This document shows positions 1-64,000 of a stretch of 64,000 nucleotides of DNA, one piece after another (position 1 is the first letter of the stretch; each line of letters begins with the position of its first letter). This DNA is from Capsaspora owczarzaki ATCC 30864 (taxonomy: Eukaryota; Opisthokonta; Filasterea), in the NCBI RefSeq assembly GCF_000151315.2, contig NW_011887300.1:747310-811309 (forward strand), read 5' to 3'. The notes under the pieces were generated by a model. It had not been told where the DNA came from. It saw only the letters and a list, made by a program, of their open reading frames with translations, and ran no database searches. The translations under genes and the position numbers were made by a program.

Positions 1-2031
1 CGTCGCCGCGCCCGTGTTTGGGCTGGAAAGCCGAAGAATGTCGTTGCCGTCGACCACGTCGCTATCGTGGCTTCCGGCGGACAGGTTTGCCGAGTGGATG
101 GCAAACGGCGACGTCGCCGCAGGATCCGCCTGAAGCGCCTTGCCAAACCCTAGCAGCTCAAGAAACGACGGCATCGCTCGCCGCTTCTTGATGGTGGCCA
201 CAAGGCGTCCTTCGCGGTAAATCGAGATGCACGCCTTGCGAAACCAGCGGCCACGCCCTCCCTTGCGCTGGCTGCGAATGGTGAGAAGCAGATCGCCTGC
301 AGTATCGACAATCGTGAACTGCATGCATCGATACTCGGACGGAATGACCAGAACGCCGGATGACATTGCGTAGTCGCTGCCAAGGGAGCCGGTCGGTGAG
401 GTAGACTGAGGCTTTGGTCGCTGGTTGACCGACGGGATGTTGGCGAATGTGGCATCGGCGGCACTCACAGGGGTCGTCGACGCTGGCGGCGCGATGCCTG
501 ATTCATCCGCCGAATGCCTGGCAGAAGGTGGGCCATGGCTCTCAGGCGACGAGACGACCGGCGTGTTGGGCGAGACAAAGCCCTGCGTCTGGCAGGTAAA
601 CAGCTTTTGCATGTTGCGGTCGAGCACGAAAATGTCGCCTCGCGCGTTCGCTCGATCTGTGATGATGAGTTCGCTGAGGCCGACGATGACGGTCGTAGCT
701 GGAGAGCATGGTTGTGGTGGTGGTGATGGTTGTTGCTGTTGTTGCTGTTGTTGCTGTTGGTGTGCTTGTGCGTGTTGTGGTGATTGCGGTTGTTGCTGTT
801 GCTGATGGAGGTGCGGAGGTTGTTGATGCGGTTGTAGCTGTGGAAGCGGCGAGTTGACCATAAAGTGCGGAGGAACGAGCGGTGAAACTGGAGTTGTTGG
901 GCTCTGGGGTCGCACAACAGCATTGTTGCCACCACCACCGCCGCCGCCACCACCAGCAGCGGCAGCACCACTATTACTATGACTTGGAACGACGACGACA
1001 GTGCCAGCAGCACGGGACGAGGACGACGACGACGACGACTGCGGCAAGACCAAACTTGGGTTGCCGCCGTTGCTTCCGCGTGGAGCTGGATGTGTCGAAG
1101 CAGGAAACACGGCAGTGGCACTATTGGAGTCGTGTGGCTGCCGAATCAGATGTAGACTACTTGCGGGAGCAGACGCGTTGGACGAGCTTGAATCAGTGGA
1201 TGTGGCTGAAACGACCGATCCGGTCGACTGCGACCTTGCACGACCCAGTCTCGCTGCGCCATGATGCTGCTCGTGACCTGCACTAGTGATACTACTTGAC
1301 GCGGCAGCTGCAGCAGCACTGCGCAGCATTTCAGCTTGGTCACCGATTCCACCCAGACCTTGCGCCTGCGCCTGCGGGTGAAGGAGGGTCCCTGGGGCGC
1401 CCTGGCTTGCGCCATACGCTTGTCCTTGACCTTGGCTCTGACTTGCGCCTTGGGTGTTTTGGGCGGTTTGGGATTGGCTGGACGGCTGCACTGACCCAGC
1501 GGTGCTATTTTGGTCGCGCGCTCGGGGGTCGGATCCTATGAGCAATCCCGCTTGAAGCTCGTTTGCGCTGATACTCGGGCTCACTGATTTTTCAGGATTC
1601 GGCTGGATTTGCTTGCCTCCGCTCGTTTGTTGTTGTGGCTTCCCGCCGCCGCCGCGTGTTTGGCCGCCCGCCGCCGCCGCCGCCGCCGCCGCCGCGCTCG
1701 TCGGTCCCAGCAGTGGGCTCGCAGCAGCAGCATTGCTGGCATTGAGCATGATGGCGGACGGGAAGAGCGGCGACGACGACGGGAGGTCTCCGAGCTGGTG
1801 TGACGTCGCCCACTGCTGCAGATGCAGGTTTGCCAGCGGCTGCTGCTGCTGCTGCTGGGACTGGGACTGGGACTGCATCATGAGCAGCGATGGCGGCAGC
1901 GATGAGCGAGACAGCGGCCGGCCGTCATCCTGCTCTGCTCCTGCTGCTCCTACTGCTATTGCTGCACCATCATCATCACCATGATCATGGTCAAAGTAAA
2001 AGTCGGCCTTCGACCGGTGATTGATCGCCAT
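1..2031 (-). CDS. Partial Gln/Ser/Pro-rich protein with possible scramblase/tubby-like C-terminal domain (runs off left edge)
   Basis: A single open frame reads from ATG at 2031 to base 1 (677 codons) without a stop, so the 3' end lies outside the window. The first ~430 residues are low complexity: Gln runs, an Ala run, Ser/Gly runs and a His/Gln stretch. A compact segment follows at about residues 440-610: IITDRANARGDIFVLDR, then QFTIVDTAGDLLLTIRS, then RKACISIYREGRLVATIKK. The alternation of 'DR..G.ifvLD' and 'fTIVD..G.lLlTIR' strands followed by a basic strand resembles the phospholipid scramblase/LURP1/tubby-C2 fold, but this is a by-eye resemblance. The low-complexity N-terminus would suit a transcription or RNA-binding regulator equally well. 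Opposite-strand and shifted-frame ORFs here are repeats read in other frames. No intron is needed. The frame is certain; the function is not. Confidence 0.7.
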   Translation of the reverse strand, partial: MAINHRSKADFYFDHDHGDDDGAAIAVGAAGAEQDDGRPLSRSSLPPSLLMMQSQSQSQQQQQQPLANLHLQQWATSHQLGDLPSSSPLFPSAIMLNASNAAAASPLLGPTSAAAAAAAAAGGQTRGGGGKPQQQTSGGKQIQPNPEKSVSPSISANELQAGLLIGSDPRARDQNSTAGSVQPSSQSQTAQNTQGASQSQGQGQAYGASQGAPGTLLHPQAQAQGLGGIGDQAEMLRSAAAAAASSSITSAGHEQHHGAARLGRARSQSTGSVVSATSTDSSSSNASAPASSLHLIRQPHDSNSATAVFPASTHPAPRGSNGGNPSLVLPQSSSSSSSSRAAGTVVVVPSHSNSGAAAAGGGGGGGGGNNAVVRPQSPTTPVSPLVPPHFMVNSPLPQLQPHQQPPHLHQQQQQPQSPQHAQAHQQQQQQQQQQPSPPPQPCSPATTVIVGLSELIITDRANARGDIFVLDRNMQKLFTCQTQGFVSPNTPVVSSPESHGPPSARHSADESGIAPPASTTPVSAADATFANIPSVNQRPKPQSTSPTGSLGSDYAMSSGVLVIPSEYRCMQFTIVDTAGDLLLTIRSQRKGGRGRWFRKACISIYREGRLVATIKKRRAMPSFLELLGFGKALQADPAATSPFAIHSANLSAGSHDSDVVDGNDILRLSSPNTGAAT

Positions 2032-2292
2032 TCGACTTGGTACAAAAACAAGTCGCAATGGGATGAAAACGAGTTGCAGAATATGAGGTTCAAAACTGGA
2101 TCGAGGAAGAGTGGGGAGAGAATGAGGTGTGGATCTCAGAAACAAGGGAATGACTGAGCATACGAAAAAACAATAAAAGACGCGCGCGGGTTGGTGCAAA
2201 AAATGATCCATTTTACTGTTTTTGAAAACAGATCGCTTTCAACGTTTTGATTTCGGTTACCAGCTACACTGCATGTAGTCACAGCACCGCTG

Positions 2293-3609
2293 CTACAAGG
2301 ACGTGGCAAAGTGCCGGATCAAATCCACATAGACATCACGGCACTGGCGAAGATCCGCCTTGGACATGCGCTCGTTGGCAGTGTGCGCGTGGAGAATCGA
2401 GCCGGCGCCGTACAGATACGCCTTTCCAGGGGCTGCCAACTCAAAGTACGGAATGTCCGTGTTAAAGTTGACAATGGCAGACGGCAGCACCCAGTTGACG
2501 GGATCGGTGGGCGCGCGGCGCGTGCGGTGGCATTCGTCGACGACAGACAGGTCGATGGGCGGGTTGCAGGTGGTAAACTCAATCTTGCCGCGGGTGCCGA
2601 CAATGCTGGAGAGCTGCGCCTGAATGTCCTCGGGTGTCGTGACGACGCGCACAAGCAGCTCGGCGACAGCTCGCGCAGGCACAACGTTGCAGGCGACGCC
2701 GCCCTCGCGCACAATAAAGTTGACCGTCGTATCGCCCAGCAGCGGGTCGCTCGGCCACGCGTGCGCTCGAATGTCGCCAAGAATATCCATCAACGGCAGC
2801 AGCGCGTTGACGCCGGTTTCTGGGTAGCCAGAATGCGCGGCGACGCCTTCGCAGCTGATGGAGGCCTTGACAATGCCCTTCTGGCGCCGCGCCATGCGCG
2901 ACTCGGTTGGCTCTCCCACAACCAAGTGCCGTGGGGTCAACTTGAGCTCGTTGGCGCGCTTCATGCCAATGTGATCGGTCTCTTCGCCGACGACGAGCAG
3001 CAGCCCGACATCGACGACGCCGTGCACGGTGACTGCCTCGTGTGCAGCCAGCATCATGGCAGCCAAAAGACTCTTGGTGTCACAGGCTCCACGCCCATAC
3101 AGGAACTCGGCGTCCTCGCTTGGCGGGATGTACGGTGGCACCGTGTCGATGTGCGTGTTGAGCAGAATGGCCGGATTTCCAACCGGACCGACCCTGCGGC
3201 GCGCAGACTGCGTACCACCATCCGTCCCAGCAGATGCAGACGACGATGACAATGACGGTGACCCGGCATGACCGTCGGGGTGACTCTTGTCCTCGTAGTA
3301 GGCAAACAGGTTGAATCGCTGCTCGACCGCGTCGACGCATTGCCTGCGAACAGTCCATCCGCGCTTGGCCAGCCACGCTTCAACCACTGCACAGACAAGA
3401 CAGACAGACAGACAAACAGACAAGACAGACAGGCCAGTGAGAACCACAGAGCAAGTCACAAGGATGGGGGAAGCACTCTTGGTACTGGTTGCACTGCGAT
3501 CACTTTGCGTTCGTCAGTCATCATGTCCCAGTAGTAGCAGTAGTACATTGGATTCTATGATGAGCTATGGGGTTATGTTATTGCAAAAAAACGGCTCACC
3601 GTCTGCCAT
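2293..3609 (-). CDS. M20-family deacylase (acetylornithine deacetylase / ArgE-like)
   Basis: Two exons, 3609..3600 and 3386..2293, give 367 residues. The 10-nt first exon (ATGGCAGACG, donor gtgagc) joins in phase 1 to an acceptor at 3387, giving a start of MADVVEAWLAKRGW. This is preferred to an in-frame upstream start lying in the pyrimidine tract of the intron. M20 metallopeptidase-fold motifs appear in order: LLNTHIDTVPP (metal His and Asp), GRGACDTKS (bridging Asp), VVGEETDH (catalytic Glu pair), VVGEPTES and the C-terminal HAHTANERM (metal His). The lid/dimerisation segment AAHSGYPETGVNA lies between. Known members remove acyl groups from N-acetylated amino acids, here most like N-acetylornithine deacetylase of arginine biosynthesis. 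Length is normal for the family and all metal ligands are present, so the enzyme should be active and probably cytosolic. It lies 287 bases downstream of the Hook gene on the same strand. Confidence 0.85.
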
Positions 3610-3744
3610 GGCTGCTTCAGAGCTCAAACAGGTCGTCCAGCTGCTCGACTTTGACTTTGTGCGTCTGTGGCATGATTGGGAAAAATAGAGGAGTGATGTT
3701 CAATTTGTATTGCATTGGATTGGATTGCTGGGATGGAGTGCTGA

Positions 3745-3798
3745 CAAAAAAAAAACTGTCGTGTTGATTGTCAAAAAAAAAACTGTCGTGTTGATTGT
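3745..3798. repeat. 27-bp tandem duplication
   Basis: Two perfect head-to-tail copies of a 27-base unit (C, ten A, then CTGTCGTGTTGATTGT) at 3745-3771 and 3772-3798, in the spacer between the M20 gene and the 3' end of the Hook gene. Probably replication slippage; no function seen. Confidence 0.9.
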
Positions 3799-3896
3799 TT
3801 GTTTTGACAAACCCGGATTCTCGCAATTCGCAGACGCACAACTCGGCCAAACACACATAGGATGCGTGCGAAACGGGAGAAGAAGAGGACGACAGG

Positions 3897-6800
3897 TTAT
3901 GAATCGCCAAGGCGTCCGGTAATATTTGCGCGCTGCCGTGCGAGGAAGGACTTTGCTTGGAATCGCTCCGACACGGTCGACTGCTGCAGCTTGAGCACAA
4001 TCGAGTGGAATGCCGATGTGGTCAAGCGTTGCTGGCGGACAAAATCGTCCTGTGCGCCGGCCATCTTGATCTGTGTTGATACGGCCAAAGAAACAAACGG
4101 AAAAATCAGCACCGAATCGGCCCGGTCTTTTCGCCATCGTCGTCACAGACCCAAACACCAAACGCGGTACCTTAAGTGCGGAAACTTCACTATCTTTGGC
4201 GGCAAGACGCTTTTGCATGTCACCCAGTGCTTGAGAGTCGCTTTCGCCGCCAGCCTGGCCTTGTCCACTTTGGAGTTGCGCTTCAAGTGAAGCAACCTTC
4301 TCGCGCTCTTTTTTGATAACCTGCGACGACACATGAACAAATCAAAGGAAAACAACGGCCATTCCCGTCAATTTCCACAACCATGAATCCTCGCGCTCTC
4401 GCGTTCTCCTACATCCATAAACCCTTCTTCTTCTTTTCCGTCTCACTTACCGTTTTGGCCTCGTTGAGCCAGGTTTGATGCTTCTCCACTTCCAACGCTT
4501 TTTGTGTGAGTTTGGTGCGGGCACCTTCCAGCTGGCCGTTCGCGTCGGTCAGCTTGGTCTCGACGGCATCACGTTCCTCCTTGAGCGTATTGAAACCGCC
4601 CTCCAGCTTGTAGCTGCGAGCACGCTCCTCGTCCAGCTGCTTGCGCAAATCGGCAATTTCGCCGGCATTGGAGGCATGATGCCCCTTGCTCGTAAGCTCG
4701 CCTTCGAGTTTGCGCATGACGTCTTTCGAGTCGGACACTTCGGACTGCAGCGTGATAAACTTTTCTTGCACATCGAGGTACTTGGATTGCAGCTCGGCCT
4801 TCTCGGTGAGGACTGCGTTGATGCGCTCGAGCTGCTCCTTGCCGCGGTGCTCAAGCTGCTCGCGGACAGTCACCAGGTTGTCGTGCTTGACTTGCAAGCT
4901 CTCGAGCGCGTTCGACATGGGGTCAAAGCTGGCCTGCAGGGCTTGGAGCTTGGCGGACAGCTCGTCGCGCTCGGTCTGCAGCGGCGCCACAGCTGCTTGC
5001 AGCTTGGCCTCGCTTTCTTGGGCAAAGCGCGTGTTCATTTCAGAAACCATCTCTTGCTTGTCCATGCTCAGGAGCGCCTGTTGCTTCTTGAGCTCGACCA
5101 GTTCCTTCTGCGCCGATTCGAGCTCGTCCTTGACAATGCCATACGTCCGTTGGGAATCATCCAGCTTGCCCTGCAACTCCTCGTTCTCTTGGCGGAACTT
5201 GCTGGTGGCGCGCTCGCTCTCGGCCAACTGCTGCCAAGCGATGCTTTCCGCGCCAGAGCGCACCTGCTGCTTTTGGAGATCGTCGAATCGAGTCTGGAGC
5301 TGGGTCTTGTCGCCTTCCAAGCGCATGAGCTTTTGCTGCTGATCCAGAATCTCACGCTCGAGCTTTCCACGAGCCTCGTTGGCGTCATCCAGCAGCGCCT
5401 GCAGCATCTTGGAGGATTCGCCCTGGCCCTCGCCAGCCCCAGAATCGCCTCCTGCCAAGCTGGCCTTGAGTTTGGCGTTCTCGCGCTCAAGTCGGGCCAG
5501 CCGCTCTCGGAGATCCGGGGTCATTGCGTTGAACGAGTCAGCCAGCGACGAACTACCGGCGCTGGCAGCAAGGCTGGCGCCGAGACTGGCACCGCCACCC
5601 ATGCTCAGTTGGTCTTCGGTCTCGGACAACTTGTGCTTCAGCTGCTCAATCTCGCTCGCCTTGGCCTTGCTCTCCTCGCGGAATTGCGTCGCCTCCAGCG
5701 CGGCCTTTTGCATTTGGAGCTGAGCCTCGTTGAGCTGCGCCTGCAAGGCGACCGTGCTCTCACGATACCGTTCCATTTGGCCCTGGTGGAGAGTGATTGC
5801 ATGGAATGTGAGTCAGGTGGTCCAGTGATGCAACAACCAGCTCACAAACAAAAAAAACGCCAAACAATCAAAAAACACCAAACAAAAACCGAAACACCAA
5901 ACAAAAACAAAATCCCCCTATTGCCGTACTTTGATGGCATTGTACTTGGCGCGCTCATCCTCCAGATCCAGCTGCTGCTGCATAAAGCTGTTGTTACGGT
6001 CATCGGCATCCTTGAGACGCTGCTTCAGATCATTCATGTCTTCGAGCTTTTTCTTGTAGTTTTCGACGGAAGCTTCCAATTTGGTCACTTTGGCAGCAGA
6101 GTGCTGAAGCACCTCAAACTCTTCGCGCATGGTCTTGGAGTCTGCCGCGTCCTTGGCGAGAGAGTCAACCTTGTGGCGAAGGTCGACAATCGTCTTTTGC
6201 TGCTCCTCGGCCTGGAGCTTGTACTGGTCGCGGAGACCTTCGATCTGATCGAGTTGCTCGCGAAGGTTGTTGACCTCGCCGCGCAGAGCAGCCTGAGCCT
6301 TTCCGGCAGGCGTGCCGGGAATGGGCGAGTCTGCGTCATCGAGCAAGCTCTTCAGGCGCTCGCGCTCGGCAATCACGTCGTCGAGGTCGCCTTGCACTTG
6401 GCGCAATTGTCGCGACGAGTCCTGGTACAGGTTTTCAAAGTCGTTCTTGGCAGCCTCGAGTTGGCGGAGTCGCGCTTTGAGGGCATCGACCGAGTCGTCG
6501 TCGCCCGAGTGGCCGGGCTGGCGCAGCTCCGAGCCCGCAGAGGACGTACGCGCACGACCGCGCGAGACAAGCTCCTGGATGGCCTGCATAATGACGGCCT
6601 GCTCCTCCATGCTCATTTGGAGGATGGCCTGGACGAACGGCTCCTTGCCAGTGCATTGCACGGCGCTGCCAATCAGCAACACAATCAGCTTGCTGAGTTC
6701 GTGCAAGTCCTCATTCTCGCCGATCAGCGCCACGTCCGGCATGTCCGATTGCTGGATGTTTATTGCGAGTTCCTATGGACATTCAGAGATAGAGAGAGTG

Positions 6801-7603
6801 AATGGGGCGAGCAACAGAGCGGCAGCGGTTGTTTCGCGTTTCTTTACCTCTTCAAAGAAGCTTCGAATGCCGTTGAGGAGCTTCCTCAGGTTTGCGACGC
6901 GGAGGTGCGGGTTGTCTGCAACATCGCGCTTGATCAAGTTGAGCTTGATTTGGTCTGGCGCACTGTCAAAGTGTGTGTGTGTGTCACAGTCAGTGCATTG
7001 AGCATTGGCTCAACATTCAAAGTGGAGGTCAGATGGTCCAGGTCCCCATTGACCCATTGCCAGACCGCCGGGCCCCCACACACACACAGAGAGCCAAAAC
7101 TGACTTGTCCTGCAAGTGGTGTTTGCGACAATGTTGCTTGCTTGACAAACCCCCCCCCCCACCCAACTAACAGAAGGAAGGGGGGAAGAAGAAGCGGCCT
7201 TACATTTGAGCAAAGACTTCGGAGAGTGCAACGCCGTCGACGAGATCCTTGGCGGTCGCGTGGGGTCCCTGGATGCCGTCGCACGTGCCGACCTGTGATG
7301 GTAGTCGAAAGGGGAGGAAGGCGGCGGGCGGAGGTGGTCAGTGAGCAGTGAGCAGTGGAGGAATAAAAAAAAAAACATTGAAGAGATCTCGGATTTGAGT
7401 GCAATGGGACGACAGAGAGTGTAGAGGAGAGAGGGGGGGAGATGGAGGACAGGCACAGGAGCAAGCAGCAGGGCATGGAAAAAGAGAGCGCGATAGAGAC
7501 AGGGAGAGACGGAGAGAGAGAGAGAGACGGAGGGAAAGTTTGTATGGAGTTTGCAATTGGCAATGGCGTTTACCCAAGTGACGAGCGCAGACACGATCGA
7601 CAT
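3897..7603 (-). CDS. HOOK: Hook family dynein/endosome adaptor protein
   Basis: Seven exons (7603..7574, 7292..7204, 6962..6848, 6772..5930, 5782..4451, 4320..4171, 4070..3897) encode 910 residues. Residues 1-150 form the Hook domain, a calponin-homology fold: MSIVSALVTWVGTCDG, then AKDLVDGVALSEVFAQI, then NPHLRVANLRKLLNGI, then DLHELSKLIVLLIGSAVQC and MEEQAVIMQAIQELV, all in the order seen in animal HOOK1-3. From about residue 170 to 820 the protein is nearly continuous heptad coiled coil. It ends in a basic tail (SFLARQRANITGRLGDS), where animal Hooks carry the cargo/FTS-binding region. Known Hook proteins join dynein-dynactin to endosomes and activate its motility. At 910 residues it is longer than the ~720 of human Hooks, all of it extra coiled coil. 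The start in exon 1 is chosen because it supplies the expected first helix. Two long plus-strand ORFs over it are shadows. Confidence 0.9.
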
Positions 7604-7659
7604 TGTTCAAAAAATGGAATGATGAGAAGATTGATGGAACGAAATAAAAGGAGGGGGTG

Positions 7660-7719
<60 letters not shown>

Positions 7720-8315
7720 GTCAGGAGGAAATGGATTGAAACGGATGAATCGATACTGAAAAGGAGCAGGTGAATTTTGAGCCTTGCAAGGAACACAGAA
7801 GAGTCCACGTAGTGATGGTGGCATGATTCAAGAAAAGGGGGAGCGGATGGCTCAGAAGCGAAGCGGGCCTCACGGGAGGGCGAGAGGTGGACGAGCCAAA
7901 AACTGCTGCAGATCTAACGAAATGGCGCAGTTCGGCCAGAACGACAGAAGCAGGTCAGTTGGACTCGCAGTTTCAGAGATGTTGAAGTAATTTATTCGAT
8001 GAACGGGGTTATTCCATTGCTGTGATCTGCAAATCGCGTGACGCACAATGCTCAAGCACCCAAATCGGGATGGTGAACGATTTCAGTCTTCCTTGTAAAT
8101 TTTGACCGCTGTACGCCTCATCGTGCTCGTGTGCTTGGCACCCACTTGCCGCTGCTGCTGCTACTCTCTTGATCCTTGAACTCGAGCAGATGAGGCTCAG
8201 AGTGTGGTTGGACCGAGCGAATTGACGTTGGACGCGAAAATCGACCAAAAACTCACTTCTGTTTGCCTGTATGTATTTGGCTTTGTGTGTAGATCTGGAT
8301 CCAATTCAAACAACC
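7604..8315. other. Divergent intergenic region between Hook and the first LRR gene
   Basis: The two genes face away from each other, so both promoters should lie here. A long GA microsatellite sits about 60 bases upstream of the Hook ATG. No conserved element is recognisable by eye and no ORF looks genuine. Confidence 0.6.
7663..7716. repeat. (GA)n microsatellite
   Basis: About 26 uninterrupted GA units immediately upstream of the Hook start codon (CT on the gene's own strand), in its likely 5' UTR or core promoter. Purine-rich GA tracts also run through Hook intron 1 (7293-7573). Confidence 0.95.
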
Positions 8316-10547
8316 ATGCTGTCGTATGACGACATGACGCCAAAGCAACGCCAGTTGTATGATCAAGTCAAGAATAACACGACAGGAAGACTTGAGTAAG
8401 CCAAAAAACAAAACCAAAAAAATCCGCACAGTTTCAGAAGCGTCCTGAAATTGACTTCGTTTTGCAGGTTGGATGGTTCGCAGACGGACGACGCTGACAT
8501 GCAGGCGATCGCGGAAGCACTCAAGGTGAACGAAACAGTGACGCATATTTCGTAAGACATCTCACGCATTGCTCTGATGCCTGTGATTGATGAAGAATGC
8601 TCGAACTGATTGCGGCGGATGATAAACAGTCTGCGAAACAATCGCGTTGGCCCTGTCGGAGCGCAGGCAATTGCTCAAGTCCTCAAGGTGACCAAGACGA
8701 TCGCAGTGCTCAAGTGAGTAGTCGTCTTGCCACTACGAATGCTTGTGGGCATTGAGATTGCTCACTGATGAACGTGGATCAGCCTGAATTCAAACACAGT
8801 CCAAGATGCAGGCGTGCAGGCAATTGCTGAGGCCCTCAAGGTGAACGACAGCCTGACAGAGCTCTTGTAATACGTTCTCCAACAACAGTTACTTGTGTTT
8901 GATGTAAGCAGTGGACATTCAGAATAACTGTGAGACGGACAGTCTATGGGATAATCGGATTAGCGCCGCTGGAGCACACGCCATCGGGGAAGCTCTGAAA
9001 GTGAACAACACGCTGCTTTGGCTCGGGTGAGTTACTGATACTTGCAGTGAGCAGTCGATACTGCGTATGAGCATTGCGAGTGCTCATTGACGGAGGCACC
9101 CCACAGGCTGGATGCGAACCAGATTGGCGATGCTGGAGCGCAAGCGATTGCCGAGGCTCTCCACGCGAACACGAGACTGAAAGTGCTCGTGTAAGTCATC
9201 TCACGACGATTGATGCTTGTGGTGGGACATGGAGACGCTAACTGAGGCGAGGAGCGACGGACAGTCTGTTTGCAAACCAGATTGGCAATGCTGGCGCGCA
9301 GGCGATTGCTGAGGCGCTCAAAGTGAACTCGACATTGAAGAAACTCTAGTAAGGTCACTGCGTAGCTACTGATGATTATGGGAGATCGTGCAATTCCCTT
9401 TCCCCCGCCCTTGCTCACTGAGTGAATGGCAGCTTGGAGATGAATCAAATTGGTGATGCTGGTGCACAGGCGGTTGCTGAGGGTCTTAAAATGAACCAAA
9501 AGCTGGCCCGGCTTCGGTGAGTTGAATGAGAATCATTGTTGAAGATCATTGAATTGTAAGGCAAGCAGCAAGAGTGCTCACCGCGAGATGGGCGCCGAAC
9601 AGTCTGGATTACAATCAAATTGGCACTGTCGGTGTCCGAGCACTCGCCGAGGCACTCAAAGTGAATACGAAATTGCAGGGGCTTTGGTATGGTTTGGTTT
9701 TTTTTCTTTGTTGCTTGAATGGGGCTATTGAGATTTTGACGCTCACCAACCGAGTGACAGGCTCACTTTCAATTGCATTGACTATGCGGGGACTCGAGCG
9801 ATCCATGCGGTGCGCCAAGTCAACCCCAACCTGAGTCAACTTGAGTACGTTGCTCGTCCCCTTTTGCGACAAAACGAGACGGGGGCGGGGGAGGGGCTGT
9901 TTTCTAACTTGTTTTGCACAGTACGAACTACCAGCTGAGCGATCTTGTGCTGTCCATGCTTCCCCGATTGACGACGACTGCTGAGGACTGTCGATTCGTG
10001 TTTCGCCTGCTGATGAACAACCCGGAGGAGGAACAGAAGGATTGGACCTCTGTTTTACCCTCCTTGCCAGCAGAGATTGTCGAGCGCATCATGGACGACG
10101 CCTGCTACTGGCAAGTAGTGCGCACCCAACGCCGCACAGCGGAGGGCAAAGACTCCGATTTGATTGCAAAAGTCACTGTGCCCCCAGGACATTCGAAAGT
10201 CACTGTGCCGCCTGGACTTTCGACACGCGTAAGAGGGCATTCAACTCGTGCGCGCCAAGGCGACATCCGCCCCCATCACGAGCAACAGCACTCTGGACTG
10301 GATTGTGCAGGACGAGCAAGGTGTTGTCCGATACGAAGGTGCCGTTACGCTGGCTGCTGCTGATGTGACTACCGAGTTTGTGACAATCCGAGCAGCAGAT
10401 GAACCGCGCATCCGACAAATGCGCGAGGGCTGGGAAGTTCAAATTCGACTCACCCCGGCAGCTCCTGTGTGGCAATTTCTTAACGTTGGACCTCAAGATA
10501 TGGTAATGGAGTCGCTTTCTGTCGGATATTGGAGCGACGAGCTTTGA
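8316..10547 (+). CDS. RI-type leucine-rich-repeat protein, one exon per repeat, with frameshift in last exon
   Basis: Eleven exons: 8316..8395, nine of exactly 84 nt (8468, 8630, 8783, 8943, 9107, 9265, 9433, 9603 and 9761 as starts), then 9922..10547. Every junction is phase 2, so each middle exon is one 28-residue LRR of ribonuclease-inhibitor/NLR type (consensus LDxNxIGDAGAQAIAEALK). Exon 1 encodes the family leader MLSYDDMTPKQRQLYDQVK. The last exon has a helical segment (LPAEIVERIMDDACYW) and a beta-rich tail shared with the gene at 29871, including the match WIVQDEQG against LIVRDEQG. Relative to that paralogue the last exon carries one extra G in the GGG at 10235-10237. The uncorrected frame ends at 10363, while the homologous frame continues to TGA at 10547. 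This is a recent disabling mutation or a sequence error. A short local duplication of KVTVPPG precedes it. The function is unknown and no NACHT domain is visible. Confidence 0.8.
8468..9844 (+). repeat. Tandem exon+intron LRR units (~162 bp period, 9 copies)
   Basis: Nine 84-nt exons with 69-86-nt introns recur at 153-170-base spacing. The coding parts are clearly related. The introns also share short blocks (gtaagtcatctcac after the donor, tgctcactgatg mid-intron, ggacag at the acceptor), so the duplicating unit was an exon plus an intron. Confidence 0.85.
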
Positions 10548-10903
10548 GGGTTGCTGCACATCGTTACGACCGAGCACGACCACCACTGCGCCTCCGCCGT
10601 GATTGTGGAAACTTTTGCTAGTCTTCTTGCAAACCCTCTGTGTGCAATCGTACTATCTCTCAAAGTACAGTCCAGCATTCAACTCCGTTTTTCTTTTCCC
10701 GTCTTTTGAACCTCTCTCTTCTCCTCACGTCGCATCCTAGTGTTGTTTTGTTTGCTAGTATTTGATCGTGAGTAGAGTATATTATCCGCTCAGTCATTCA
10801 TCTTTTTGTAAACTACTTTTGTCAAACTCAGATTTCCTCAGAAAATCCATCGCTCAATTGTTTCAATTTGAGGTGAGGTTTTCGGCCGGTCAGCTTTTCA
10901 CCA
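10548..10903. other. Intergenic spacer
   Basis: A 356-base spacer between the first LRR gene and the next same-strand gene. No ORF, repeat or motif is recognised; it should contain the 3' UTR of one gene and the promoter of the next. Confidence 0.5.
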
Positions 10904-12708
10904 ATGCAGCTGAATGACGATTTCGACGATGCTGACAGCGCGCATCTCGGCGACGACGAGCTCGAGCTAGACGACGAGGATGACGAGGACGACGACGAGG
11001 ACGAGGACGACGATGAGTTGCAGTCGGATGCATCGCCACCAGTGCGGCAGCGGCGAGGAGGGTCGCTTTTGCTGTCCAGCCACCACCACCACGACCACAA
11101 CCACAACGACCGACAGAATCACCAGCAGCATCAGTACGCGAGCAGCACTCACGGGACACGCATGCTGGTCCAGCCGCCGCCCGCGCTCGACGCTGCACGG
11201 CTCGATGAAGACGGGAATGATGACGAGGACGATGCGAATCTGTACATCCATCTGCAGCGGCCGAGACCAGTGCGGCCAGCCATGCAACCCCAGCCAGAGC
11301 ATCAGCAGCGTGCGAGTGGTGCATTGTGTACTGCTGCTGCTGCTACTGTGACTGCTACTGCGATGACGTGCTGCTGCAGCGCGAGTCTCGAATCGCGGTC
11401 GTCGGCTGGGCGTCATCACTCCAGAAGGAAGCGACCACGACCATGAGCACGGCCGGGAGCACAGCCAGGAGCACAGCCAGGATCATAACGATGACGATGA
11501 CATTGAGCATGAATACGAGGACGACGAGAGCTTGGCCGACGCGGATGGCAGAGTCCGCTCGCTCCGCTTACGCGCTCAGAACGGCCTGGTCGCCCAGCGT
11601 GAACGAGCCGTGAGCACCTCGAGTAGAGCCATTCCACTACCATCACGACGAGGTGCGAATGAGACAGCAGTCACAGCCGGAACATTTGGATTTGCAAGCC
11701 AAGGCGGCGCGTCGCAGTCGTGGCCTCCTGCTGCTCCTGCTGCTGCTGCTGTTGCTACTGCTGCTGCTGGTGGTGGAGCAGACCATCCGAGTGCTGTGCG
11801 TACAAGTGGCGCGCGTCTCGTGTTGGTGCGAAACTCGCCGACCCCGAACAGACGCCGGCCAGTTCCATCATCGCCGTCGCCTCAGCCAGATCGACCTGCG
11901 TCTCCTGCAAGGTCGAGAGCACGGCCGAGTGTTGGAGACGCACCCGCACCCGCGACGGCAAGCACGGCAAGTGGTACCTCGACCACCCCTCGACGCACCA
12001 CTCGCCGGCAGGTGAATAGCCGCTTGGCAAAACGTCGCGAGTTGAGCGAGGACGAGGTTCTTGCTCCTCTGCGCATGCTCTCGTTGTACAATACCGTCCC
12101 AGAAGAACTCGCCCTGGCCGCGCAAGCCGCACAGCAAACAACCGTACTTGGCGCAGCCACAAGGCGAGCCATTTTGTCCGGCGAAGGGTCTACCAGCTCC
12201 AACGCATCGCTTGATCAGCCCAAGGCATCGGCCACCATGGAAGCCTCGCAGGCAAATAACAACAACATCTCCAACGACTCGCCCAGCGATGCCTCGGTTG
12301 GCGCACCTGTGCGGCCGAACAAGCGCAGGCTGGTCAGTACGCCACTCGAGCGCTCAATGAACGATCTGTTGGACGCCGTCATCGAGTGCAACACGCCACC
12401 AGCCACGTCAAATCGTTCCGGGCGGTGAGTCGGTGAATTCGGGAGATTGGTAGTGCTGCTGTTTGCTTCTTTTCCGTGTCTCATTTGTTTGTTTGCTGTT
12501 GGAACACCTTCATCCGTGTTCTTTTGTGTTTAACATCAACAGGCCACTTCAAGATGATGGCGGTTATGAATTGCCTGCAACAGGGGTCGAGTCGCCGTTT
12601 GACGTTGCACAGGAATTGACATTCCTGGTCAAGCGCGTTCGCGTTCACGAGCCCATGGGATGGGCGTCTGGGCTTGTTCCTGGCGAATCCATGTCTTACA
12701 TTACATGA
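10904..12708 (+). CDS. Unrecognised acidic, low-complexity protein (probably nuclear)
   Basis: Three exons: 10904..11309, 11380..12424 and 12543..12708, encoding 538 residues. The first intron's acceptor (ctgctgcag, 11379) is firm; its donor could also be one of two GTs a few bases further on, all phase 1, which would add a few residues. Residues 1-40 are almost all Asp/Glu. A His/Gln-rich stretch and a second acidic block (HDHEHGREHSQEHSQDH) follow, then Ser/Pro/Ala-rich linkers. The only ordered-looking parts are SRLAKRRELSEDEVLAPLRM at about 355-375, a basic PNKRRLVSTPLERSMNDLLD that could be a nuclear localisation signal, and a conserved-looking C-terminus VAQELTFLVKRVRVHEPMGW. No known domain is recognised. 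Strong acidity plus basic clusters fits a chromatin or transcription factor, but that is a guess. Confidence 0.65.
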
Positions 12709-14548
12709 CGCGCTGCATCTCACCTTTGTGGCGCGGGTATTATTTATTTTTCGACGAGCGCAATCCACTCGTTGGTTTTCTAGTTTATGGTTATTATTTT
12801 GTTACCACTACAACGCGGTTTGAAGCCAATACGTGACTCGGATAACTTGCAAGTTCCTTGAAGTTTGAAAAGAGCACGTCTGTTTGACATCACAATCACA
12901 CAACGCCGCCAATTTTGACTCAGTTGTCACCGTGTTGTTGTTTTCACTCATGCGTGAGACATACAACGACGCCATTGCCCTTGATGACCCCACATTACGC
13001 CTTTCCTTCAAAACCGAACGTAGAATTTTTGTGCTCTTCGTCGTTGCTCGCAGGTGATGGCCCTCGTGCACGGTGCTACGTGATGTGATGTCGCTCTTTG
13101 TGACACTCTCCTCCCTGTGCCATGAGAACAACACATTGGCAAAACCATCGTGACACACCGGTTTGTCGGTGGTTGCTTTTTCGCTTGTCCTTGTCAGGCC
13201 GGTTACTTGTGCCTGCACCTCTCACTACACGCCCATGTGCTGGCGTTCTATTACAGCGATGGCGGCATTCACTTCGACGTCGCTCTTTTCGTGGTTCCGA
13301 TGGGAAAAAGCCAACTGGTATGTTTTGAGTCTTGTGTCGTTGGGGAAAAAACAAAAAACAAAAAAAAAAAAAAAAAGCGCATGAGCCACAACAAAACGTG
13401 CTGTTGCAAATCCGGTCTGCCCGCTGTCACGCCCATCTGCTTTGCTTGCTTGCTTGCTTGCTTGCTCTTTGTAGAAGCAACATGGATCTTCCCCACTGGC
13501 CCACGTACGCATCTTCGACAAGTCCGTCCCAAAAATGGAGCCAGTTCTTGTTTTTTGTTTGTTTTTTTGTTGTTAACTCTTTTCTCTGTCCCACGTCGGT
13601 ACGCCCTTCCCCCTCCTTTTTCCTTCTGCCCTTGCTCCTTCCTTCTCCTCCTCCTCATCGTCATCATCATCATCAACAATTCGCTTTCCCCCCCCCCCTT
13701 TCTTATTGCCCCCTCTCCCCCTTTGCTCTGCAGTTGAGTCAGTGTTTTTGTTTGTTGTTGCTTTGGTTTCTTTTTTGTTTGTCTTCCGCTCTCTTCACTT
13801 CCGCTTTGACTCGCTCCGTCCAGCCCCACTCCGCGCACACTCACTTCCCCTCTCTTGCTTATTGGCTCTATGCTTCTCGTGTGCCTTCATCACCCTCTTC
13901 CCAATCTGCTCCTTGCTGTTTTGTGCCGTGACACGAACGTTTTGCTTTTTGCGGGGGGTTTTGTTTTTTTTTTGCAGTGGTTTTTTGGTTTTTTTTTTTT
14001 AACGCGTCACCTCCCCCCCCCTTCCGGCCTCGGTTCAACCTAACCCACACTCATTAACCTACTGTGACTCGCTCTCTTTCGCTTTCATTCTCGCACTTTC
14101 GTGCCGTCTTTTTCGGTCGCTTCTCTCGTGCCGTTTTGTTTTCATTCGTTGTTTTTTTTTTTTTTTTTTGTTTTTTCGTCTTTTTTTGTTTTTGTGTGTG
14201 TCACTTCTCCGCCGTTCCTCTTCCCGCTCGCTTTCTCCTTCAGTCACTTTGACATCAGGCCTTTTCCACCTGGTTGTTTCTTCGCTTCGTTTTCTCCATT
14301 GCTCGTTGCTTTTGTGCTTTCTGTTTCTGCCAGTGTCGGCCTTTCGTTTTCGTGTTTGTATTGTTTTTGTTTTTTGTTGTTGAGAAAAATCGAACGTTTC
14401 TCGTCACTTCCGATTCGTCCGGCTTATTTCTTGTTTGTTTTTGTCGTTTTTGTTTTTGGTATTGTTTTGTTTTTGGTATTGTTTTGTTCTCATTTATGTT
14501 ATTTTGTTTCCTTTTTGCTTTTTCTTTCGATTGCAGTTCGTTCTCGTC
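12709..14548. other. Long pyrimidine-rich leader region upstream of the LRR membrane protein
   Basis: About 1.8 kb with no convincing gene. From about 13330 to 14540 the plus strand is very rich in T and C, with poly-T runs at 13970-14000 and 14150-14170. A good acceptor (ttcgattgcag) ends at 14536, thirteen bases before the next start codon, so much of this may be a 5'-UTR intron. ORFs called here on both strands are composed of Phe/Leu/Ser or Lys/Arg runs and look like artefacts. Confidence 0.55.
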
Positions 14549-17500
14549 ATGAAGCCACGCAACTCGCTTTTGGCCATTGTGGCTCTGCTGGCCCTCTTTG
14601 CGTCCATGGGCAACGCCGACAACGCTTGCAACATTTGCGACTGGAGTTGCGCTAATGTCGCGCTGTGTGCCGACACCATGACAACGGTGCCGACAACGTT
14701 TCCGCCATACGACCCTGCTACCTACAGTGGCTATGATCCTAACGATGGCTACCTGTACGAGTTGCATGTGTTTGTCCTGTTTCTTGCTTCCAACGATATC
14801 GCCGTCCGCTCATCGTCCGCTTTGCGAGTCTTCTGCTACAGATCCTTGGCGTACACGAAAATTACCACCATCCCTGCCAACGCATTCGCCTCAATCGCCA
14901 ACACTCTGACTCGCTTGTACGTGACTGCAACCTCCAGCTCAGCTGAAAAGAATACCGCGCTAAACTTCGTTTGACCCATTCGCCTCGTAGGGATGTGTCG
15001 GGTATGGCACTTGAATCGATCGACCCACAGGCGTTCGCTGGTTTGACACGTCTCCAAAGCCTGTATGTGCCGAGTACTTGACTATGTGCAGCATCCTTGT
15101 CGCCACGTGCATGAACGGTTGCCAGTTTTGTTTGCTCATTGTGAGTTTGTGTTTTTCTTTTGAGCAAGAGCACTGGGGGGAAATCCGCTTCTTTCAACCT
15201 TGCCAGCCAATGTCTTTTCCGGTTTGACTGCACTGACCACGCTGTAAGCATGCAAATTGCACTGCCACCGCTTTTCATCGATGAAGAAGGTCGCGCGCCT
15301 TGCTGGTTTCACTCAGTGTTTCGATTTGACTTGCCTTGTTGAGCAGAGATTTGTCGTACAGTTCGCTTTCAAACTTGCCCGTCAACTTCTTTACCGGTTT
15401 GAATGCGCTAACCTGGCTGTACGCTTGCAAATGGCCGTGCTATCGTGAGTCCACCTTACTAACTGCGGACGACTGGTTCTTGTCATGCAGCGCACTTTCG
15501 AGCGCCCCAATCACAGCGCTGCCCAGCAATGTATTTGCTGGACTTGGCAACCTGCAGGAACTGTAAGCACGAGGAGACTGGGTCTCTGGTTTATTCAATC
15601 CAGTGCTCACATTTGTTCTTTTGTTCTGGAACAAAGCTACCTTGATAACACGCTTATCACTGTCCTCGATCAAAACGTGTTCGACCCCGTTCCTCTCTTG
15701 ACAGCCCTGTTCGTCGTCATCACCCTCTGGCTTGCGATTGCTGCACCTTGCTGGCTCCACATCTTACAACCGCACTCGCGAATTGTTGTGCAGGAATCTT
15801 CAGGCCCCGATCTCCGTATTTCCCCGTTTGAGCCCTCTTTCTCATCTGACGGCGTTGTACGTTTGCCATTGTCTGGCCAACTCGGAGAATGAGCTTGAAA
15901 TCGCTTTGTGAACTTGCAGCAGGCTGCTGGTCATCACTGATTTGTTTTCGCTCGCTATCCCTCTCTCTCTCGCTTCCACCACTCAGGACTTTGGGCTCTC
16001 CTTCTCTCACGACCATTCCGGATTCTGCATTGGCGACTTTGACCGCACTTAAGAGCTTGTAAGTTTGAGGTTGCGTGCCTTGGTGCGATTCGAGCTGACC
16101 GGTGTGGATTTGCGTCTGGGTATCCTGCTGCCAGCGGCGTGGCATTTCCGTTGGCCAGCCTCACCGCCAGCATGCTTGAGGGAGCTGCTCCCTCCCTCAC
16201 AACCCTGTAAGTCTGCGATGCAGTGTTCACGAGCGTTGTAGTGGTACTAGCCTGACTTGAATGCTCAGGGTTATCAACGGCGCGAGCCCCCTCACAGCCG
16301 TCCCTGTCGAAGCCTTGGCGACACTTACTTCGTTGCAGGTCCTGTGAGTCGTCAGATCCTCGTCGTGCACTCTTCATCGACAGCCTAACTCACTTTTTGC
16401 CCATTGTTTCAGTTACTGGTCTCAACCTCAATTCACCAGCATCCCAGATCATGCCTTTAGCTCTCTTACCAACCTGCAGACGCTGTAATGCACTTCGAGG
16501 ATGTGGAGAACTGCATACCCAACATTGTCTTGCGCTGCACTCGCTTATTGATGGAATCCGCTTTAGGGATATGAGCAACAGCCAGATTACCTCCATTTCA
16601 CCCAGCGCTTTTCAAGGACTCTCTAGTTTGACATATCTGTCAGTACTTTTGGTTTAGAACGTCTGGTGCAATGTGGAAGCGATCACATCGACTGCTTGGA
16701 ACTTGCTGGCTAACTCGGTTTCATGCAAAATGACTTTGTCACATGGCAGGAATCTCGCGCTCAACAACAAGCTGACCAGCTTTCCTGCCACGTTACTCCA
16801 GGGCACTCAACTGAAATACCTGTATGTCTCAACAGAATAACAGAATGCGGCACCACGTGCTGCAGGCAGATGCTCATTTGTCCGCTTTTTTTTTTCAGCT
16901 TTGCCTACGGCATGGGCAGCAACTTCCAACTTCCCCCTGGACTGTTCAAGACTCTAACTATGACTTACGTCTTGGTTAACGGTCGTGTTGTGGATGGCAT
17001 CACGAGAGAGCAGCCTAGCACCTATTCCACCTCCCCTTACAATTACGCTGGTAAGTCCTCCTTGGTTGATGTCCCCAGAATGCTGAAATAGACGCGTTAA
17101 CTGCATTCGTTGGTCTGCGCCAGCATGCGATGGCCAGTGCGACACTTGCTTTGCGGCTGGAAGTGCTTCGTGTTGCATGGCAAATTGCTTGTACTGCAAC
17201 ACAACCTCCACCTGCCAGTACTGCTACACTGGCTACACCATGGTCGGTGGTGTCTGCGTGGAGGCACACACGAGCCTTTCCACGATGTCTGCTGCTTCCG
17301 CGGCAACCGCATCAGCCATTTCCGCCGCTTCCGTCGTCGCCGCTTCGGCTGCTTCCGTCTCCCGTGCTTCCATCGCGTCCGCGTCGATTGTTTCCGCGTC
17401 CAGCGCTTCCGTCGTCGCCGCTTCGGTTGCTTCCGTCGTCGTCGCTTCGGTTGCTTCCGTCTCCAGTGCTTCCATCGCGTCCAGCGCTTCCGTCGTCGCC

Positions 17501-18001
17501 GCTTCGGTTGCTTCCGTCTCCAGTGCTTCCATCGCGTCCGCATCGATTGTTTCCGCGTCCAGCGCTTCCGTCGTCGCCGCTTCGCTTGACGCTCTGAGTG
17601 AGGCTACAAACAGTGGCAACACGTCGACGGTGACCATCGGGATTGCCGTTGGCTGTGCCGTTGGTGGTCTGGTTTTGATTGCCCTGGTCGTTTTGCTGTT
17701 GGTCAAGCAACAACGCTCCCCCAAGAAACCGGTTGAAGCGCCTGCTCACCAGCGCTCGCACTCTAGCCAAGCCATTGAGCAGATCCTGTACTCGTCCATT
17801 GACGAATTCAAGTTCGGCGATGAAAAGCCGCTTGCTCGACAGTCGTTTGTCGACAATACCTACGCCGCTGCTGTGAATTTGAACTGGAACAACCCCATGT
17901 ATGACCAGCTCAACGCGACCGTGGAGCCTGTGTACCAGAACGCCTCCGTGTATGTCAGCGAAGCGCCAGTGTACGAAAACTCGGATGTTGCCAAGCAGTA
18001 G
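14549..18001 (+). CDS. Secreted/type I transmembrane LRR protein with cytoplasmic tyrosine motifs, no kinase
   Basis: Sixteen exons sum exactly to 725 residues: 14549..14760, 14842..14916, 14991..15062, 15169..15243, 15347..15418, 15491..15562, 15637..15708, 15794..15856, 15987..16058, 16135..16206, 16269..16343, 16413..16484, 16567..16638, 16750..16821, 16899..17050, 17124..18001. Residues 1-27 are a signal peptide. Each small exon (63-75 nt, phase 2) is one extracellular LRR of the type 'ITALPSNVFAGLGNLQEL'. Next comes a Cys-rich CxxC segment (about 434-475), a Ser/Ala/Val-rich stalk (486-588), a TM helix (about 602-627, GCAVGGLVLIALVVLLLV) and an ~98-residue tail. The tail holds NNPMYDQL (NPxY-like), VYQN and VYEN (pYxN, the Grb2-SH2 type). 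It looks like a cell-surface adhesion or recognition receptor that is phosphorylated by another tyrosine kinase. The stalk resembles that of the kinase at 56934. Confidence 0.85.
17310..17590 (+). repeat. Degenerate tandem coding repeat (Ser/Ala/Val stalk)
   Basis: Imperfect repeats built on GCTTCCGTCGTCGCCGCTTC, encoding ASVVAAS/ASIVSAS. Two longer blocks (about 17400-17450 and 17490-17580) are near-identical, which points to recent internal duplication of the extracellular stalk. Confidence 0.8.
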
Positions 18002-18312
18002 ACCGCGTGCCAGACCAGTCACAACAACAAAAGGCCAGGCCTTTTGTTTCAAGAGTTTCACAGGGCTACGAGCCCTTCAAGAGTTTTCAGAGTTCAGAGT
18101 TTTCAAAGAGTTTTCAAAATGTTCAACAGTGTTCAAAAAGTGTTATTACAGTTCAAGAGTTTTCACAAATGCTGTCTGCTGTCGCATCGTGCCAGTGGCA
18201 AAACGCGACAAGTTCACCTGATACATGTATTGCGATGAGACAACCGAACAAATCAGGCTTTGGTTTTTCCGGTTTTTCTGGTTGATTTTGCGAACAAAAA
18301 CAAAACCAAAAC

Positions 18313-18348
<36 letters not shown>

Positions 18349-18357
18349 GATGCGAGA
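18002..18357. other. 3' spacer with AGAGTTTTCA-like repeats and a poly-T tract
   Basis: After the stop of the LRR protein, 18045-18175 holds many degenerate copies of (A)GAGTTTTCA/GTTCAA spaced 10-20 bases apart. A ~31-base pure T tract lies at 18316-18347, directly before the start region of the RING gene. No gene is seen. Confidence 0.6.
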
Positions 18358-21280
18358 ATGCCCGTGTCGGACTGGCTGCGTCAGCTGCGCGCGTTGCTGT
18401 CGACGTGGACGTCTCGCCCTGCGCCGTGCTGCTCGTCAAGCGGACTACTGCGCCATGTCACGTCGAACGTGGTGCTGATGACGCTGCCAGACCCGATGGC
18501 CGCTGGGCTGGACGAGCACGGCGACGCGGCGTCATCACTCCACCATCTCCTCCAAGCGTCGGCGTCAGCGTCTTCCTCCTCTGCAGCCTCGTCTCCCGCT
18601 GCGTCGTCGCCGTCAGCATTCGCGCCGCCGTACGTCTACCCACGCAGTCAGTCGCAAGTCCCGGCGTCCGTCATTGCTGCCAACAGACGACGAAGGGTAA
18701 CGAAAACCGATGACAGAATCCCCTTTTTTATTATTTATTGCAATTTTTTTACTTTTTTTTTTTTTTGTTTTTTTGCTGTGTTTTGTCGGCTTCGAAACGC
18801 TTACTGAGAAAACGCATTGTATGAAGGATGGATGCTAGGGGAGTGCATGCCGTCTGAGAGCTCTGCATACACTTTGATATTGTTGGATTGGGTATTTGGA
18901 GAGGTCGTGACATTAAGAGAGAGAGTGGTGAGAAGTTTTGGGGGAAAAAGTCGGCCTCTTCACGCCATGTCTCCACTCTCTCTTGTTCTCGATCAACATC
19001 GTATGACTTTGTTTTTTTCTATGATGGAAAAGTGCGCATGAACCCACAAACTAAATGCCCATGAACTCAAAAGCTAAATGCCCAAGAACTCAAAAGCTAA
19101 ATGCCCATGAACTCAAACAACTAACATCCTTCCTTTGCTGTTTGCTGAACCTTCGTTTTGGTCAGATAACGGCAGCAGAACGACTGCTCCGATCAAAGCA
19201 TGGCAAGCGATTCATGGTGTACAACACGAGCGACACCCCGCTGCTCAATGCACGCAACGCAGATGCCGTGTTTGATGGCAATGTCGTCGAGTTTCATTCC
19301 CCGTGCCAAAACCTGTCGCCAGATGCACACCCTCTCAGCCTGGATGCGTTGCTTGTGCTGTGCCGCTCAATGCGGTCTTGGTTGCACGCGCATCCCAAGA
19401 ACGTCGCAGTGATTGTGACTGCTCCGCGCCATGCGTCGCTGGTCATTACGTGCTGTCTCGTGTACTGCAGCTTTTTGCAGGCGACGGAAGGGGCCGAAGT
19501 GCTGGACTTTTACCAGCGTGAGGCGACCGCCTGCCAAGAGCTGATTGCTGCAACAGGCCAAACGCTACCGTCCCACCGCCGGTTTGTGCTGGCGTGGATT
19601 AAGCTTCTCGCGCGCAAAGGCCACTGCGACGTGCTCATTGACACCTCGCGCTTGGTGTCGAACGCCAGCTGGCATGCCATCAGCCGCCATCGCAGCTCGA
19701 GCGTCAACAGCGCCAACGGCAACAGTGGCGCCGAGCCGCCGCACTCTGGAGACCATGGCAGCGGTGCTGGTGTCGATGCATCGCACCACAATGGTGGCAA
19801 CGCTGGCAGCTCTGCTCGCGACAATTCCACCAGCATGCGTCTCGGCGCCCTCTTGTCCGCCTCGATTCAGACGACTCTCGGTGCGTCCATCTCCGCCAAA
19901 CAAAAGGCTAGCGCGCCGGAAGCCGATCCCCGGCAACTCGCACTGCTTGCGCGCGGTGATCTAGATGACTTGTGGGAGGACGAGGCCCCGCGCGGACGAA
20001 CTAGCTCTGGCTCGAGCGGCTCGCGCTCGCGCCGGAATAGCGGGGCGGGCCATGCAGCTGTCAGGCACGCCAGTGACGACATCGACATGGTCACGGCTCA
20101 CCCTCGACAGAGCACGAAATGTTATCAAGTGGTCTTGCAGTCAATCTCGTTGGCGTCGTTGCCCAACTTGGTCAAACCCTCGACGACGCCCTATCGCTTG
20201 TCAATCTTGATTGCCCGCAATGGCGACGTTGTCTATTCCTCCATGGTCGCCGATCGCGGCCCAAAGTCGTTGCCCCAAGGAGCAACCACTGTGGCCTTTG
20301 CCGTCAATCGAGAATTGAGTGGCGACTATTGGCTCAAAGTCTACTGCATGTCGAACGCTGGTCCTGGCATTCTTTTATGTGATACGACCTTCCACACCTG
20401 TCAGGTGTCTGTTGCCGAGAGTACTCTGTACGTCCAACGGTCGGAGATGAACACCAGTGCCCGAAACAGCGACCTGTTTCCTGAAGATTTTGCGCTCGCT
20501 CTGCAGTTCAGCGTACAACTCAAGGATCCCATGCCAGCAGCACTGCCTGCTCTGCTTGCGAGCGGCAGCAGTAGTAGTAGCAGCAGCAGCAGCAGCCGTG
20601 GTGGTGTTGCAATGGGGAGCACGGCCAATCTTGCCAGCACCTCCACCGAAATCCTTGCCGACCACCTTGCCCGTGCGTCTCCGGTCGCCCCTGCAACTCG
20701 CGCGCAAGCGACCGATTCGACGAGCAAAAACGAGCGCAGCATCCGCCGACAGACCCTTCTTGATCAAACGCGACGCGATGAAGAAATGGCCCGAGAGTTG
20801 GCGGCTCAGTTTGAGCGCGAGCTAGCTGCCGAGGCTGCTTCCGCGTCGGGCTTGACAACGCCTAGTATGACTCGCCAGTCGCTTCCTTTCGTGCCGTCCA
20901 CCTCTGGAACTCCGTGGTCTACACGCCGAGACATTCCTGCGCGGAACAGTCGCAGCGTGTTTTCTTCCGACGACTTTGCTGTTCTGTCCTCCAGCCTTCC
21001 CACCAGTGCGTATCGATCGCGTCGCTCCAGTACCGCGACTGTACCGAGCAACACGCCGACTCTATCCTCCCCTCTCGCCAGTAGTGCTGCGATGCACGAA
21101 GAGGTGGAAGAATGCCAAGTGTGTCGGCAAGCGTACGACGATGGCGAGCTTGTCAAGACCCTGCCCTGCTTTCACCGCTATCATAGTGCGTGCATTGACC
21201 CATGGCTGCTCACAAAAGGGCAGTGTCCAGTCTGCCACACTTCCATTCTGATTGCCGAAGATCGAGAGTATGATGATTGA
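18358..21280 (+). CDS. PTEN-like pseudophosphatase-C2-RING-H2 protein
   Basis: Two exons, 18358..18696 and 19166..21280, give 817 residues. Residues 1-230 follow the PTEN/tensin/auxilin phosphatase fold: NVVLMTLPDPM, then AAERLLRSKHGKRFMVYN, then FDGNVVEFHSPCQNLSPD, then HPKNVAVIVTAPRHASLVI, then VLDFYQREAT and LPSHRRFVLAWIKLL. The HCxxGxxR loop reads VTAPRHAS, so the catalytic Cys and Arg loop are gone and the domain should be inactive. About 430-566 is a PTEN-type C2 domain (CYQVVLQSISLASLPNL to FALALQFSVQLKD). From about 760 a complete RING-H2 follows (CQVC, LPCFHRYHSACIDPWL, CPVCHTS), which in known proteins recruits a ubiquitin E2. The domains are linked by Ser-rich and Glu/Arg-rich segments. 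The inferred role is a membrane- or phosphoinositide-associated E3 ubiquitin ligase. The second exon's frame extends upstream into the intron, so the acceptor at 19165 was chosen because it continues the PTEN alignment. Confidence 0.8.
19051..19119 (+). repeat. 23-bp minisatellite, 3 copies, in an intron
   Basis: Three head-to-tail copies of CTAAATGCCCATGAACTCAA plus AAG (19051, 19074, 19097), with one or two base differences, in the intron of the PTEN-like/RING gene about 45 bases before its acceptor. It creates a spurious in-frame ATG extension of exon 2. Confidence 0.9.
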
Positions 21281-21436
21281 TTTTTTTTTTTTTTCCTAGC
21301 TGGTTCCCGGCGGATGTTCTCGGTTTGTATTTGTTTGGACGTTTTTGGTTTTGTTTCTGGCTGTGTACTTTTATGTTGTTTAATAAGAATTTTGCTTCAA
21401 CAGTCTTTTTCTATTGATTCAACGCTTCCTGCTGCA

Positions 21437-21513
21437 ATGCTGTCCTATGAGAGTATGACGGAGAGACAACGCGAGGTGTATGACCAAGTCAAGAATGCGA
21501 GTGGACAGCTCGA
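21437..21513 (+). pseudogene. Orphan first exon of the RI-type LRR gene family
   Basis: Encodes MLSYESMTERQREVYDQVK plus NASGQLE and ends in a good donor (CTCGA|gtaaga). Length (77 nt), phase and sequence match exon 1 of the LRR genes at 8316 and 29871. No LRR exons follow: the next 80 bases are spacer, and then comes the last exon of the convergent biotin ligase gene. Unspliced, it would give a 26-residue peptide stopping at the donor TAA. It is best read as a relic of a third, truncated LRR gene, or a first exon left by a partial duplication. Confidence 0.75.
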
Positions 21514-21595
21514 GTAAGAAGAAAGCCAGGTTGATTGAAACATCACAGTGTGACAGCGCGTGCGTACTGACGAACTGTAAAACGTGCACAGAATA

Positions 21596-23210
21596 TTACA
21601 ACTTCCTCTTGATCAAGCCCTTGAAGAAATCAAAGCTGTTGCCATCCTGTTTTTGTTTTTGCGGCCAAAAAAAAAGCAGTCACACATGACAAGAGCGAGT
21701 TTGTCAATCACTCACATACAATGTTTGCTGACAATCACACACACCCACACTTCTCTCCCTCGCGCATCCACGACACTCAGCAATGATTCAATGCAACACG
21801 TACAGGCTGCAGCTCGTAGGGAACTCCGGTGACGTCGTCCACCGCCAGCAAAAAGCCAGTCGGCGTGAGCCCTTTGACTCGCACAACGGCAGCATCCTCC
21901 TCGAGAGTCACGATCTGGTCCGTGTGCAGCCAGGAGGTCGTGTACTCGGAGATGAACTGTGAGAATCCAGCGCCTTCGCCGCCGGTGCCGCTCTGGGCCG
22001 AGCCGCCGCCGAATTCGGCGTACATGGTTTCGAACGCGTTCAGGAAGGAGGCAAGCATCTTTTCGCGCGTGTAGAACTCGGCACCAGCAGCTCCGCGTTG
22101 TTCGATAATGTCGTTCAGGCACGTAGTAGGCTTGCTGTTGGCCACGTTGATACCCACGCCGATGAAAACGTCAAAGGAAGCATCCTCGTGGCGGTACTCT
22201 GTCTTGCACACAATGCCTGCCACCTTGAGGCCATCCACCGTGTAAATGTCGTTGGGCCACTTCAAGCGGATGCCGAGGGAGGTGCCGTTGATGGCACGGA
22301 TGATGGCCAGCGCGGCGAGGTACTGGATGAAGACCAGACGCTCGGGCTTCTTTTGCGAAACCTTGAGTGTAAAGCAGAGGCAGCCCTCGGGCGACTCCCA
22401 CAGATTGCCTCCGCGGCCATGGCCCGAGTACTGGCGGTCGGCAAGACAAACAGAGCCGGTCGGGAGCTGCGAGACGTGCACGAATGTGTCTGTGAGCAGG
22501 CGCTGGGTGGACGACAGCCGCGGTCCGTAGAGCAGCGTGTGTCCCAGATTCAGCGTGTCGAGCTGCTTAAAGAAGAGTGCCGGCTCGAACGCAGCACCAG
22601 GGTTTGGCTTGGTCGTGACGGCGGTGACGACCATATCGGGCGTCTCGCCGGCATCGCGAATATCCAGTCCATTTGGTGCGGAAACGCTCACCGAGCCCGC
22701 CGTGACGGCAGCTGGCGGCACAGACGCACTTCCAGCAACATTTGGACCCACTTTGGGGCCTGGGCCGACCTTGGGACCGGGACCTACTTTCGGACCAGGG
22801 CCGACTTTGGGGCCTGGGCCGACTTTGGGGCCTGGGCCGACCTTGGGACCCTGGTCGACCTTGGGTCCAATGGACGATGCTTGCTGAGCGGGACTGACCA
22901 CTGGGGCGTGCGGCGCGGCTGCGTTGCGGAGTGCGTCGACGAGGGCTGCGCGGCCTGAGGCTTGGATGGAGGACGAGTGGACGAAGAGCAGGTCGGGCGA
23001 GACTGGCGCAGGGCCAGCATCAGTCGTAGTCGCGGCGGAGGAGGAGGAGGAGGATTGCATTGGGGTGGCCGGAGGGAGAGCGGAGGTGGAGCTGAATAAT
23101 GTGAGGCAGCGAAGTGTAGCGGAGGAAAAGGTAGGCAGCGCGGCCCGAAGGGTGAATGGATTAGTAAGAAATCGCCGTGTTAAAATGCACAAGCCGCTAC
23201 TGCAGTGCAT
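21596..23210 (-). CDS. HLCS: Biotin-protein ligase (holocarboxylase synthetase)
   Basis: Two exons, 23210..21804 and 21646..21596, encode 485 residues. The short last exon, DGNSFDFFKGLIKRKL, completes the family's C-terminal 'YELQP-DGNSFD' segment. Without it, the frame reads through the donor to a false stop at 21777. Catalytic motifs are GHGRGGNLWESPEG (about 260, biotinyl-AMP loop), LKWPNDIY (about 315) and KVAGIVCKTE, followed by GVGINVANS. The enzyme activates biotin with ATP and attaches it to carboxylases. The first ATG (MHCSSGLCILTRRFLTNPF) begins an Arg-rich, acid-free leader typical of mitochondrial import. A second ATG at about 23060 (MQSSSSSS) would give a cytosolic form, and dual targeting is known for this enzyme elsewhere. 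Between leader and catalytic domain lies a tandem GPKV repeat not usual for the family. Confidence 0.9.
22740..22866 (-). repeat. 18-bp coding repeat (GPKVGP) in biotin ligase
   Basis: About seven copies of an 18-base unit (plus-strand form GGGCCTGGGCCGACTTTG and variants) encode GPKVGP in series, in the N-terminal linker. Third-position differences between copies show it is translated and partly diverged. Confidence 0.9.
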
Positions 23211-23408
23211 TCAGAGGAGTGAAGTGCTCCTCCAAAAGAAGCCACACACCGGCATTTGGAATCAATCACAAGGTGGATCAAGCGCAATGGAATAGAGAGG
23301 AGGGGAGGAAACACGACAGGGGCGAATATGGACCCAGGCAGAGAAAAATACAGTTTTAAAAAAAAAAAGTACAAGTTTCAACTCTTTGGAGGTGGCAGGG
23401 AACCCGGC

Positions 23409-24849
23409 TCATTGGGAAGCAAAGGCTTGCAGACCACTCAGAAAGTTACGTTGAGCCTAAGCACACGTCATGAGAGAGAGAGAGAGAGTGAGTGAGAGCA
23501 CATGCAAATCAGCAGATCGGTGCAAAAGATGCAATGCATCCTGTAACATACCTCAAGAGAGACAGACGACGCGCCAATATAAGTGTCCAAGATGGAAGTT
23601 TGAACAAACTTGGATGCGACAGTCCCGAGAGATTCACCCTGGAACGTACAACCATAAAATTCAACAACAATAAATGAGAGAGTTCGGATGGACGAATGCT
23701 TGTGTCATCACTCGTAAAGAAGGGAGGGGGGGGGGGACGCAAGAGCTCACCCGCAAAGACAGTTGCAAGACGCCGTCAGGGCGCAGGACAAAGTCGACGG
23801 CATCGCCAGGCGCGATTTTGCCCTGAGGAAACAAGGCTTTGAACTGGTCGACCGCCATCTGAGCGCCCGCACGCTCCACAGGATCCTGGATGTGCTTCAA
23901 TCGTGCCGCCATTGCGCGACCAAGGGCTTCTCGCAAATGCTTGATATCGGGGTTGCGCACAGCGACTACACCCGCGCAAAAATCGGATCAAGTCACACAC
24001 ACGTTGAGGCGACATTTTTCAGCATTCCAAGCCATTTTGGTGCGACGTGCAGAGGCTTTGACATACCCAAACGAATGGAGAGCGGTTGCTTCAGGTTGAT
24101 CAGGGTTTCGGCGGCAGTGGATGGCACAAGTTGGTCCTGCACATTGAGTGAAAATGAATGAGCGTTCTTTCACGACTTCAACCTCGCAGCAATTCTCATC
24201 GTCCTACACGGTGACGTTGGATGGCAAGCTTCAACCCCGCCGAGTCTGGAACATAGAGCCCAATCGCGTAGACTTGGACTTGCAAGAAGGTGACTGTGCG
24301 CACGCCCGTTCCGACCAGCGCCAGGTTCGTGTTTGCCAGCGTCAAGTGTGTCGGAAACCGTGCTCCTGAGCTCTTGTCAAACGCATCTAATCATAACACA
24401 GTGACGTCGTCACCAAGGACAAGCGCGAGCGAAAATTGAGTTTCCAAATATGCCAGATTTCTCCAATTCTCAGAATTTTCCAGCTCTCTTCTTCGGACTC
24501 AAACCGTTGGAGGCAGGCATGACTTTTGCATGATGTTGTTACATTCAGTGTCGTGCTGGGTCGTGTTTGGCGGCTCTGCGCGGACAACCTCACGCTTTGC
24601 CGCTGCAATGGCAGCCGCAGCAATGGAAACTGCAGCAAAGCCAGACGCCGCAGCCAACGCGAGCGCGCGCATCCGACGCGGCTGAGCAGCAGCAGCAGCA
24701 GGCGCCGCCATCGTGGACATGGACATGCCTGCTGCTGCTGCTGCTGCTGCTGTGGATGGACGCATGCGCGACAATCCAGCTCGGGCGAATGAAGCTGCCG
24801 CGATCCTGACATTGCTGCCGCTCAGTCGGAAAGCAGTCCAGAACGACAT
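23409..24849 (-). CDS. Mitochondrial chalcone-isomerase-like protein (AIM18/AIM46 family)
   Basis: Six exons sum to 277 residues: 24849..24594, 24365..24208, 24136..24067, 23965..23751, 23638..23552, 23456..23409. The N-terminus MSFWTAFRLSGSNVRIAAAS is Arg-containing and acid-free (mitochondrial presequence), and a hydrophobic helix (ALALAAASGFAAVSIAAAA) follows at about 60-85. The conserved core reads TLANTNLALVGTGVRTVTFL, then QVYAIGLYVPD, then PLSIRLVAVRNPDIKHLREA, then VDFVLRPDGVLQL and DTYIGASSVSLE. This is the order found in fungal AIM18/AIM46 and other CHI-fold, fatty-acid-binding-like mitochondrial proteins. No flavonoid chemistry is implied; the molecular role of the family is unclear. 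Several introns were placed by homology and phase. The donor after exon 2 (CACCGT|gtagga) is the weakest. Confidence 0.8.
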
Positions 24850-25050
24850 TTCTGTCGGGAAATCTGAGAAAATTAGACGACTGGAATTTATTGGTTGAAA
24901 ATTTTTAAAAAAATCACAAATCTGAAACAATTCTCAACACAAAATAAGAAAAAAAAAGTTTCAGTCGATTTTTATTTTGTTACTCTTTTTTGAGTTTTTA
25001 GTATCTTTTTTTGTTTCGACTAGAAGAGCGAATTTCGCGTTACTGATTCT

Positions 25051-28000
25051 ATGCCGGCGCTGGTCTTTCTTGGTCGTCGCTGGCAGGTCGGCTCGGACGA
25101 CTTTGTGCTGCCCGACCTGGTCACTGTTGCGCTGCGATCGCTGTGGTAAGGGACAAGGCCCATCAACAACAACAGCAACAACAACAGCAGCAACAGCAAC
25201 AACAGCAACAGCAACAACAACAAGAAGAAGCAGCCAGCAAAGTCAAGCGAGTGCTGGGCAGTGAAGAGTGAGGCTGGGAGGGAACGAGTCACGCCATCCA
25301 AAGCATCAAAAGCCAGTCACACAACACGCTGCTCCAGTCCACAACTGGAAGTGAAGATTGGTGATACATAGTTGAGAGCTCAACGCGGATGGAGCCAAAG
25401 CGGATGAGGCGGTGGTGGGACTGCTTCTTCAGTTGACAATGCAGTGCATGGACATCACACCCCAAAAAGACTCAGACGCTGTATCGTTGAGCATGAGGGA
25501 CTTGCTATGTCAAACATACAGAAGAAGAAGAAGAAGAAAGACAAAAAAACAACGAGACAGCCATCATCGCTTGCAAGGGAGCGAAGCGGAACAAAAAGCG
25601 CCGTTCTGAGCAACTAACAAACTCTCTGAGCAACTAACTGGCTTCAGAAGAAAAAAATTACTGACTTTTTGAGATCAACCGAAAATGCATCATAGGATTG
25701 CGGGCCTCGCTGTCATTTATACGCACGCCTCGTCGCGCTACGGCGAATGCGACGGGTTTGACGTGCTGCAGGCGTACCTGCTCGCTGGTCTCGGTCTGTA
25801 CGGCGTCGTGGTGATTCTGGAGCTCGTCATTGTGCGGACCTCGTTGCAAGGAAGCATCCTGAACTCGCGCGCAAGGAAAGCCATCCCAAGCCTGCTCCTG
25901 GCTCGACTTGCGCTCAGCGTCCTCGAGCTGGCGTTCGCGGGGTGGGGTGTCGACGAAATCTTCTTCCAAGACCGCCTCTCGTGCGAGGAGGACCTCGACA
26001 ACGTCGTCACCGATGTGCTGCATGCCATCATTATTGCAAACTGGTGCCTGGTCGGGATTGAGCTCGTCTCCTTTTGGCTCGTGTTTGATCCGATGGGTTC
26101 GATTGCCAACCCACGAGCGCGCTCCGAGTACCGCGCCACCGAGGCGTACGCCAAAGCGTGGGCGTCCAAGCTGCGATGCCTCTTCTGCTGTGTGTCGGAC
26201 GATCTCCCCGCCGGCTCGTCCTCGCAAACGGCGTTTGGCAATGGGCAGATTTGGATGGAGCTCGCGCAGCTCTTGGCCGGCTTTTTCAAGCACCTCGATG
26301 TCGTCCCGTCCGACATTGCCGCCGGATTGGCCATTTTGCGCGCTCGGCAGCGTGTGGAAGAGCGCCGACGCATCATTAGCAAGGCCGCCCGCGTCAATGG
26401 TGCAGAGTCTGCTGGCAGCAGCGAGCTGGGCTCCAATTCTCGCCCTCTGTCGCCCCGGTTTACCTCCACCGGCCCGCTGCCGTACTACCCAACTGCCAAC
26501 GGCCAGCCTGCCACGCGCGGCGTGTCCAGATCGTTCCTGTCGGGCACCAGGCCCGCCACCAGGATTTACGACCAGGTAACGCAAGCTCACTCGAGCAGCC
26601 TTGGCCTGCATGCCGAAGTCGATGCGGCCGACCTTGCGGAAGTGCACCACTTTGGTAAGCTGGCCCTGGGCATCTACGGCTGGCCTCTCTACCTCTTTAT
26701 GCACCTGTGCACCGGTCTGTGCCGCCTGAACGTGTGCAACTGCGAGGGCACCCCTTGCTGCAACAAGCCCCAGTTTGCACGCTATGACATTTCGAATGCC
26801 CAAACTCACACCTCGCGGCCCGCGACCACCAAGGACGTCTATGTTGGCGACAATTGCTGCTCTTGCAACCTGGCCGCGCTCAAAAAGCAGTCGGGGCTGA
26901 ACAACTGTGACATTGCGTACGTGAGCTTTAGCAACCGCGTTTTCGAAACGCCCTTCTATGTCGCCATCGACCATTCGCGGCGATGCGTCGTCATCACTGT
27001 TCGCGGCACGCTGTCGTTTGACGATGCCGTCGTCGACCTCATTGCTGCAGAAGAGAAAGTGCGCATCCCGGGCACCGACTTTGACTCGTACGTCCACCGT
27101 GGCATCTTCCATGCCGCTCAAGGTGTCAAGACGACGCTGGACAATGTGGGTGTACTGAAGGCGCTGCTTGGCCCTGGCGGCCATTGCGAAGGCTTTGGCT
27201 TGGTCGTGATTGGCCACTCTCTCGGCGCCGGTACTGCCAGTCTGCTGACACTGTTGCTGCGTCCCGAGCACCCAGAGGTGACGTGCTATGCGTACTCTTG
27301 CCCTGGTGCCATGGTCAGCCACGAGCTGTCCCGGTATTGTCAAGACTTTATCATCTCCATCGTCTTGGGCAAGGATGTGGTCCCGCGCCTTGGTCGACGC
27401 AATGCCGAGTTGCTGCGTGACCAGCTGGTGCACGCTGTTTCGGCGTCCCGTGCTGCCAAGTGGAATATTCTGGGCCACGCCACGTGCAGCATTTGCTGCA
27501 GTCCGCTCGGATGCTGCTGTGGGACGAATCACGAAGCCGAAGGCGAGTTTACAGAGGACCGTGCCCGCGCTCTTGGTCTGGACGTCGAGATTGACATCCC
27601 ATCAGCCAGAAAACCCCAGACGCAGCAGCCAACGTCCCGCCAGATGAGTGATGTCACCACGCTTGCGAGCAATCCTGAGCCAGCATCATTATTATCATCA
27701 TCATCATCATCACCGCCCTCGTCCTCCCATGGAAACTCTCAACAACCAGCGTCGTTGCGATCGTCTGGTCGCGCTGGTTACTCTGCCCTTCCCACGAGTG
27801 ACGAGGACGAGTCTGCCTCGTTGTTAGGAAGCTACAATCGGGCGCGTGCGTCCGATCCCGAACCAGTTGCCATGTACATGCCTGGTCGAGTGCTGCACAT
27901 GGTCAAGACAAAGTCGCGGACAACCCACTGCGGTCTGGCCAAGGAACGCGTGTATGCGGCGCGTTGGGCAGAAGTGACCGAGTTTGATCACATTCTCGTG

Positions 28001-28096
28001 TCGCCATTGATGGTGGCAGACCACATGCCCGACAAGGTTATGGCCGTGCTTGGAAAGCTAGTGAGCCAAAACGCTCACTCTGTTTCGGATGTGTAA
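25051..28096 (+). CDS. sn-1-specific diacylglycerol lipase (DAGL family)
   Basis: Two exons, 25051..25145 and 25696..28096, encode 831 residues. The separate first exon (MPALVFLGRRWQVGSDDFVL) matches the invariant start of animal DAGLs (MPG.V.FRRRW.VGSDD), so the longer ORF start at 25685 is not used. Four TM helices (about 20-165) are followed by a cytosolic alpha/beta hydrolase with FFKHLDVVPSDIAAGLAIL, FETPFYVAIDHSRR, ITVRGTLSFDDAVVDL, the nucleophile elbow VVIGHSLGAGT (Ser about 539) and ISIVLGKDVVPRLGRRN (acidic residue). The C-terminal FDHILVSPLMVADHMPD aligns with the animal tail. Known DAGLs cut diacylglycerol to 2-monoacylglycerol at the plasma membrane. The regulatory loop is present but shorter than in DAGL-alpha. 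Catalytic residues look intact. The long minus-strand ORF over it is a shadow. Confidence 0.92.
25161..25234 (+). repeat. (CAA/CAG)n tract in DAGL intron 1
   Basis: A mixed CAA/CAG repeat ending in AAGAAG, inside the 550-base first intron of the lipase gene, among the longest introns in the window. It is non-coding in the accepted model. Confidence 0.85.
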
Positions 28097-28348
28097 TCAG
28101 ATTTGTCTAAAAGGTGCGAATGAATTTTTTATGAGAGCTGTGCTCTGTGGTCGTGTAGTGGCTTGTGTGTTTGTTTTGAGTGATTGTGTGCTGAGTGGTG
28201 AGTAGGGAAAGGGGCGATCATTTTGGTTGTTCATCCGTCTGTTCTCGAGAAACTTGGTTTTACATTGTACATGAAGGGAAATACAGCGAAAGAGATTCCG
28301 AAATAATAGCGTGGTTTCCAAGCTCTTTTTTAAATAATGTACAGTATC

Positions 28349-29358
28349 TCAACCCGAGAACGGCGCCAAACCGTAAACAGCTGGCTGGAAACTTTCCAGC
28401 GACGTGAGAATCTCTGTCGCAATCTCGAAGGGTTGCCTGTCGAGCCGCGTATCTGGAATGACGATTGTTCGCATCCCTGCCGCAACACCTGCGAGCACCA
28501 AGCAAAAGGTCTAGCGAATGAGACAAAAGAAACAGCCAACATCAACCCAAAAAAAAAAAGCAATCCTCTCAGTATCCTTACCCGCTTGGCAACCAGAGCT
28601 GGAATCATGGTAGAGAGTGCATAGAACATGCCAAAATGATGAATGTCAAGCAAGTCGTGACAATACAAGACACAGTAAGTCCACATCATCAAGTGCCACG
28701 TTGGATTCGACACAAGTTCAAAAGCTCTGGCATTTTTACAGTGCGTCCTCGAACACAAGACATTGCTCTGGCCGCATGCCAAGTCTCTTTGCAGCGAGTA
28801 GGAAGATATCTGGCGATGGCTTGCCGTTCTTGAGTTCAGGATCGTCTCCAGTGACGACGAGCGTGCAGCGGGCGAACATTTCCGGGTGAGCAGCGCGCTT
28901 GAGCTCGACCGCCGCGCTGTTGGACGACGTGCAGATGGCCATGGGTATTCCCAGCTGCGCCAGGTGCGCAGTGATGCGGTCGGCGCCAGGCAGCTTCTGC
29001 GCTCGGCTGTAGAGCTGCTTAAAGTTGGTCTCCCAGCCATCGACGATGGCGGCCGGCTCGATCAGTCCGTGCAGGCCAAAGTGATCCACGACAATCACAG
29101 ACCAGTCGCTGCCCTTGAGTCCCAGGATCTTGCGCTTGAGCTCCCAGGACATCTGGTTTCGGAAAAGTTGGAGTCAAAAATCGCGCCAAATTTTCAGCCA
29201 ACGGTGCTAAACGACTCGTATCGACCTTGCCGACCCCGACCTACCGTCTTGCCAAAGCGATCTAGCACACCCTGCATGGCAATGTCAGAGAGCGGCTCAG
29301 TGTCGAGAAGCGTCCCGTCGAGATCAAACAAGACACACGCAACGGCAGCATTGGCCAT
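28349..29358 (-). CDS. PUDP: HAD-family phosphatase, pseudouridine-5'-phosphatase (PUDP/HDHD1)-like
   Basis: Four exons encode 227 residues: 29358..29245, 29152..28740, a 17-nt microexon 28598..28582, and 28488..28349. HAD motif I is [13 protein letters not shown] (nucleophile and acid Asp). Motif II is [10 protein letters not shown]. Motif III Lys lies in [18 protein letters not shown]. Motif IV is CLVFEDA. The microexon supplies LSGCQAG, completing EDALSGCQAG-VAAGM, which aligns with EDAPNGVEAALAAGM of the human enzyme; without it the phase fails. The end, [13 protein letters not shown], matches the family tail. Known members dephosphorylate pseudouridine 5'-monophosphate from RNA turnover, though related HADs act on other small phosphates. 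All catalytic residues are present. The 227-residue length is standard. Confidence 0.88.
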
Positions 29359-29870
29359 TCTAGTCTGAGAAACCACAAAAAAAAAAAAAAAAACAAGGAC
29401 TGGCAAGGATTGGAAGGCTCAGTTTTGGCCAAACACGACGTACGGTCTTGACCAGCGATGCTCATTGAGGTTGAAGGAGGGGTTGGTCTGAGGAACATGC
29501 TTTAGCATTCTTGAAAACACCCTTCAGGAGAGCGCAGAAGGGGAACGAAAACGAGCAAAATTTGTCAGCGGGTAGTTTGCTTGCCCTCCACCACAAGACG
29601 TCATTCGAAACATGTCCTGCATGTTTGCCTTTGCTTTCCACTGCCCAACGCTTTCAGTCTTCTTGATAGTGGGTGGAAAGGTTTGATTGTTTGTTTGTTT
29701 GAGTTTGTATTGATTTTTTTTTTTTTTTTTTTTTTTTGAGCCTGTGCGTTTGGCACACCGTCTGGCCTCGCCTCTTGCTCTGCGTGTGAGAGATTGATGT
29801 TGTGGCGTGAGCAAACGCGATCAGAGACACGGACTGAAACTTCATTCCTGTTGTTTGATAGATTGAGAAA
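29359..29870. other. Divergent intergenic region
   Basis: 512 bases between the HAD gene (minus) and the second LRR gene (plus), with A-tract 29378-29392 and a T-tract at about 29717-29738. No ORF or known motif. Both promoters should be here. Confidence 0.5.
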
Positions 29871-32800
29871 ATGCTGTCGTATCAAAGTATGAGCGCGAGA
29901 CAGCGCAAGTTGTACGACAAAGTCAAGAAGGCCAGTACATCGTTCGAGTAAGAAAGAGCCGGAAGTATTGGAAAGAAAGTGCGACAACATGTTTACTGAT
30001 GAAATGGAGGACAGACAGCAGTGCGAGAATATTGACGATGCCGGCGCACAAGCGATTGCTGAGGGACTCAAAGGCAACCCGAACGTGGAGAAACTCTTGT
30101 AAGTCATCTCGCTTCGAGTGAGGAGTGTGAGTGGGTGGCTTCGGCCGAGGACATTAAGAGTGGCTCACTATGGGAGGAGATGGACAGTCTGTGGGGCAAT
30201 CAGATTGGTGATGCTGGAGCGCGGGCGATTGCTGAGACACTCAAACTCGATGCGGACCTGCGAAAGCTTGAGTAAGTCATCTCAATTTGACTCGTGCATG
30301 TAAGTGGGCAGAGGCATTTAGAGTGCTCACGGAAGGACGGAATGCACAGTCTGTACGACAATCAAATTGGCGAAGATGGTGCGCGGGCGATTGCTGATGC
30401 ACTCAAGCTGAACACGACGCTGACAAAGCTCAAGTAAGTCGTCTCACTTTGACTAGTGCATGTGAGTGGGTGGTTTCAGCAGAGGCATTCAGAGTGCTCA
30501 GTGGTAAATGGGACGGACAAGTCTGAATGATAATCAGATTGGTGATGCTGGGGCACAAGCGATTGCTGAGACACTCAAAGTGAACACGACGATGGAGAGG
30601 CTCTGGTATGTCATCTCACTTTGTACTGATGTATGTGAGTGGGTGATCTAGTAGAGGGCATTGCCAGTACTTACTAATTGGTGGACAGTCTGAGTGCGAA
30701 TCAGATTGGGGATGCTGGTGCCCAGGCACTTTCTGCGGCACTCAAAGTGAACAAGACGTTGATCAAGATCGAGTAAGGGGTGTCACTTTCACTCAACAGG
30801 GTGCATTTAGAGTGCTCATTGATGGAGGGGATGTGGACAGGCTATGGAATAATCAGATTGGCGATGCTGGAGCACAGGCGATTGCTGAAACACTCAAAGT
30901 CAACGCGACGCTCACCCAGCTCACGTAAGTCATCTCACTTTGATGTGAGTGGATGGTCCAGCAGAGGTGTTCAGAATGCTTACAATGACTGAGCAGTTTG
31001 GACAAGAATAAGCTTGGCGATGCTGGAGCGACGACGATTGCTGAGATGCTCCAAGTAAACAAAATACTGACTTCGCTCGGGTAAGGCATCTCACTTTAAC
31101 TGATGTTTGTGAATGAGTGATGTCAGGAGATGGTCTTCAGAGTGCTTACTGATGGAAGGGAATGAACAGCCTGGACTACAATCAGATTGGCGATGCTGGA
31201 GCGAACGCAGTTGCAGAAGCACTCAAAGTGAACACGTCCTTGCGAACGCTCCAGTAAATCACATCAATTTGGCTGACGCTTTTCAGTGCGAGTCTTTTCA
31301 GCAAAAGGCTCATTGATGGAGCAATTTGACAGTTTGGGCAAGATTGGCAACGCCGGAGCGCAGACAATGGCTGAAGTTCTCAAAATGAACACGCTGACTC
31401 GTCTCAGGTCAGGCATATCATAGTTTCTGATGCATGTGATTGGGTAGCAGAGGGTATTCAAAGTGCTCGTTGAATGGAACGGACCGACAGTATGTGTCAA
31501 ATTGGCGACGCAGAAGCGCAGGCCATTGCTGAGGCACTCAAAGTGAACACGACCTTGACTGATCTCAGGTAATGCATCTCACTTTGACTAACGCGTGCGA
31601 GTGGTGATTGTAGTAGAGGGCTTTTAGAAGGCTCACCGATGGAAGGGACGAACAGGCTGGACTTGGGGTATATTGGCGAGGCTGGAGCAAATGCGATCGC
31701 TAAGTCACTCAAGAATCTGCGCTATCTTCAGTAAGGCATCTCAATTTGACTGATGCTTGTGAGTGGATGATTCAGCAGAGGGCACGCAGAGTGCTCACTG
31801 ATGGAGGGGACGGACAGTCTCGGGAAAAATCGGATTGGCGATGCTGGTGCGCAGGCGATTGCAGAGGCAGTCAAAGTGAACAATAAACTGCGCTTCCTCG
31901 TGTAAGGCATCGCACTTTGACAGATGCTTGTGAGTGGATGATTCAGTGGAGGGCACACAGAGTGCGCACTGATTGTGTGGACTAGTTTGGATGAGAATGA
32001 GATTGGCGATGCGGGAGCGCAGGCGATTGCTGGGGCACTCAAGGTGAACTCGACAATGTCCTGGCTCTAGTAAGACAGCTATCCCTCATAGTTCCAATTG
32101 GCGCAGAGAGCTAACTGATGGATGGAACGCACAGTTTGGAAGACAATCAGATTGGCGATGCTGGAGCCCAGGCGATTAACAAAGTGTTCAAGATGAACCC
32201 GAAGCTGGTGGAAGTTTAGTACGGTGTCGTGCACTTTGACTTGGAGCCAGGGTCATCCTGCTCACTCACTTGCGTTGCTCAACAGTCTAGTGCGAGATTG
32301 CATTAGCAATGCTTGTGCTCAAGCAATCAATTCACACAGGGTCCTACGTAAGCTAAGTTGTCCTTGCCAAACGAAGCCATTGAAGCTCACACGAGCTGCT
32401 TCAACCAACGGAGTGTGCCTTCCGATTGCTCATTCATGTTGCGCAGCATTTACGACCAGATTAACCCTCTAGCATTCTCCTTACTTCCACGCGTAGCAAC
32501 CGCTGACGACCTTCAGACCGTATTTTGCTTGCTGACCGGCGAACCGGCGCTAGAGGATCAGTCCTCACTTCTACCAGCATTACCAGCCGAGATTGCCGAC
32601 ATCATTATGGACGAAGCGCAACACTGGCAAGGCGTGCAGCATACCAAACGAAGCCCGTACGATGACCGTCATGTCAAGGTCACAGTGCCTCAAAGCATCT
32701 ATGGAAATTCGACCCGTGTGAAAGCAATTCAAGTGGTTCGGGACACGAAGAAACTTTACCACCGCATCGGTGACAATGTCTTTGACTTGATTGTTCGAGA

Positions 32801-32993
32801 TGAGCAAGGTGCTGTTCAATATGAATACGCGGCGAAAGCTACTTTTGTCGATTCTACGCTCGTATCCGCGACGCTCTGGCCAGCGAGTACTCCTATCATC
32901 AGGCAAATCCGCGTGGGTTGGCAAGTTCAGGTTCAACCCAGCAAGTCTGCCCGAGATGTGCTGTTTGAATCGCTCGTTGTTAGATGCGTTTAG
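29871..32993 (+). CDS. RI-type leucine-rich-repeat protein, long array, one exon per repeat
   Basis: Exon 1 (29871..29947) encodes MLSYQSMSARQRKLYDKVK. Fourteen phase-2 LRR exons start at 30015, 30188, 30350, 30522, 30689, 30841, 30997, 31170, 31333 (75 nt), 31491 (78), 31656 (75), 31818, 31986 and 32135; the others are 84 nt. Consensus LxxNQIGDAGAQAIAETLKVN. A further LRR-like exon (about 32287) is degenerate: no donor there gives the phase the next acceptor needs, whereas skipping it joins 32218 to 32447 in frame. The last exon 32447..32993 carries the shared C-terminal domain (LPAEIADIIMDEAQHW, then beta-rich LIVRDEQGAVQYEY). The skip model gives 591 residues. An AATAAA lies three bases after the stop. 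The repeats resemble NLR/ribonuclease-inhibitor LRRs, but no NACHT, CARD or TIR is visible. The role is unknown; ligand or protein binding is likely. Confidence 0.8.
30015..32218 (+). repeat. Tandem exon+intron LRR units (~165 bp period, 14 copies)
   Basis: Unit starts are spaced 149-173 bases. Intron sequences are conserved along the array: gtaagtcatctcactttgac at the donor side, gtgagtgg mid-intron, agagtgctcactgatgga and ggacag at the acceptor. This conservation of introns indicates recent unit duplication or gene conversion. Confidence 0.9.
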
Positions 32994-32995
32994 CG

Positions 32996-33001
32996 AATAA
33001 A
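32996..33001 (+). terminator. Polyadenylation signal AATAAA
   Basis: A canonical hexamer three bases after the TAG of the second LRR gene. If used, it would give a very short 3' UTR. Confidence 0.45.
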
Positions 33002-33326
33002 TTTGTGACTTCCCTGCTTACCATCAAGAAAAGCTACAATGCAATAGCTCGCGGCTCAGCAACCCGTCCACCTCGGTCGATTGATCCGAATGATGGAAGA
33101 TGGTGTGTGACTTTGTACGACATTGGTGGTGTGTGTCGATAAGCCAGGCAATGTTACTGAGCTGCTGCTCCTCACTCAACTCGACTCGTCTCTGTTGATT
33201 TCCAACCTCCCTTTTTTTGCAAGATCCAACCTCATCCCAATGTACCAATCAATAATTCACAACAAGCACTGGACGATCACTCCCTTTCTCCCAAAGTCAT
33301 AACAATCGGCTACTGAACAAAAAGTC

Positions 33327-34313
33327 ATGCTTGCTGCTGCTGCTGCGTCCACGCGTCGCTCCCTGTCGACCTCTGCCTCTGCGTTGTCCGCTGCGACTGG
33401 CGCAAAGCCTGCCGTTGGGTTTATTGGACTCGGCAACATGGGCAAGCACATGGCGCGCAACCTGCTTCGTGCTGGGTACCCTGTGATTGTCAACGACGTG
33501 AACGAGGCGCCCGTGCGTGATCTCGCGAGCGAGGGTGCGCGCCCAGCAGCCACCCCGCGCGCAGTCGCAGAGCAGGCCAGGAACATTGTCACCATGCTGC
33601 CGTCCAACCCCCACGTCAAGGGCGTCTACTACAACGCAGGTGGCATCTTCGAGGCGCTCCAGAAGGACTCGCTCCTGATCGACGCGTCCACCATCGATCC
33701 GTCCATCTCACGCGCGATCGCAAAGGACGTCGTTGCAAAGAACCTGGCAAGCGCCTTCATTGATGCCCCAGTCTCCGGTGGCGTCGGTGGCGCTGAGAAG
33801 GGCACCCTCACCTTTATGGTCGGCGGCGAGAAGTCCGCCTTCGACCGCGCGCAGCCCTTGTTGCAGGCGATGGGCAAGAACATTGTGTACTGCGGTGCTG
33901 CAGGCAACGGCCAGGTCGCAAAGCTGTGCAACAACCTCCTGCTCGCCATTTCCATGGCTGGCACCAGCGAGGTCATGAATCTCGGCGTTACCATGGGCCT
34001 CGATCCCAAGCTGCTTGCAGGCATCATCAACACGAGCTCGGGTCGCTGCTGGTCCAGCGAAGTGTACAACCCGTTCCCGGGCGTCATCGAAGGCGTCCCG
34101 TCCAGCCGCGATTACAACGGCGGCTTTGGATCAAAGCTCATGCTCAAGGACGTCAACCTCGCCCTCGACGCTGCCAAGGGCGCCAACGCCCCGACCCCAA
34201 TGGGCTCCCGCGCCAAGGAAATCTACGACACCGTCACTGCTGACGCCCAGCTCAGCGAGAAGGACTTTTCCGTTGTGCTTCGTTATCTCCAGCAGCTCAC
34301 CCGCCGTTCGTAA
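33327..34313 (+). CDS. HIBADH: 3-hydroxyisobutyrate dehydrogenase, mitochondrial
   Basis: A single intronless exon encodes 328 residues. The first ~25 residues (MLAAAAASTRRSLSTSASAL) are a classic mitochondrial presequence with Arg and Ser and no acids. The beta-hydroxyacid dehydrogenase pattern follows: VGFIGLGNMGKHMARNLL (NAD-binding glycine loop), IDAPVSGGVGGAEKGTLTF (substrate-binding), GNGQVAKLCNNLLLAISM (catalytic Lys), and KDVNLALDAAKG near the end. The enzyme oxidises 3-hydroxyisobutyrate to methylmalonate semialdehyde in valine catabolism. Length and all key residues are normal. It is one of the few intronless genes in the window. The frame is GC-richer at third positions than its neighbours, as expected for a highly expressed metabolic gene. 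Confidence 0.94.
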   Translation: MLAAAAASTRRSLSTSASALSAATGAKPAVGFIGLGNMGKHMARNLLRAGYPVIVNDVNEAPVRDLASEGARPAATPRAVAEQARNIVTMLPSNPHVKGVYYNAGGIFEALQKDSLLIDASTIDPSISRAIAKDVVAKNLASAFIDAPVSGGVGGAEKGTLTFMVGGEKSAFDRAQPLLQAMGKNIVYCGAAGNGQVAKLCNNLLLAISMAGTSEVMNLGVTMGLDPKLLAGIINTSSGRCWSSEVYNPFPGVIEGVPSSRDYNGGFGSKLMLKDVNLALDAAKGANAPTPMGSRAKEIYDTVTADAQLSEKDFSVVLRYLQQLTRRS

Positions 34314-35972
34314 ACCAAGATAAAGCGGGGTGGTTGTTGAGGGGCAGCACACCAGCCACCACCAAGCGAGCCGATTTCGTGAAGGGTGATGTTGTTTTGG
34401 TTTGTGTGTGTGGATGTGCCGTTCTGCTAGATATGCAGTTGGGTTGATTAAACTTTACAATCATCACACTGCAAACCTTCATTGTTGACGAAAACACGGC
34501 GAGAACTGCGAAAGAGTGCTCAGGCTGCCTTGTTGTTTGTCGCCCTACCTTGCTGAATCCTGGAATGCAAGGGGCGCGGTAAGCGGTAGGACAAGGCGAG
34601 CACCCAAGCCCGTCATCAGTCGTACAATCTGCGGGCAGCACTGAGCACCTGGCCAGATTTCCAGCATCGGAAATTTTCCCATCACTGACCCTTCACCACA
34701 AAGTTGTGTCATTGCGTGTGTGTGCGGTTTGCACTTGTTCGAGCTTTGGTTCAGAGTGCAACGGCAGATCCATGCACAGTTGTCGGTTTCTTTGTTTTTG
34801 GTGTGATTCGTGACATTCTTCCTTTGTAACCTACGTCATCCATTGTAACACGGACTGTGGCTGGCGTTGGGTGGCCGGTGGCTTGGCGAAATTGTTTGTT
34901 TCGACATTTTGTTTTGTTTCGCTGTCCTTCAGCTCGCTTCTTCTCCCCCTTTCCCTCGCTGGTTCTCCCTCGCTGGTTCTCCCCCCCCCCCGTTACTCTT
35001 TCGGATGATTCGATGTTCCTTGACCAACCGTGACACTCTGTGTTTTCCCAACTTCCCAATCCGTGATCAAATTACTCTTCTTTTCATTTTTCTGGTTTTT
35101 TCCCTTTTAGCTGATTTACTTGTAACGCTCAACCATAATTCTTGCCGCTCGCTCTTGCTGCTCTTCCCCGCCTCTGTCTATTGAATCGCTGTCTGTGCTC
35201 TCTGCGTTTCTTCCTCATTCCTTTCGCTCTTCCATTTTCCCTATCTTCCGTTCCAGCAATGGAATGGCGAGAGATGATGCATCATCCGGGAACAGCGAAC
35301 CGTTGTCGTGGTTGGTTTCATATCGCCCGTCTTCGATTCGCTATTTCTCTTCAACCTTCCCGCTTCCTCGCTCTCATCGGATTCGCGCCCGTTTCTCAAT
35401 ATCAACTCCATCGACTCTTCATCTTCAATCCATTCCTTCCTCATTCCACGATTCCCACAATTTTAGCGAAACAGAATAAACAAAGCTGGACACGCAGCCA
35501 ACAAAACAAGTAAACGAAAAAAGAGAAAGAACGAGATTCGCTTGCGGTTTACACCAAAATACAAAAGAAGGTCTATTGAGCGCATGCATCGACGTGCGTC
35601 CACCGCGAGAACTCTGATGTGTGTTGTGGTTTGCATGGATGGATGGAGATGGAGGGGGAGTATCCTTTGGTCCAAGATGCGCACTCGCACAGGGAGGGGG
35701 AAGCAGAAGGGCACAGGGGAATCACACCGAGAAACAAAAATCGACCGTTCGATCTCAGTCGTGTCGCTTCTGGGGGTGGGGTTTTCTGGTTCTACTTCTT
35801 GTTTTTTTGTCTTTCTTTTTTTTTTCGACTTGATGTCGCAGGACAGAATTGACGTGGAACACCTCGAAATAAAAAAAAAAAACCTGAAAAAATTCGATGC
35901 GTCATGTCTTGTTCTCTGGTTTGATCGTTCGCTGCTCGCCGTGTGTCTTGAATGCGCGTCGGTCCACTCCTC

Positions 35973-36009
<37 letters not shown>

Positions 36010-36707
36010 CACACACACATTCTCACACTTCCAACACGCGCTGATGCTCGTAATAGCAATCGAAACAAAGTTATGAGTTTATCCAAACCAACATTTTGAA
36101 GTTCAGTCTTCTTTTTATTCGTTTCTCCATTTTTTTTTTTAATTTGTTGTTTCGCTTGTGAGTTTCTCACACCCATTCCCCCCACACTCACCCTCCGCCC
36201 TTCTATTTCGCCTCTGATCTTCCTCCATCCCACCATCAACGCGCTTGATCCTCCCCCCTGCTTCTCCTCCTTCTTCGACGTGCTTGGGGCTGACACTGCG
36301 CGACTCACAAAACAACCCGCAGAAACAAGCCCATGTCTGCCAATCGATTGGCAAATCTGAAATGGAAATTGTTGTTCTGTGGGCTGTGGTTTTTGCTTGC
36401 GGCTGTCAACAACACGAACAAAAAAGGAAAATACACCGACAAAAATGCAACACAAAACAGTGCACACAAAACAACAAACTGGTTTGCATGTCATGGGAAA
36501 ATGCCCAAACCGCAACTCCCGTTTGGGGTTTTTTTGGACGAGGTTTTTTTTGTTTGGTTTTTTTTTTTTTTGTTCTCCCACATTCTTCGTATCCGTCTTG
36601 GCATCGACATACATTGACTAACTTTGATGTTGAATGTTGGTCTCTTTTTGCGATAGATCGAGCAGGCAAAACGTTATTTGTTTGTTCTTCCTCATTGCCC
36701 TACAATA
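34314..36707. other. Long gene-poor, pyrimidine-rich leader upstream of the M60 peptidase
   Basis: 2.4 kb without a credible gene. The first ~400 bases are the 3' side of HIBADH. From about 34880 the plus strand is T/C-rich, with C runs near 34981 and T runs at 36128, 36544 and 36560. A CA microsatellite lies near 36000. ORFs called here are Ser/Phe/Lys-rich and lack any domain. An acceptor-like tttttgcgatag at about 36657 shortly before the ATG at 36708 could end a 5'-UTR intron. Confidence 0.55.
35972..36019. repeat. (CA)n microsatellite
   Basis: About 23 CA units with one break, in the leader region of the M60 peptidase gene. Confidence 0.95.
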
Positions 36708-39700
36708 ATGAAGCAACCCGCTCTGGTGCTTCTGGCGCTGGTCGCCTGCATGGTGCAGATGCACACTGCGCAAACTCAAGCCACGAAAGTCGACGACGCC
36801 CTCGCGGCCATCAACGGCATGTCTGACAAGGCAACCCTGATTCTCGCGCTGACGAACGGCGTCGCGATCGACTACACCCCGTCCAACTCCAACCAGCTCG
36901 TCCAGTTCAACCGCATCGAAAAGATCACCCCGGTTTTGATCGGCCAGACCTATCTTATGGCCGGCGTTGGTTTGGATGCAACCACAAACACCCGCGTTGG
37001 TGTCTTTGGCTTTGATCCTTGGATCTCGTCTGCGCCGGTTGAAGTCAAGAACACCACCAGCCGTGTCATCGCGTGGCTTCTCACCAACAGCGCGGACTAT
37101 GCAGCAGCGAGGGCCGCCAGTCGTACAGTGACCGTGTCTTTCATCTCCAATAGCTGGGTCAACACATTCAAGTCGTTCTTCCCCAATTGGACGGTCAACG
37201 TGTGCAACCTGCAGTCGAATCTGACGGCATGTCTCGCAACGGGTGAGCTCCACATCATGTCTGGCAGTGGAACACCCACCGTGGACGTCAAGTCTTTCTT
37301 CCGCGCTCGCATTAATGCTGGCTTCCCATGCTTGTACTATCCCGATCATTAAATTTCGACCCCCCCTCTTTTTTTCACTTTTTCGCCCTCCCTGGGACCT
37401 GTGTTGCTTTCCGTCTCGCCCGCGGAATGTTCATTCATGGTACGGTGTACCAGACACATTTTAGAAGTGAAGCAGCGGGCTGGGAGTTAAGATTCGAAGC
37501 GAGAACAGACAAAAATGAAACTCAAAAAAACAGAAAAAGAGCGGATTTTTTGCCCAATTTTCACAAAGCATTACATGGCACACAAACAACGTGTCGCAGC
37601 GCCTTCGCTCCACTTCAGTACTTGGTATAACCACCATTGGCATCTATCACAGCTTGAATGCGGCGCGGCATCGATGAAATGAGATCGCGGCAGACCTCTG
37701 GCGTGAGCACTTCTTCGTAGACCGCTTGGAAGCGTTCCCACAACGCGGCCTTGCTCTTGATCTCCCTCTCCTGGTAGATCTTGTTCTTGACCATGTTCCA
37801 CGCATTTTCGATGGGGTTGAGGTCGGGAGAGTTCGCAGGCCAGTCCAGGACGGTGATCTGATTGGTTTCGAACCACTTCGCCACATCTTTTCTTTTGTGA
37901 CAAGGGGCATTGTCATGCATGAAAATCATCTCGTTTTTGTTGTTCCACACGCGAATGCTTGCTAGCAACTCGCTCTCCAAAACTGAGAGGTAGGTGTCGC
38001 CGTTCATGACGTCGCCGACCTCGCAGAAAAGCGAAATTCCGAAACGAGAGATGGCGCCCCAAACATTGATATGGCCACCGCCGAACTTGACCGTGCCCTG
38101 CACGCATCGATCGGTCAACGTTTCGCCAACCAGACGCCATACACGACCACCGTTGTTGTTCCTGTAGAGATAGAGAGCAGTCTCGTCGGAGAAGACGACC
38201 CTCAGCCAGTCATCGACGGTCCAATGCTGATGAGCGAGTGCAAAGGCCAAGCGTCGCTCTTTGTGTGTCTCTTTCAAGAGGGCTTTTTTGACCTTCGCTC
38301 CGTTGACAAGTCCTGCACCATGCAGCACCCTTCTTATCGTGCATGGAGAGACACGAACTTTGGACAATGTGCGCATAGTGGCGGCCACTTCGGGTGCGGT
38401 GTCGGACTCATCGAGGAGGATCTGTGCTACAATGTTGTTGCGGTGAAATGACTTGAGCTTGCTGGGGCGACCGGGGCGGGGGCTGTCGCTCGTCGTCGCC
38501 CTTCCCGAGAAACGTTGGGTGATGCTGATCACTGTAGAACGTGGGAGGTGAAGCTGGGTGGCGATCTTGTTGTAGGAGAGGCCAGCATTTCGCAACGCGA
38601 GCACTTGACCGCGGACGACCTCCCTGGGCATCTTGTCCAGCACGGGCAGCGGTCTTTTTGGTGAAGTTGGACGCAGCCATACCGGGGGCTGTCTGGGAGC
38701 CACGCGGGACGTGGACTGACTGCGTGTGCGAGTCATGCGCACAAAAAGACTGAACCCAAACCAAAATTTGGGCGGGAAAAGTGAATTTTTTGAGTTTCCT
38801 TATATTTTTTATTTTGCTCGCTGCTGCTCTGATATGACTCACAACCCCCGCTCCCGGTGTTCATCAGACGTTCGGTACACCGTACCATGAATGAACATTC
38901 CGCGGGCGAGACGGAAAGCAACACAGGTCCCAGGGAGGGCGAAAAAGTGAAAAAAAGAGGGGGGGTCGAAATTTAATGATCGGGATAGTACATTCATCAA
39001 GCTGGCTGGGGTGACGACTCGATGGGCGGCTCAAGGGCTTTTGATATCGCGCCATTCCCGTACGGCGGCACTTGGTGGGAACAGCAACGCATCCAGGTGC
39101 CAAATACCGTGGCTGCCATCAACACCAAGATTGGCGTCCAGTACTTGTACTCTGATGTCAAGGATCTGCTGACCAAGTACAAGAACAACGGATTCACCTT
39201 CAATCTTGCACTTTGCGACGACGACACATGCACAAAAGACCCAAAGTTTGGTTCGGAGCTGCTGACCCCTGCCAATCGCGTCCGAAGCCTGATTACAAAC
39301 TTGGAGTCGGCAGGAGTCTCCCCTGTCGAAGACCCCACATCTCCTGTCATGCAGCAGCTCATTCTCGCCGGCGATGAACTCCGCGCACAAGTCAAGTTCC
39401 CTCTCAATGTGGGCAACTCGTCCTTGGCGTGGGCCCGCAATGTGATTGCCGACAACTTTGCCATTTCTCTGCGGTCCTCCGGCGTGGCGCAAGCTGATCT
39501 CGGTGATTTCAACCGCGTTTTGAATGGCACTGTTCCTCGTTTGACCAAGAACCTAACTTTCAAAACGCGTGCCTACACTGCGACCCAAAGCGCGACCGTC
39601 AGCCAGGCTTCTGGTGAAACCATCATCATCACACGCACTGACTCTGTCTCCACCACTGGCCAGGTTACTGTCCACATCAACCACATTCGCGCCAACACAC

Positions 39701-41466
39701 ACGCTTACCGTGATCACACGTCCAACCGCCCGTACTATTTGTGGGGAAACTCCATCCCACTGCCTGCCAATGTGCCCGTCAAGATCAACAACCCGTACGG
39801 TGGCGTCATTTACGTGACCGTTCCCCCGTCCACCAGTGGCACCGTGCAAAACGTACAGATCAAGTTTGAAAATGTCGTCCAGCACCCAGTGTATGACGCC
39901 ATTGCCGGCGGATCTGTTCAGCCGTTCATCGACGCCGTCAACAGCAAAGTTTATGGCTCTGCCGAAATCCTGATGCCGCAGCTGCAAGTCAACATTTACT
40001 TCCAGCGTGGGCCTCAATCCCTGAAGGACTCGAGCTACGCCTACAAGGTCGGCTCGGTCACAAACTACAACGTGACCAAATTCATGACCTACACCCGCCA
40101 GTACCTCTACGAATATCACTATGCGCTTGCTGGCTTTACCTCGGTCGAAGTCCCCTACCCGCCGATTGCTGGCATCCCCGAGAAGGCAGCTGCTTTTGGC
40201 TTGCGTGGCATGAACTACACCGGACCTCAACATGTTCTGACAAGCGTGCAATTTATGAACTCGGATTGGTACTCGCAGTGCGGCGCTGGCTGCTCTGGCA
40301 ATCCCATCGACCTTGACTGGGCATTTGCTCCTCATGGCTGGGGTGAGCACCACGAGCTTGGCCACAACATTCAGTACGGCCGCTTCAAAATCAACGATGA
40401 CGCTTCCGGTGAAGTCTCGAACAACATCTTCCCGTTGTCTGTCAACTATGCTCGCGCGCGTGCTGGTGACCAAGTGGCCCTCCGGAGTGACCGATCTGAG
40501 ATTCCCGACCGCATTCAGACCATGAAGAATGCCATCGCCAACGGTCAGACGCCGACGGAGGCCGGCCTTACACCCGCCGATCTGCAATTCTACGAAACGC
40601 TCATCCTCTCGGGCTCGGATACTTGGGCACGAGACGGATCCCAGATTGCCGGCACCAACTACTGGACACAAGACGGATTCCAGATCATCCCGATGCTCTA
40701 CCTCATGTCGCGCAACATTGATGCCGAGAAGAACTGGACTGCCGCTCGCGACAACTACGGCCTCAGCCTCTTTGACTCGACCTCCATTCCAGCCAACGAT
40801 TTCATGGTCATGGCCTTCTCGTGGCTGAACCGCCGCGATTACCGCTCCTTCTTCTGGGCGTGGGGCCACAGTTGGTCTGAGAAGGCCAACCAGCAGATCG
40901 AGCTGTACAATTTTGAACACCAGCCCACCATCTTCCGGTGGCCCAACGTCACCTATCTGAACATTGCGAAAGATACGGTGGCCTTCCCGAATGACCCGTA
41001 CCGTCCCGATGCCAATACCAGCGGCGGATCTTCCGCAAATGCTGCCCTCATTGGGGGCATTGTTGGAGGTGTCGTTGCACTTCTTCTGCTCGTCATTCTT
41101 GCCGTCGTGATTGTTCGCCGTCGTAGGAGCTCGCCAAAGCCGGCGTCTTCCAAGAAGTCTAGTGCCGTGGGTGGCCAGTCCGTCGAGTATCTCAAAGATG
41201 CGGAGACCGTTGCGATGACCGCGCCCGCCACGTCACCTCGCCGAAATGCCCCGGTCCCTCCGACTGGCGCGGGCGGTGCTGCAGCAGCTGGCAAGACATT
41301 CCGCGCCCTGTACGACTACAAGCCGCAATCTGTGGACGAACTTGCGCTTTCTGTTGGTGATGTCGTGATTGTTTCGCATACTGACACTGATGGCTGGTCC
41401 CATTGCAAGCACAAGGGCACCAGTCGCTCTGGCGTTGCTCCCGCGAGCTATTTGCAGGAAATGTAA
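36708..41466 (+). CDS. M60-like metallopeptidase, transmembrane, with cytoplasmic SH3 domain; interrupted by a Tc1/mariner element
   Basis: The coding sequence runs 36708..37336 and resumes at 38991..41466; between lies a transposon with one copy of the TA target. The two parts agree in phase (629 + 2476 nt = 1,035 codons), reading LY across the junction. Residues 1-25 are a signal peptide (MKQPALVLLALVACMVQMHT). The ectodomain holds FAPHGWGEHHELGHNIQYG (about 655-672), the HExxH zinc site of M60/enhancin-like gluzincins, with a downstream Glu in DASGEVSNNIF. Known M60 proteins cut mucin-type glycoproteins. A TM helix lies at about 893-915 (IGGIVGGVVALLLLVILAVV) with RRRR after it. The C-terminal ~56 residues are an SH3 domain (FRALYDYKPQSVDELALSVG, then DGWSHCKHKG and GVAPASYLQEM). 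As sequenced, the allele carrying the element should end 16 nt inside it, at a TAA in its inverted repeat. Confidence 0.85.
37337..37451 (+). repeat. Left terminal inverted repeat of the Tc1/mariner element
   Basis: Begins CTATCCCGATCATTAAATTT and ends GGTACGGTGTACC. The reverse complement is found at 38874-38988 with no mismatch seen. Confidence 0.95.
37615..38736 (-). CDS. Tc1/mariner-type DD34E transposase
   Basis: A single frame of 373 residues from ATG at 38736 (a GTG two codons upstream is not needed). The N-terminal half has paired helix-turn-helix DNA-binding segments: PREVVRGQVLALRNAGLSYN, then IATQLHLPRSTVISI, a GRPSKL AT-hook-like link, then TLSKVRVSPCTIRRVLHGAG. The catalytic triad is Asp in RVVFSDETALYLY, Asp in MIFMHDNAPCHK and Glu in DLNPIENAW. 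There are exactly 34 residues between the second Asp and the Glu, which is the Tc1 signature (DD34E). PANSPDLNPIENAW is nearly the Tc1 consensus. The enzyme cuts and pastes the element at TA sites. No stop or frameshift is present, so it may be active. Confidence 0.95.
   Translation of the reverse strand: MTRTRSQSTSRVAPRQPPVWLRPTSPKRPLPVLDKMPREVVRGQVLALRNAGLSYNKIATQLHLPRSTVISITQRFSGRATTSDSPRPGRPSKLKSFHRNNIVAQILLDESDTAPEVAATMRTLSKVRVSPCTIRRVLHGAGLVNGAKVKKALLKETHKERRLAFALAHQHWTVDDWLRVVFSDETALYLYRNNNGGRVWRLVGETLTDRCVQGTVKFGGGHINVWGAISRFGISLFCEVGDVMNGDTYLSVLESELLASIRVWNNKNEMIFMHDNAPCHKRKDVAKWFETNQITVLDWPANSPDLNPIENAWNMVKNKIYQEREIKSKAALWERFQAVYEEVLTPEVCRDLISSMPRRIQAVIDANGGYTKY
38874..38988 (-). 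repeat. Right terminal inverted repeat of the Tc1/mariner element
   Basis: Exact reverse complement of 37337-37451, followed by the second TA target copy at 38989-38990. Confidence 0.95.
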
Positions 41467-41757
41467 ACAAACGGTTGCGGAGGTCTTGTTTTTGCTGTGG
41501 CGTTTTCCCCTTGTTGATAGTCTGAATTGTGATGCATGCTGATGCTCAAAATCGTTGTGATTCCACACGAATACATCAAACATTCAAGCTCATAAAGCTC
41601 AATTAGCGCTCAAAGACAACAAAAGCAGAACCGAAACGCAGGCATTAGTTAGTCGCAGGCATTAGTTAGTTTTGTGGTGTTTTGTTTTTGTGGGTCTTTG
41701 TAGTTTTGGTTTGTTCTTCAGCAACGACATTAAACAAGCCACAGGCCAGCGAGATAA

Positions 41758-43152
41758 TTAGGTCGAGGATTCATCCACATGAGCCTCATTCATTTCGAGC
41801 AAGGTGGTCAGCGTCGTGTCTGCGTTGCCGTTGTTGGAGTCGAGAATGCTGCGAATGACTTCCAAGTCCAGGTTGGGGAACATGGTGCGCAACTCCAATG
41901 CCTGCTGGTTCCTCTGCGCATCGTCTTGCTGTGGCGAAGGCTGAGTGTTGTACCGCATGGGCTGCTGTGGCTGGTACATCATGGGTGGCGGTTGCTGTGG
42001 CATGATGATTGTCGGCACAGATCCGTAATCCGCTGGATCGAATAGATCACCGCTCGAATACACGACCGGGTTTGCCTGCAAGATTGCGCCGGGCTGTCAC
42101 AATTCAACAACCAAGCAATCACACACACACAGGTAAATTGTCGTTAGAGTGTTGTTCCACAAAGAGAGAAAAAAAAAAAGCAACACGTCGCCTCGACCTC
42201 GATGCTTCTTACCAAGAATGTGAGATCCAGCTGAATGCTGCCTTCGCTGGGGTTTTTGCCTTGCAGGTCGTACGGGCGGGTGGGGACATTGCGTTGAGTG
42301 AAGGCTTCCTCCAGATTGATTGTGCAGTGCGCGATCGCCTTGTCGCTCGTCATGCCCTGCTCCGTGTCAAGCCACACCACATTGGCACACACCAAGCGTC
42401 ATCCCAAGATCGCAAAAAGTGTCAGTCAAAATAGCTCAGCTCGTTCGCACGTTTGGCATGATTTCCCCTTGTTCTGAGCAGCACAGCCAAAAACAAGCTG
42501 TAGTCTACTGCAGTTTTCCAGGCGTCTCCTTTGCTTTGGGCTCACCTCGTCCATAATGGTCAGCACCAAGTGTGAATGTCCGTTCGGGACAGTCCTGGTT
42601 GGCAGATCACAAAACGCACAAACGCAGTGAGATTTCCAGTGGGGGAGCGGGAGCGGTGCAGACGTCATCAAAATCGGAGAATCGCTCGCTTTAGTAAGAG
42701 CGATCGCTCATAAAACAGCAACAATTCTCCTACTGATTTCTCTTCATCATTCCCACTTCGACTACCCTTTTCTTCACTTTTTTCGCATTTTTTTTTCAAA
42801 TTTTGTTGTCTTCGATTTTTTGTTCATACAGGCTGACTGTCTGGTTCCATCGCGGGTTCTTGTCGCCCTTGGTGGCCGTGGCTGAGCGTGCAGAGCGGCC
42901 TGCAATCTGCAGCTGGACGAACGGGTCCATCTTGAGCAAGCTGTAGCTCTTGACCAGCACCGCGTCGCGCAGGAAGACGTTCAGAACGCCCCATCGCAGC
43001 GGACCGCCCGACCCGTCCATCCCACCCGCACCGCCGTAGGGATTGAACTGCTGCGGGTGATGCTGCGGAGGATACGCAGCGTGCTGCTGCTGGAGTTGCT
43101 GCGGCGTCGGAGTGATTGTCAGGAAATCCGGTGCAAGTCCGCCTCGCGACAT
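41758..43152 (-). CDS. TOLLIP: TOLLIP homologue (C2 domain plus CUE domain)
   Basis: Four exons, 43152..42830, 42594..42546, 42356..42213 and 42093..41758, encode 283 residues (human 274). The N-terminus GGLAPDFLTITPTPQQLQQQ matches the TOLLIP signature ELPQDFLRITPT. The C2 domain covers about 45-170: WGVLNVFLRDAVLVKSYSLL, then MDPFVQLQIAG, then KGDKNPRWNQTVSL, LTVPNGHSHLVLTIMDE and IAHCTINLEEAF. A Pro/Gln/Met-rich linker follows, then the C-terminal CUE domain (LELRTMFPNLDLEVIRSILD with LTTLLEMNE), which binds ubiquitin. Known TOLLIP binds phosphoinositides and ubiquitin to sort endosomal cargo and dampens Toll/IL-1 signalling in animals. Only the trafficking role can be presumed here. The exon 3 acceptor was set by homology. 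Confidence 0.92.
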
Positions 43153-43627
43153 TGTGTGTAGAGATGCTGTATGATGAAGAAATAGGATGAGCTTTGGAAA
43201 CTGGGATTGGAAGAGTGGACGAGTGGATGAAATATGGGATTTGAAGAGGAGATCTAAAGTCTGGGGAAAATGGGGGGGGGGACGGTGGGAACGCCAACAA
43301 CGAAAGCCGCTGAGAAATAGACACTGGATTTGCTCAGATTCAGATTATTCGGAAGGAAGGAAGGAAAGCGGGAGATTTTGGCTCGAAGGCGAATCGAGTG
43401 GGCGGTTGCAGGTTTGGCAAAGGTTGAATCAGCATTGTAGATTGGCTGTCGAGTTTCCTTCCGTCCAAGCACAAACTGTCCTTCACTGCTTGGAGTAGGA
43501 AGGCTCTCGTTCATAAGAGTAGAATACGCTGCACATCATAAGGTTTGAGCGAACGAACAATCTGTACAAAACAATCACAACATGCTGTGCAAATACTAAG
43601 ATTTCCAACTTCAACTTTGACTCCAAC
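43153..43627. other. Spacer between TOLLIP and the epimerase gene
   Basis: 475 bases upstream of TOLLIP and downstream of the epimerase, both minus strand. Purine-rich stretches and a short GGAAGGAAGGAA run near 43354. No gene seen; it should contain the TOLLIP promoter. Confidence 0.5.
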
Positions 43628-44565
43628 TCAGACCATCGGCGCAGGCCCGCCTTGCTGGCTTCGAAACTGCTTGTGCCAGTTCAGAAAGTGTGCAATGCCA
43701 GCGCTCAAGTCAACCCGAGGTGAGTAGCCCAGAGTCTTTCTTGTCCGTTGGATGTCCTCCGAAGAATCTGGCGTCAGAACGTCTGTGTACAACAAGATGC
43801 GACAGTCAGTCGCAACGTCAGAATAGCACCCCTTTCCATGGTTGGATTGGCAACTCTCTGCACAGCCGTACCTTCAGTCGCTTGCTCACGGACAACCCTG
43901 GCGTGCCGCCCGAGACCCCGCTCCAAATGTGCGATGAGGCTCCTCAAGGACTCGCGCTTGCCGCTGCCCAGGTTGAACACCTCAAACTCGGCCTCATAAT
44001 CAATGCATCTTAGAATGTCGTCCACGACGTCGGAGACGTAGGCAAAGTCGTATTGTGGCTCCTTGCCGTTCGCGTTGTATTGCACAACCACTGGCTGGTC
44101 GGCCAGGATGCGCTCAGTAAACGAGTAATAGGGCATGTTCGGCTGGCCGTAGGGCCCATACACGTTGGAGAACCGCATGCCAGTCAGGAACAGCCCGTAG
44201 AACTGGTGATAGACTTGCGCAACGTCGTGGCGGGAAACCGTGCTCAAGCTGGGCAGCTCTTCCTCCGCGGTGCCTGTCGAGCTGCTCAGACGCGGGTGAG
44301 ATTCAACGAAACAGGCGTCATACTGGGTTCAGGTTCAAGAAGGCGAGCGGCAAAAGTGGGAGAACGGAACTTACTCGGAAACGTACACAACGCTGATGGG
44401 ACGTGAGGCTGATTGGAACTCGCGGACAACCTAGTCGCACACAAAAGTGAACGGGTTAACACATGACGCTGGTCCATAGAGACAGCTAGAATGAGCAGCA
44501 GTCAATCGGCTCTACCGACCTGAAGCAAGGTAACGAAGCATCGAACGTCATGGCGAAGCTCCTCG

Positions 44566-44615
<50 letters not shown>

Positions 44616-45626
44616 ATTGGATTGTGCTTGCGACGCAAGATGCAGAACGTTGGTGATGACGGCTGCCTTGAAGAGCGTTCGCAACAGCTCCTTGTCGCAG
44701 ACGTCCCCTTTGATCACTCTGTGGCATCCAAAACATCAGCTTGAAGACCCTGCCAAACTTTGCACAGCCGTGTGCGTCGACACTTACGGCACTTCCTTGT
44801 TGGTGAGCTCGTGCTTTCGAGCCTGCCTGAGAGTGGCGTCGGAATCGGGCAAGTAGCCGTCCAAGCCAACCACAAAATCGCCCCGACGTTTCAGTGCGAG
44901 CGCTGTTGCATGTCAACGTCCCAGTAAAGTGAGTCTCGGAGAGTGTTGTTTGCAGTTGCACTTCAGAGATGAAACATGAGGCTGGTTTTGTCTCGGCCGG
45001 TTTGACGCAAAACAACGAAAACCAAAGTTTCAAAAGCTGCGCCAACCGACAAGAAGCAAAAAAAAAGCAAAAGCAAAAGCATGCAAAAGACAATGGGACG
45101 TACCGCTGTGGAAGCCAACAAACCCAGTGGCGCCAGTGACAAGGACTGCATTGCGCCAGCTGTTTGCGCGGCTCGATCCACCCGTCATGGCGTGACGGCG
45201 CGCTTCCAGTCGCACTTCGGTGTGAATCCGATCGAGTGCAGCCCGAGGTGTTTCACGAAGTAGCTGCTGCTTTTGTTGTTGTTGTTGTTGTTGTTGCTGC
45301 TGCTGCTGCTGAAGGTCCTGCTGAGGGTCCTGCTGAGGGTCCTGCTGATGAAGGTGACGAGCGCCAGAGTAAGGTCCAAAAGGCGAATTGTTCGCAGCCT
45401 CAATGGCTTGTACGTCGGCTGGGACATGACTGCTGGGCGCTGTGTGTTGCTCTTGCTTGTGTGTCGGTTCACTGGGCTGGTCTGCGACGTGCATGGCGAG
45501 CAGCTTGTCGTGCAAGAGCGCGAGCTGACGGTGAGAAAAGGCTGCTGTTGCGATGTGTGAAATGAGCAGCATCAGCACAACGACAAGCAGCGCTGTGCCG
45601 CGCGTGGCTGCTGCGATACGCCTCAT
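43628..45626 (-). CDS. Golgi-type NAD(P)-dependent epimerase (UDP-glucuronate 4-epimerase-like) lacking the catalytic Tyr/Lys
   Basis: Six exons: 45626..45104, 44902..44788, 44718..44520, 44430..44375, 44281..43872 (a tandem acceptor at 44284 would add one residue) and 43782..43628, giving 485 residues. A single TM anchor near the N-terminus (TALLVVVLMLLISHIATAAF) implies a type II Golgi protein. The extended-SDR fold has NAVLVTGATGFVGFHS (NAD loop), LKRRGDFVVGLDGYLPD, VIKGDVCDKELLRTLF and NVLHLASQAQS, then a Gln tract where the family has an active-site loop. TGMRFSNVYGPYGQPNMPYY, YDFAYVSDVVDDILRCID and FEVFNLGSGK follow the UDP-glucuronate 4-epimerase order. The usual YxxxK catalytic pair before the YGL motif aligns to PSLST, so both residues appear lost. 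It may be inactive, or the real product differs. The fold is certain; the activity is doubtful. Confidence 0.8.
44568..44614 (-). repeat. CAG repeat encoding polyglutamine in the epimerase
   Basis: About 15 uninterrupted CAG codons (CTG on the plus strand) inside the Rossmann-fold domain, where UDP-glucuronate 4-epimerases have a substrate loop. A second Gln-rich run lies in the N-terminal stem (about 45265-45310). Confidence 0.95.
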
Positions 45627-45660
45627 GCCCTGCAGTCGTGTGCGTGTGTTCGTTTGGATA

Positions 45661-45692
<32 letters not shown>

Positions 45693-46159
45693 GCTGTCGA
45701 CGCGTGGACAGCGAGAGTCGAGTCGAGAGAGACCAAAGAAGCAAAAAAAAAAAAAAAACCTGTCAAGTTAATCAAACAACCAAAAGTGAAACCAGGTTTT
45801 TGTTCTTGTTGCTGGGGAAAAAAACCAAACAAACAACAAATAACAATACCAGTGATGGAAGGTGTCGGAATTTGCAGTTCCAGAAGAAGAGCGGAATGAA
45901 AGAGTGAAATGCGTCAAATGCGGCGAAACGGGATGTGATGTATTGAATCGTGAAGACAAAGCCTCAATGTGAGGCCTGAATGAACGAATGAAGTCGATCG
46001 TACAGTATTGAGCATCGATGCCAACGCACAAGGTTCTCGTGTGTTTGCAAGCATTCGACGTTCCTTGAGTTTCTGTTTATTTTACTGCCAAATCTGAGAA
46101 AATCCACTCTTTTTCTTGTATTTTTGTTGCTTTCGTTTGAAGTCATTTTCCGTATTTGA
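45627..46159. other. Divergent intergenic region with a GT microsatellite
   Basis: 533 bases between the epimerase (minus) and the esterase (plus). It includes (GT)n at 45661-45690 and an A-run at 45743-45758. Both promoters should be here; no motif is recognised. Confidence 0.5.
45661..45690. repeat. (GT)n microsatellite
   Basis: About 14 GT units roughly 35 bases upstream of the epimerase start codon. Confidence 0.95.
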
Positions 46160-47934
46160 ATGATGTCGGGCAGAGCGCATCGCTCCTTGATTCTGCTTGC
46201 TTTTGTGCTCCTGGCCTGCTGCATTGGCTGGAGCTCTGCAACGCAATGGCGAATGTATACGGTTGAGAGCGACGCGAGTGTGTTTATTGTGAGCGGACGC
46301 CATGTTCCACCGTCACCGGCGACGACCACCATCGCCGCGGCTTCTTCATCGTCAACACTGACCGACATCGATATCAGTGTCACGGGTGAGGATCAGCCGA
46401 GCTCGAACGAGGACCGCGTGGGAACACACATCTCCCGCCAAATCCCGGCACGGACTGGGATCCAGCAGCAGCAAGCCATCCGCTTCGACTGGTCTGGCGT
46501 GAGCGTCGCGACGACGGTGATGAATGCGACTCGCATCGTGCTCAGCGTCGCGCTGGACGGCGCAGACAACTCGTCGCAGGCACACTTTGAGGTGCTCGTT
46601 CGCGACGCAGCCACGCCGTTGAGCAACCAGTCCATCCTGTACCAAGCAAGGGTCATTGTGTACAGCGCCAATGCGTCCACAATCGAGTGCGTAACATTGC
46701 CTGTGGACGATCTGCCGCTGCTCAACCCGGCGCAGGTCTATTCGGTCGAGATCAACAAGCGCACCGAAGCGAGCGGCGGGATTGTCTACTTTTGCGGCAT
46801 GGGCGTAGCCGATGACACGATGGCGACCGACAGCCATGAGAACGAGAATGTTGATCATATTAGCAACAAGAAGAAGCACGGCAAGAATGTCGAGATCAAG
46901 ACCGACGAAAGGATGGCAATGACTGGAAACAAGTTTGCCAACCCAAGCATGCATCGCCCATCGCACCATCCTGCTGCTGCTGTCGCGGGGCGGAGGATTG
47001 AATGGCTCGGCGCGTCGCTCACCTGCGGGTTTGGCGATGAAGGAACCGCTCCGTGCGACTTTTCGTGGTACACTGAAAACAATTACCTGTACGTTTCGTT
47101 CTCGTTCTACAGATTTTGTTTTGATTTTCAATACTGTTGCCCGCTGCTGATGTGCGTGAACCGATGGTTTGTTCAGATCACACGGCCCCATCACGTCGCG
47201 CGCGTTGAAGGCTGAGTACCACATCGAAGCGTGGAGTGGCAAGGGTGTCATCCGGTACGGTTCAACACTTTTCGCTTGTTCTGATTGGCTTTGCCGCGCC
47301 TCGCTTCTTCTCACGATCAAAAGTTATCATGTTGTTGTTCTTGTTGTTTCACAGAAACTATGGCGACACTGGCTTTTCTGTTTGCCCCTTCCCATGCTAC
47401 TTTAACCGCACACTGGCCAACAGCAATCTGCTTTGGGATTATGGTGCCTGGGTTCCACAGGCCGTTGTCATCAATCTGGGAACAAACGACTACTGGACGA
47501 CTCCGTATCCTACAGATGACCAGTTCATTGATGGTGAGGCTTTGCGGGGCGAAGTGTTGGCTTTGGTGGAACTTGCACTCTGCTCTTTTCTGCTCATTCC
47601 GAAGACTGACGTTTGGTTCTGGGGGGCTGCTTGCCTATGCAAATCTCGTGGACGACCATCAGGTCTCATTGGCTTTGTCAAGCAGATTCAGACCGCCTAT
47701 GCACCCTACACGACTGACATTGTCTTCTTCCTCGCTTGCGGTCCGATGCTCACTGGGCATCCGTGCGATAACGTCAAGGCAGCTGCAGAAAAGTCGGCGA
47801 CCTACTACATTGATATTCATCCAGCGCTCAACTCGACCGACTGGGGCTGTGATGGACACCCCAACCTTGATGGACAGGCAAAGATGACTCAAATCACTAT
47901 TCCGTTCATCGGATCGGTCATGGGCTGGTTGTGA
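46160..47934 (+). CDS. Secreted SGNH-hydrolase esterase (CE2-like carbohydrate esterase)
   Basis: Four exons, 46160..47088, 47177..47254, 47355..47533 and 47663..47934, sum to 485 residues. The N-terminus carries a signal peptide (SLILLAFVLLACCIGWSSA). Residues about 60-230 form a beta-rich domain as in CE2 enzymes (FDWSGVSVATTVMNATRIVL). The SGNH hydrolase begins at about 278 with RRIEWLGASLTCGFGDEG (nucleophile Ser in the GASLTCG block), then CDFSWYTENNYL, AVVINLGTNDYW (block with Asn) and the C-terminal GCDGHPNLDGQ (catalytic Asp/His). CE2 enzymes remove acetyl groups from plant or other polysaccharides. The pattern RRIEWLG.S.TCG..TEN is specific to that family. All catalytic residues are present. 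A Lys/Asn/His-rich insertion lies between the two domains (about 228-275). Probably extracellular and used on environmental or host glycans. Confidence 0.85.
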
Positions 47935-48112
47935 GCTTTGCCTCACACAAGCACAAACATGCGCATGTAAAAACTCGTGCTCTGGAAGGTGTTGCTATTT
48001 TGTTTTTTCCCATACCATGCGCATTGCTAGAACACAAACCCAAAAAAAAAAAACACCAACAAAAACCCAAAACCCACCAACAAACAAGCCAACAAAAAAT
48101 CCAACAATCCTC

Positions 48113-51100
48113 TCAGAAGGTCTGAGTATCAAACATACTCCTGAACCGGCTGCCAATGTTCTCTACATCGTCCGAAACAATGGGCCGTTCAAGATCAGGA
48201 CATTCGGAGACACCGTCGTTCAGCAGTTGGGTCAAAAAGGGCGCGCTCAAATCATCTGTGCAAACAGGATGACAAATATCAGACCTCGCCTTCGCAAACA
48301 GCCAGGGGTGAGAAGGATGAGCGCTTGCTTACCAACACTTTGGTTGTCCAAATCTTGGAGGAAAGACAGCCAGGCCTGCTTTTGATTCGTCACTAATTCC
48401 TCCAAACCATCCAAATCATCCATCATCGATCGCAATCGCTGCGCAGCCTCGAAGGCAGCCATCGCTCGAAGCAGGGCAGAGCGCAACTGAACAGTCTCCG
48501 TGCGTGGAGGAGGAACGACCAAGAGCATCTGGATAGGTACAAAGGGCAAGCGGCGTGAACGAGGGGATGACTTCCTTCGCATGATCGGCACAGCAATCTC
48601 AACATGAAACGGATTCTCTCGCTTTCTTGTGCGTTCAATACATACCCGCAGACTAATCAAGAATGGTGCTGAGACTTTGCTGTCCGGGAATGCGCCGAAA
48701 TGAAGTCGCTTCAACTCTGCATTCGCCACCACCGCGTTGAACAAGTACGGGAGCGCCAGATTGTGCCTGAAGAAACAAGCATTCGTCAAGTAAGCTCAAC
48801 TCTCTTGCTGCAGTTGCATTTACAGCCGTTCTCTTCGCCCTCTCAAATTGTGCCAACATAATTTCAAACCAGCAGTCCACTCACTGTGCCTGCCTTTGAT
48901 AATCGAGTCCGTTGATCCAAAGAGTAGTCACTTCAAGAAACTCGTTGTACGCGCGTTGCCAGTCTGTCAAGATCGACGCGTGCGCGGGATCCAGAACAAT
49001 ATAAGTAGCCTCTTGACCAACAGCTGCCAACAGAGCATAATCGTGCTCAGACAGCGAAGCCTCGGACAGCGAGGCCTCGGAAATGGATGCTTCAAACAAA
49101 AAACATTCCGCAAGCACTGCTCGACTCAGCACATGTCGCTTGATGAAATCGGGGGCACGGGAGCAAAACAGGTAGGCAGTGAAATCCCCGATACGAACGT
49201 CAAAAGTCGAGCCGGGACTGTTGGACCGTACTTCGCTCGTGCGCATGGCCAGAGCTCGCTGGAATTTCACCGCAAACTGATCGCGTAGGTGTTGCGAGAT
49301 GATTGAGTCTGTCGTCGTGGATGCGGCCGATGGGGGAGCAGAATCGATCGTCATGCGAAGTGACTTGTGTTGGTGAGTGGTGTCTCCACCTTGGTTGTCT
49401 TCCAAGCTAGGTGCTTCGTAGCTACGCTTGACACCGTTCGTGGGGGAGCCTGGGACAGCTCCAGCGCCGTGATGACTGGGTGTCAGTGGGATGATCTCCA
49501 TCTCAACAGGTTGGTCCATGACGGAAGGTGGAACATTCTCGTCTTGCGCGACTTGAGGAGAGCTAGGCGGGGGCGCAGCAGCGGACGAGGCGCTCCAAGC
49601 CATGGCGGAGGGACCAATGTCGCCTTGAGCAGCGACGTCGACGCTTGCTGCCGCTTGAGAAGACAGGCCGCGCTCTTGTGCCACCTTCTTTTCAAAGGTC
49701 TGACGCTCTCGGATGAGGCGCTCCCGAAGTTGCGGAGAGACCATCTCCATGAGGCGCTCGGGAGTCATGTGGTCGGGTGCCGCCTTTGGCTGTTGATGAG
49801 GGAACCAGTTGGCGGCCACATAGACGAGACAGTACGCGGAGCTGGTGTTGTTGGTCAGGTCGCCGCCCATGGACTGCCGCTCTACCTCTTCAAAGCTCGC
49901 GCGGGAAACCTCCGAATCGTTGTACTTCCACCACTCTTGAGATGTTGGATCGAAAATGAAGGCCCAATAGTGACCAAACATGGCCTGTCCGCGGTGCACA
50001 AGCACTGCATGGAGGCGGTACATGGTTCGGGGAGGGATGGTGGCGTCAAACGCGCCTCGAATCTTCATCTCTAGGTTTGCAATGGTTGCGCGGAGTTCTG
50101 CGTGCCATTCAAATGGTTGATGCCAACAGCAAGCAAGAAATTTGGCACTCAATGTCAGTACGACAAATGGCATCGACCAGGGCACCAAACCCCACAGTAC
50201 AGACAGAAACAAGCACGACATCACAGTTGGAATTCAAGCAGCGCAAAGAGACACTCACCGGCGGTGGTCCGGTGCACCTCCACCAGCCAAGTTTGAAGGG
50301 AACGGAGGAGCATGTCAACTTCTCGCGGCTCGCTGACCGCGCCGCCGGGCCATCCACCCTTGGCTGCATTTTCGATAAACCTGCCGGTGCAGCGAATATG
50401 CTCCTCAATAGAGTTGACGCCGCCTTCGAAATTGGTGAGCGTATTGAGCTGCTTTTGAGCGTCCTGCAATTGGCCGCGCCAAATCACGACCCGCTCGCGC
50501 ACAGCGAGGGCTGCAGATCGATGTTCATCGAGGAAGCGATCCATGGCAAACTCGGCCGGGAACTCAAACTTTGAGTTGAGCTTCTCGGCGCTGTTGGTCT
50601 TAGCGTTAAAGACGACGCGCTTGAGCTGAATGCTGAGCACCGGAGGCAGGACTCGGAACCAAGCGTCCTTTTGTGCAGTAGTGACGTGGTTTCGTGGCGT
50701 TCGGAAGTGCTCAATGTCCGTGACAAAGGTGTAGGCATCCAAGGAGTCTTGCAGAGAATGATGGTCTTGAATTGGCAAGATGATTGAGTCAAACTCGGCC
50801 GTGCTCGTGTTGGTGACCTCAGTGCCGTCGAGCTCTCGTGCATAGCTGCGCTCGGTGATTGAGCCAAAGAAGAGTCTGAATTCCAACGCACAGGTTCAGT
50901 CAGGGCCAATAGACAAGACTTAACTTTTAGAATGAACGGAACCAAAAAAAAAAAAAGTAGCTGGGTTTAACTTACCGTTTCACAATGTTCTCAGACCTGG
51001 AAGGCGTTCCAGAAGGCGTGGAGAGTCCCGACCCAAGGCCTTCTTCGGCCCGGTTGAGAAAGAGCTGGGCAAACTCGCCAACATCCTGCTGGGGACCAAC

Positions 51101-52597
51101 CTCGACTTTCTGACCGCTGTCATTGACGAACGAGTTTAGCAAAAGCGTCGGGTTGACGGCTTTCTCCCGCGAGACAATCAGGAGCGCAAACAGCGCCTGC
51201 AGCTCCTTGATGAACGTGAATGCAAAGTCTCTTTTCCGGAGAGTGCTGATGGCTGGGTCGAAATCGCGCAACGCAGCAATCTGCCCGCGAACCTCCGCTT
51301 GCTGCGTGTCAACGTGAACCTCGAGCACCGCCTTCCGGAACTCGGGGATGGAAAAGTACAATGGCAGGAATGAGTTAAAGTAGCACGTATTTCCAATGTT
51401 GCGGAGGCCCGTCGGGACGCCCGGCTCACGCAGCTGGACTGGCTCGCTGAACAGCATAAGATTGGCCTCGTCTGTGCCATGACCATTGCTGCCATTGCTG
51501 CCATTCGCGTTCCGGCTTGTGCTCAGCGATTCCTCGATTGCGCGCGACAATTCAATGTCGTCGTGCTCCATTCCCTTGCCGCCTGCGTTGCGTCCACCGG
51601 CACCAGTGTGCTGCTGGTCTTGCAGCGAGCGCGAGAGGGCGGCTTGGAGCTGGTCGTCGTCGCCCTCCACCGCCACCGTCGGGACGTGCTTGATCCCTCT
51701 GCCAGTCGTGCTACTCGTCCCAGTCGCACCAGTGCTGGGCCTGGCGGCGGCCGTCGCGTCGTTGTACGGCACGATCGCAGTCGAGCTCGATGACAGCGTC
51801 GGCGGCAGATCAGCCACCCTCGGCGACGTAGCATCCGCCAATGCTGCAGCATGCGTACTAGTCGATGACAGCGACGATGATGATGACAATGACAATGGCA
51901 ATGACGACGGAGCTGGTCCGCCGCTGGTCGAGCTCGGTGCTGAGCGGCTCGGCTGGCTGAACAACACCTGCACTGCTTGCTCGACGCTGCCTCCGTGCCG
52001 CTATAAGGGAAGGTGTAATAACACAGTGTTGTTCATCAAGATCAAGATCAGCATCAGCAATCACAAGAGGGAGGTGGGGAAAAGGCGAGAGGAAATGGGC
52101 TCAGATCAGCTCAAGTTTCTCAGAAACACAGCGAAATACCCAAAAGTGTCCGAATTCAGAGCACAAAATGTCGCCTAGTTTGTTCTGTGCCTTTGCTTAT
52201 GGAAGATGACGACCAACAAGACCTCGAACAGCAGGACACGCTGAGCTGTTGTTTGGCTGTTTTCGAGCTAAACTGTATGGCTTTTGATACGTTTCAACCA
52301 CAATCACCCGCTCCACCCCTTCCGTCCACTCGATTCGAGTGCATTTTGGCTGCTAGTTGATTCAAGCTTGCCAAAAGTCTCTCCCTCTCTCTCTCGCTCT
52401 CTCTCTGCGCTGCTAAGCTGCGAACGATTGGAAAACGATTGTCTGAAACAGTTTTTCGGCTCGTTCCCCCGTTCTCTCTTCGCTGTTGAGGCTTTTGTTG
52501 AATGCGGCGGTACCTGGAGGTACTGGCGCGCATCGTCTGCAGTGATGTGTGGACAGAACTCCATCATCTCCGCGACGCGGGCTGCCAAATCATCCAT
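48113..52597 (-). CDS. Ubiquitin carboxyl-terminal hydrolase, USP25/USP28 type
   Basis: Six exons sum to 1,171 residues: 52597..52514, 52000..50976, 50875..50259, 50097..48885, 48766..48333 and 48255..48113. Residues 1-45 (MDDLAARVAEMMEFCPHITA, then RHGGSVEQAVQVLFSQPS across the first intron) form a UBA-like domain. Ubiquitin-interacting-like segments follow at about 140-180 (DDQLQAALSRSLQDQ and DDIELSRAIEESL). The USP core begins GVPTGLRNIGNTCYFNSFL (catalytic Cys about 233) and continues QQDVGEFAQLFLNRAEE, LPPVLSIQLKRVVFN and a long helical arm insertion typical of USP25/28. It then has the His box GQAMFGHYWAFIFD with WWKYNDSEV. The C-terminal ~450 residues correspond to the family's C-terminal domain. 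The enzyme removes ubiquitin from proteins. Catalytic residues are intact. Confidence 0.92.
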
Positions 52598-52958
52598 GAT
52601 CACGAAAACAAAAAAATTCAGACTGAGCTCAACGCCTCGATTTGGGACGAACAAAGGGTTTTGTATGCATGTCGAAGAGCAACCACAGTGATCACCATTG
52701 AACATCGGTAAGGTCGTTCGTTATAGTTTGTTTGCAGTTTTTCAATGTTTCAATTCCCATTTCTCAGACTGTCCTTGTTCCATTTGATGATCAAAGTGGG
52801 TTTTGTGTTGTATGGAAATCCCATTGCAATGAAATATCGAGCTGGGGGTTTGAATCACTTGACAATATGTCGCTTTTATCTGCTGAATGTTCATTGATGC
52901 GACTATTCTCAGAATTTTGTTTGCCACTCCTTCATTTTGACTTCCATTTTGGGTTGAC
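52598..52958. other. Divergent promoter region of the USP and SET genes
   Basis: 361 bases between start codons on opposite strands, presumably a shared promoter. No TATA box or other motif is recognised and there is no credible ORF. Confidence 0.5.
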
Positions 52959-55900
52959 ATGTCTCGATTTGTCGAGGTCGAGCGGCAGATCAGCGCCGTG
53001 CTTGAGGCCAGCAGATCGAATGCCAAACACGACAATAACGAGAGCAATGATGATGATGATGATGCCTGCCAGACGGCGATGGCGAGCATGGTCGCTGCAG
53101 CGAGCGCTCTGCTGGGAGCAAAGCGAAACGCCATCAGCACCGCGCGCGCAGCTGCTTCGACCGCGTCCGCCGCCTCTGCAGGGATTTCGAGCACGTGGAA
53201 TGCAGATCTACTGGCCGCGCTGGCCGAGGACGACGAGCTGGCCTTCTTGGAGCACGTTGAGGCGCAGCAAGGTCAGGTCGCAGTTCGCGCGCTCCGTGTC
53301 TGCGCTTGGCGTGCGCGCCAGACCGGCCCGTTCAAGCAGGACGTTGATGCACACCTTGCCTTGCAAATCGAAGCCTCGGAGCGGCGGTGGAGCGAACTCG
53401 AGCAACCCGCGGTCGCACGTGTGCCGGCCATCTGTGCAGTTGCAATGCAACGTCAAGTCTATGCTCAGCTCGTGAATACTGCTCGAGAGCACTTGGGATT
53501 GTCAGCAAGCACGTTGCCAAGCGATCGGGAATGGCTGGCAACGCTGGACAATGTCGGACTGCTGGACGACGTACCGGACGTTGCCGCCACTGCTCAGCTG
53601 GGAACGTTGCAGCCGTGGCTGGACACTCGCATCGATAGGACACTCGCTTGGATGGATTTGAATACGGAAAAGCTGTTTGTGGAAGACTTGCCATGTGTGC
53701 AATGGAGCATTCCGGACGCCGTGCGCGTTACTCTGCCACGCATCCTGACGTGCCATGGCAGCGACGCGCTGGTCGCCGAGCAACGTCTTCAAGTATGTAG
53801 TGTGTGTGTGTGTGCCAGTCGAGCACGAACGTTGCTTGTGTCTGTTGTTCCTCCCGCTCGCTTTGTGTTGCTTGTGTCTCACCCCTTCCTCATCATTCTC
53901 GTCCGTTTGAAGCTGCTGATGACAGGCCCTTGCCCGCGCTCCTTTCTCTACTCTAAAAACGCAGACCACACCTCATCCATGACGCCGGTGGTGCTGGCCA
54001 TCCTGGAGAGCCTGCGCTTGATGCGAATGACTGCAGACGAGGTTTGTGCACCAAGCGTTTTTTGCTTTTGACGTTGCTCCGCTTTGTCTCAAGTTCATCT
54101 TGTCATCATTCCTGACATTGTTATCATTGTGCAGGTCTACTTTGAAAATCAACTGGAGCATTGTCGAACCACTTTGACGCTACAAGGCGGCACGTTTGAT
54201 GGTTGCGCCGTCTCCATCCTGAATCTCAGCAACGAGCGACAAGCCGTGACATCGCTTGTGCAGCTCTGCAATACCATGATGGCTGCGACGACCGCCCCTG
54301 CGAGCGCTACATTCGTTCAAGTACCCGACCATGTGGCAAAATACATTGAGCTGGTTCATTCCACCTATGAACATTTGCGGAATCGCGCATACGAGTACTG
54401 GACTGCCGTGATTGGCACTCGTCCCGCCGCTCTTGAATCACGGAAGATTGGCGATAGTGAGTTCTTACGTTCTGAACCGACTTTAATGTTTGCACCAACT
54501 CGATCTCATTCTATTTCATGACGCAGTCGTTGACAAACCGCATACAGACCTCTTGCAGTGGCTGCACAACGCCGGGATGACTTCAATTGCGGAAAATCAT
54601 CTGAGCATTGCCGATTTCGAGCACACTGGGCGTGGAGTGCTGGCGAACGAACGCATCGAAGCTGGTGTTGAAGTGCTGCATTTGCCTCAGCACCTTCTCA
54701 TCAACATTCACGTTGCATTGGACGAATCCCACCCAATCGGCCGAGTCCTATCAGACCTGCGGGACGAGTATGACGACGACACGCTGCTGCTGCTTTACGT
54801 TCTGCACGAAAAGCTTGTCGCTGGGTCGGCCTCGCGCTGGGCACCGTTCTTTGAAACATTGCCTGCGACGTACAACTCGCCGCTGCTCTTCCATGTGACT
54901 GAGCTGCTGGAGCTGGAAGGCACGCGTCTCATTGATGAAACGTTCGAGATCAAAGATGGCCTCCGCGTCTTGCACGAGTCGCTGGGTCCGCTCGCTGAGG
55001 CGTACCCTGCTCTTTTCCCCACCGACGCGTTTACGTACGAAAACTTGCTGTGGGTGCGAGCTATGATTGACAGTCGAGCCATGAAGCTGCCTGTTCCGGC
55101 TGCTGCTGCTGCTGTTGCTGCTGCGGCTCCTGAGGACGCCACTGAAACCCCCTTCGTGGCCAACCTCATCCCGTTCGTTGACATGATCAACCACGAGGAG
55201 CATTCGCACATTTCGGTTCGTCGATATGACACGTCGGCCAAGGCACTTGTGCTGACCACGCTCGGAGCTTGTGCAGCTGGCACCCAGCTCTCGCTTCATT
55301 ACAGCACGCTGCCTTCCTGGCAGCAGCTGCTGTACTATGGCATGCTGAGCACTGAGTTGAACCCCCTCACTGTCACCGTTGACGTCTACTTTACTGCCAA
55401 TAATCCGGACGAAAGTTCATCAGACGCGGACACAGCCCCTGCTGCTGTTGTTGATGACGAGGAGGGCGGTGATGATGAGTCAGACACTGCCATGGACGAA
55501 TTGGACGCCGACTTGAACGATGACGAGGCGCAAGAATTGTATGGCTCCTATTTCGACCAGGGTCCGATCGCCAAGTGGATGGACGAGCACTTTTTGCCGC
55601 GCACTCACACGCTTGCGCGTGGGATGCATTCGTCGCTCCTCCTCCCATGTGTCTGTGCGACAGTCCTGTCCGCTGAAGAATTTGAGGCTGTGCGTGAAGA
55701 AACGCTGACTTTGCTGGCGCTGCAGAGCGAGTCAGAGCACAACGAGGCTGCCAACCAACTCTTGCGCCGCCAAGTGGCCCTTGACGCCTTGTCGAACGTA
55801 TCCGAAGACGTGCGAACGCGAGCTACCGAATCGATTGCGAGCGTTTTGACAGAGTTGATGGAAGCGTTTGGCACGACCGCTGAAGAGGACTCGGAATTGT

Positions 55901-56094
55901 TGGCCGACAGCGCTCAAACCGACGACAGCGAAATGCTCAGCGTGAATCGAACGCTGGCTATTCGGTACCGTCGGGGTATCAAGCTCGTCATTGCAGACAA
56001 TCTCGACAAGGCCAACCGCGGTGATTTCGGAGCCTCTGCTTACACGTATGCTGAAGAGGATGGCAATGTGTGTGATTACGGCGAGTGCAACTGA
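52959..56094 (+). CDS. SET-domain protein (SETD3/SETD4/LSMT-like) with an unrecognised N-terminal half
   Basis: The model has four exons, 52959..53796, 53965..54041, 54135..54456 and 54527..56094, giving 934 residues. The first intron is uncertain: its bases are also open in frame, and the chosen donor (gtagtg) was picked on phase. The later introns are clear. Residues 1-410 match nothing I know; they are helical and Ala-rich with an acidic run near 30. From about 418 (LLQWLHNAGMTSIAENHLSI, then FEHTGRGVLANERIEAG) a RuBisCO-LSMT-type SET domain follows with ANLIPFVDMINHEEHSHISV (about 630) and LSLHYSTLPSWQQLLYYG. A substrate-binding-like C-terminal domain, with an acidic insertion, comes after. 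Known relatives methylate lysine or histidine, for example of actin. The N-terminal half could in principle be a separate gene, but the phases and absence of a stop favour one protein. Confidence 0.75.
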
Positions 56095-56933
56095 GTCTTG
56101 AAGACGTTTTGATGATTGCTTGAAGGGAAGGGGTTGAATTGCATTTGGCTCTGCGCGCCGTTTGGTGTTTGTTCGAATACACATTTTTTTTTCTTTTTCT
56201 TTTTTTTTTTTTTTTTTTTTTTCATTTCTTTTGTTTTTGTTTCTTTTTTTGTTTTTTTGTCTCTTTCCCTTCGTGAAGCACAGGTAACACCCTGCAGTGC
56301 CACATTTCTCGCCTCCCAATACTCAGCTGTCACGACGCGAGTCCTGAGAACACCTGACAGTGTGAGAGGAACCCTGGAGACGTTTGAGAGGGGAGTTTGA
56401 GGGAAGCTTATCGACTTTGTTGTTGAGTCTGCACGCGGGGTTTGCCGTGTTGGTCAAAGCGGGCCGCACTCGCAGGCAAACGACGCACTGTCTTTGTCAT
56501 GTGCAAGTGAAAGCACTGGTTTGGAAATGTAATGGCGCAAGCAAAGGGCGTGAGAGAGAGAGCGGATGAGTGGCGCAGAAAGAAAAAAGCACAAACCAAC
56601 TAAGAGCATGCTCCCAAACAACTAGCACAGCGATCAAGAGCCTTTCGTGGTGCAGCAGTGGAATAGGAAGAGAGCAAGAACACTCTCTTCAGTGCGGGAT
56701 AGCGAGAGTGTGAGAGAGTGTGTCTGTGAGAATGAGAAAGAGTGGGTGAGACATCCGCAGCTGGGTGTTATCTTGTCGTCTTTTTTTTTTTTTTTTTTTT
56801 TTGTTTTGTTTGTTTTGTTTGTTTGTTTGGTTTCGCTTTTCTTGCTTCTTCCCTTCCGGCTTGAGATGATGCTGAGCTGACTATTTCTATTTCATTCAAA
56901 CAGGAAGCAAACTCACAACGACCAAGTCCAAAA
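56095..56933. other. Pyrimidine-rich leader upstream of the receptor kinase
   Basis: 839 bases without a gene. T-tracts at 56184-56222 and 56780-56802. A good acceptor (ttcattcaaacag, ending 56903) lies 30 bases before the start codon, suggesting a 5'-UTR intron. A GA-rich patch lies near 56550-56570. Confidence 0.5.
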
Positions 56934-59900
56934 ATGGCGAATCTGACGCTTTTGTGGGGAGGCATCGTCGTCGTTTTGCTCATGGCCTGCCTCGCCCCTC
57001 ACACACTGGGCGACATCCACAATCTCCCAACACTCTGGACGAACGCGGCCAAGACCATTCGTCCGCAGCTTTATGGTCGCAATGTCGTGTTGGCGCCTGA
57101 CGGTGGACGAAACGCCATCTCAAATGCTTACGAAAACAACATGGGGCTCAATTCCCAGCTGCCCGATGTCTATCATAACGAGATCATGATTCGTTACACT
57201 CAAGAGTACCTCGCCAACGCGGGTGCAACCGTCTTCATGACACGCGAGCGCTGGTTTGGCACGTCCGACGAGCAGATTCTGGACGATCAATCGTCTGCCA
57301 ACTGCATCAAAACTGGTGGATGGACTTCCTACGGCGTTGGGTTCCTCGGTTACCACTCGTACGTATTTGGCAACCTGAATGCAGAAACAGCCGTCGCAGC
57401 TTTCGTGACCACCCTTGCCGCCGATGGGTACTATCCCGTGTACATTCGTGGTTTGGGCGACGGCCAAAACCGTGCCTCTCGCACGCTCATTCGTATCTTC
57501 CACTCTGGTGGCACAACTACCCTGTACATGAATCAAAACATGTACAGCAGGCAGTGGATGTATGCCGGTCGCTACTACTTTACCAAGACAGGCTTTCGCG
57601 TCGAAGTTTCCAACAAGCTTGACTTTGCCGTCGACGCTGGCAGATGCGTCATTGCAGATGCAGTTCGCGTCGGTTGCGGTTCCCTTGGCGGCTATCCTCG
57701 CTTCCACTACGGCACGTCCAGCTTTTTGACCTACATGAACTACACTGTCAGCACGAGCTCGGCAACAGCGATGGCTGATTTCAGCAAGCAGATGATTCAA
57801 GGCGATCTGGAAACTGCCAACTGGCAAAATTGGGCGCTTTTCTACCTTTATAGCACCTACAACTCTGGCGACTCCGCAATTCGTGGCACCCAGGATTTCA
57901 GCTACAGCAACGTAAGTGCATGAAACGGAATGTGTGCTTTTCGCGCTACTCTTCGATTAATGATTTTGCTCGATAGGGTCGTACCTCGCCATACACGGGC
58001 ATCACCAGTACGGCGATCTACAACTCCTCATTGCAGGCCGCTTCGGATAGCTTCTGCGACGCCATTCATGCGGCCGCAGTTTCAACGGGTCTTGTAGACA
58101 AAGCCAAGGACCTTCATCAATGGCCGCCGCTTGATTCGTCCTCACGAATGCCCACCATGATGGCCGTTCCTTATTACATCACCAACAATGCAGACATGCT
58201 ACTGGCTCAGTCCGAAGCGGGTCGCGAGAATGTACGTACGCTGTGGGCTTTGCTTTCATGAGCTGGTGCAGTGAATCTCACACGAATCTTCTTCCTCCAT
58301 CAAACAGCTCGGGCGCGCATACTACAAGGGTATTGCCAAGTACTTTTCATCGACCGCCACCATCATTCCGCTCCCTGTCAACTACCTGCACACCATCAAC
58401 CAAGGCGGCAACGTGGTTCGAGTCTGCTGGCGCCAACCTGACGACACCCAAGAGTCCACTGACGCTGCGACCGCGTTCAAGATTTACCGGTCTACCGATG
58501 GACGCGGATGGGATGATGGAGTCATCGTCGCCGCTTTTACGTACCTTAACAGCTTGTGCTACGACGTTACATCTCTGACAGTCGGGCAAGTCTACTTTTT
58601 CAAGGTTGCTGGTCTCAATGCAGGAGGCGAAGCGTTGACCAAATGGACGGCAGCGGCGCGCGTGACCGACCCTGCTGTTGGTGTCACTCGTCCGCCAATT
58701 GTCATCGTCGACTGCTTTGTCGAAGGCTTTGTGCACACTTCTACCAACATCGAGGGTCGGTACACGCGGGAGTATGTGGTCGAGCACGCCCTGTCGATTG
58801 CTGGAGCCGGTTACTCGTTTGATTCTGCATCTGCAGACATTTTTTCTGAGTCCCAATGGGTTACCACCCACCTAGCAATGTACAAGACGGTTGTCTGGGC
58901 GTCGGGTGATACGGCCGCCAACATCAATGTCTTCCCTGCTGTTGCGCAAACCGCCATCAACTCGTGGATTGCAGGTGCCTCCTCTGCAAGCCCTCGCTCA
59001 CTTTTCGTCAGTGGCTCGAACGTCGCTGCTGGCCTTAGTGCTGCGGGCAGTACCAGCCTCACCTTCCTCAACAGTCAACTCAAGTCCACCTTTGTCACAC
59101 CAATGCAAACACTTTCGTTGTTCGCCCGAACGCTGGATTCACCATGAGCGGCACTGTGGCCTTCAACAGCATTGTGGCGCTGGGGAACCCATACGCTGTC
59201 AGCTCGCCGGATCAGATCGGCACAGCAGGCACAGGAACAGCGGCGCTGTTCTACGGCCCTTCGTCTGGGACGAATGTCGCTGGTGTCAGCTCACGCAGCA
59301 CGACGGGATATTATGCTTCCTTCTTGCTTGCCTTCCCTTTTGAAACGATCAACTCGCGAGACGAGCGCGACAAGTTGATGGCTTCGATCTTGTCCACCAT
59401 CATGTTTGCGGCTCCTGACTTGCCTTTGGCGCTGCCGTCCGTCAGCTCGGCTGCCAGCATGGCCACGCAAGCTTCTGTTGCTTCCCGAAGCTCTGCTTCG
59501 ATTGCAGCCACCGTGTCTGCAAGCGTTGCCTCAATTGCTTCGATTGCATCCACAGTCTCCGCCACGGTTGCTTCGGCATCGTCTGCATCAGTTGCCTCAG
59601 AATCGTCTGCATCAATTGCCTCAGCATCATCAGCGTCAATGGCCTCGGCATCATCAGCGTCAATCGCCTCGGCATCGTCAGAATCGGCGGCGTCAGCATC
59701 AGCTGCCTCAGGATCATCAGCATCAGCCGCCTCGGCATCGTCAGCATCGGGCGCGCCCGTAGTCTCAGACACAGCACCCCCACCGAACAGCAGCAGCTTT
59801 TCCGTTGCGCCTGTCGCTGGCGCGGTCGGTGGCGGTGCTGGTTTGATCATTGTGATTGTGCTCGTCGTCCTTTTGCGACAACGTCGGCGCCGACAACAGA

Positions 59901-61432
59901 AAAGTAACCCCAATTTGAAAACCAAGCCATCTTCTGTCCCTGCTATTCACTCCTTGGAGCTTCAAGAGCCGATGTATACAACTCCTGCTGCGATTTACGC
60001 CGCTGCTGCGTCGTCGACCGTCGTTTATGCCGAAGCATCGGACAACACCACGTATCCCTCCGCCCCCGGTTTCACTGAAGCAACTGCGGGCGATGCATTC
60101 AGCAATTACGCAGGAAATGTTCGCAGCCCGACGTACGACAACGCTAATGTAGGCGCTGCAGGTGCGAGCTCTATGACTGCAGCCATTTACCCACGGGTCG
60201 ATGCATCCCAAAGTAGCAAGCCAGCAACAGACAGCTTGTATGACAAAGTAGTGGCCGTGGTCGACTTGGAGGAGTACAACTCGGCAACGTCGAGCAGGAT
60301 TTACGACTACGCCCTCCCACTCACTCACCTTTTGCGCGAACGGCTCGACTTTGGCTCGCAGCTTGGATCTGGTGCCTTTGGCGTGGTGCGGCTTGGACAA
60401 CTGCCCCGCTCTTTGGTTCCGGCCATGGCGCGAGATCTGCTGGTCACTCCTAACCAACCCTTCTTGAACGTTGCAATCAAAACGCTCCAGGAAGGTGCCA
60501 GCGAGAAAAACCGCAGCGAATTTGTGGAAGAGGCAAGCATGGTGGCCAAGTTCAACAACCCCAACATTGTGCGGGCTATCGCAGTGCTGCTCGAGGCTGA
60601 GCCATGCATGATTATCTTGGAACTCATGCCTTTCGGCGATTTGCGCAAAGTGATGCAGCAGTCCAAGCAGCAAAACCTCTCGTGGACCTTAGCCGAATTC
60701 GGGCATGTGCTCGCTCAGGTGGCCTCCGGTTTGGAGTACCTGGCGTCTATCCGTTTTGTGCATCGCGATCTTGCGGCTCGCAACTGCCTGGTAGGAGCTG
60801 GGTTGTCGGTGAAGATTTCCGACTTTGGACTTTCTCGGTCGTTGTCTGTCAAGGATTACTATCACATGGAAACCAAAGGGCGTCTGCCAGTCAGGGTGAG
60901 TTGTGTATTGTTTTGTTGTTCATCTGGAAGAAGCCTCAAGTTGTGTTTCAACATCATTTGGAACTCGAGAAGTCGCCCCCACACGCTAACTCTTGGAATG
61001 GCTGAAACAATGTTTTGAACAAACGACAACAATAGTGGATGGCTCCAGAGTCGCTCAGCTTCTTCAAGTTCTCACACGAAAGCGATATTTGGTCGTTTGG
61101 TGTTCTTTCTTGTCAGTTGGAGTTGCTGGTGTCGGGTTGTCCACGGGGACTGGCGAATTGAAGCGCTGACCAATGACTTGGCAATGAACACAGGGGAGGT
61201 CTTCTCGTACGGCACGTCTCCGTTTGCAAAGGTGCTCGGCCGCGACCTTCTTGCTCACATCGAAGCTGGAAACCGACTGGCTCAACCAAAGGATTGCCCA
61301 TTCCACACTTACGTGCTGCTCCTTTCGTGCTGGCAACTGGAACCCGAAAAACGTCCGACCGGTGCTACGCTGCGCCAGGCATTCAGAGAGATGGCCCTGC
61401 ATCAACCGGTTCGTGATATCGGCGCGTTGTGA
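56934..61432 (+). CDS. Receptor tyrosine kinase with bacterial-type amidase/golvesin/FN3 ectodomain (one frame break)
   Basis: Exons 56934..57911, 57977..58231, 58308..60895, 61036..61111 and 61194..61432 encode about 1,377 residues. After a signal peptide, residues 40-140 resemble an amidase_3 domain (NVVLAPDGGRNAI; YHNEIMIRYTQEYLANAGAT; VFMTRER). Next comes a golvesin/xanthan-lyase-like beta domain (VYIRGLGDG to GRCVIADAVRVGCG), the amidase-like end MMAVPYYITNNADML with RAYYKGIAKYF, then FN3 (FKIYRSTDGRGWDDGV) and a further domain (PIVIVDCFVEGF to FLLAFPFETIN). Near 59100-59101 the frame shifts by two bases in continuous homology: a disabling change or a sequence error. A Ser/Ala stalk (about 59456-59760), a TM helix (GGGAGLIIVIVLVVLL) and a Tyr-rich juxtamembrane region follow. 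The kinase has LGSGAFGVVR, VAIKTL, FVHRDLAARNCLVG, ISDFGLSRS with YYHM, and WMAPESL. All kinase catalytic residues are present. Confidence 0.82.
59456..59760 (+). repeat. Coding repeat (Ser/Ala stalk) of the receptor kinase
   Basis: Tandem 15-30-base units such as GCATCGTCAGCATCAGCCGC encode SASSASAAS/ASIASASS directly outside the TM helix, parallel to the stalk repeat at 17310-17590 in the LRR protein. Confidence 0.85.
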
Positions 61433-61708
61433 CGCGAAGGCTCGGTCGTAAAAAAAAACCTTGTTGCGAAAATGCCTTGTTTGATCGATCACCCTTGCGC
61501 CTTTTCCAACCGCCCTTCAAAGTGCAAGTTTAGTAGAGTTGGCGTCTGGGATGGATGGCTCAATTTCCGGTTGTTGTACCATCTCGCTGAAGCCAATGAA
61601 CGACTTTTGTATTAACATGATGTAATACAAGATTTAAAACAAGATTTAAAAAATGTAGGTTTACAAGATAACGAATGATGATGGCATGATGATAGAATGA
61701 CGAGATGG

Positions 61709-63076
61709 CTACTTGGCGCGCAGCTCCCAGCGAGAATTCCCAAGATACCGGCGAGCTGCGCTGAGAACGCCGCGGCAAAAGCATCCAGCAGAGACAGCAC
61801 CCATGACAACGAGCTGGTGCCCTTGCTGCCAGTCCGGGTTTTGCTCCTCAAAGTAGCGGATGTGCGGGTCTTGCTTGTCCTTCTCGGAAATTTCGGCAAT
61901 ACCTTTCTTCAGATGAGAGTTTTTGCGCTCAATGACGCCGTGGACGGCATCGTACTGCTCGGACGGCGAGGTCATGGCTCGACCAAACCCATCCATCACA
62001 GTCTTCTCCCAAGCAGGGGTTGGCATATCGTGCCGAGGGTAGCACTCTTGGGCGTTGCGAACGGCAAACAAGTACGACCGGATGGAGAAGCACTTCATGA
62101 TGATGTAAACTTGAGTGAATGGCCGCGACAACTTTGTCAACAGGACAATGTAGAGCACTGCCAGTGGAAACCACGGTCCGCCGTGGTACCCCTCGCGAAA
62201 CAGCGCCAAGCCGACTTTCAACACGGCCGCCGACTTGCCGTCGGGCCGTGCATGCGTCGACTCTTGGCCCATGAGGAACATGCCGCGAAGGCTGCCATCC
62301 AACTTGCTGCGGTACATGATGACAAAGTCAAACGACAGGACATAGCTGCGGAACATGTCCAGGCTCTGAGACAAGCTTTGGTTTGTGTCCAACGTGCTCA
62401 AGGCAAGCGTGAAGAGCTCGTTCATGGTGACCTCGTCCAGAAGGCTTGTTTTCGTCACGTGGAGGTTGAGGCGCAACTGTGGCTTCAGCTTGCAGTCCTG
62501 GGCAGACGGACCCGCAAGCAGATTGCAGAAGGTGACTACGCTGGCGATGGGTCTGGCAAAGACGACCGCCAGAGCCAGAATCGACAATGCAGTGAAATGG
62601 GACCAAACGGCTCGAGTTGCTGGCAACGCAGTTGTGAATAGTAGCCAGCAAAGAATGGTGCCGATGGTAGCGACCTTGAGCAGATGAATGACGGACAATC
62701 GCAGCGAGGCGGATTTTGTGTGCTTGGCGGAAGGCAGAGCATCTTCCTGCGATTGAGACTCGGTTGAATCAGGCAGAGTAGTGTCGTCGTTGTCCTCGGC
62801 TTGCTTTGGTGGGCATTCTTCGACCTGCTCAACTTCAGAAGCGGGCTGCTCAGACTCTGATTCGAGCGCCTCGAGAGGTTCGAGTGATTCGAGAGGTTCC
62901 AGCGGCTCGCAGCAATCCAGGTCATCCGGATTCAAAGCACCAGGAGCAGGAGAGTCCAGCGCTCGGCTCTCCGACACGAAAATGGCCAGCGAATTGAGCT
63001 CGGACGACGAGCGACGGGCGAGTCTGGCCTCGTGATCGGGGTGCAGAGGCAGCGTTCGTTTGGGGGTGTCCAGCAT
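61709..63076 (-). CDS. Unrecognised membrane protein
   Basis: Single exon of 455 residues from ATG at 63076 (MLDTPKRTLPLHPDHEARLA). An open frame continues upstream to 63310 but has no other support. Residues 1-135 are acidic and repetitive (LEPLESLEPLEALESESEQ). Two adjacent TM helices follow at about 140-190 (LLKVATIGTILCWLLFTTAL and FTALSILALAVVFARPIASV). A soluble stretch with QLRLNLHVTKTSLLDEVTMN comes next, then a third hydrophobic segment (WFPLAVLYIVLLTKL). The C-terminal ~120 residues are mixed (PAWEKTVMDGFGRAM; IRYFEEQNPDWQQGHQLVVM). It ends head-on with the receptor kinase gene, 276 bases apart. No family is recognised. Confidence 0.75.
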   Translation of the reverse strand: MLDTPKRTLPLHPDHEARLARRSSSELNSLAIFVSESRALDSPAPGALNPDDLDCCEPLEPLESLEPLEALESESEQPASEVEQVEECPPKQAEDNDDTTLPDSTESQSQEDALPSAKHTKSASLRLSVIHLLKVATIGTILCWLLFTTALPATRAVWSHFTALSILALAVVFARPIASVVTFCNLLAGPSAQDCKLKPQLRLNLHVTKTSLLDEVTMNELFTLALSTLDTNQSLSQSLDMFRSYVLSFDFVIMYRSKLDGSLRGMFLMGQESTHARPDGKSAAVLKVGLALFREGYHGGPWFPLAVLYIVLLTKLSRPFTQVYIIMKCFSIRSYLFAVRNAQECYPRHDMPTPAWEKTVMDGFGRAMTSPSEQYDAVHGVIERKNSHLKKGIAEISEKDKQDPHIRYFEEQNPDWQQGHQLVVMGAVSAGCFCRGVLSAARRYLGNSRWELRAK

Positions 63077-63861
63077 TTTGTGAAATAGTGAAAGGGGGTT
63101 GAACTCGGCTCGCTTTGAACACGCCACGTAGGTAGATCTGAATGCGACGAGCGCGTGCAATTCTAAAAAAGGGAGGAGGCTAAGGAGAGGGGACAACAAG
63201 AAATCAAGTGCGAGATGAGTCCAACTGCCAGCAGCATGAACGCAATGGAAGTGAAGCAACGACCATCGAAACGCAAAGCAATGAAGGGGAAAGCGAGCGT
63301 TTTCGATCATAATGCAAGATCAAAAGGGGGCGTGCGGGACACAACAACAAATAACAACAACAAACAAAAATCAAAGCATAAAAATCACACTTTGTCAGGT
63401 AAATAAATACCGACGCTTTTGCGGTGAGCGAAAAGGACCGAGGTGGGATTGGCTCGGGTCGAGGCCGCCCAGTCTTCGCTCTGTCCTCGTTTTTGCTCTT
63501 TTGCGTTTCTCCACTTCCCCCCTCCGCCTCACCTTGTTCAAGTCTCTCCTTTTGAAGCAAGTTGTGCGCACTACTGCGTTGTGGATCTGGCTTTGTTTTG
63601 TGGTTTTTTGTGCTGTTTGTTTATCTCGTTGGGGTTTTTTTGTTTTTTTTTTTTAACTTCACGCCTTTTTTTTTTTTTTTTTTTTCCCCAAACCTGATTC
63701 ATCGTCCGTTTTTCATCGCTGCGTTTGTTGATCTGCCATTCAATTTCACCCCGACTGTTCGTCTGTTCATCCATTCGCATTCGATTCCTGCACTTGGCCG
63801 TTGAAACCGCAAAACCAAAACCAGATCAAAAAAAAAACCAAACTCCCCCAAAAAAAAAAAA
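63077..63861. other. Divergent intergenic region, T-rich on the right side
   Basis: 785 bases between the membrane-protein gene (minus) and the right-edge ORF (plus). From 63480 the plus strand is pyrimidine-rich with T runs near 63640-63655 and 63666-63685, like the leaders of the other plus-strand surface-protein genes. No gene seen. Confidence 0.5.
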
Positions 63862-63990
63862 ATGCCGAACGTTGGAATCTCGCTGCCATGTTTGGGTTTG
63901 GATCATGATGCAGACGAGGAGGAGGATGACGTTGGTGTGAAAGCTCCAGCTTGTGAGATTCGCATGTGCTCTTTGCATCAGTCGGACTAA
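63862..63990 (+). CDS. Possible first exon of a gene running off the right edge, or a 42-residue ORF
   Basis: ATG after an A-run and a long pyrimidine-rich leader, reading MPNVGISLPCLGLDHDADEE and on to a TAA at 63988. Two donor-like sites (GTTGGT|gtgaaa near 63937 and others) mean the short frame may instead be exon 1 of a longer gene. No homology is recognised. Confidence 0.3.
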   Translation: MPNVGISLPCLGLDHDADEEEDDVGVKAPACEIRMCSLHQSD

Positions 63991-64000
63991 AACGTCGAGA

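Follow-up and report, generated by a model that had tools for sequence, protein, structure and literature searches.

A probably captured bacterial-type pseudo-amidase/golvesin ectodomain in Capsaspora owczarzaki, with apparently two or more separate tyrosine kinase attachments

Overview

We analyzed a 64,000-nt stretch of Capsaspora owczarzaki DNA (the window), in which a putative receptor tyrosine kinase (RTK) gene occupies positions 56934-61432 of the forward strand. Its ectodomain appears to have been captured from bacteria, to have lost its amidase active site, to have spread to nine loci, and to have been joined to two different kinases, most likely as a glycan-binding head. We give this reading as a whole a probability of roughly 0.5.

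Structure of the gene in the window

The gene was modeled as five exons separated by four introns, all GT-AG and all, like the features below, on the forward strand. Exon 1 (56934-57911) encodes a putative signal peptide (56934-57011), the N-terminal half of an amidase-like fold (about 57078-57254), and a golvesin-type domain (Golvesin_C, PF25275; 57276-57671) that sits between both halves of this fold. Intron 1 (57912-57976; 65 nt) is followed by exon 2 (57977-58231), which carries the C-terminal half of the fold; here, Amidase_3 profile positions 84-173 aligned with residues 332-421 at a score below the cut-off. Intron 2 (58232-58307; 76 nt) leads into exon 3 (58308-60895), which contains the end of the amidase-like fold, an FN3-like domain (58380-58634), a C-terminal module (58692-59392) with the motifs IVIVDCF, LFVSGS, and FPFET, a Ser/Ala-rich stalk (59432-59770; approximate limits, read directly from the sequence), a putative transmembrane (TM) helix (59813-59875) followed by RQRRRRQQK, a tyrosine-rich juxtamembrane region (59876-60343), and the start of the kinase. 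The signal peptide, a hydrophobic N-terminus, and the single TM helix, which would lie between ectodomain and kinase, were both judged by inspection. The kinase domain (60344-61414) is encoded by three exon parts (60344-60895, 61036-61111, and 61194-61414), which are separated by intron 3 (60896-61035; 140 nt) and intron 4 (61112-61193; 82 nt) and fall in exons 3, 4 (61036-61111), and 5 (61194-61432). The junctions 57911/57977 and 58231/58308, singled out for checking in the first-pass annotation, are consistent with GT-AG introns in the sequence.

Among the ectodomain domains, only Golvesin_C passed its curated Pfam cut-off in the window copy (residues 115-246; E 1.8e-16; 60.8 bits vs. 31.6). 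Amidase_3 (E 1.4e-5; 25.6 bits vs. 27) and fn3 (14.2 bits vs. 25) both missed theirs. All three cut-offs were passed in a bacterial relative, L152, with 51.1 bits for Amidase_3 and 38.7 bits for fn3. No family matching the ectodomain was found in NCBIfam at E values up to 1. Against the PDB, the ectodomain gave three weak matches, two of which were amidases (E 0.2 and 0.64), and the C-terminal module gave four (E 0.29 to 0.49). A weak DUF4960/ThuA resemblance of this module was seen in some relatives.

The kinase is a tyrosine kinase domain with its catalytic motifs in place (GSGAFG, VAIK, HRDLAARN, and DFG). PF07714 matched the part in exon 3 with an E value of 1.3e-46. In the PDB, the spliced domain matched MuSK at 1.3e-59 and, at 1.9e-98, an EGFR chain in which the kinase is present twice. 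A degenerate DNA pattern for HRDLAARN had one match in the window and none in 100 shuffles. We counted 11 tyrosines in the 169 residues that span the juxtamembrane region and extend into the kinase start.

A frame break within the C-terminal module

The ectodomain and the kinase do not lie in one frame as assembled. The frame that continues the ectodomain in exon 3 ends with a stop at 59147, and the frame of FPFET, the TM helix, and the kinase is out of register with it by a net shift of 1 nt at 59097-59116. The window has 20 nt here, compared with an in-frame 21 nt in both near paralogs, whose exon 1 proteins are 95% and 92% identical to that of the window copy. An intron at this site was ruled out, because the length differs by just 1 nt from the two paralogs. 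Downstream, a single open frame (59039-61018) covers the end of the C-terminal module, the stalk, the TM helix, and the first part of the kinase. The window locus is an RTK-type gene that is broken as assembled, and the break is either a true lesion or a sequence error. The exon chain from ectodomain to kinase proposed in the first-pass annotation, here resolved into five exons, held in its domain order but is not a single open frame.

A nine-locus family with two kinase attachments

A genome search found golvesin matches at nine loci on five contigs, a copy number that is a lower bound. As a check on the source, both GAPDH primers of a Capsaspora study (PMC9170242) matched this genome exactly, pointing toward one another at 989 and 1501 of L037; an 80-base coYki homology arm taken from that study had no match, although an empty result of this search carries no weight. 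Tyrosine kinases were found at two of the nine, the window copy and L032; none was found at the other seven in the DNA examined around them. Tails of kinase-less paralogs carry tyrosines and repeated YDxL-like motifs. The two kinases fall into different subfamilies. Placing them as sisters, as a single shared fusion of ectodomain and kinase would imply, was rejected (p-AU 3.24e-55, in a test run after the tree was seen).

The joins could be mapped at both loci. The window copy shares 56766-59748 with paralog L029 at 96.2% DNA identity; this homology begins in the 5' flank and stops inside the stalk at 59748. At L032 (coordinates of the turned locus), ectodomain homology ends between 3984 and 4068, the TM helix lies at 4132-4224, and kinase homology begins between 4213 and 4245. 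From the separate subfamilies of the two kinases and the location of the joins around the stalk and TM helix, we conclude that kinases were attached to this ectodomain family at least twice. The original idea of a bacterial protein fused to a kinase is therefore retained as regards the likely transfer, but its single fusion gives way to a nine-locus family with two separate attachments.

L032 also has a 1-nt frame break, in exon 1 of its ectodomain, so that neither long kinase-bearing copy is open as assembled. Four kinase-less loci (L029, L030, L033, and L034) were spliced up to and past the C-terminal module and are unbroken, and L031 and L035 showed no break in the exon pieces, the only parts read. 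L036 is shortened by an internal duplication. As both kinase-bearing copies are frame-broken by 1 nt, either decay or an error in the sequence must be taken seriously. On the decay view, recombination in the stalk region would have produced these copies as by-products that are decaying or have decayed already, and the kinase-less surface proteins would be the working members. The distribution of breaks and the near-identity of the window copy to L029 as far as the stalk fit this explanation. We nevertheless consider it rather unlikely, given that the kinase is complete, retains its motifs, and is bounded by canonical splice sites. Ectodomain dN/dS also lies below 1 (0.395 over 672 codons for window-L029 and 0.552 over 671 codons for window-L030), with the caveat that in such pairwise values the constraint may belong to the paralog's branch. 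Moreover, one lesion was seen in each gene, and sequence error would give the same pattern.

Loss of the amidase active site

Of four aligned catalytic positions, which correspond to the zinc ligands and catalytic Glu of the amidase family, three are missing from all scored Capsaspora rows: His-1 in 8 of 8, His-2 in 8 of 8, and the catalytic Glu in 7 of 7. The same three are retained in all 19 bacterial rows. The fourth, a Glu at the second-ligand column, is still present in 8 of 8 Capsaspora rows. These rows thus lack the complete set of zinc ligands plus catalytic Glu expected of Amidase_3, and the Capsaspora ectodomain is, judging from the alignment, a pseudo-amidase. The alignment also bears out the earlier reading that the first zinc His of the window copy is missing.

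A dead amidase cleft might still bind the bacterial wall and so detect prey or symbiont bacteria through peptidoglycan or polysaccharide. Wall-recognition proteins are known in which catalysis was lost and the fold kept, and the amidase-like fold and its kinship with proteins retaining the two His and the Glu would suit such a role. We regard wall sensing as doubtful, however: the scored rows lack the residues that give the zinc site its shape, and affinity for the substrate may have gone with them. In addition, the available precedent for glycan binding concerns the golvesin-type domain and N-glycans: the golvesin-type carbohydrate-binding modules (CBMs) of Bacteroides Cbeg4 and Cbeg5 are described as binding N-glycans (PMC9166713). 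Because the golvesin-type domain of these two lectins binds glycans, glycan sensing is our best guess for the ectodomain, and by this analogy glycan binding seems no less likely than wall sensing.

Bacterial relatives and origin of the ectodomain

Bacterial homologues match the ectodomain over its full length and have an identical domain order. A pattern scan of genome_contigs yielded at least 544 relatives among the 596 matches listed, of which 80 were kept; in 30 of these 80, a single blastp segment ran from residue 100 or earlier to residue 787 or later of Capsaspora L034. By phylum, relatives were found in 5 of 400 Chloroflexota genomes (best 138.5 bits, residues 43-791 of 793), 24 of 40 Sumerlaeota genomes (best 124 bits), and 23 of 395 Bacteroidota genomes (best 69.5 bits). 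The top-scoring sampled relatives, from Chloroflexota and Sumerlaeota, share about 30% identity; 'xanthan lyase' proteins of Parabacteroides distasonis and Bacteroides finegoldii and a faecal contig share 23-24% with L034.

In the tree, the four Capsaspora rows used form one clade (100/100) on the Sumerlaeota and Chloroflexota side, at the end of a long branch (1.67). A Bacteroidota donor is unsupported, the Capsaspora clade being separated from that phylum by a 100/100 branch. Hence, the first-pass suggestion that the ectodomain follows the order of secreted bacterial proteins, notably of Bacteroidetes, was right about the order, but its best-scoring sampled relatives lie in other phyla. The search against bacteria and the phylogeny it had called for thus returned bacterial homologues and a single Capsaspora clade. 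Donor sampling comprised three phyla and one pattern scan.

These comparisons make transfer of the ectodomain from bacteria to Capsaspora likely, a direction that we infer. Since Capsaspora was the sole eukaryote genome searched, a wider eukaryotic distribution is possible. Ancient vertical inheritance among eukaryotes, with loss elsewhere and no transfer into the Capsaspora lineage, would accord with the very long branch to bacteria and with the golvesin protein described from Dictyostelium. We judge it improbable in view of the number of bacterial relatives, 30 of the 80 kept matching almost the entire ectodomain in a single segment, and of the derived look of the Capsaspora form, given its catalytic loss. 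An artificial union of a bacterial gene and a kinase gene, through chimeric assembly or contamination, to which the frame break inside the gene might point, was rejected as highly implausible: the ectodomain has introns, the nine loci are spread over five contigs, one neighbour gene is of eukaryotic type (two further neighbour frames had no Pfam match), the C-terminal module end, stalk, TM helix, and kinase share one open frame, and L032 provides a second, different join with no N from 1001 to 5200 of the turned locus.

Proposed function

Under the favored reading of a captured glycan-binding head, the ectodomain would have been acquired in a single event from a bacterial family of amidase/golvesin proteins, and loss of the amidase active site and spread to nine loci would have followed. 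Joins to two different tyrosine kinases would then have formed around the Ser/Ala stalk and TM helix. The ectodomain would act without catalysis, with the golvesin-type domain as the lectin and the dead amidase and C-terminal module as either a second site or a scaffold. The kinases would be activated in trans when a ligand binds or the receptors cluster, and the kinase-less paralogs with Tyr-bearing tails could serve as co-receptors or substrates; the frame-broken window copy may itself be active. More tentatively, and at somewhat less than even odds, the dead enzyme family may be a reusable receptor head, combined at its low-complexity stalk/TM region with kinases of different subfamilies on two or more occasions, and also with kinase-less YDxL-like tails, into a set of glycan-sensing receptors and co-receptors.

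The present family bears on how unicellular holozoans acquired large RTK repertoires and on what ligands those receptors bind. It points to a reuse of bacterial proteins as receptor heads and offers a concrete case, in which a bacterial architecture probably became a pseudo-enzyme head with mapped stalk/TM joins and two separate kinase attachments. The ligand is directly testable, and Capsaspora is reported to be amenable to transfection and gene disruption (PMC9170242, PMC6001378).

Comparison with known systems

No description of this ectodomain appeared in the titles and abstract openings of the literature matches listed, a scope outside which the RTK survey of Suga 2012 and the Capsaspora genome paper of Suga 2013 fall. 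The Chloroflexota and Sumerlaeota (BRC1) proteins (G288/L151, G426/L152, and others) resemble the Capsaspora family over nearly the whole ectodomain but differ in having the catalytic positions; the L152 piece (867 residues of a longer frame), the sole member scanned, contained no Pfam kinase. The Bacteroidota 'xanthan lyase' proteins (WP_154395863.1 of P. distasonis and WP_195399325.1 of B. finegoldii) have the same split amidase-like fold with a golvesin insert, an FN3-like domain, and a C-terminal module ending in an FPFE motif. They retain the two His and the Glu and have no Pfam kinase, whereas the Capsaspora forms have lost these residues and have a putative TM helix.

Cbeg4 and Cbeg5 are described as having a signal peptide, FN3, and a CBM type also ascribed to golvesin and xanthan lyase (IPR033803); they are presented as secreted lectins, and we liken them to the Capsaspora family by domain type only (PMC9166713). 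Holozoan RTKs such as Monosiga RTKB2 resemble the Capsaspora gene in its putative single TM helix, in a kinase with catalytic motifs, and in exchanged ectodomains, according to the accounts consulted (PMC3584944, PMC8662651). The ectodomains described there consist of Cys-rich, SCR, EGF, FN3, LRR, and similar modules, whereas that of the Capsaspora gene has a bacterial amidase/golvesin architecture.

Structure of the window gene and its frame break

The receptor-tyrosine-kinase-type gene runs from 56934 to 61432 (+) and contains five exons separated by GT-AG introns. Pfam searches returned a clear Golvesin_C match, an Amidase_3 match slightly below the cut-off, a weak fn3 match and a tyrosine kinase domain, and the signal peptide and TM helix were identified by eye. 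In exon 3, the ectodomain frame ends at a stop at 59147, and an open frame at 59039–61018 carries the end of the C-terminal ectodomain module (C-module), the stalk, the TM helix and the kinase. The window copy has 20 nt where two near paralogs (95% and 92% identity in exon 1) have 21 nt in frame. The second ectodomain-kinase gene, L032 (G000:C19:145000-152500), has a 1-nt break at another site, in ectodomain exon 1, so that, as assembled, neither kinase-bearing copy has an intact frame. These breaks are either genuine lesions or sequence errors.

The upstream neighbour (54487–56094, +) encodes a SET/Rubisco-LSMT-like protein, with Rubis-subs-bind above the cut-off and SET just below it. Long poly-T tracts lie in the 5' flank of the window gene at 56186–56260 and 56781–56803, and the block duplicated in the paralog L029 begins at 56766, near one of them.

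Ectodomain family in the Capsaspora genome

In the genome assembly (G000; 27.46 Mb, 29 contigs), the tyrosine kinase family PF07714 has 176 matches, a figure that counts matches and not genes. A pair of GAPDH qPCR primers for Capsaspora owczarzaki (PMC9170242) has exact matches in it that point towards each other, which makes this species very probably the source; an 80-base Capsaspora probe gave no match, an uninformative outcome. Searches for the ectodomain and for golvesin recovered the same loci, at least nine in number, on contigs C2 (three), C5 (two), C13 (two), C9 (one) and C19 (one). A tyrosine kinase is present in the window gene and L032; tblastn with the window kinase side detected none in the DNA fetched around each of the other seven. 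Four of these end in a TM helix followed by a short tail that carries Yxx[LIVM] motifs (three in L029, three in L030, five in L031 and four in L035). L033 and L034 end soon after the TM helix in the frame read, and no Tyr was seen there. L036 (G000:C13:825000-833500) is an ectodomain gene with a partial internal duplication.

L029 and L030 are kinase-less near-twins with a TM helix, and their tails carry YDTL/YASI motifs; they are possibly co-receptors or kinase substrates. In L029, to which hmmscan was confined, a Furin-like Cys-rich region scored 36.2 bits against a cut-off of 26.8. A Furin-like Cys-rich region was also assigned by reading in L030, which lies on C2 as L029 does.

Two kinase attachments

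Identity between the window kinase and the kinase at C5:740822 is 64%. The L032 kinase shares 93% identity with another tyrosine kinase locus, L068, and just 47–48% with the window kinase. A kinase tree was built for 39 loci (35 distinct sequences), namely L032, the 30 loci that best matched the window kinase and eight other kinase loci. It placed L032 in a group of four (support 100/100) and the window kinase in a separate group of 21 (95/98). Forcing the two kinases together, a pair chosen after inspection of the first kinase tree, cost 105 log-likelihood units (p-AU 3.24e-55; 30 of the 39 rows).

Window/L029 identity is 96.2% over 56766–59748, a stretch that ends in the stalk. In L032, homology to the ectodomain paralogs ends at 3984–4068 and homology to the kinase paralogs starts at 4213–4245, with the TM helix at 4132–4224. 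These limits locate the joins between the stalk and the TM end. A same-frame scan upstream of ten other kinases found Sushi repeats in one and Calx-beta above the cut-off in two, the three loci being L057, L045 and L061. Given these domains, ectodomain exchange looks general among the tyrosine kinases of this genome.

Bacterial relatives of the ectodomain

With tblastn, matches came from five faecal contigs in the phage collection and from four plasmid records whose genera all belong to Bacteroidota; two of the plasmid matches are annotated as xanthan lyase. Three aligned proteins have the same domain order as L034, the kinase-less paralog used as query, with 23–24% identity to it. Scanning genome_contigs gave at least 544 relatives among at least 596 matches. 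All 80 loci retained have an open frame matching L034 at 21–26% identity, and in 30 of them a single segment covers it from residue ≤100 to residue ≥787.

Whole genomes were then searched with L034 (E up to 1e-10). Matches were found in 24 of 40 genomes of Sumerlaeota (best 124 bits), which we take to be BRC1, the phylum of the bacterial relative L089. With at most two candidates scored per genome among the matches listed, the counts for the next two phyla are lower bounds: at least 5 of 400 genomes in Chloroflexota, the phylum of L073 (best 138.5 bits), and at least 23 of 395 in Bacteroidota (best 69.5 bits). Within the order of the best Chloroflexota genome, 1 of 28 genomes matched.

The 33 rows of the ectodomain tree came from four of the nine Capsaspora loci, 20 of the 80 loci retained from genome_contigs and nine further bacterial loci. 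The Capsaspora rows formed a single clade (100/100; branch length 1.67) grouped on the Sumerlaeota/Chloroflexota side. Across a 100/100 branch lay 18 rows labelled Bacteroidota, Ignavibacteria, Neomarinimicrobiota or as subgroups of these. The midpoint root serves drawing only, and the tree does not single out a donor; letter composition was deviant in 17 rows, including those of both L033 and L034.

In an alignment of the window C-module (58692–59392) with bacterial C-modules, 3 of 21 members gave weak matches to DUF4960 and 3 of 21 to ThuA. These hint at a ThuA/GATase-like fold.

Active-site residues and selection

Active-site columns, whose zinc-ligand identity we presume from the amidase family, were compared in eight Capsaspora and 19 bacterial rows; L032 was omitted for its frame break, and the L035 piece stops before the last site. 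Every one of the 19 bacterial rows retains both zinc His residues, first and second, as well as the catalytic Glu. All eight Capsaspora rows have lost both His residues, and all seven scored have lost the catalytic Glu. The second-ligand column is Glu in 8/8 Capsaspora rows. The 19 bacterial rows vary at this column (10 Glu, two Asp, seven with another residue), and in those seven a conserved Glu-Asp immediately upstream may take its place. The losses predict that the amidase-like part of the ectodomain is a dead enzyme.

Pairwise ectodomain dN/dS was 0.395 for window–L029 (672 codons) and 0.552 for window–L030 (671 codons). Past the break, the C-module gave 0.281 and 0.112, respectively, over 108 codons with few changes. 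The pairwise values are compatible with purifying selection and are not assignable to the window branch.

Possible function

In literature listings that did not include the main Capsaspora kinase survey, no paper was found to describe a kinase with such an ectodomain. N-linked glycans that share Gal-b1,3-GlcNAc-b1,2-Man-a1,3-Man are bound by the golvesin-type CBMs of two Bacteroides lectins, Cbeg4 and Cbeg5 (PMC9166713). Capsaspora is described as an isolate from a freshwater snail, of which it is a putative endosymbiont, and as attacking schistosomes (PMC9170242). Given this origin and behaviour, host, parasite and bacterial glycans are all candidate ligands. Such a ligand would cluster the receptors and lead to trans-phosphorylation by the kinase, as in receptor tyrosine kinases generally.
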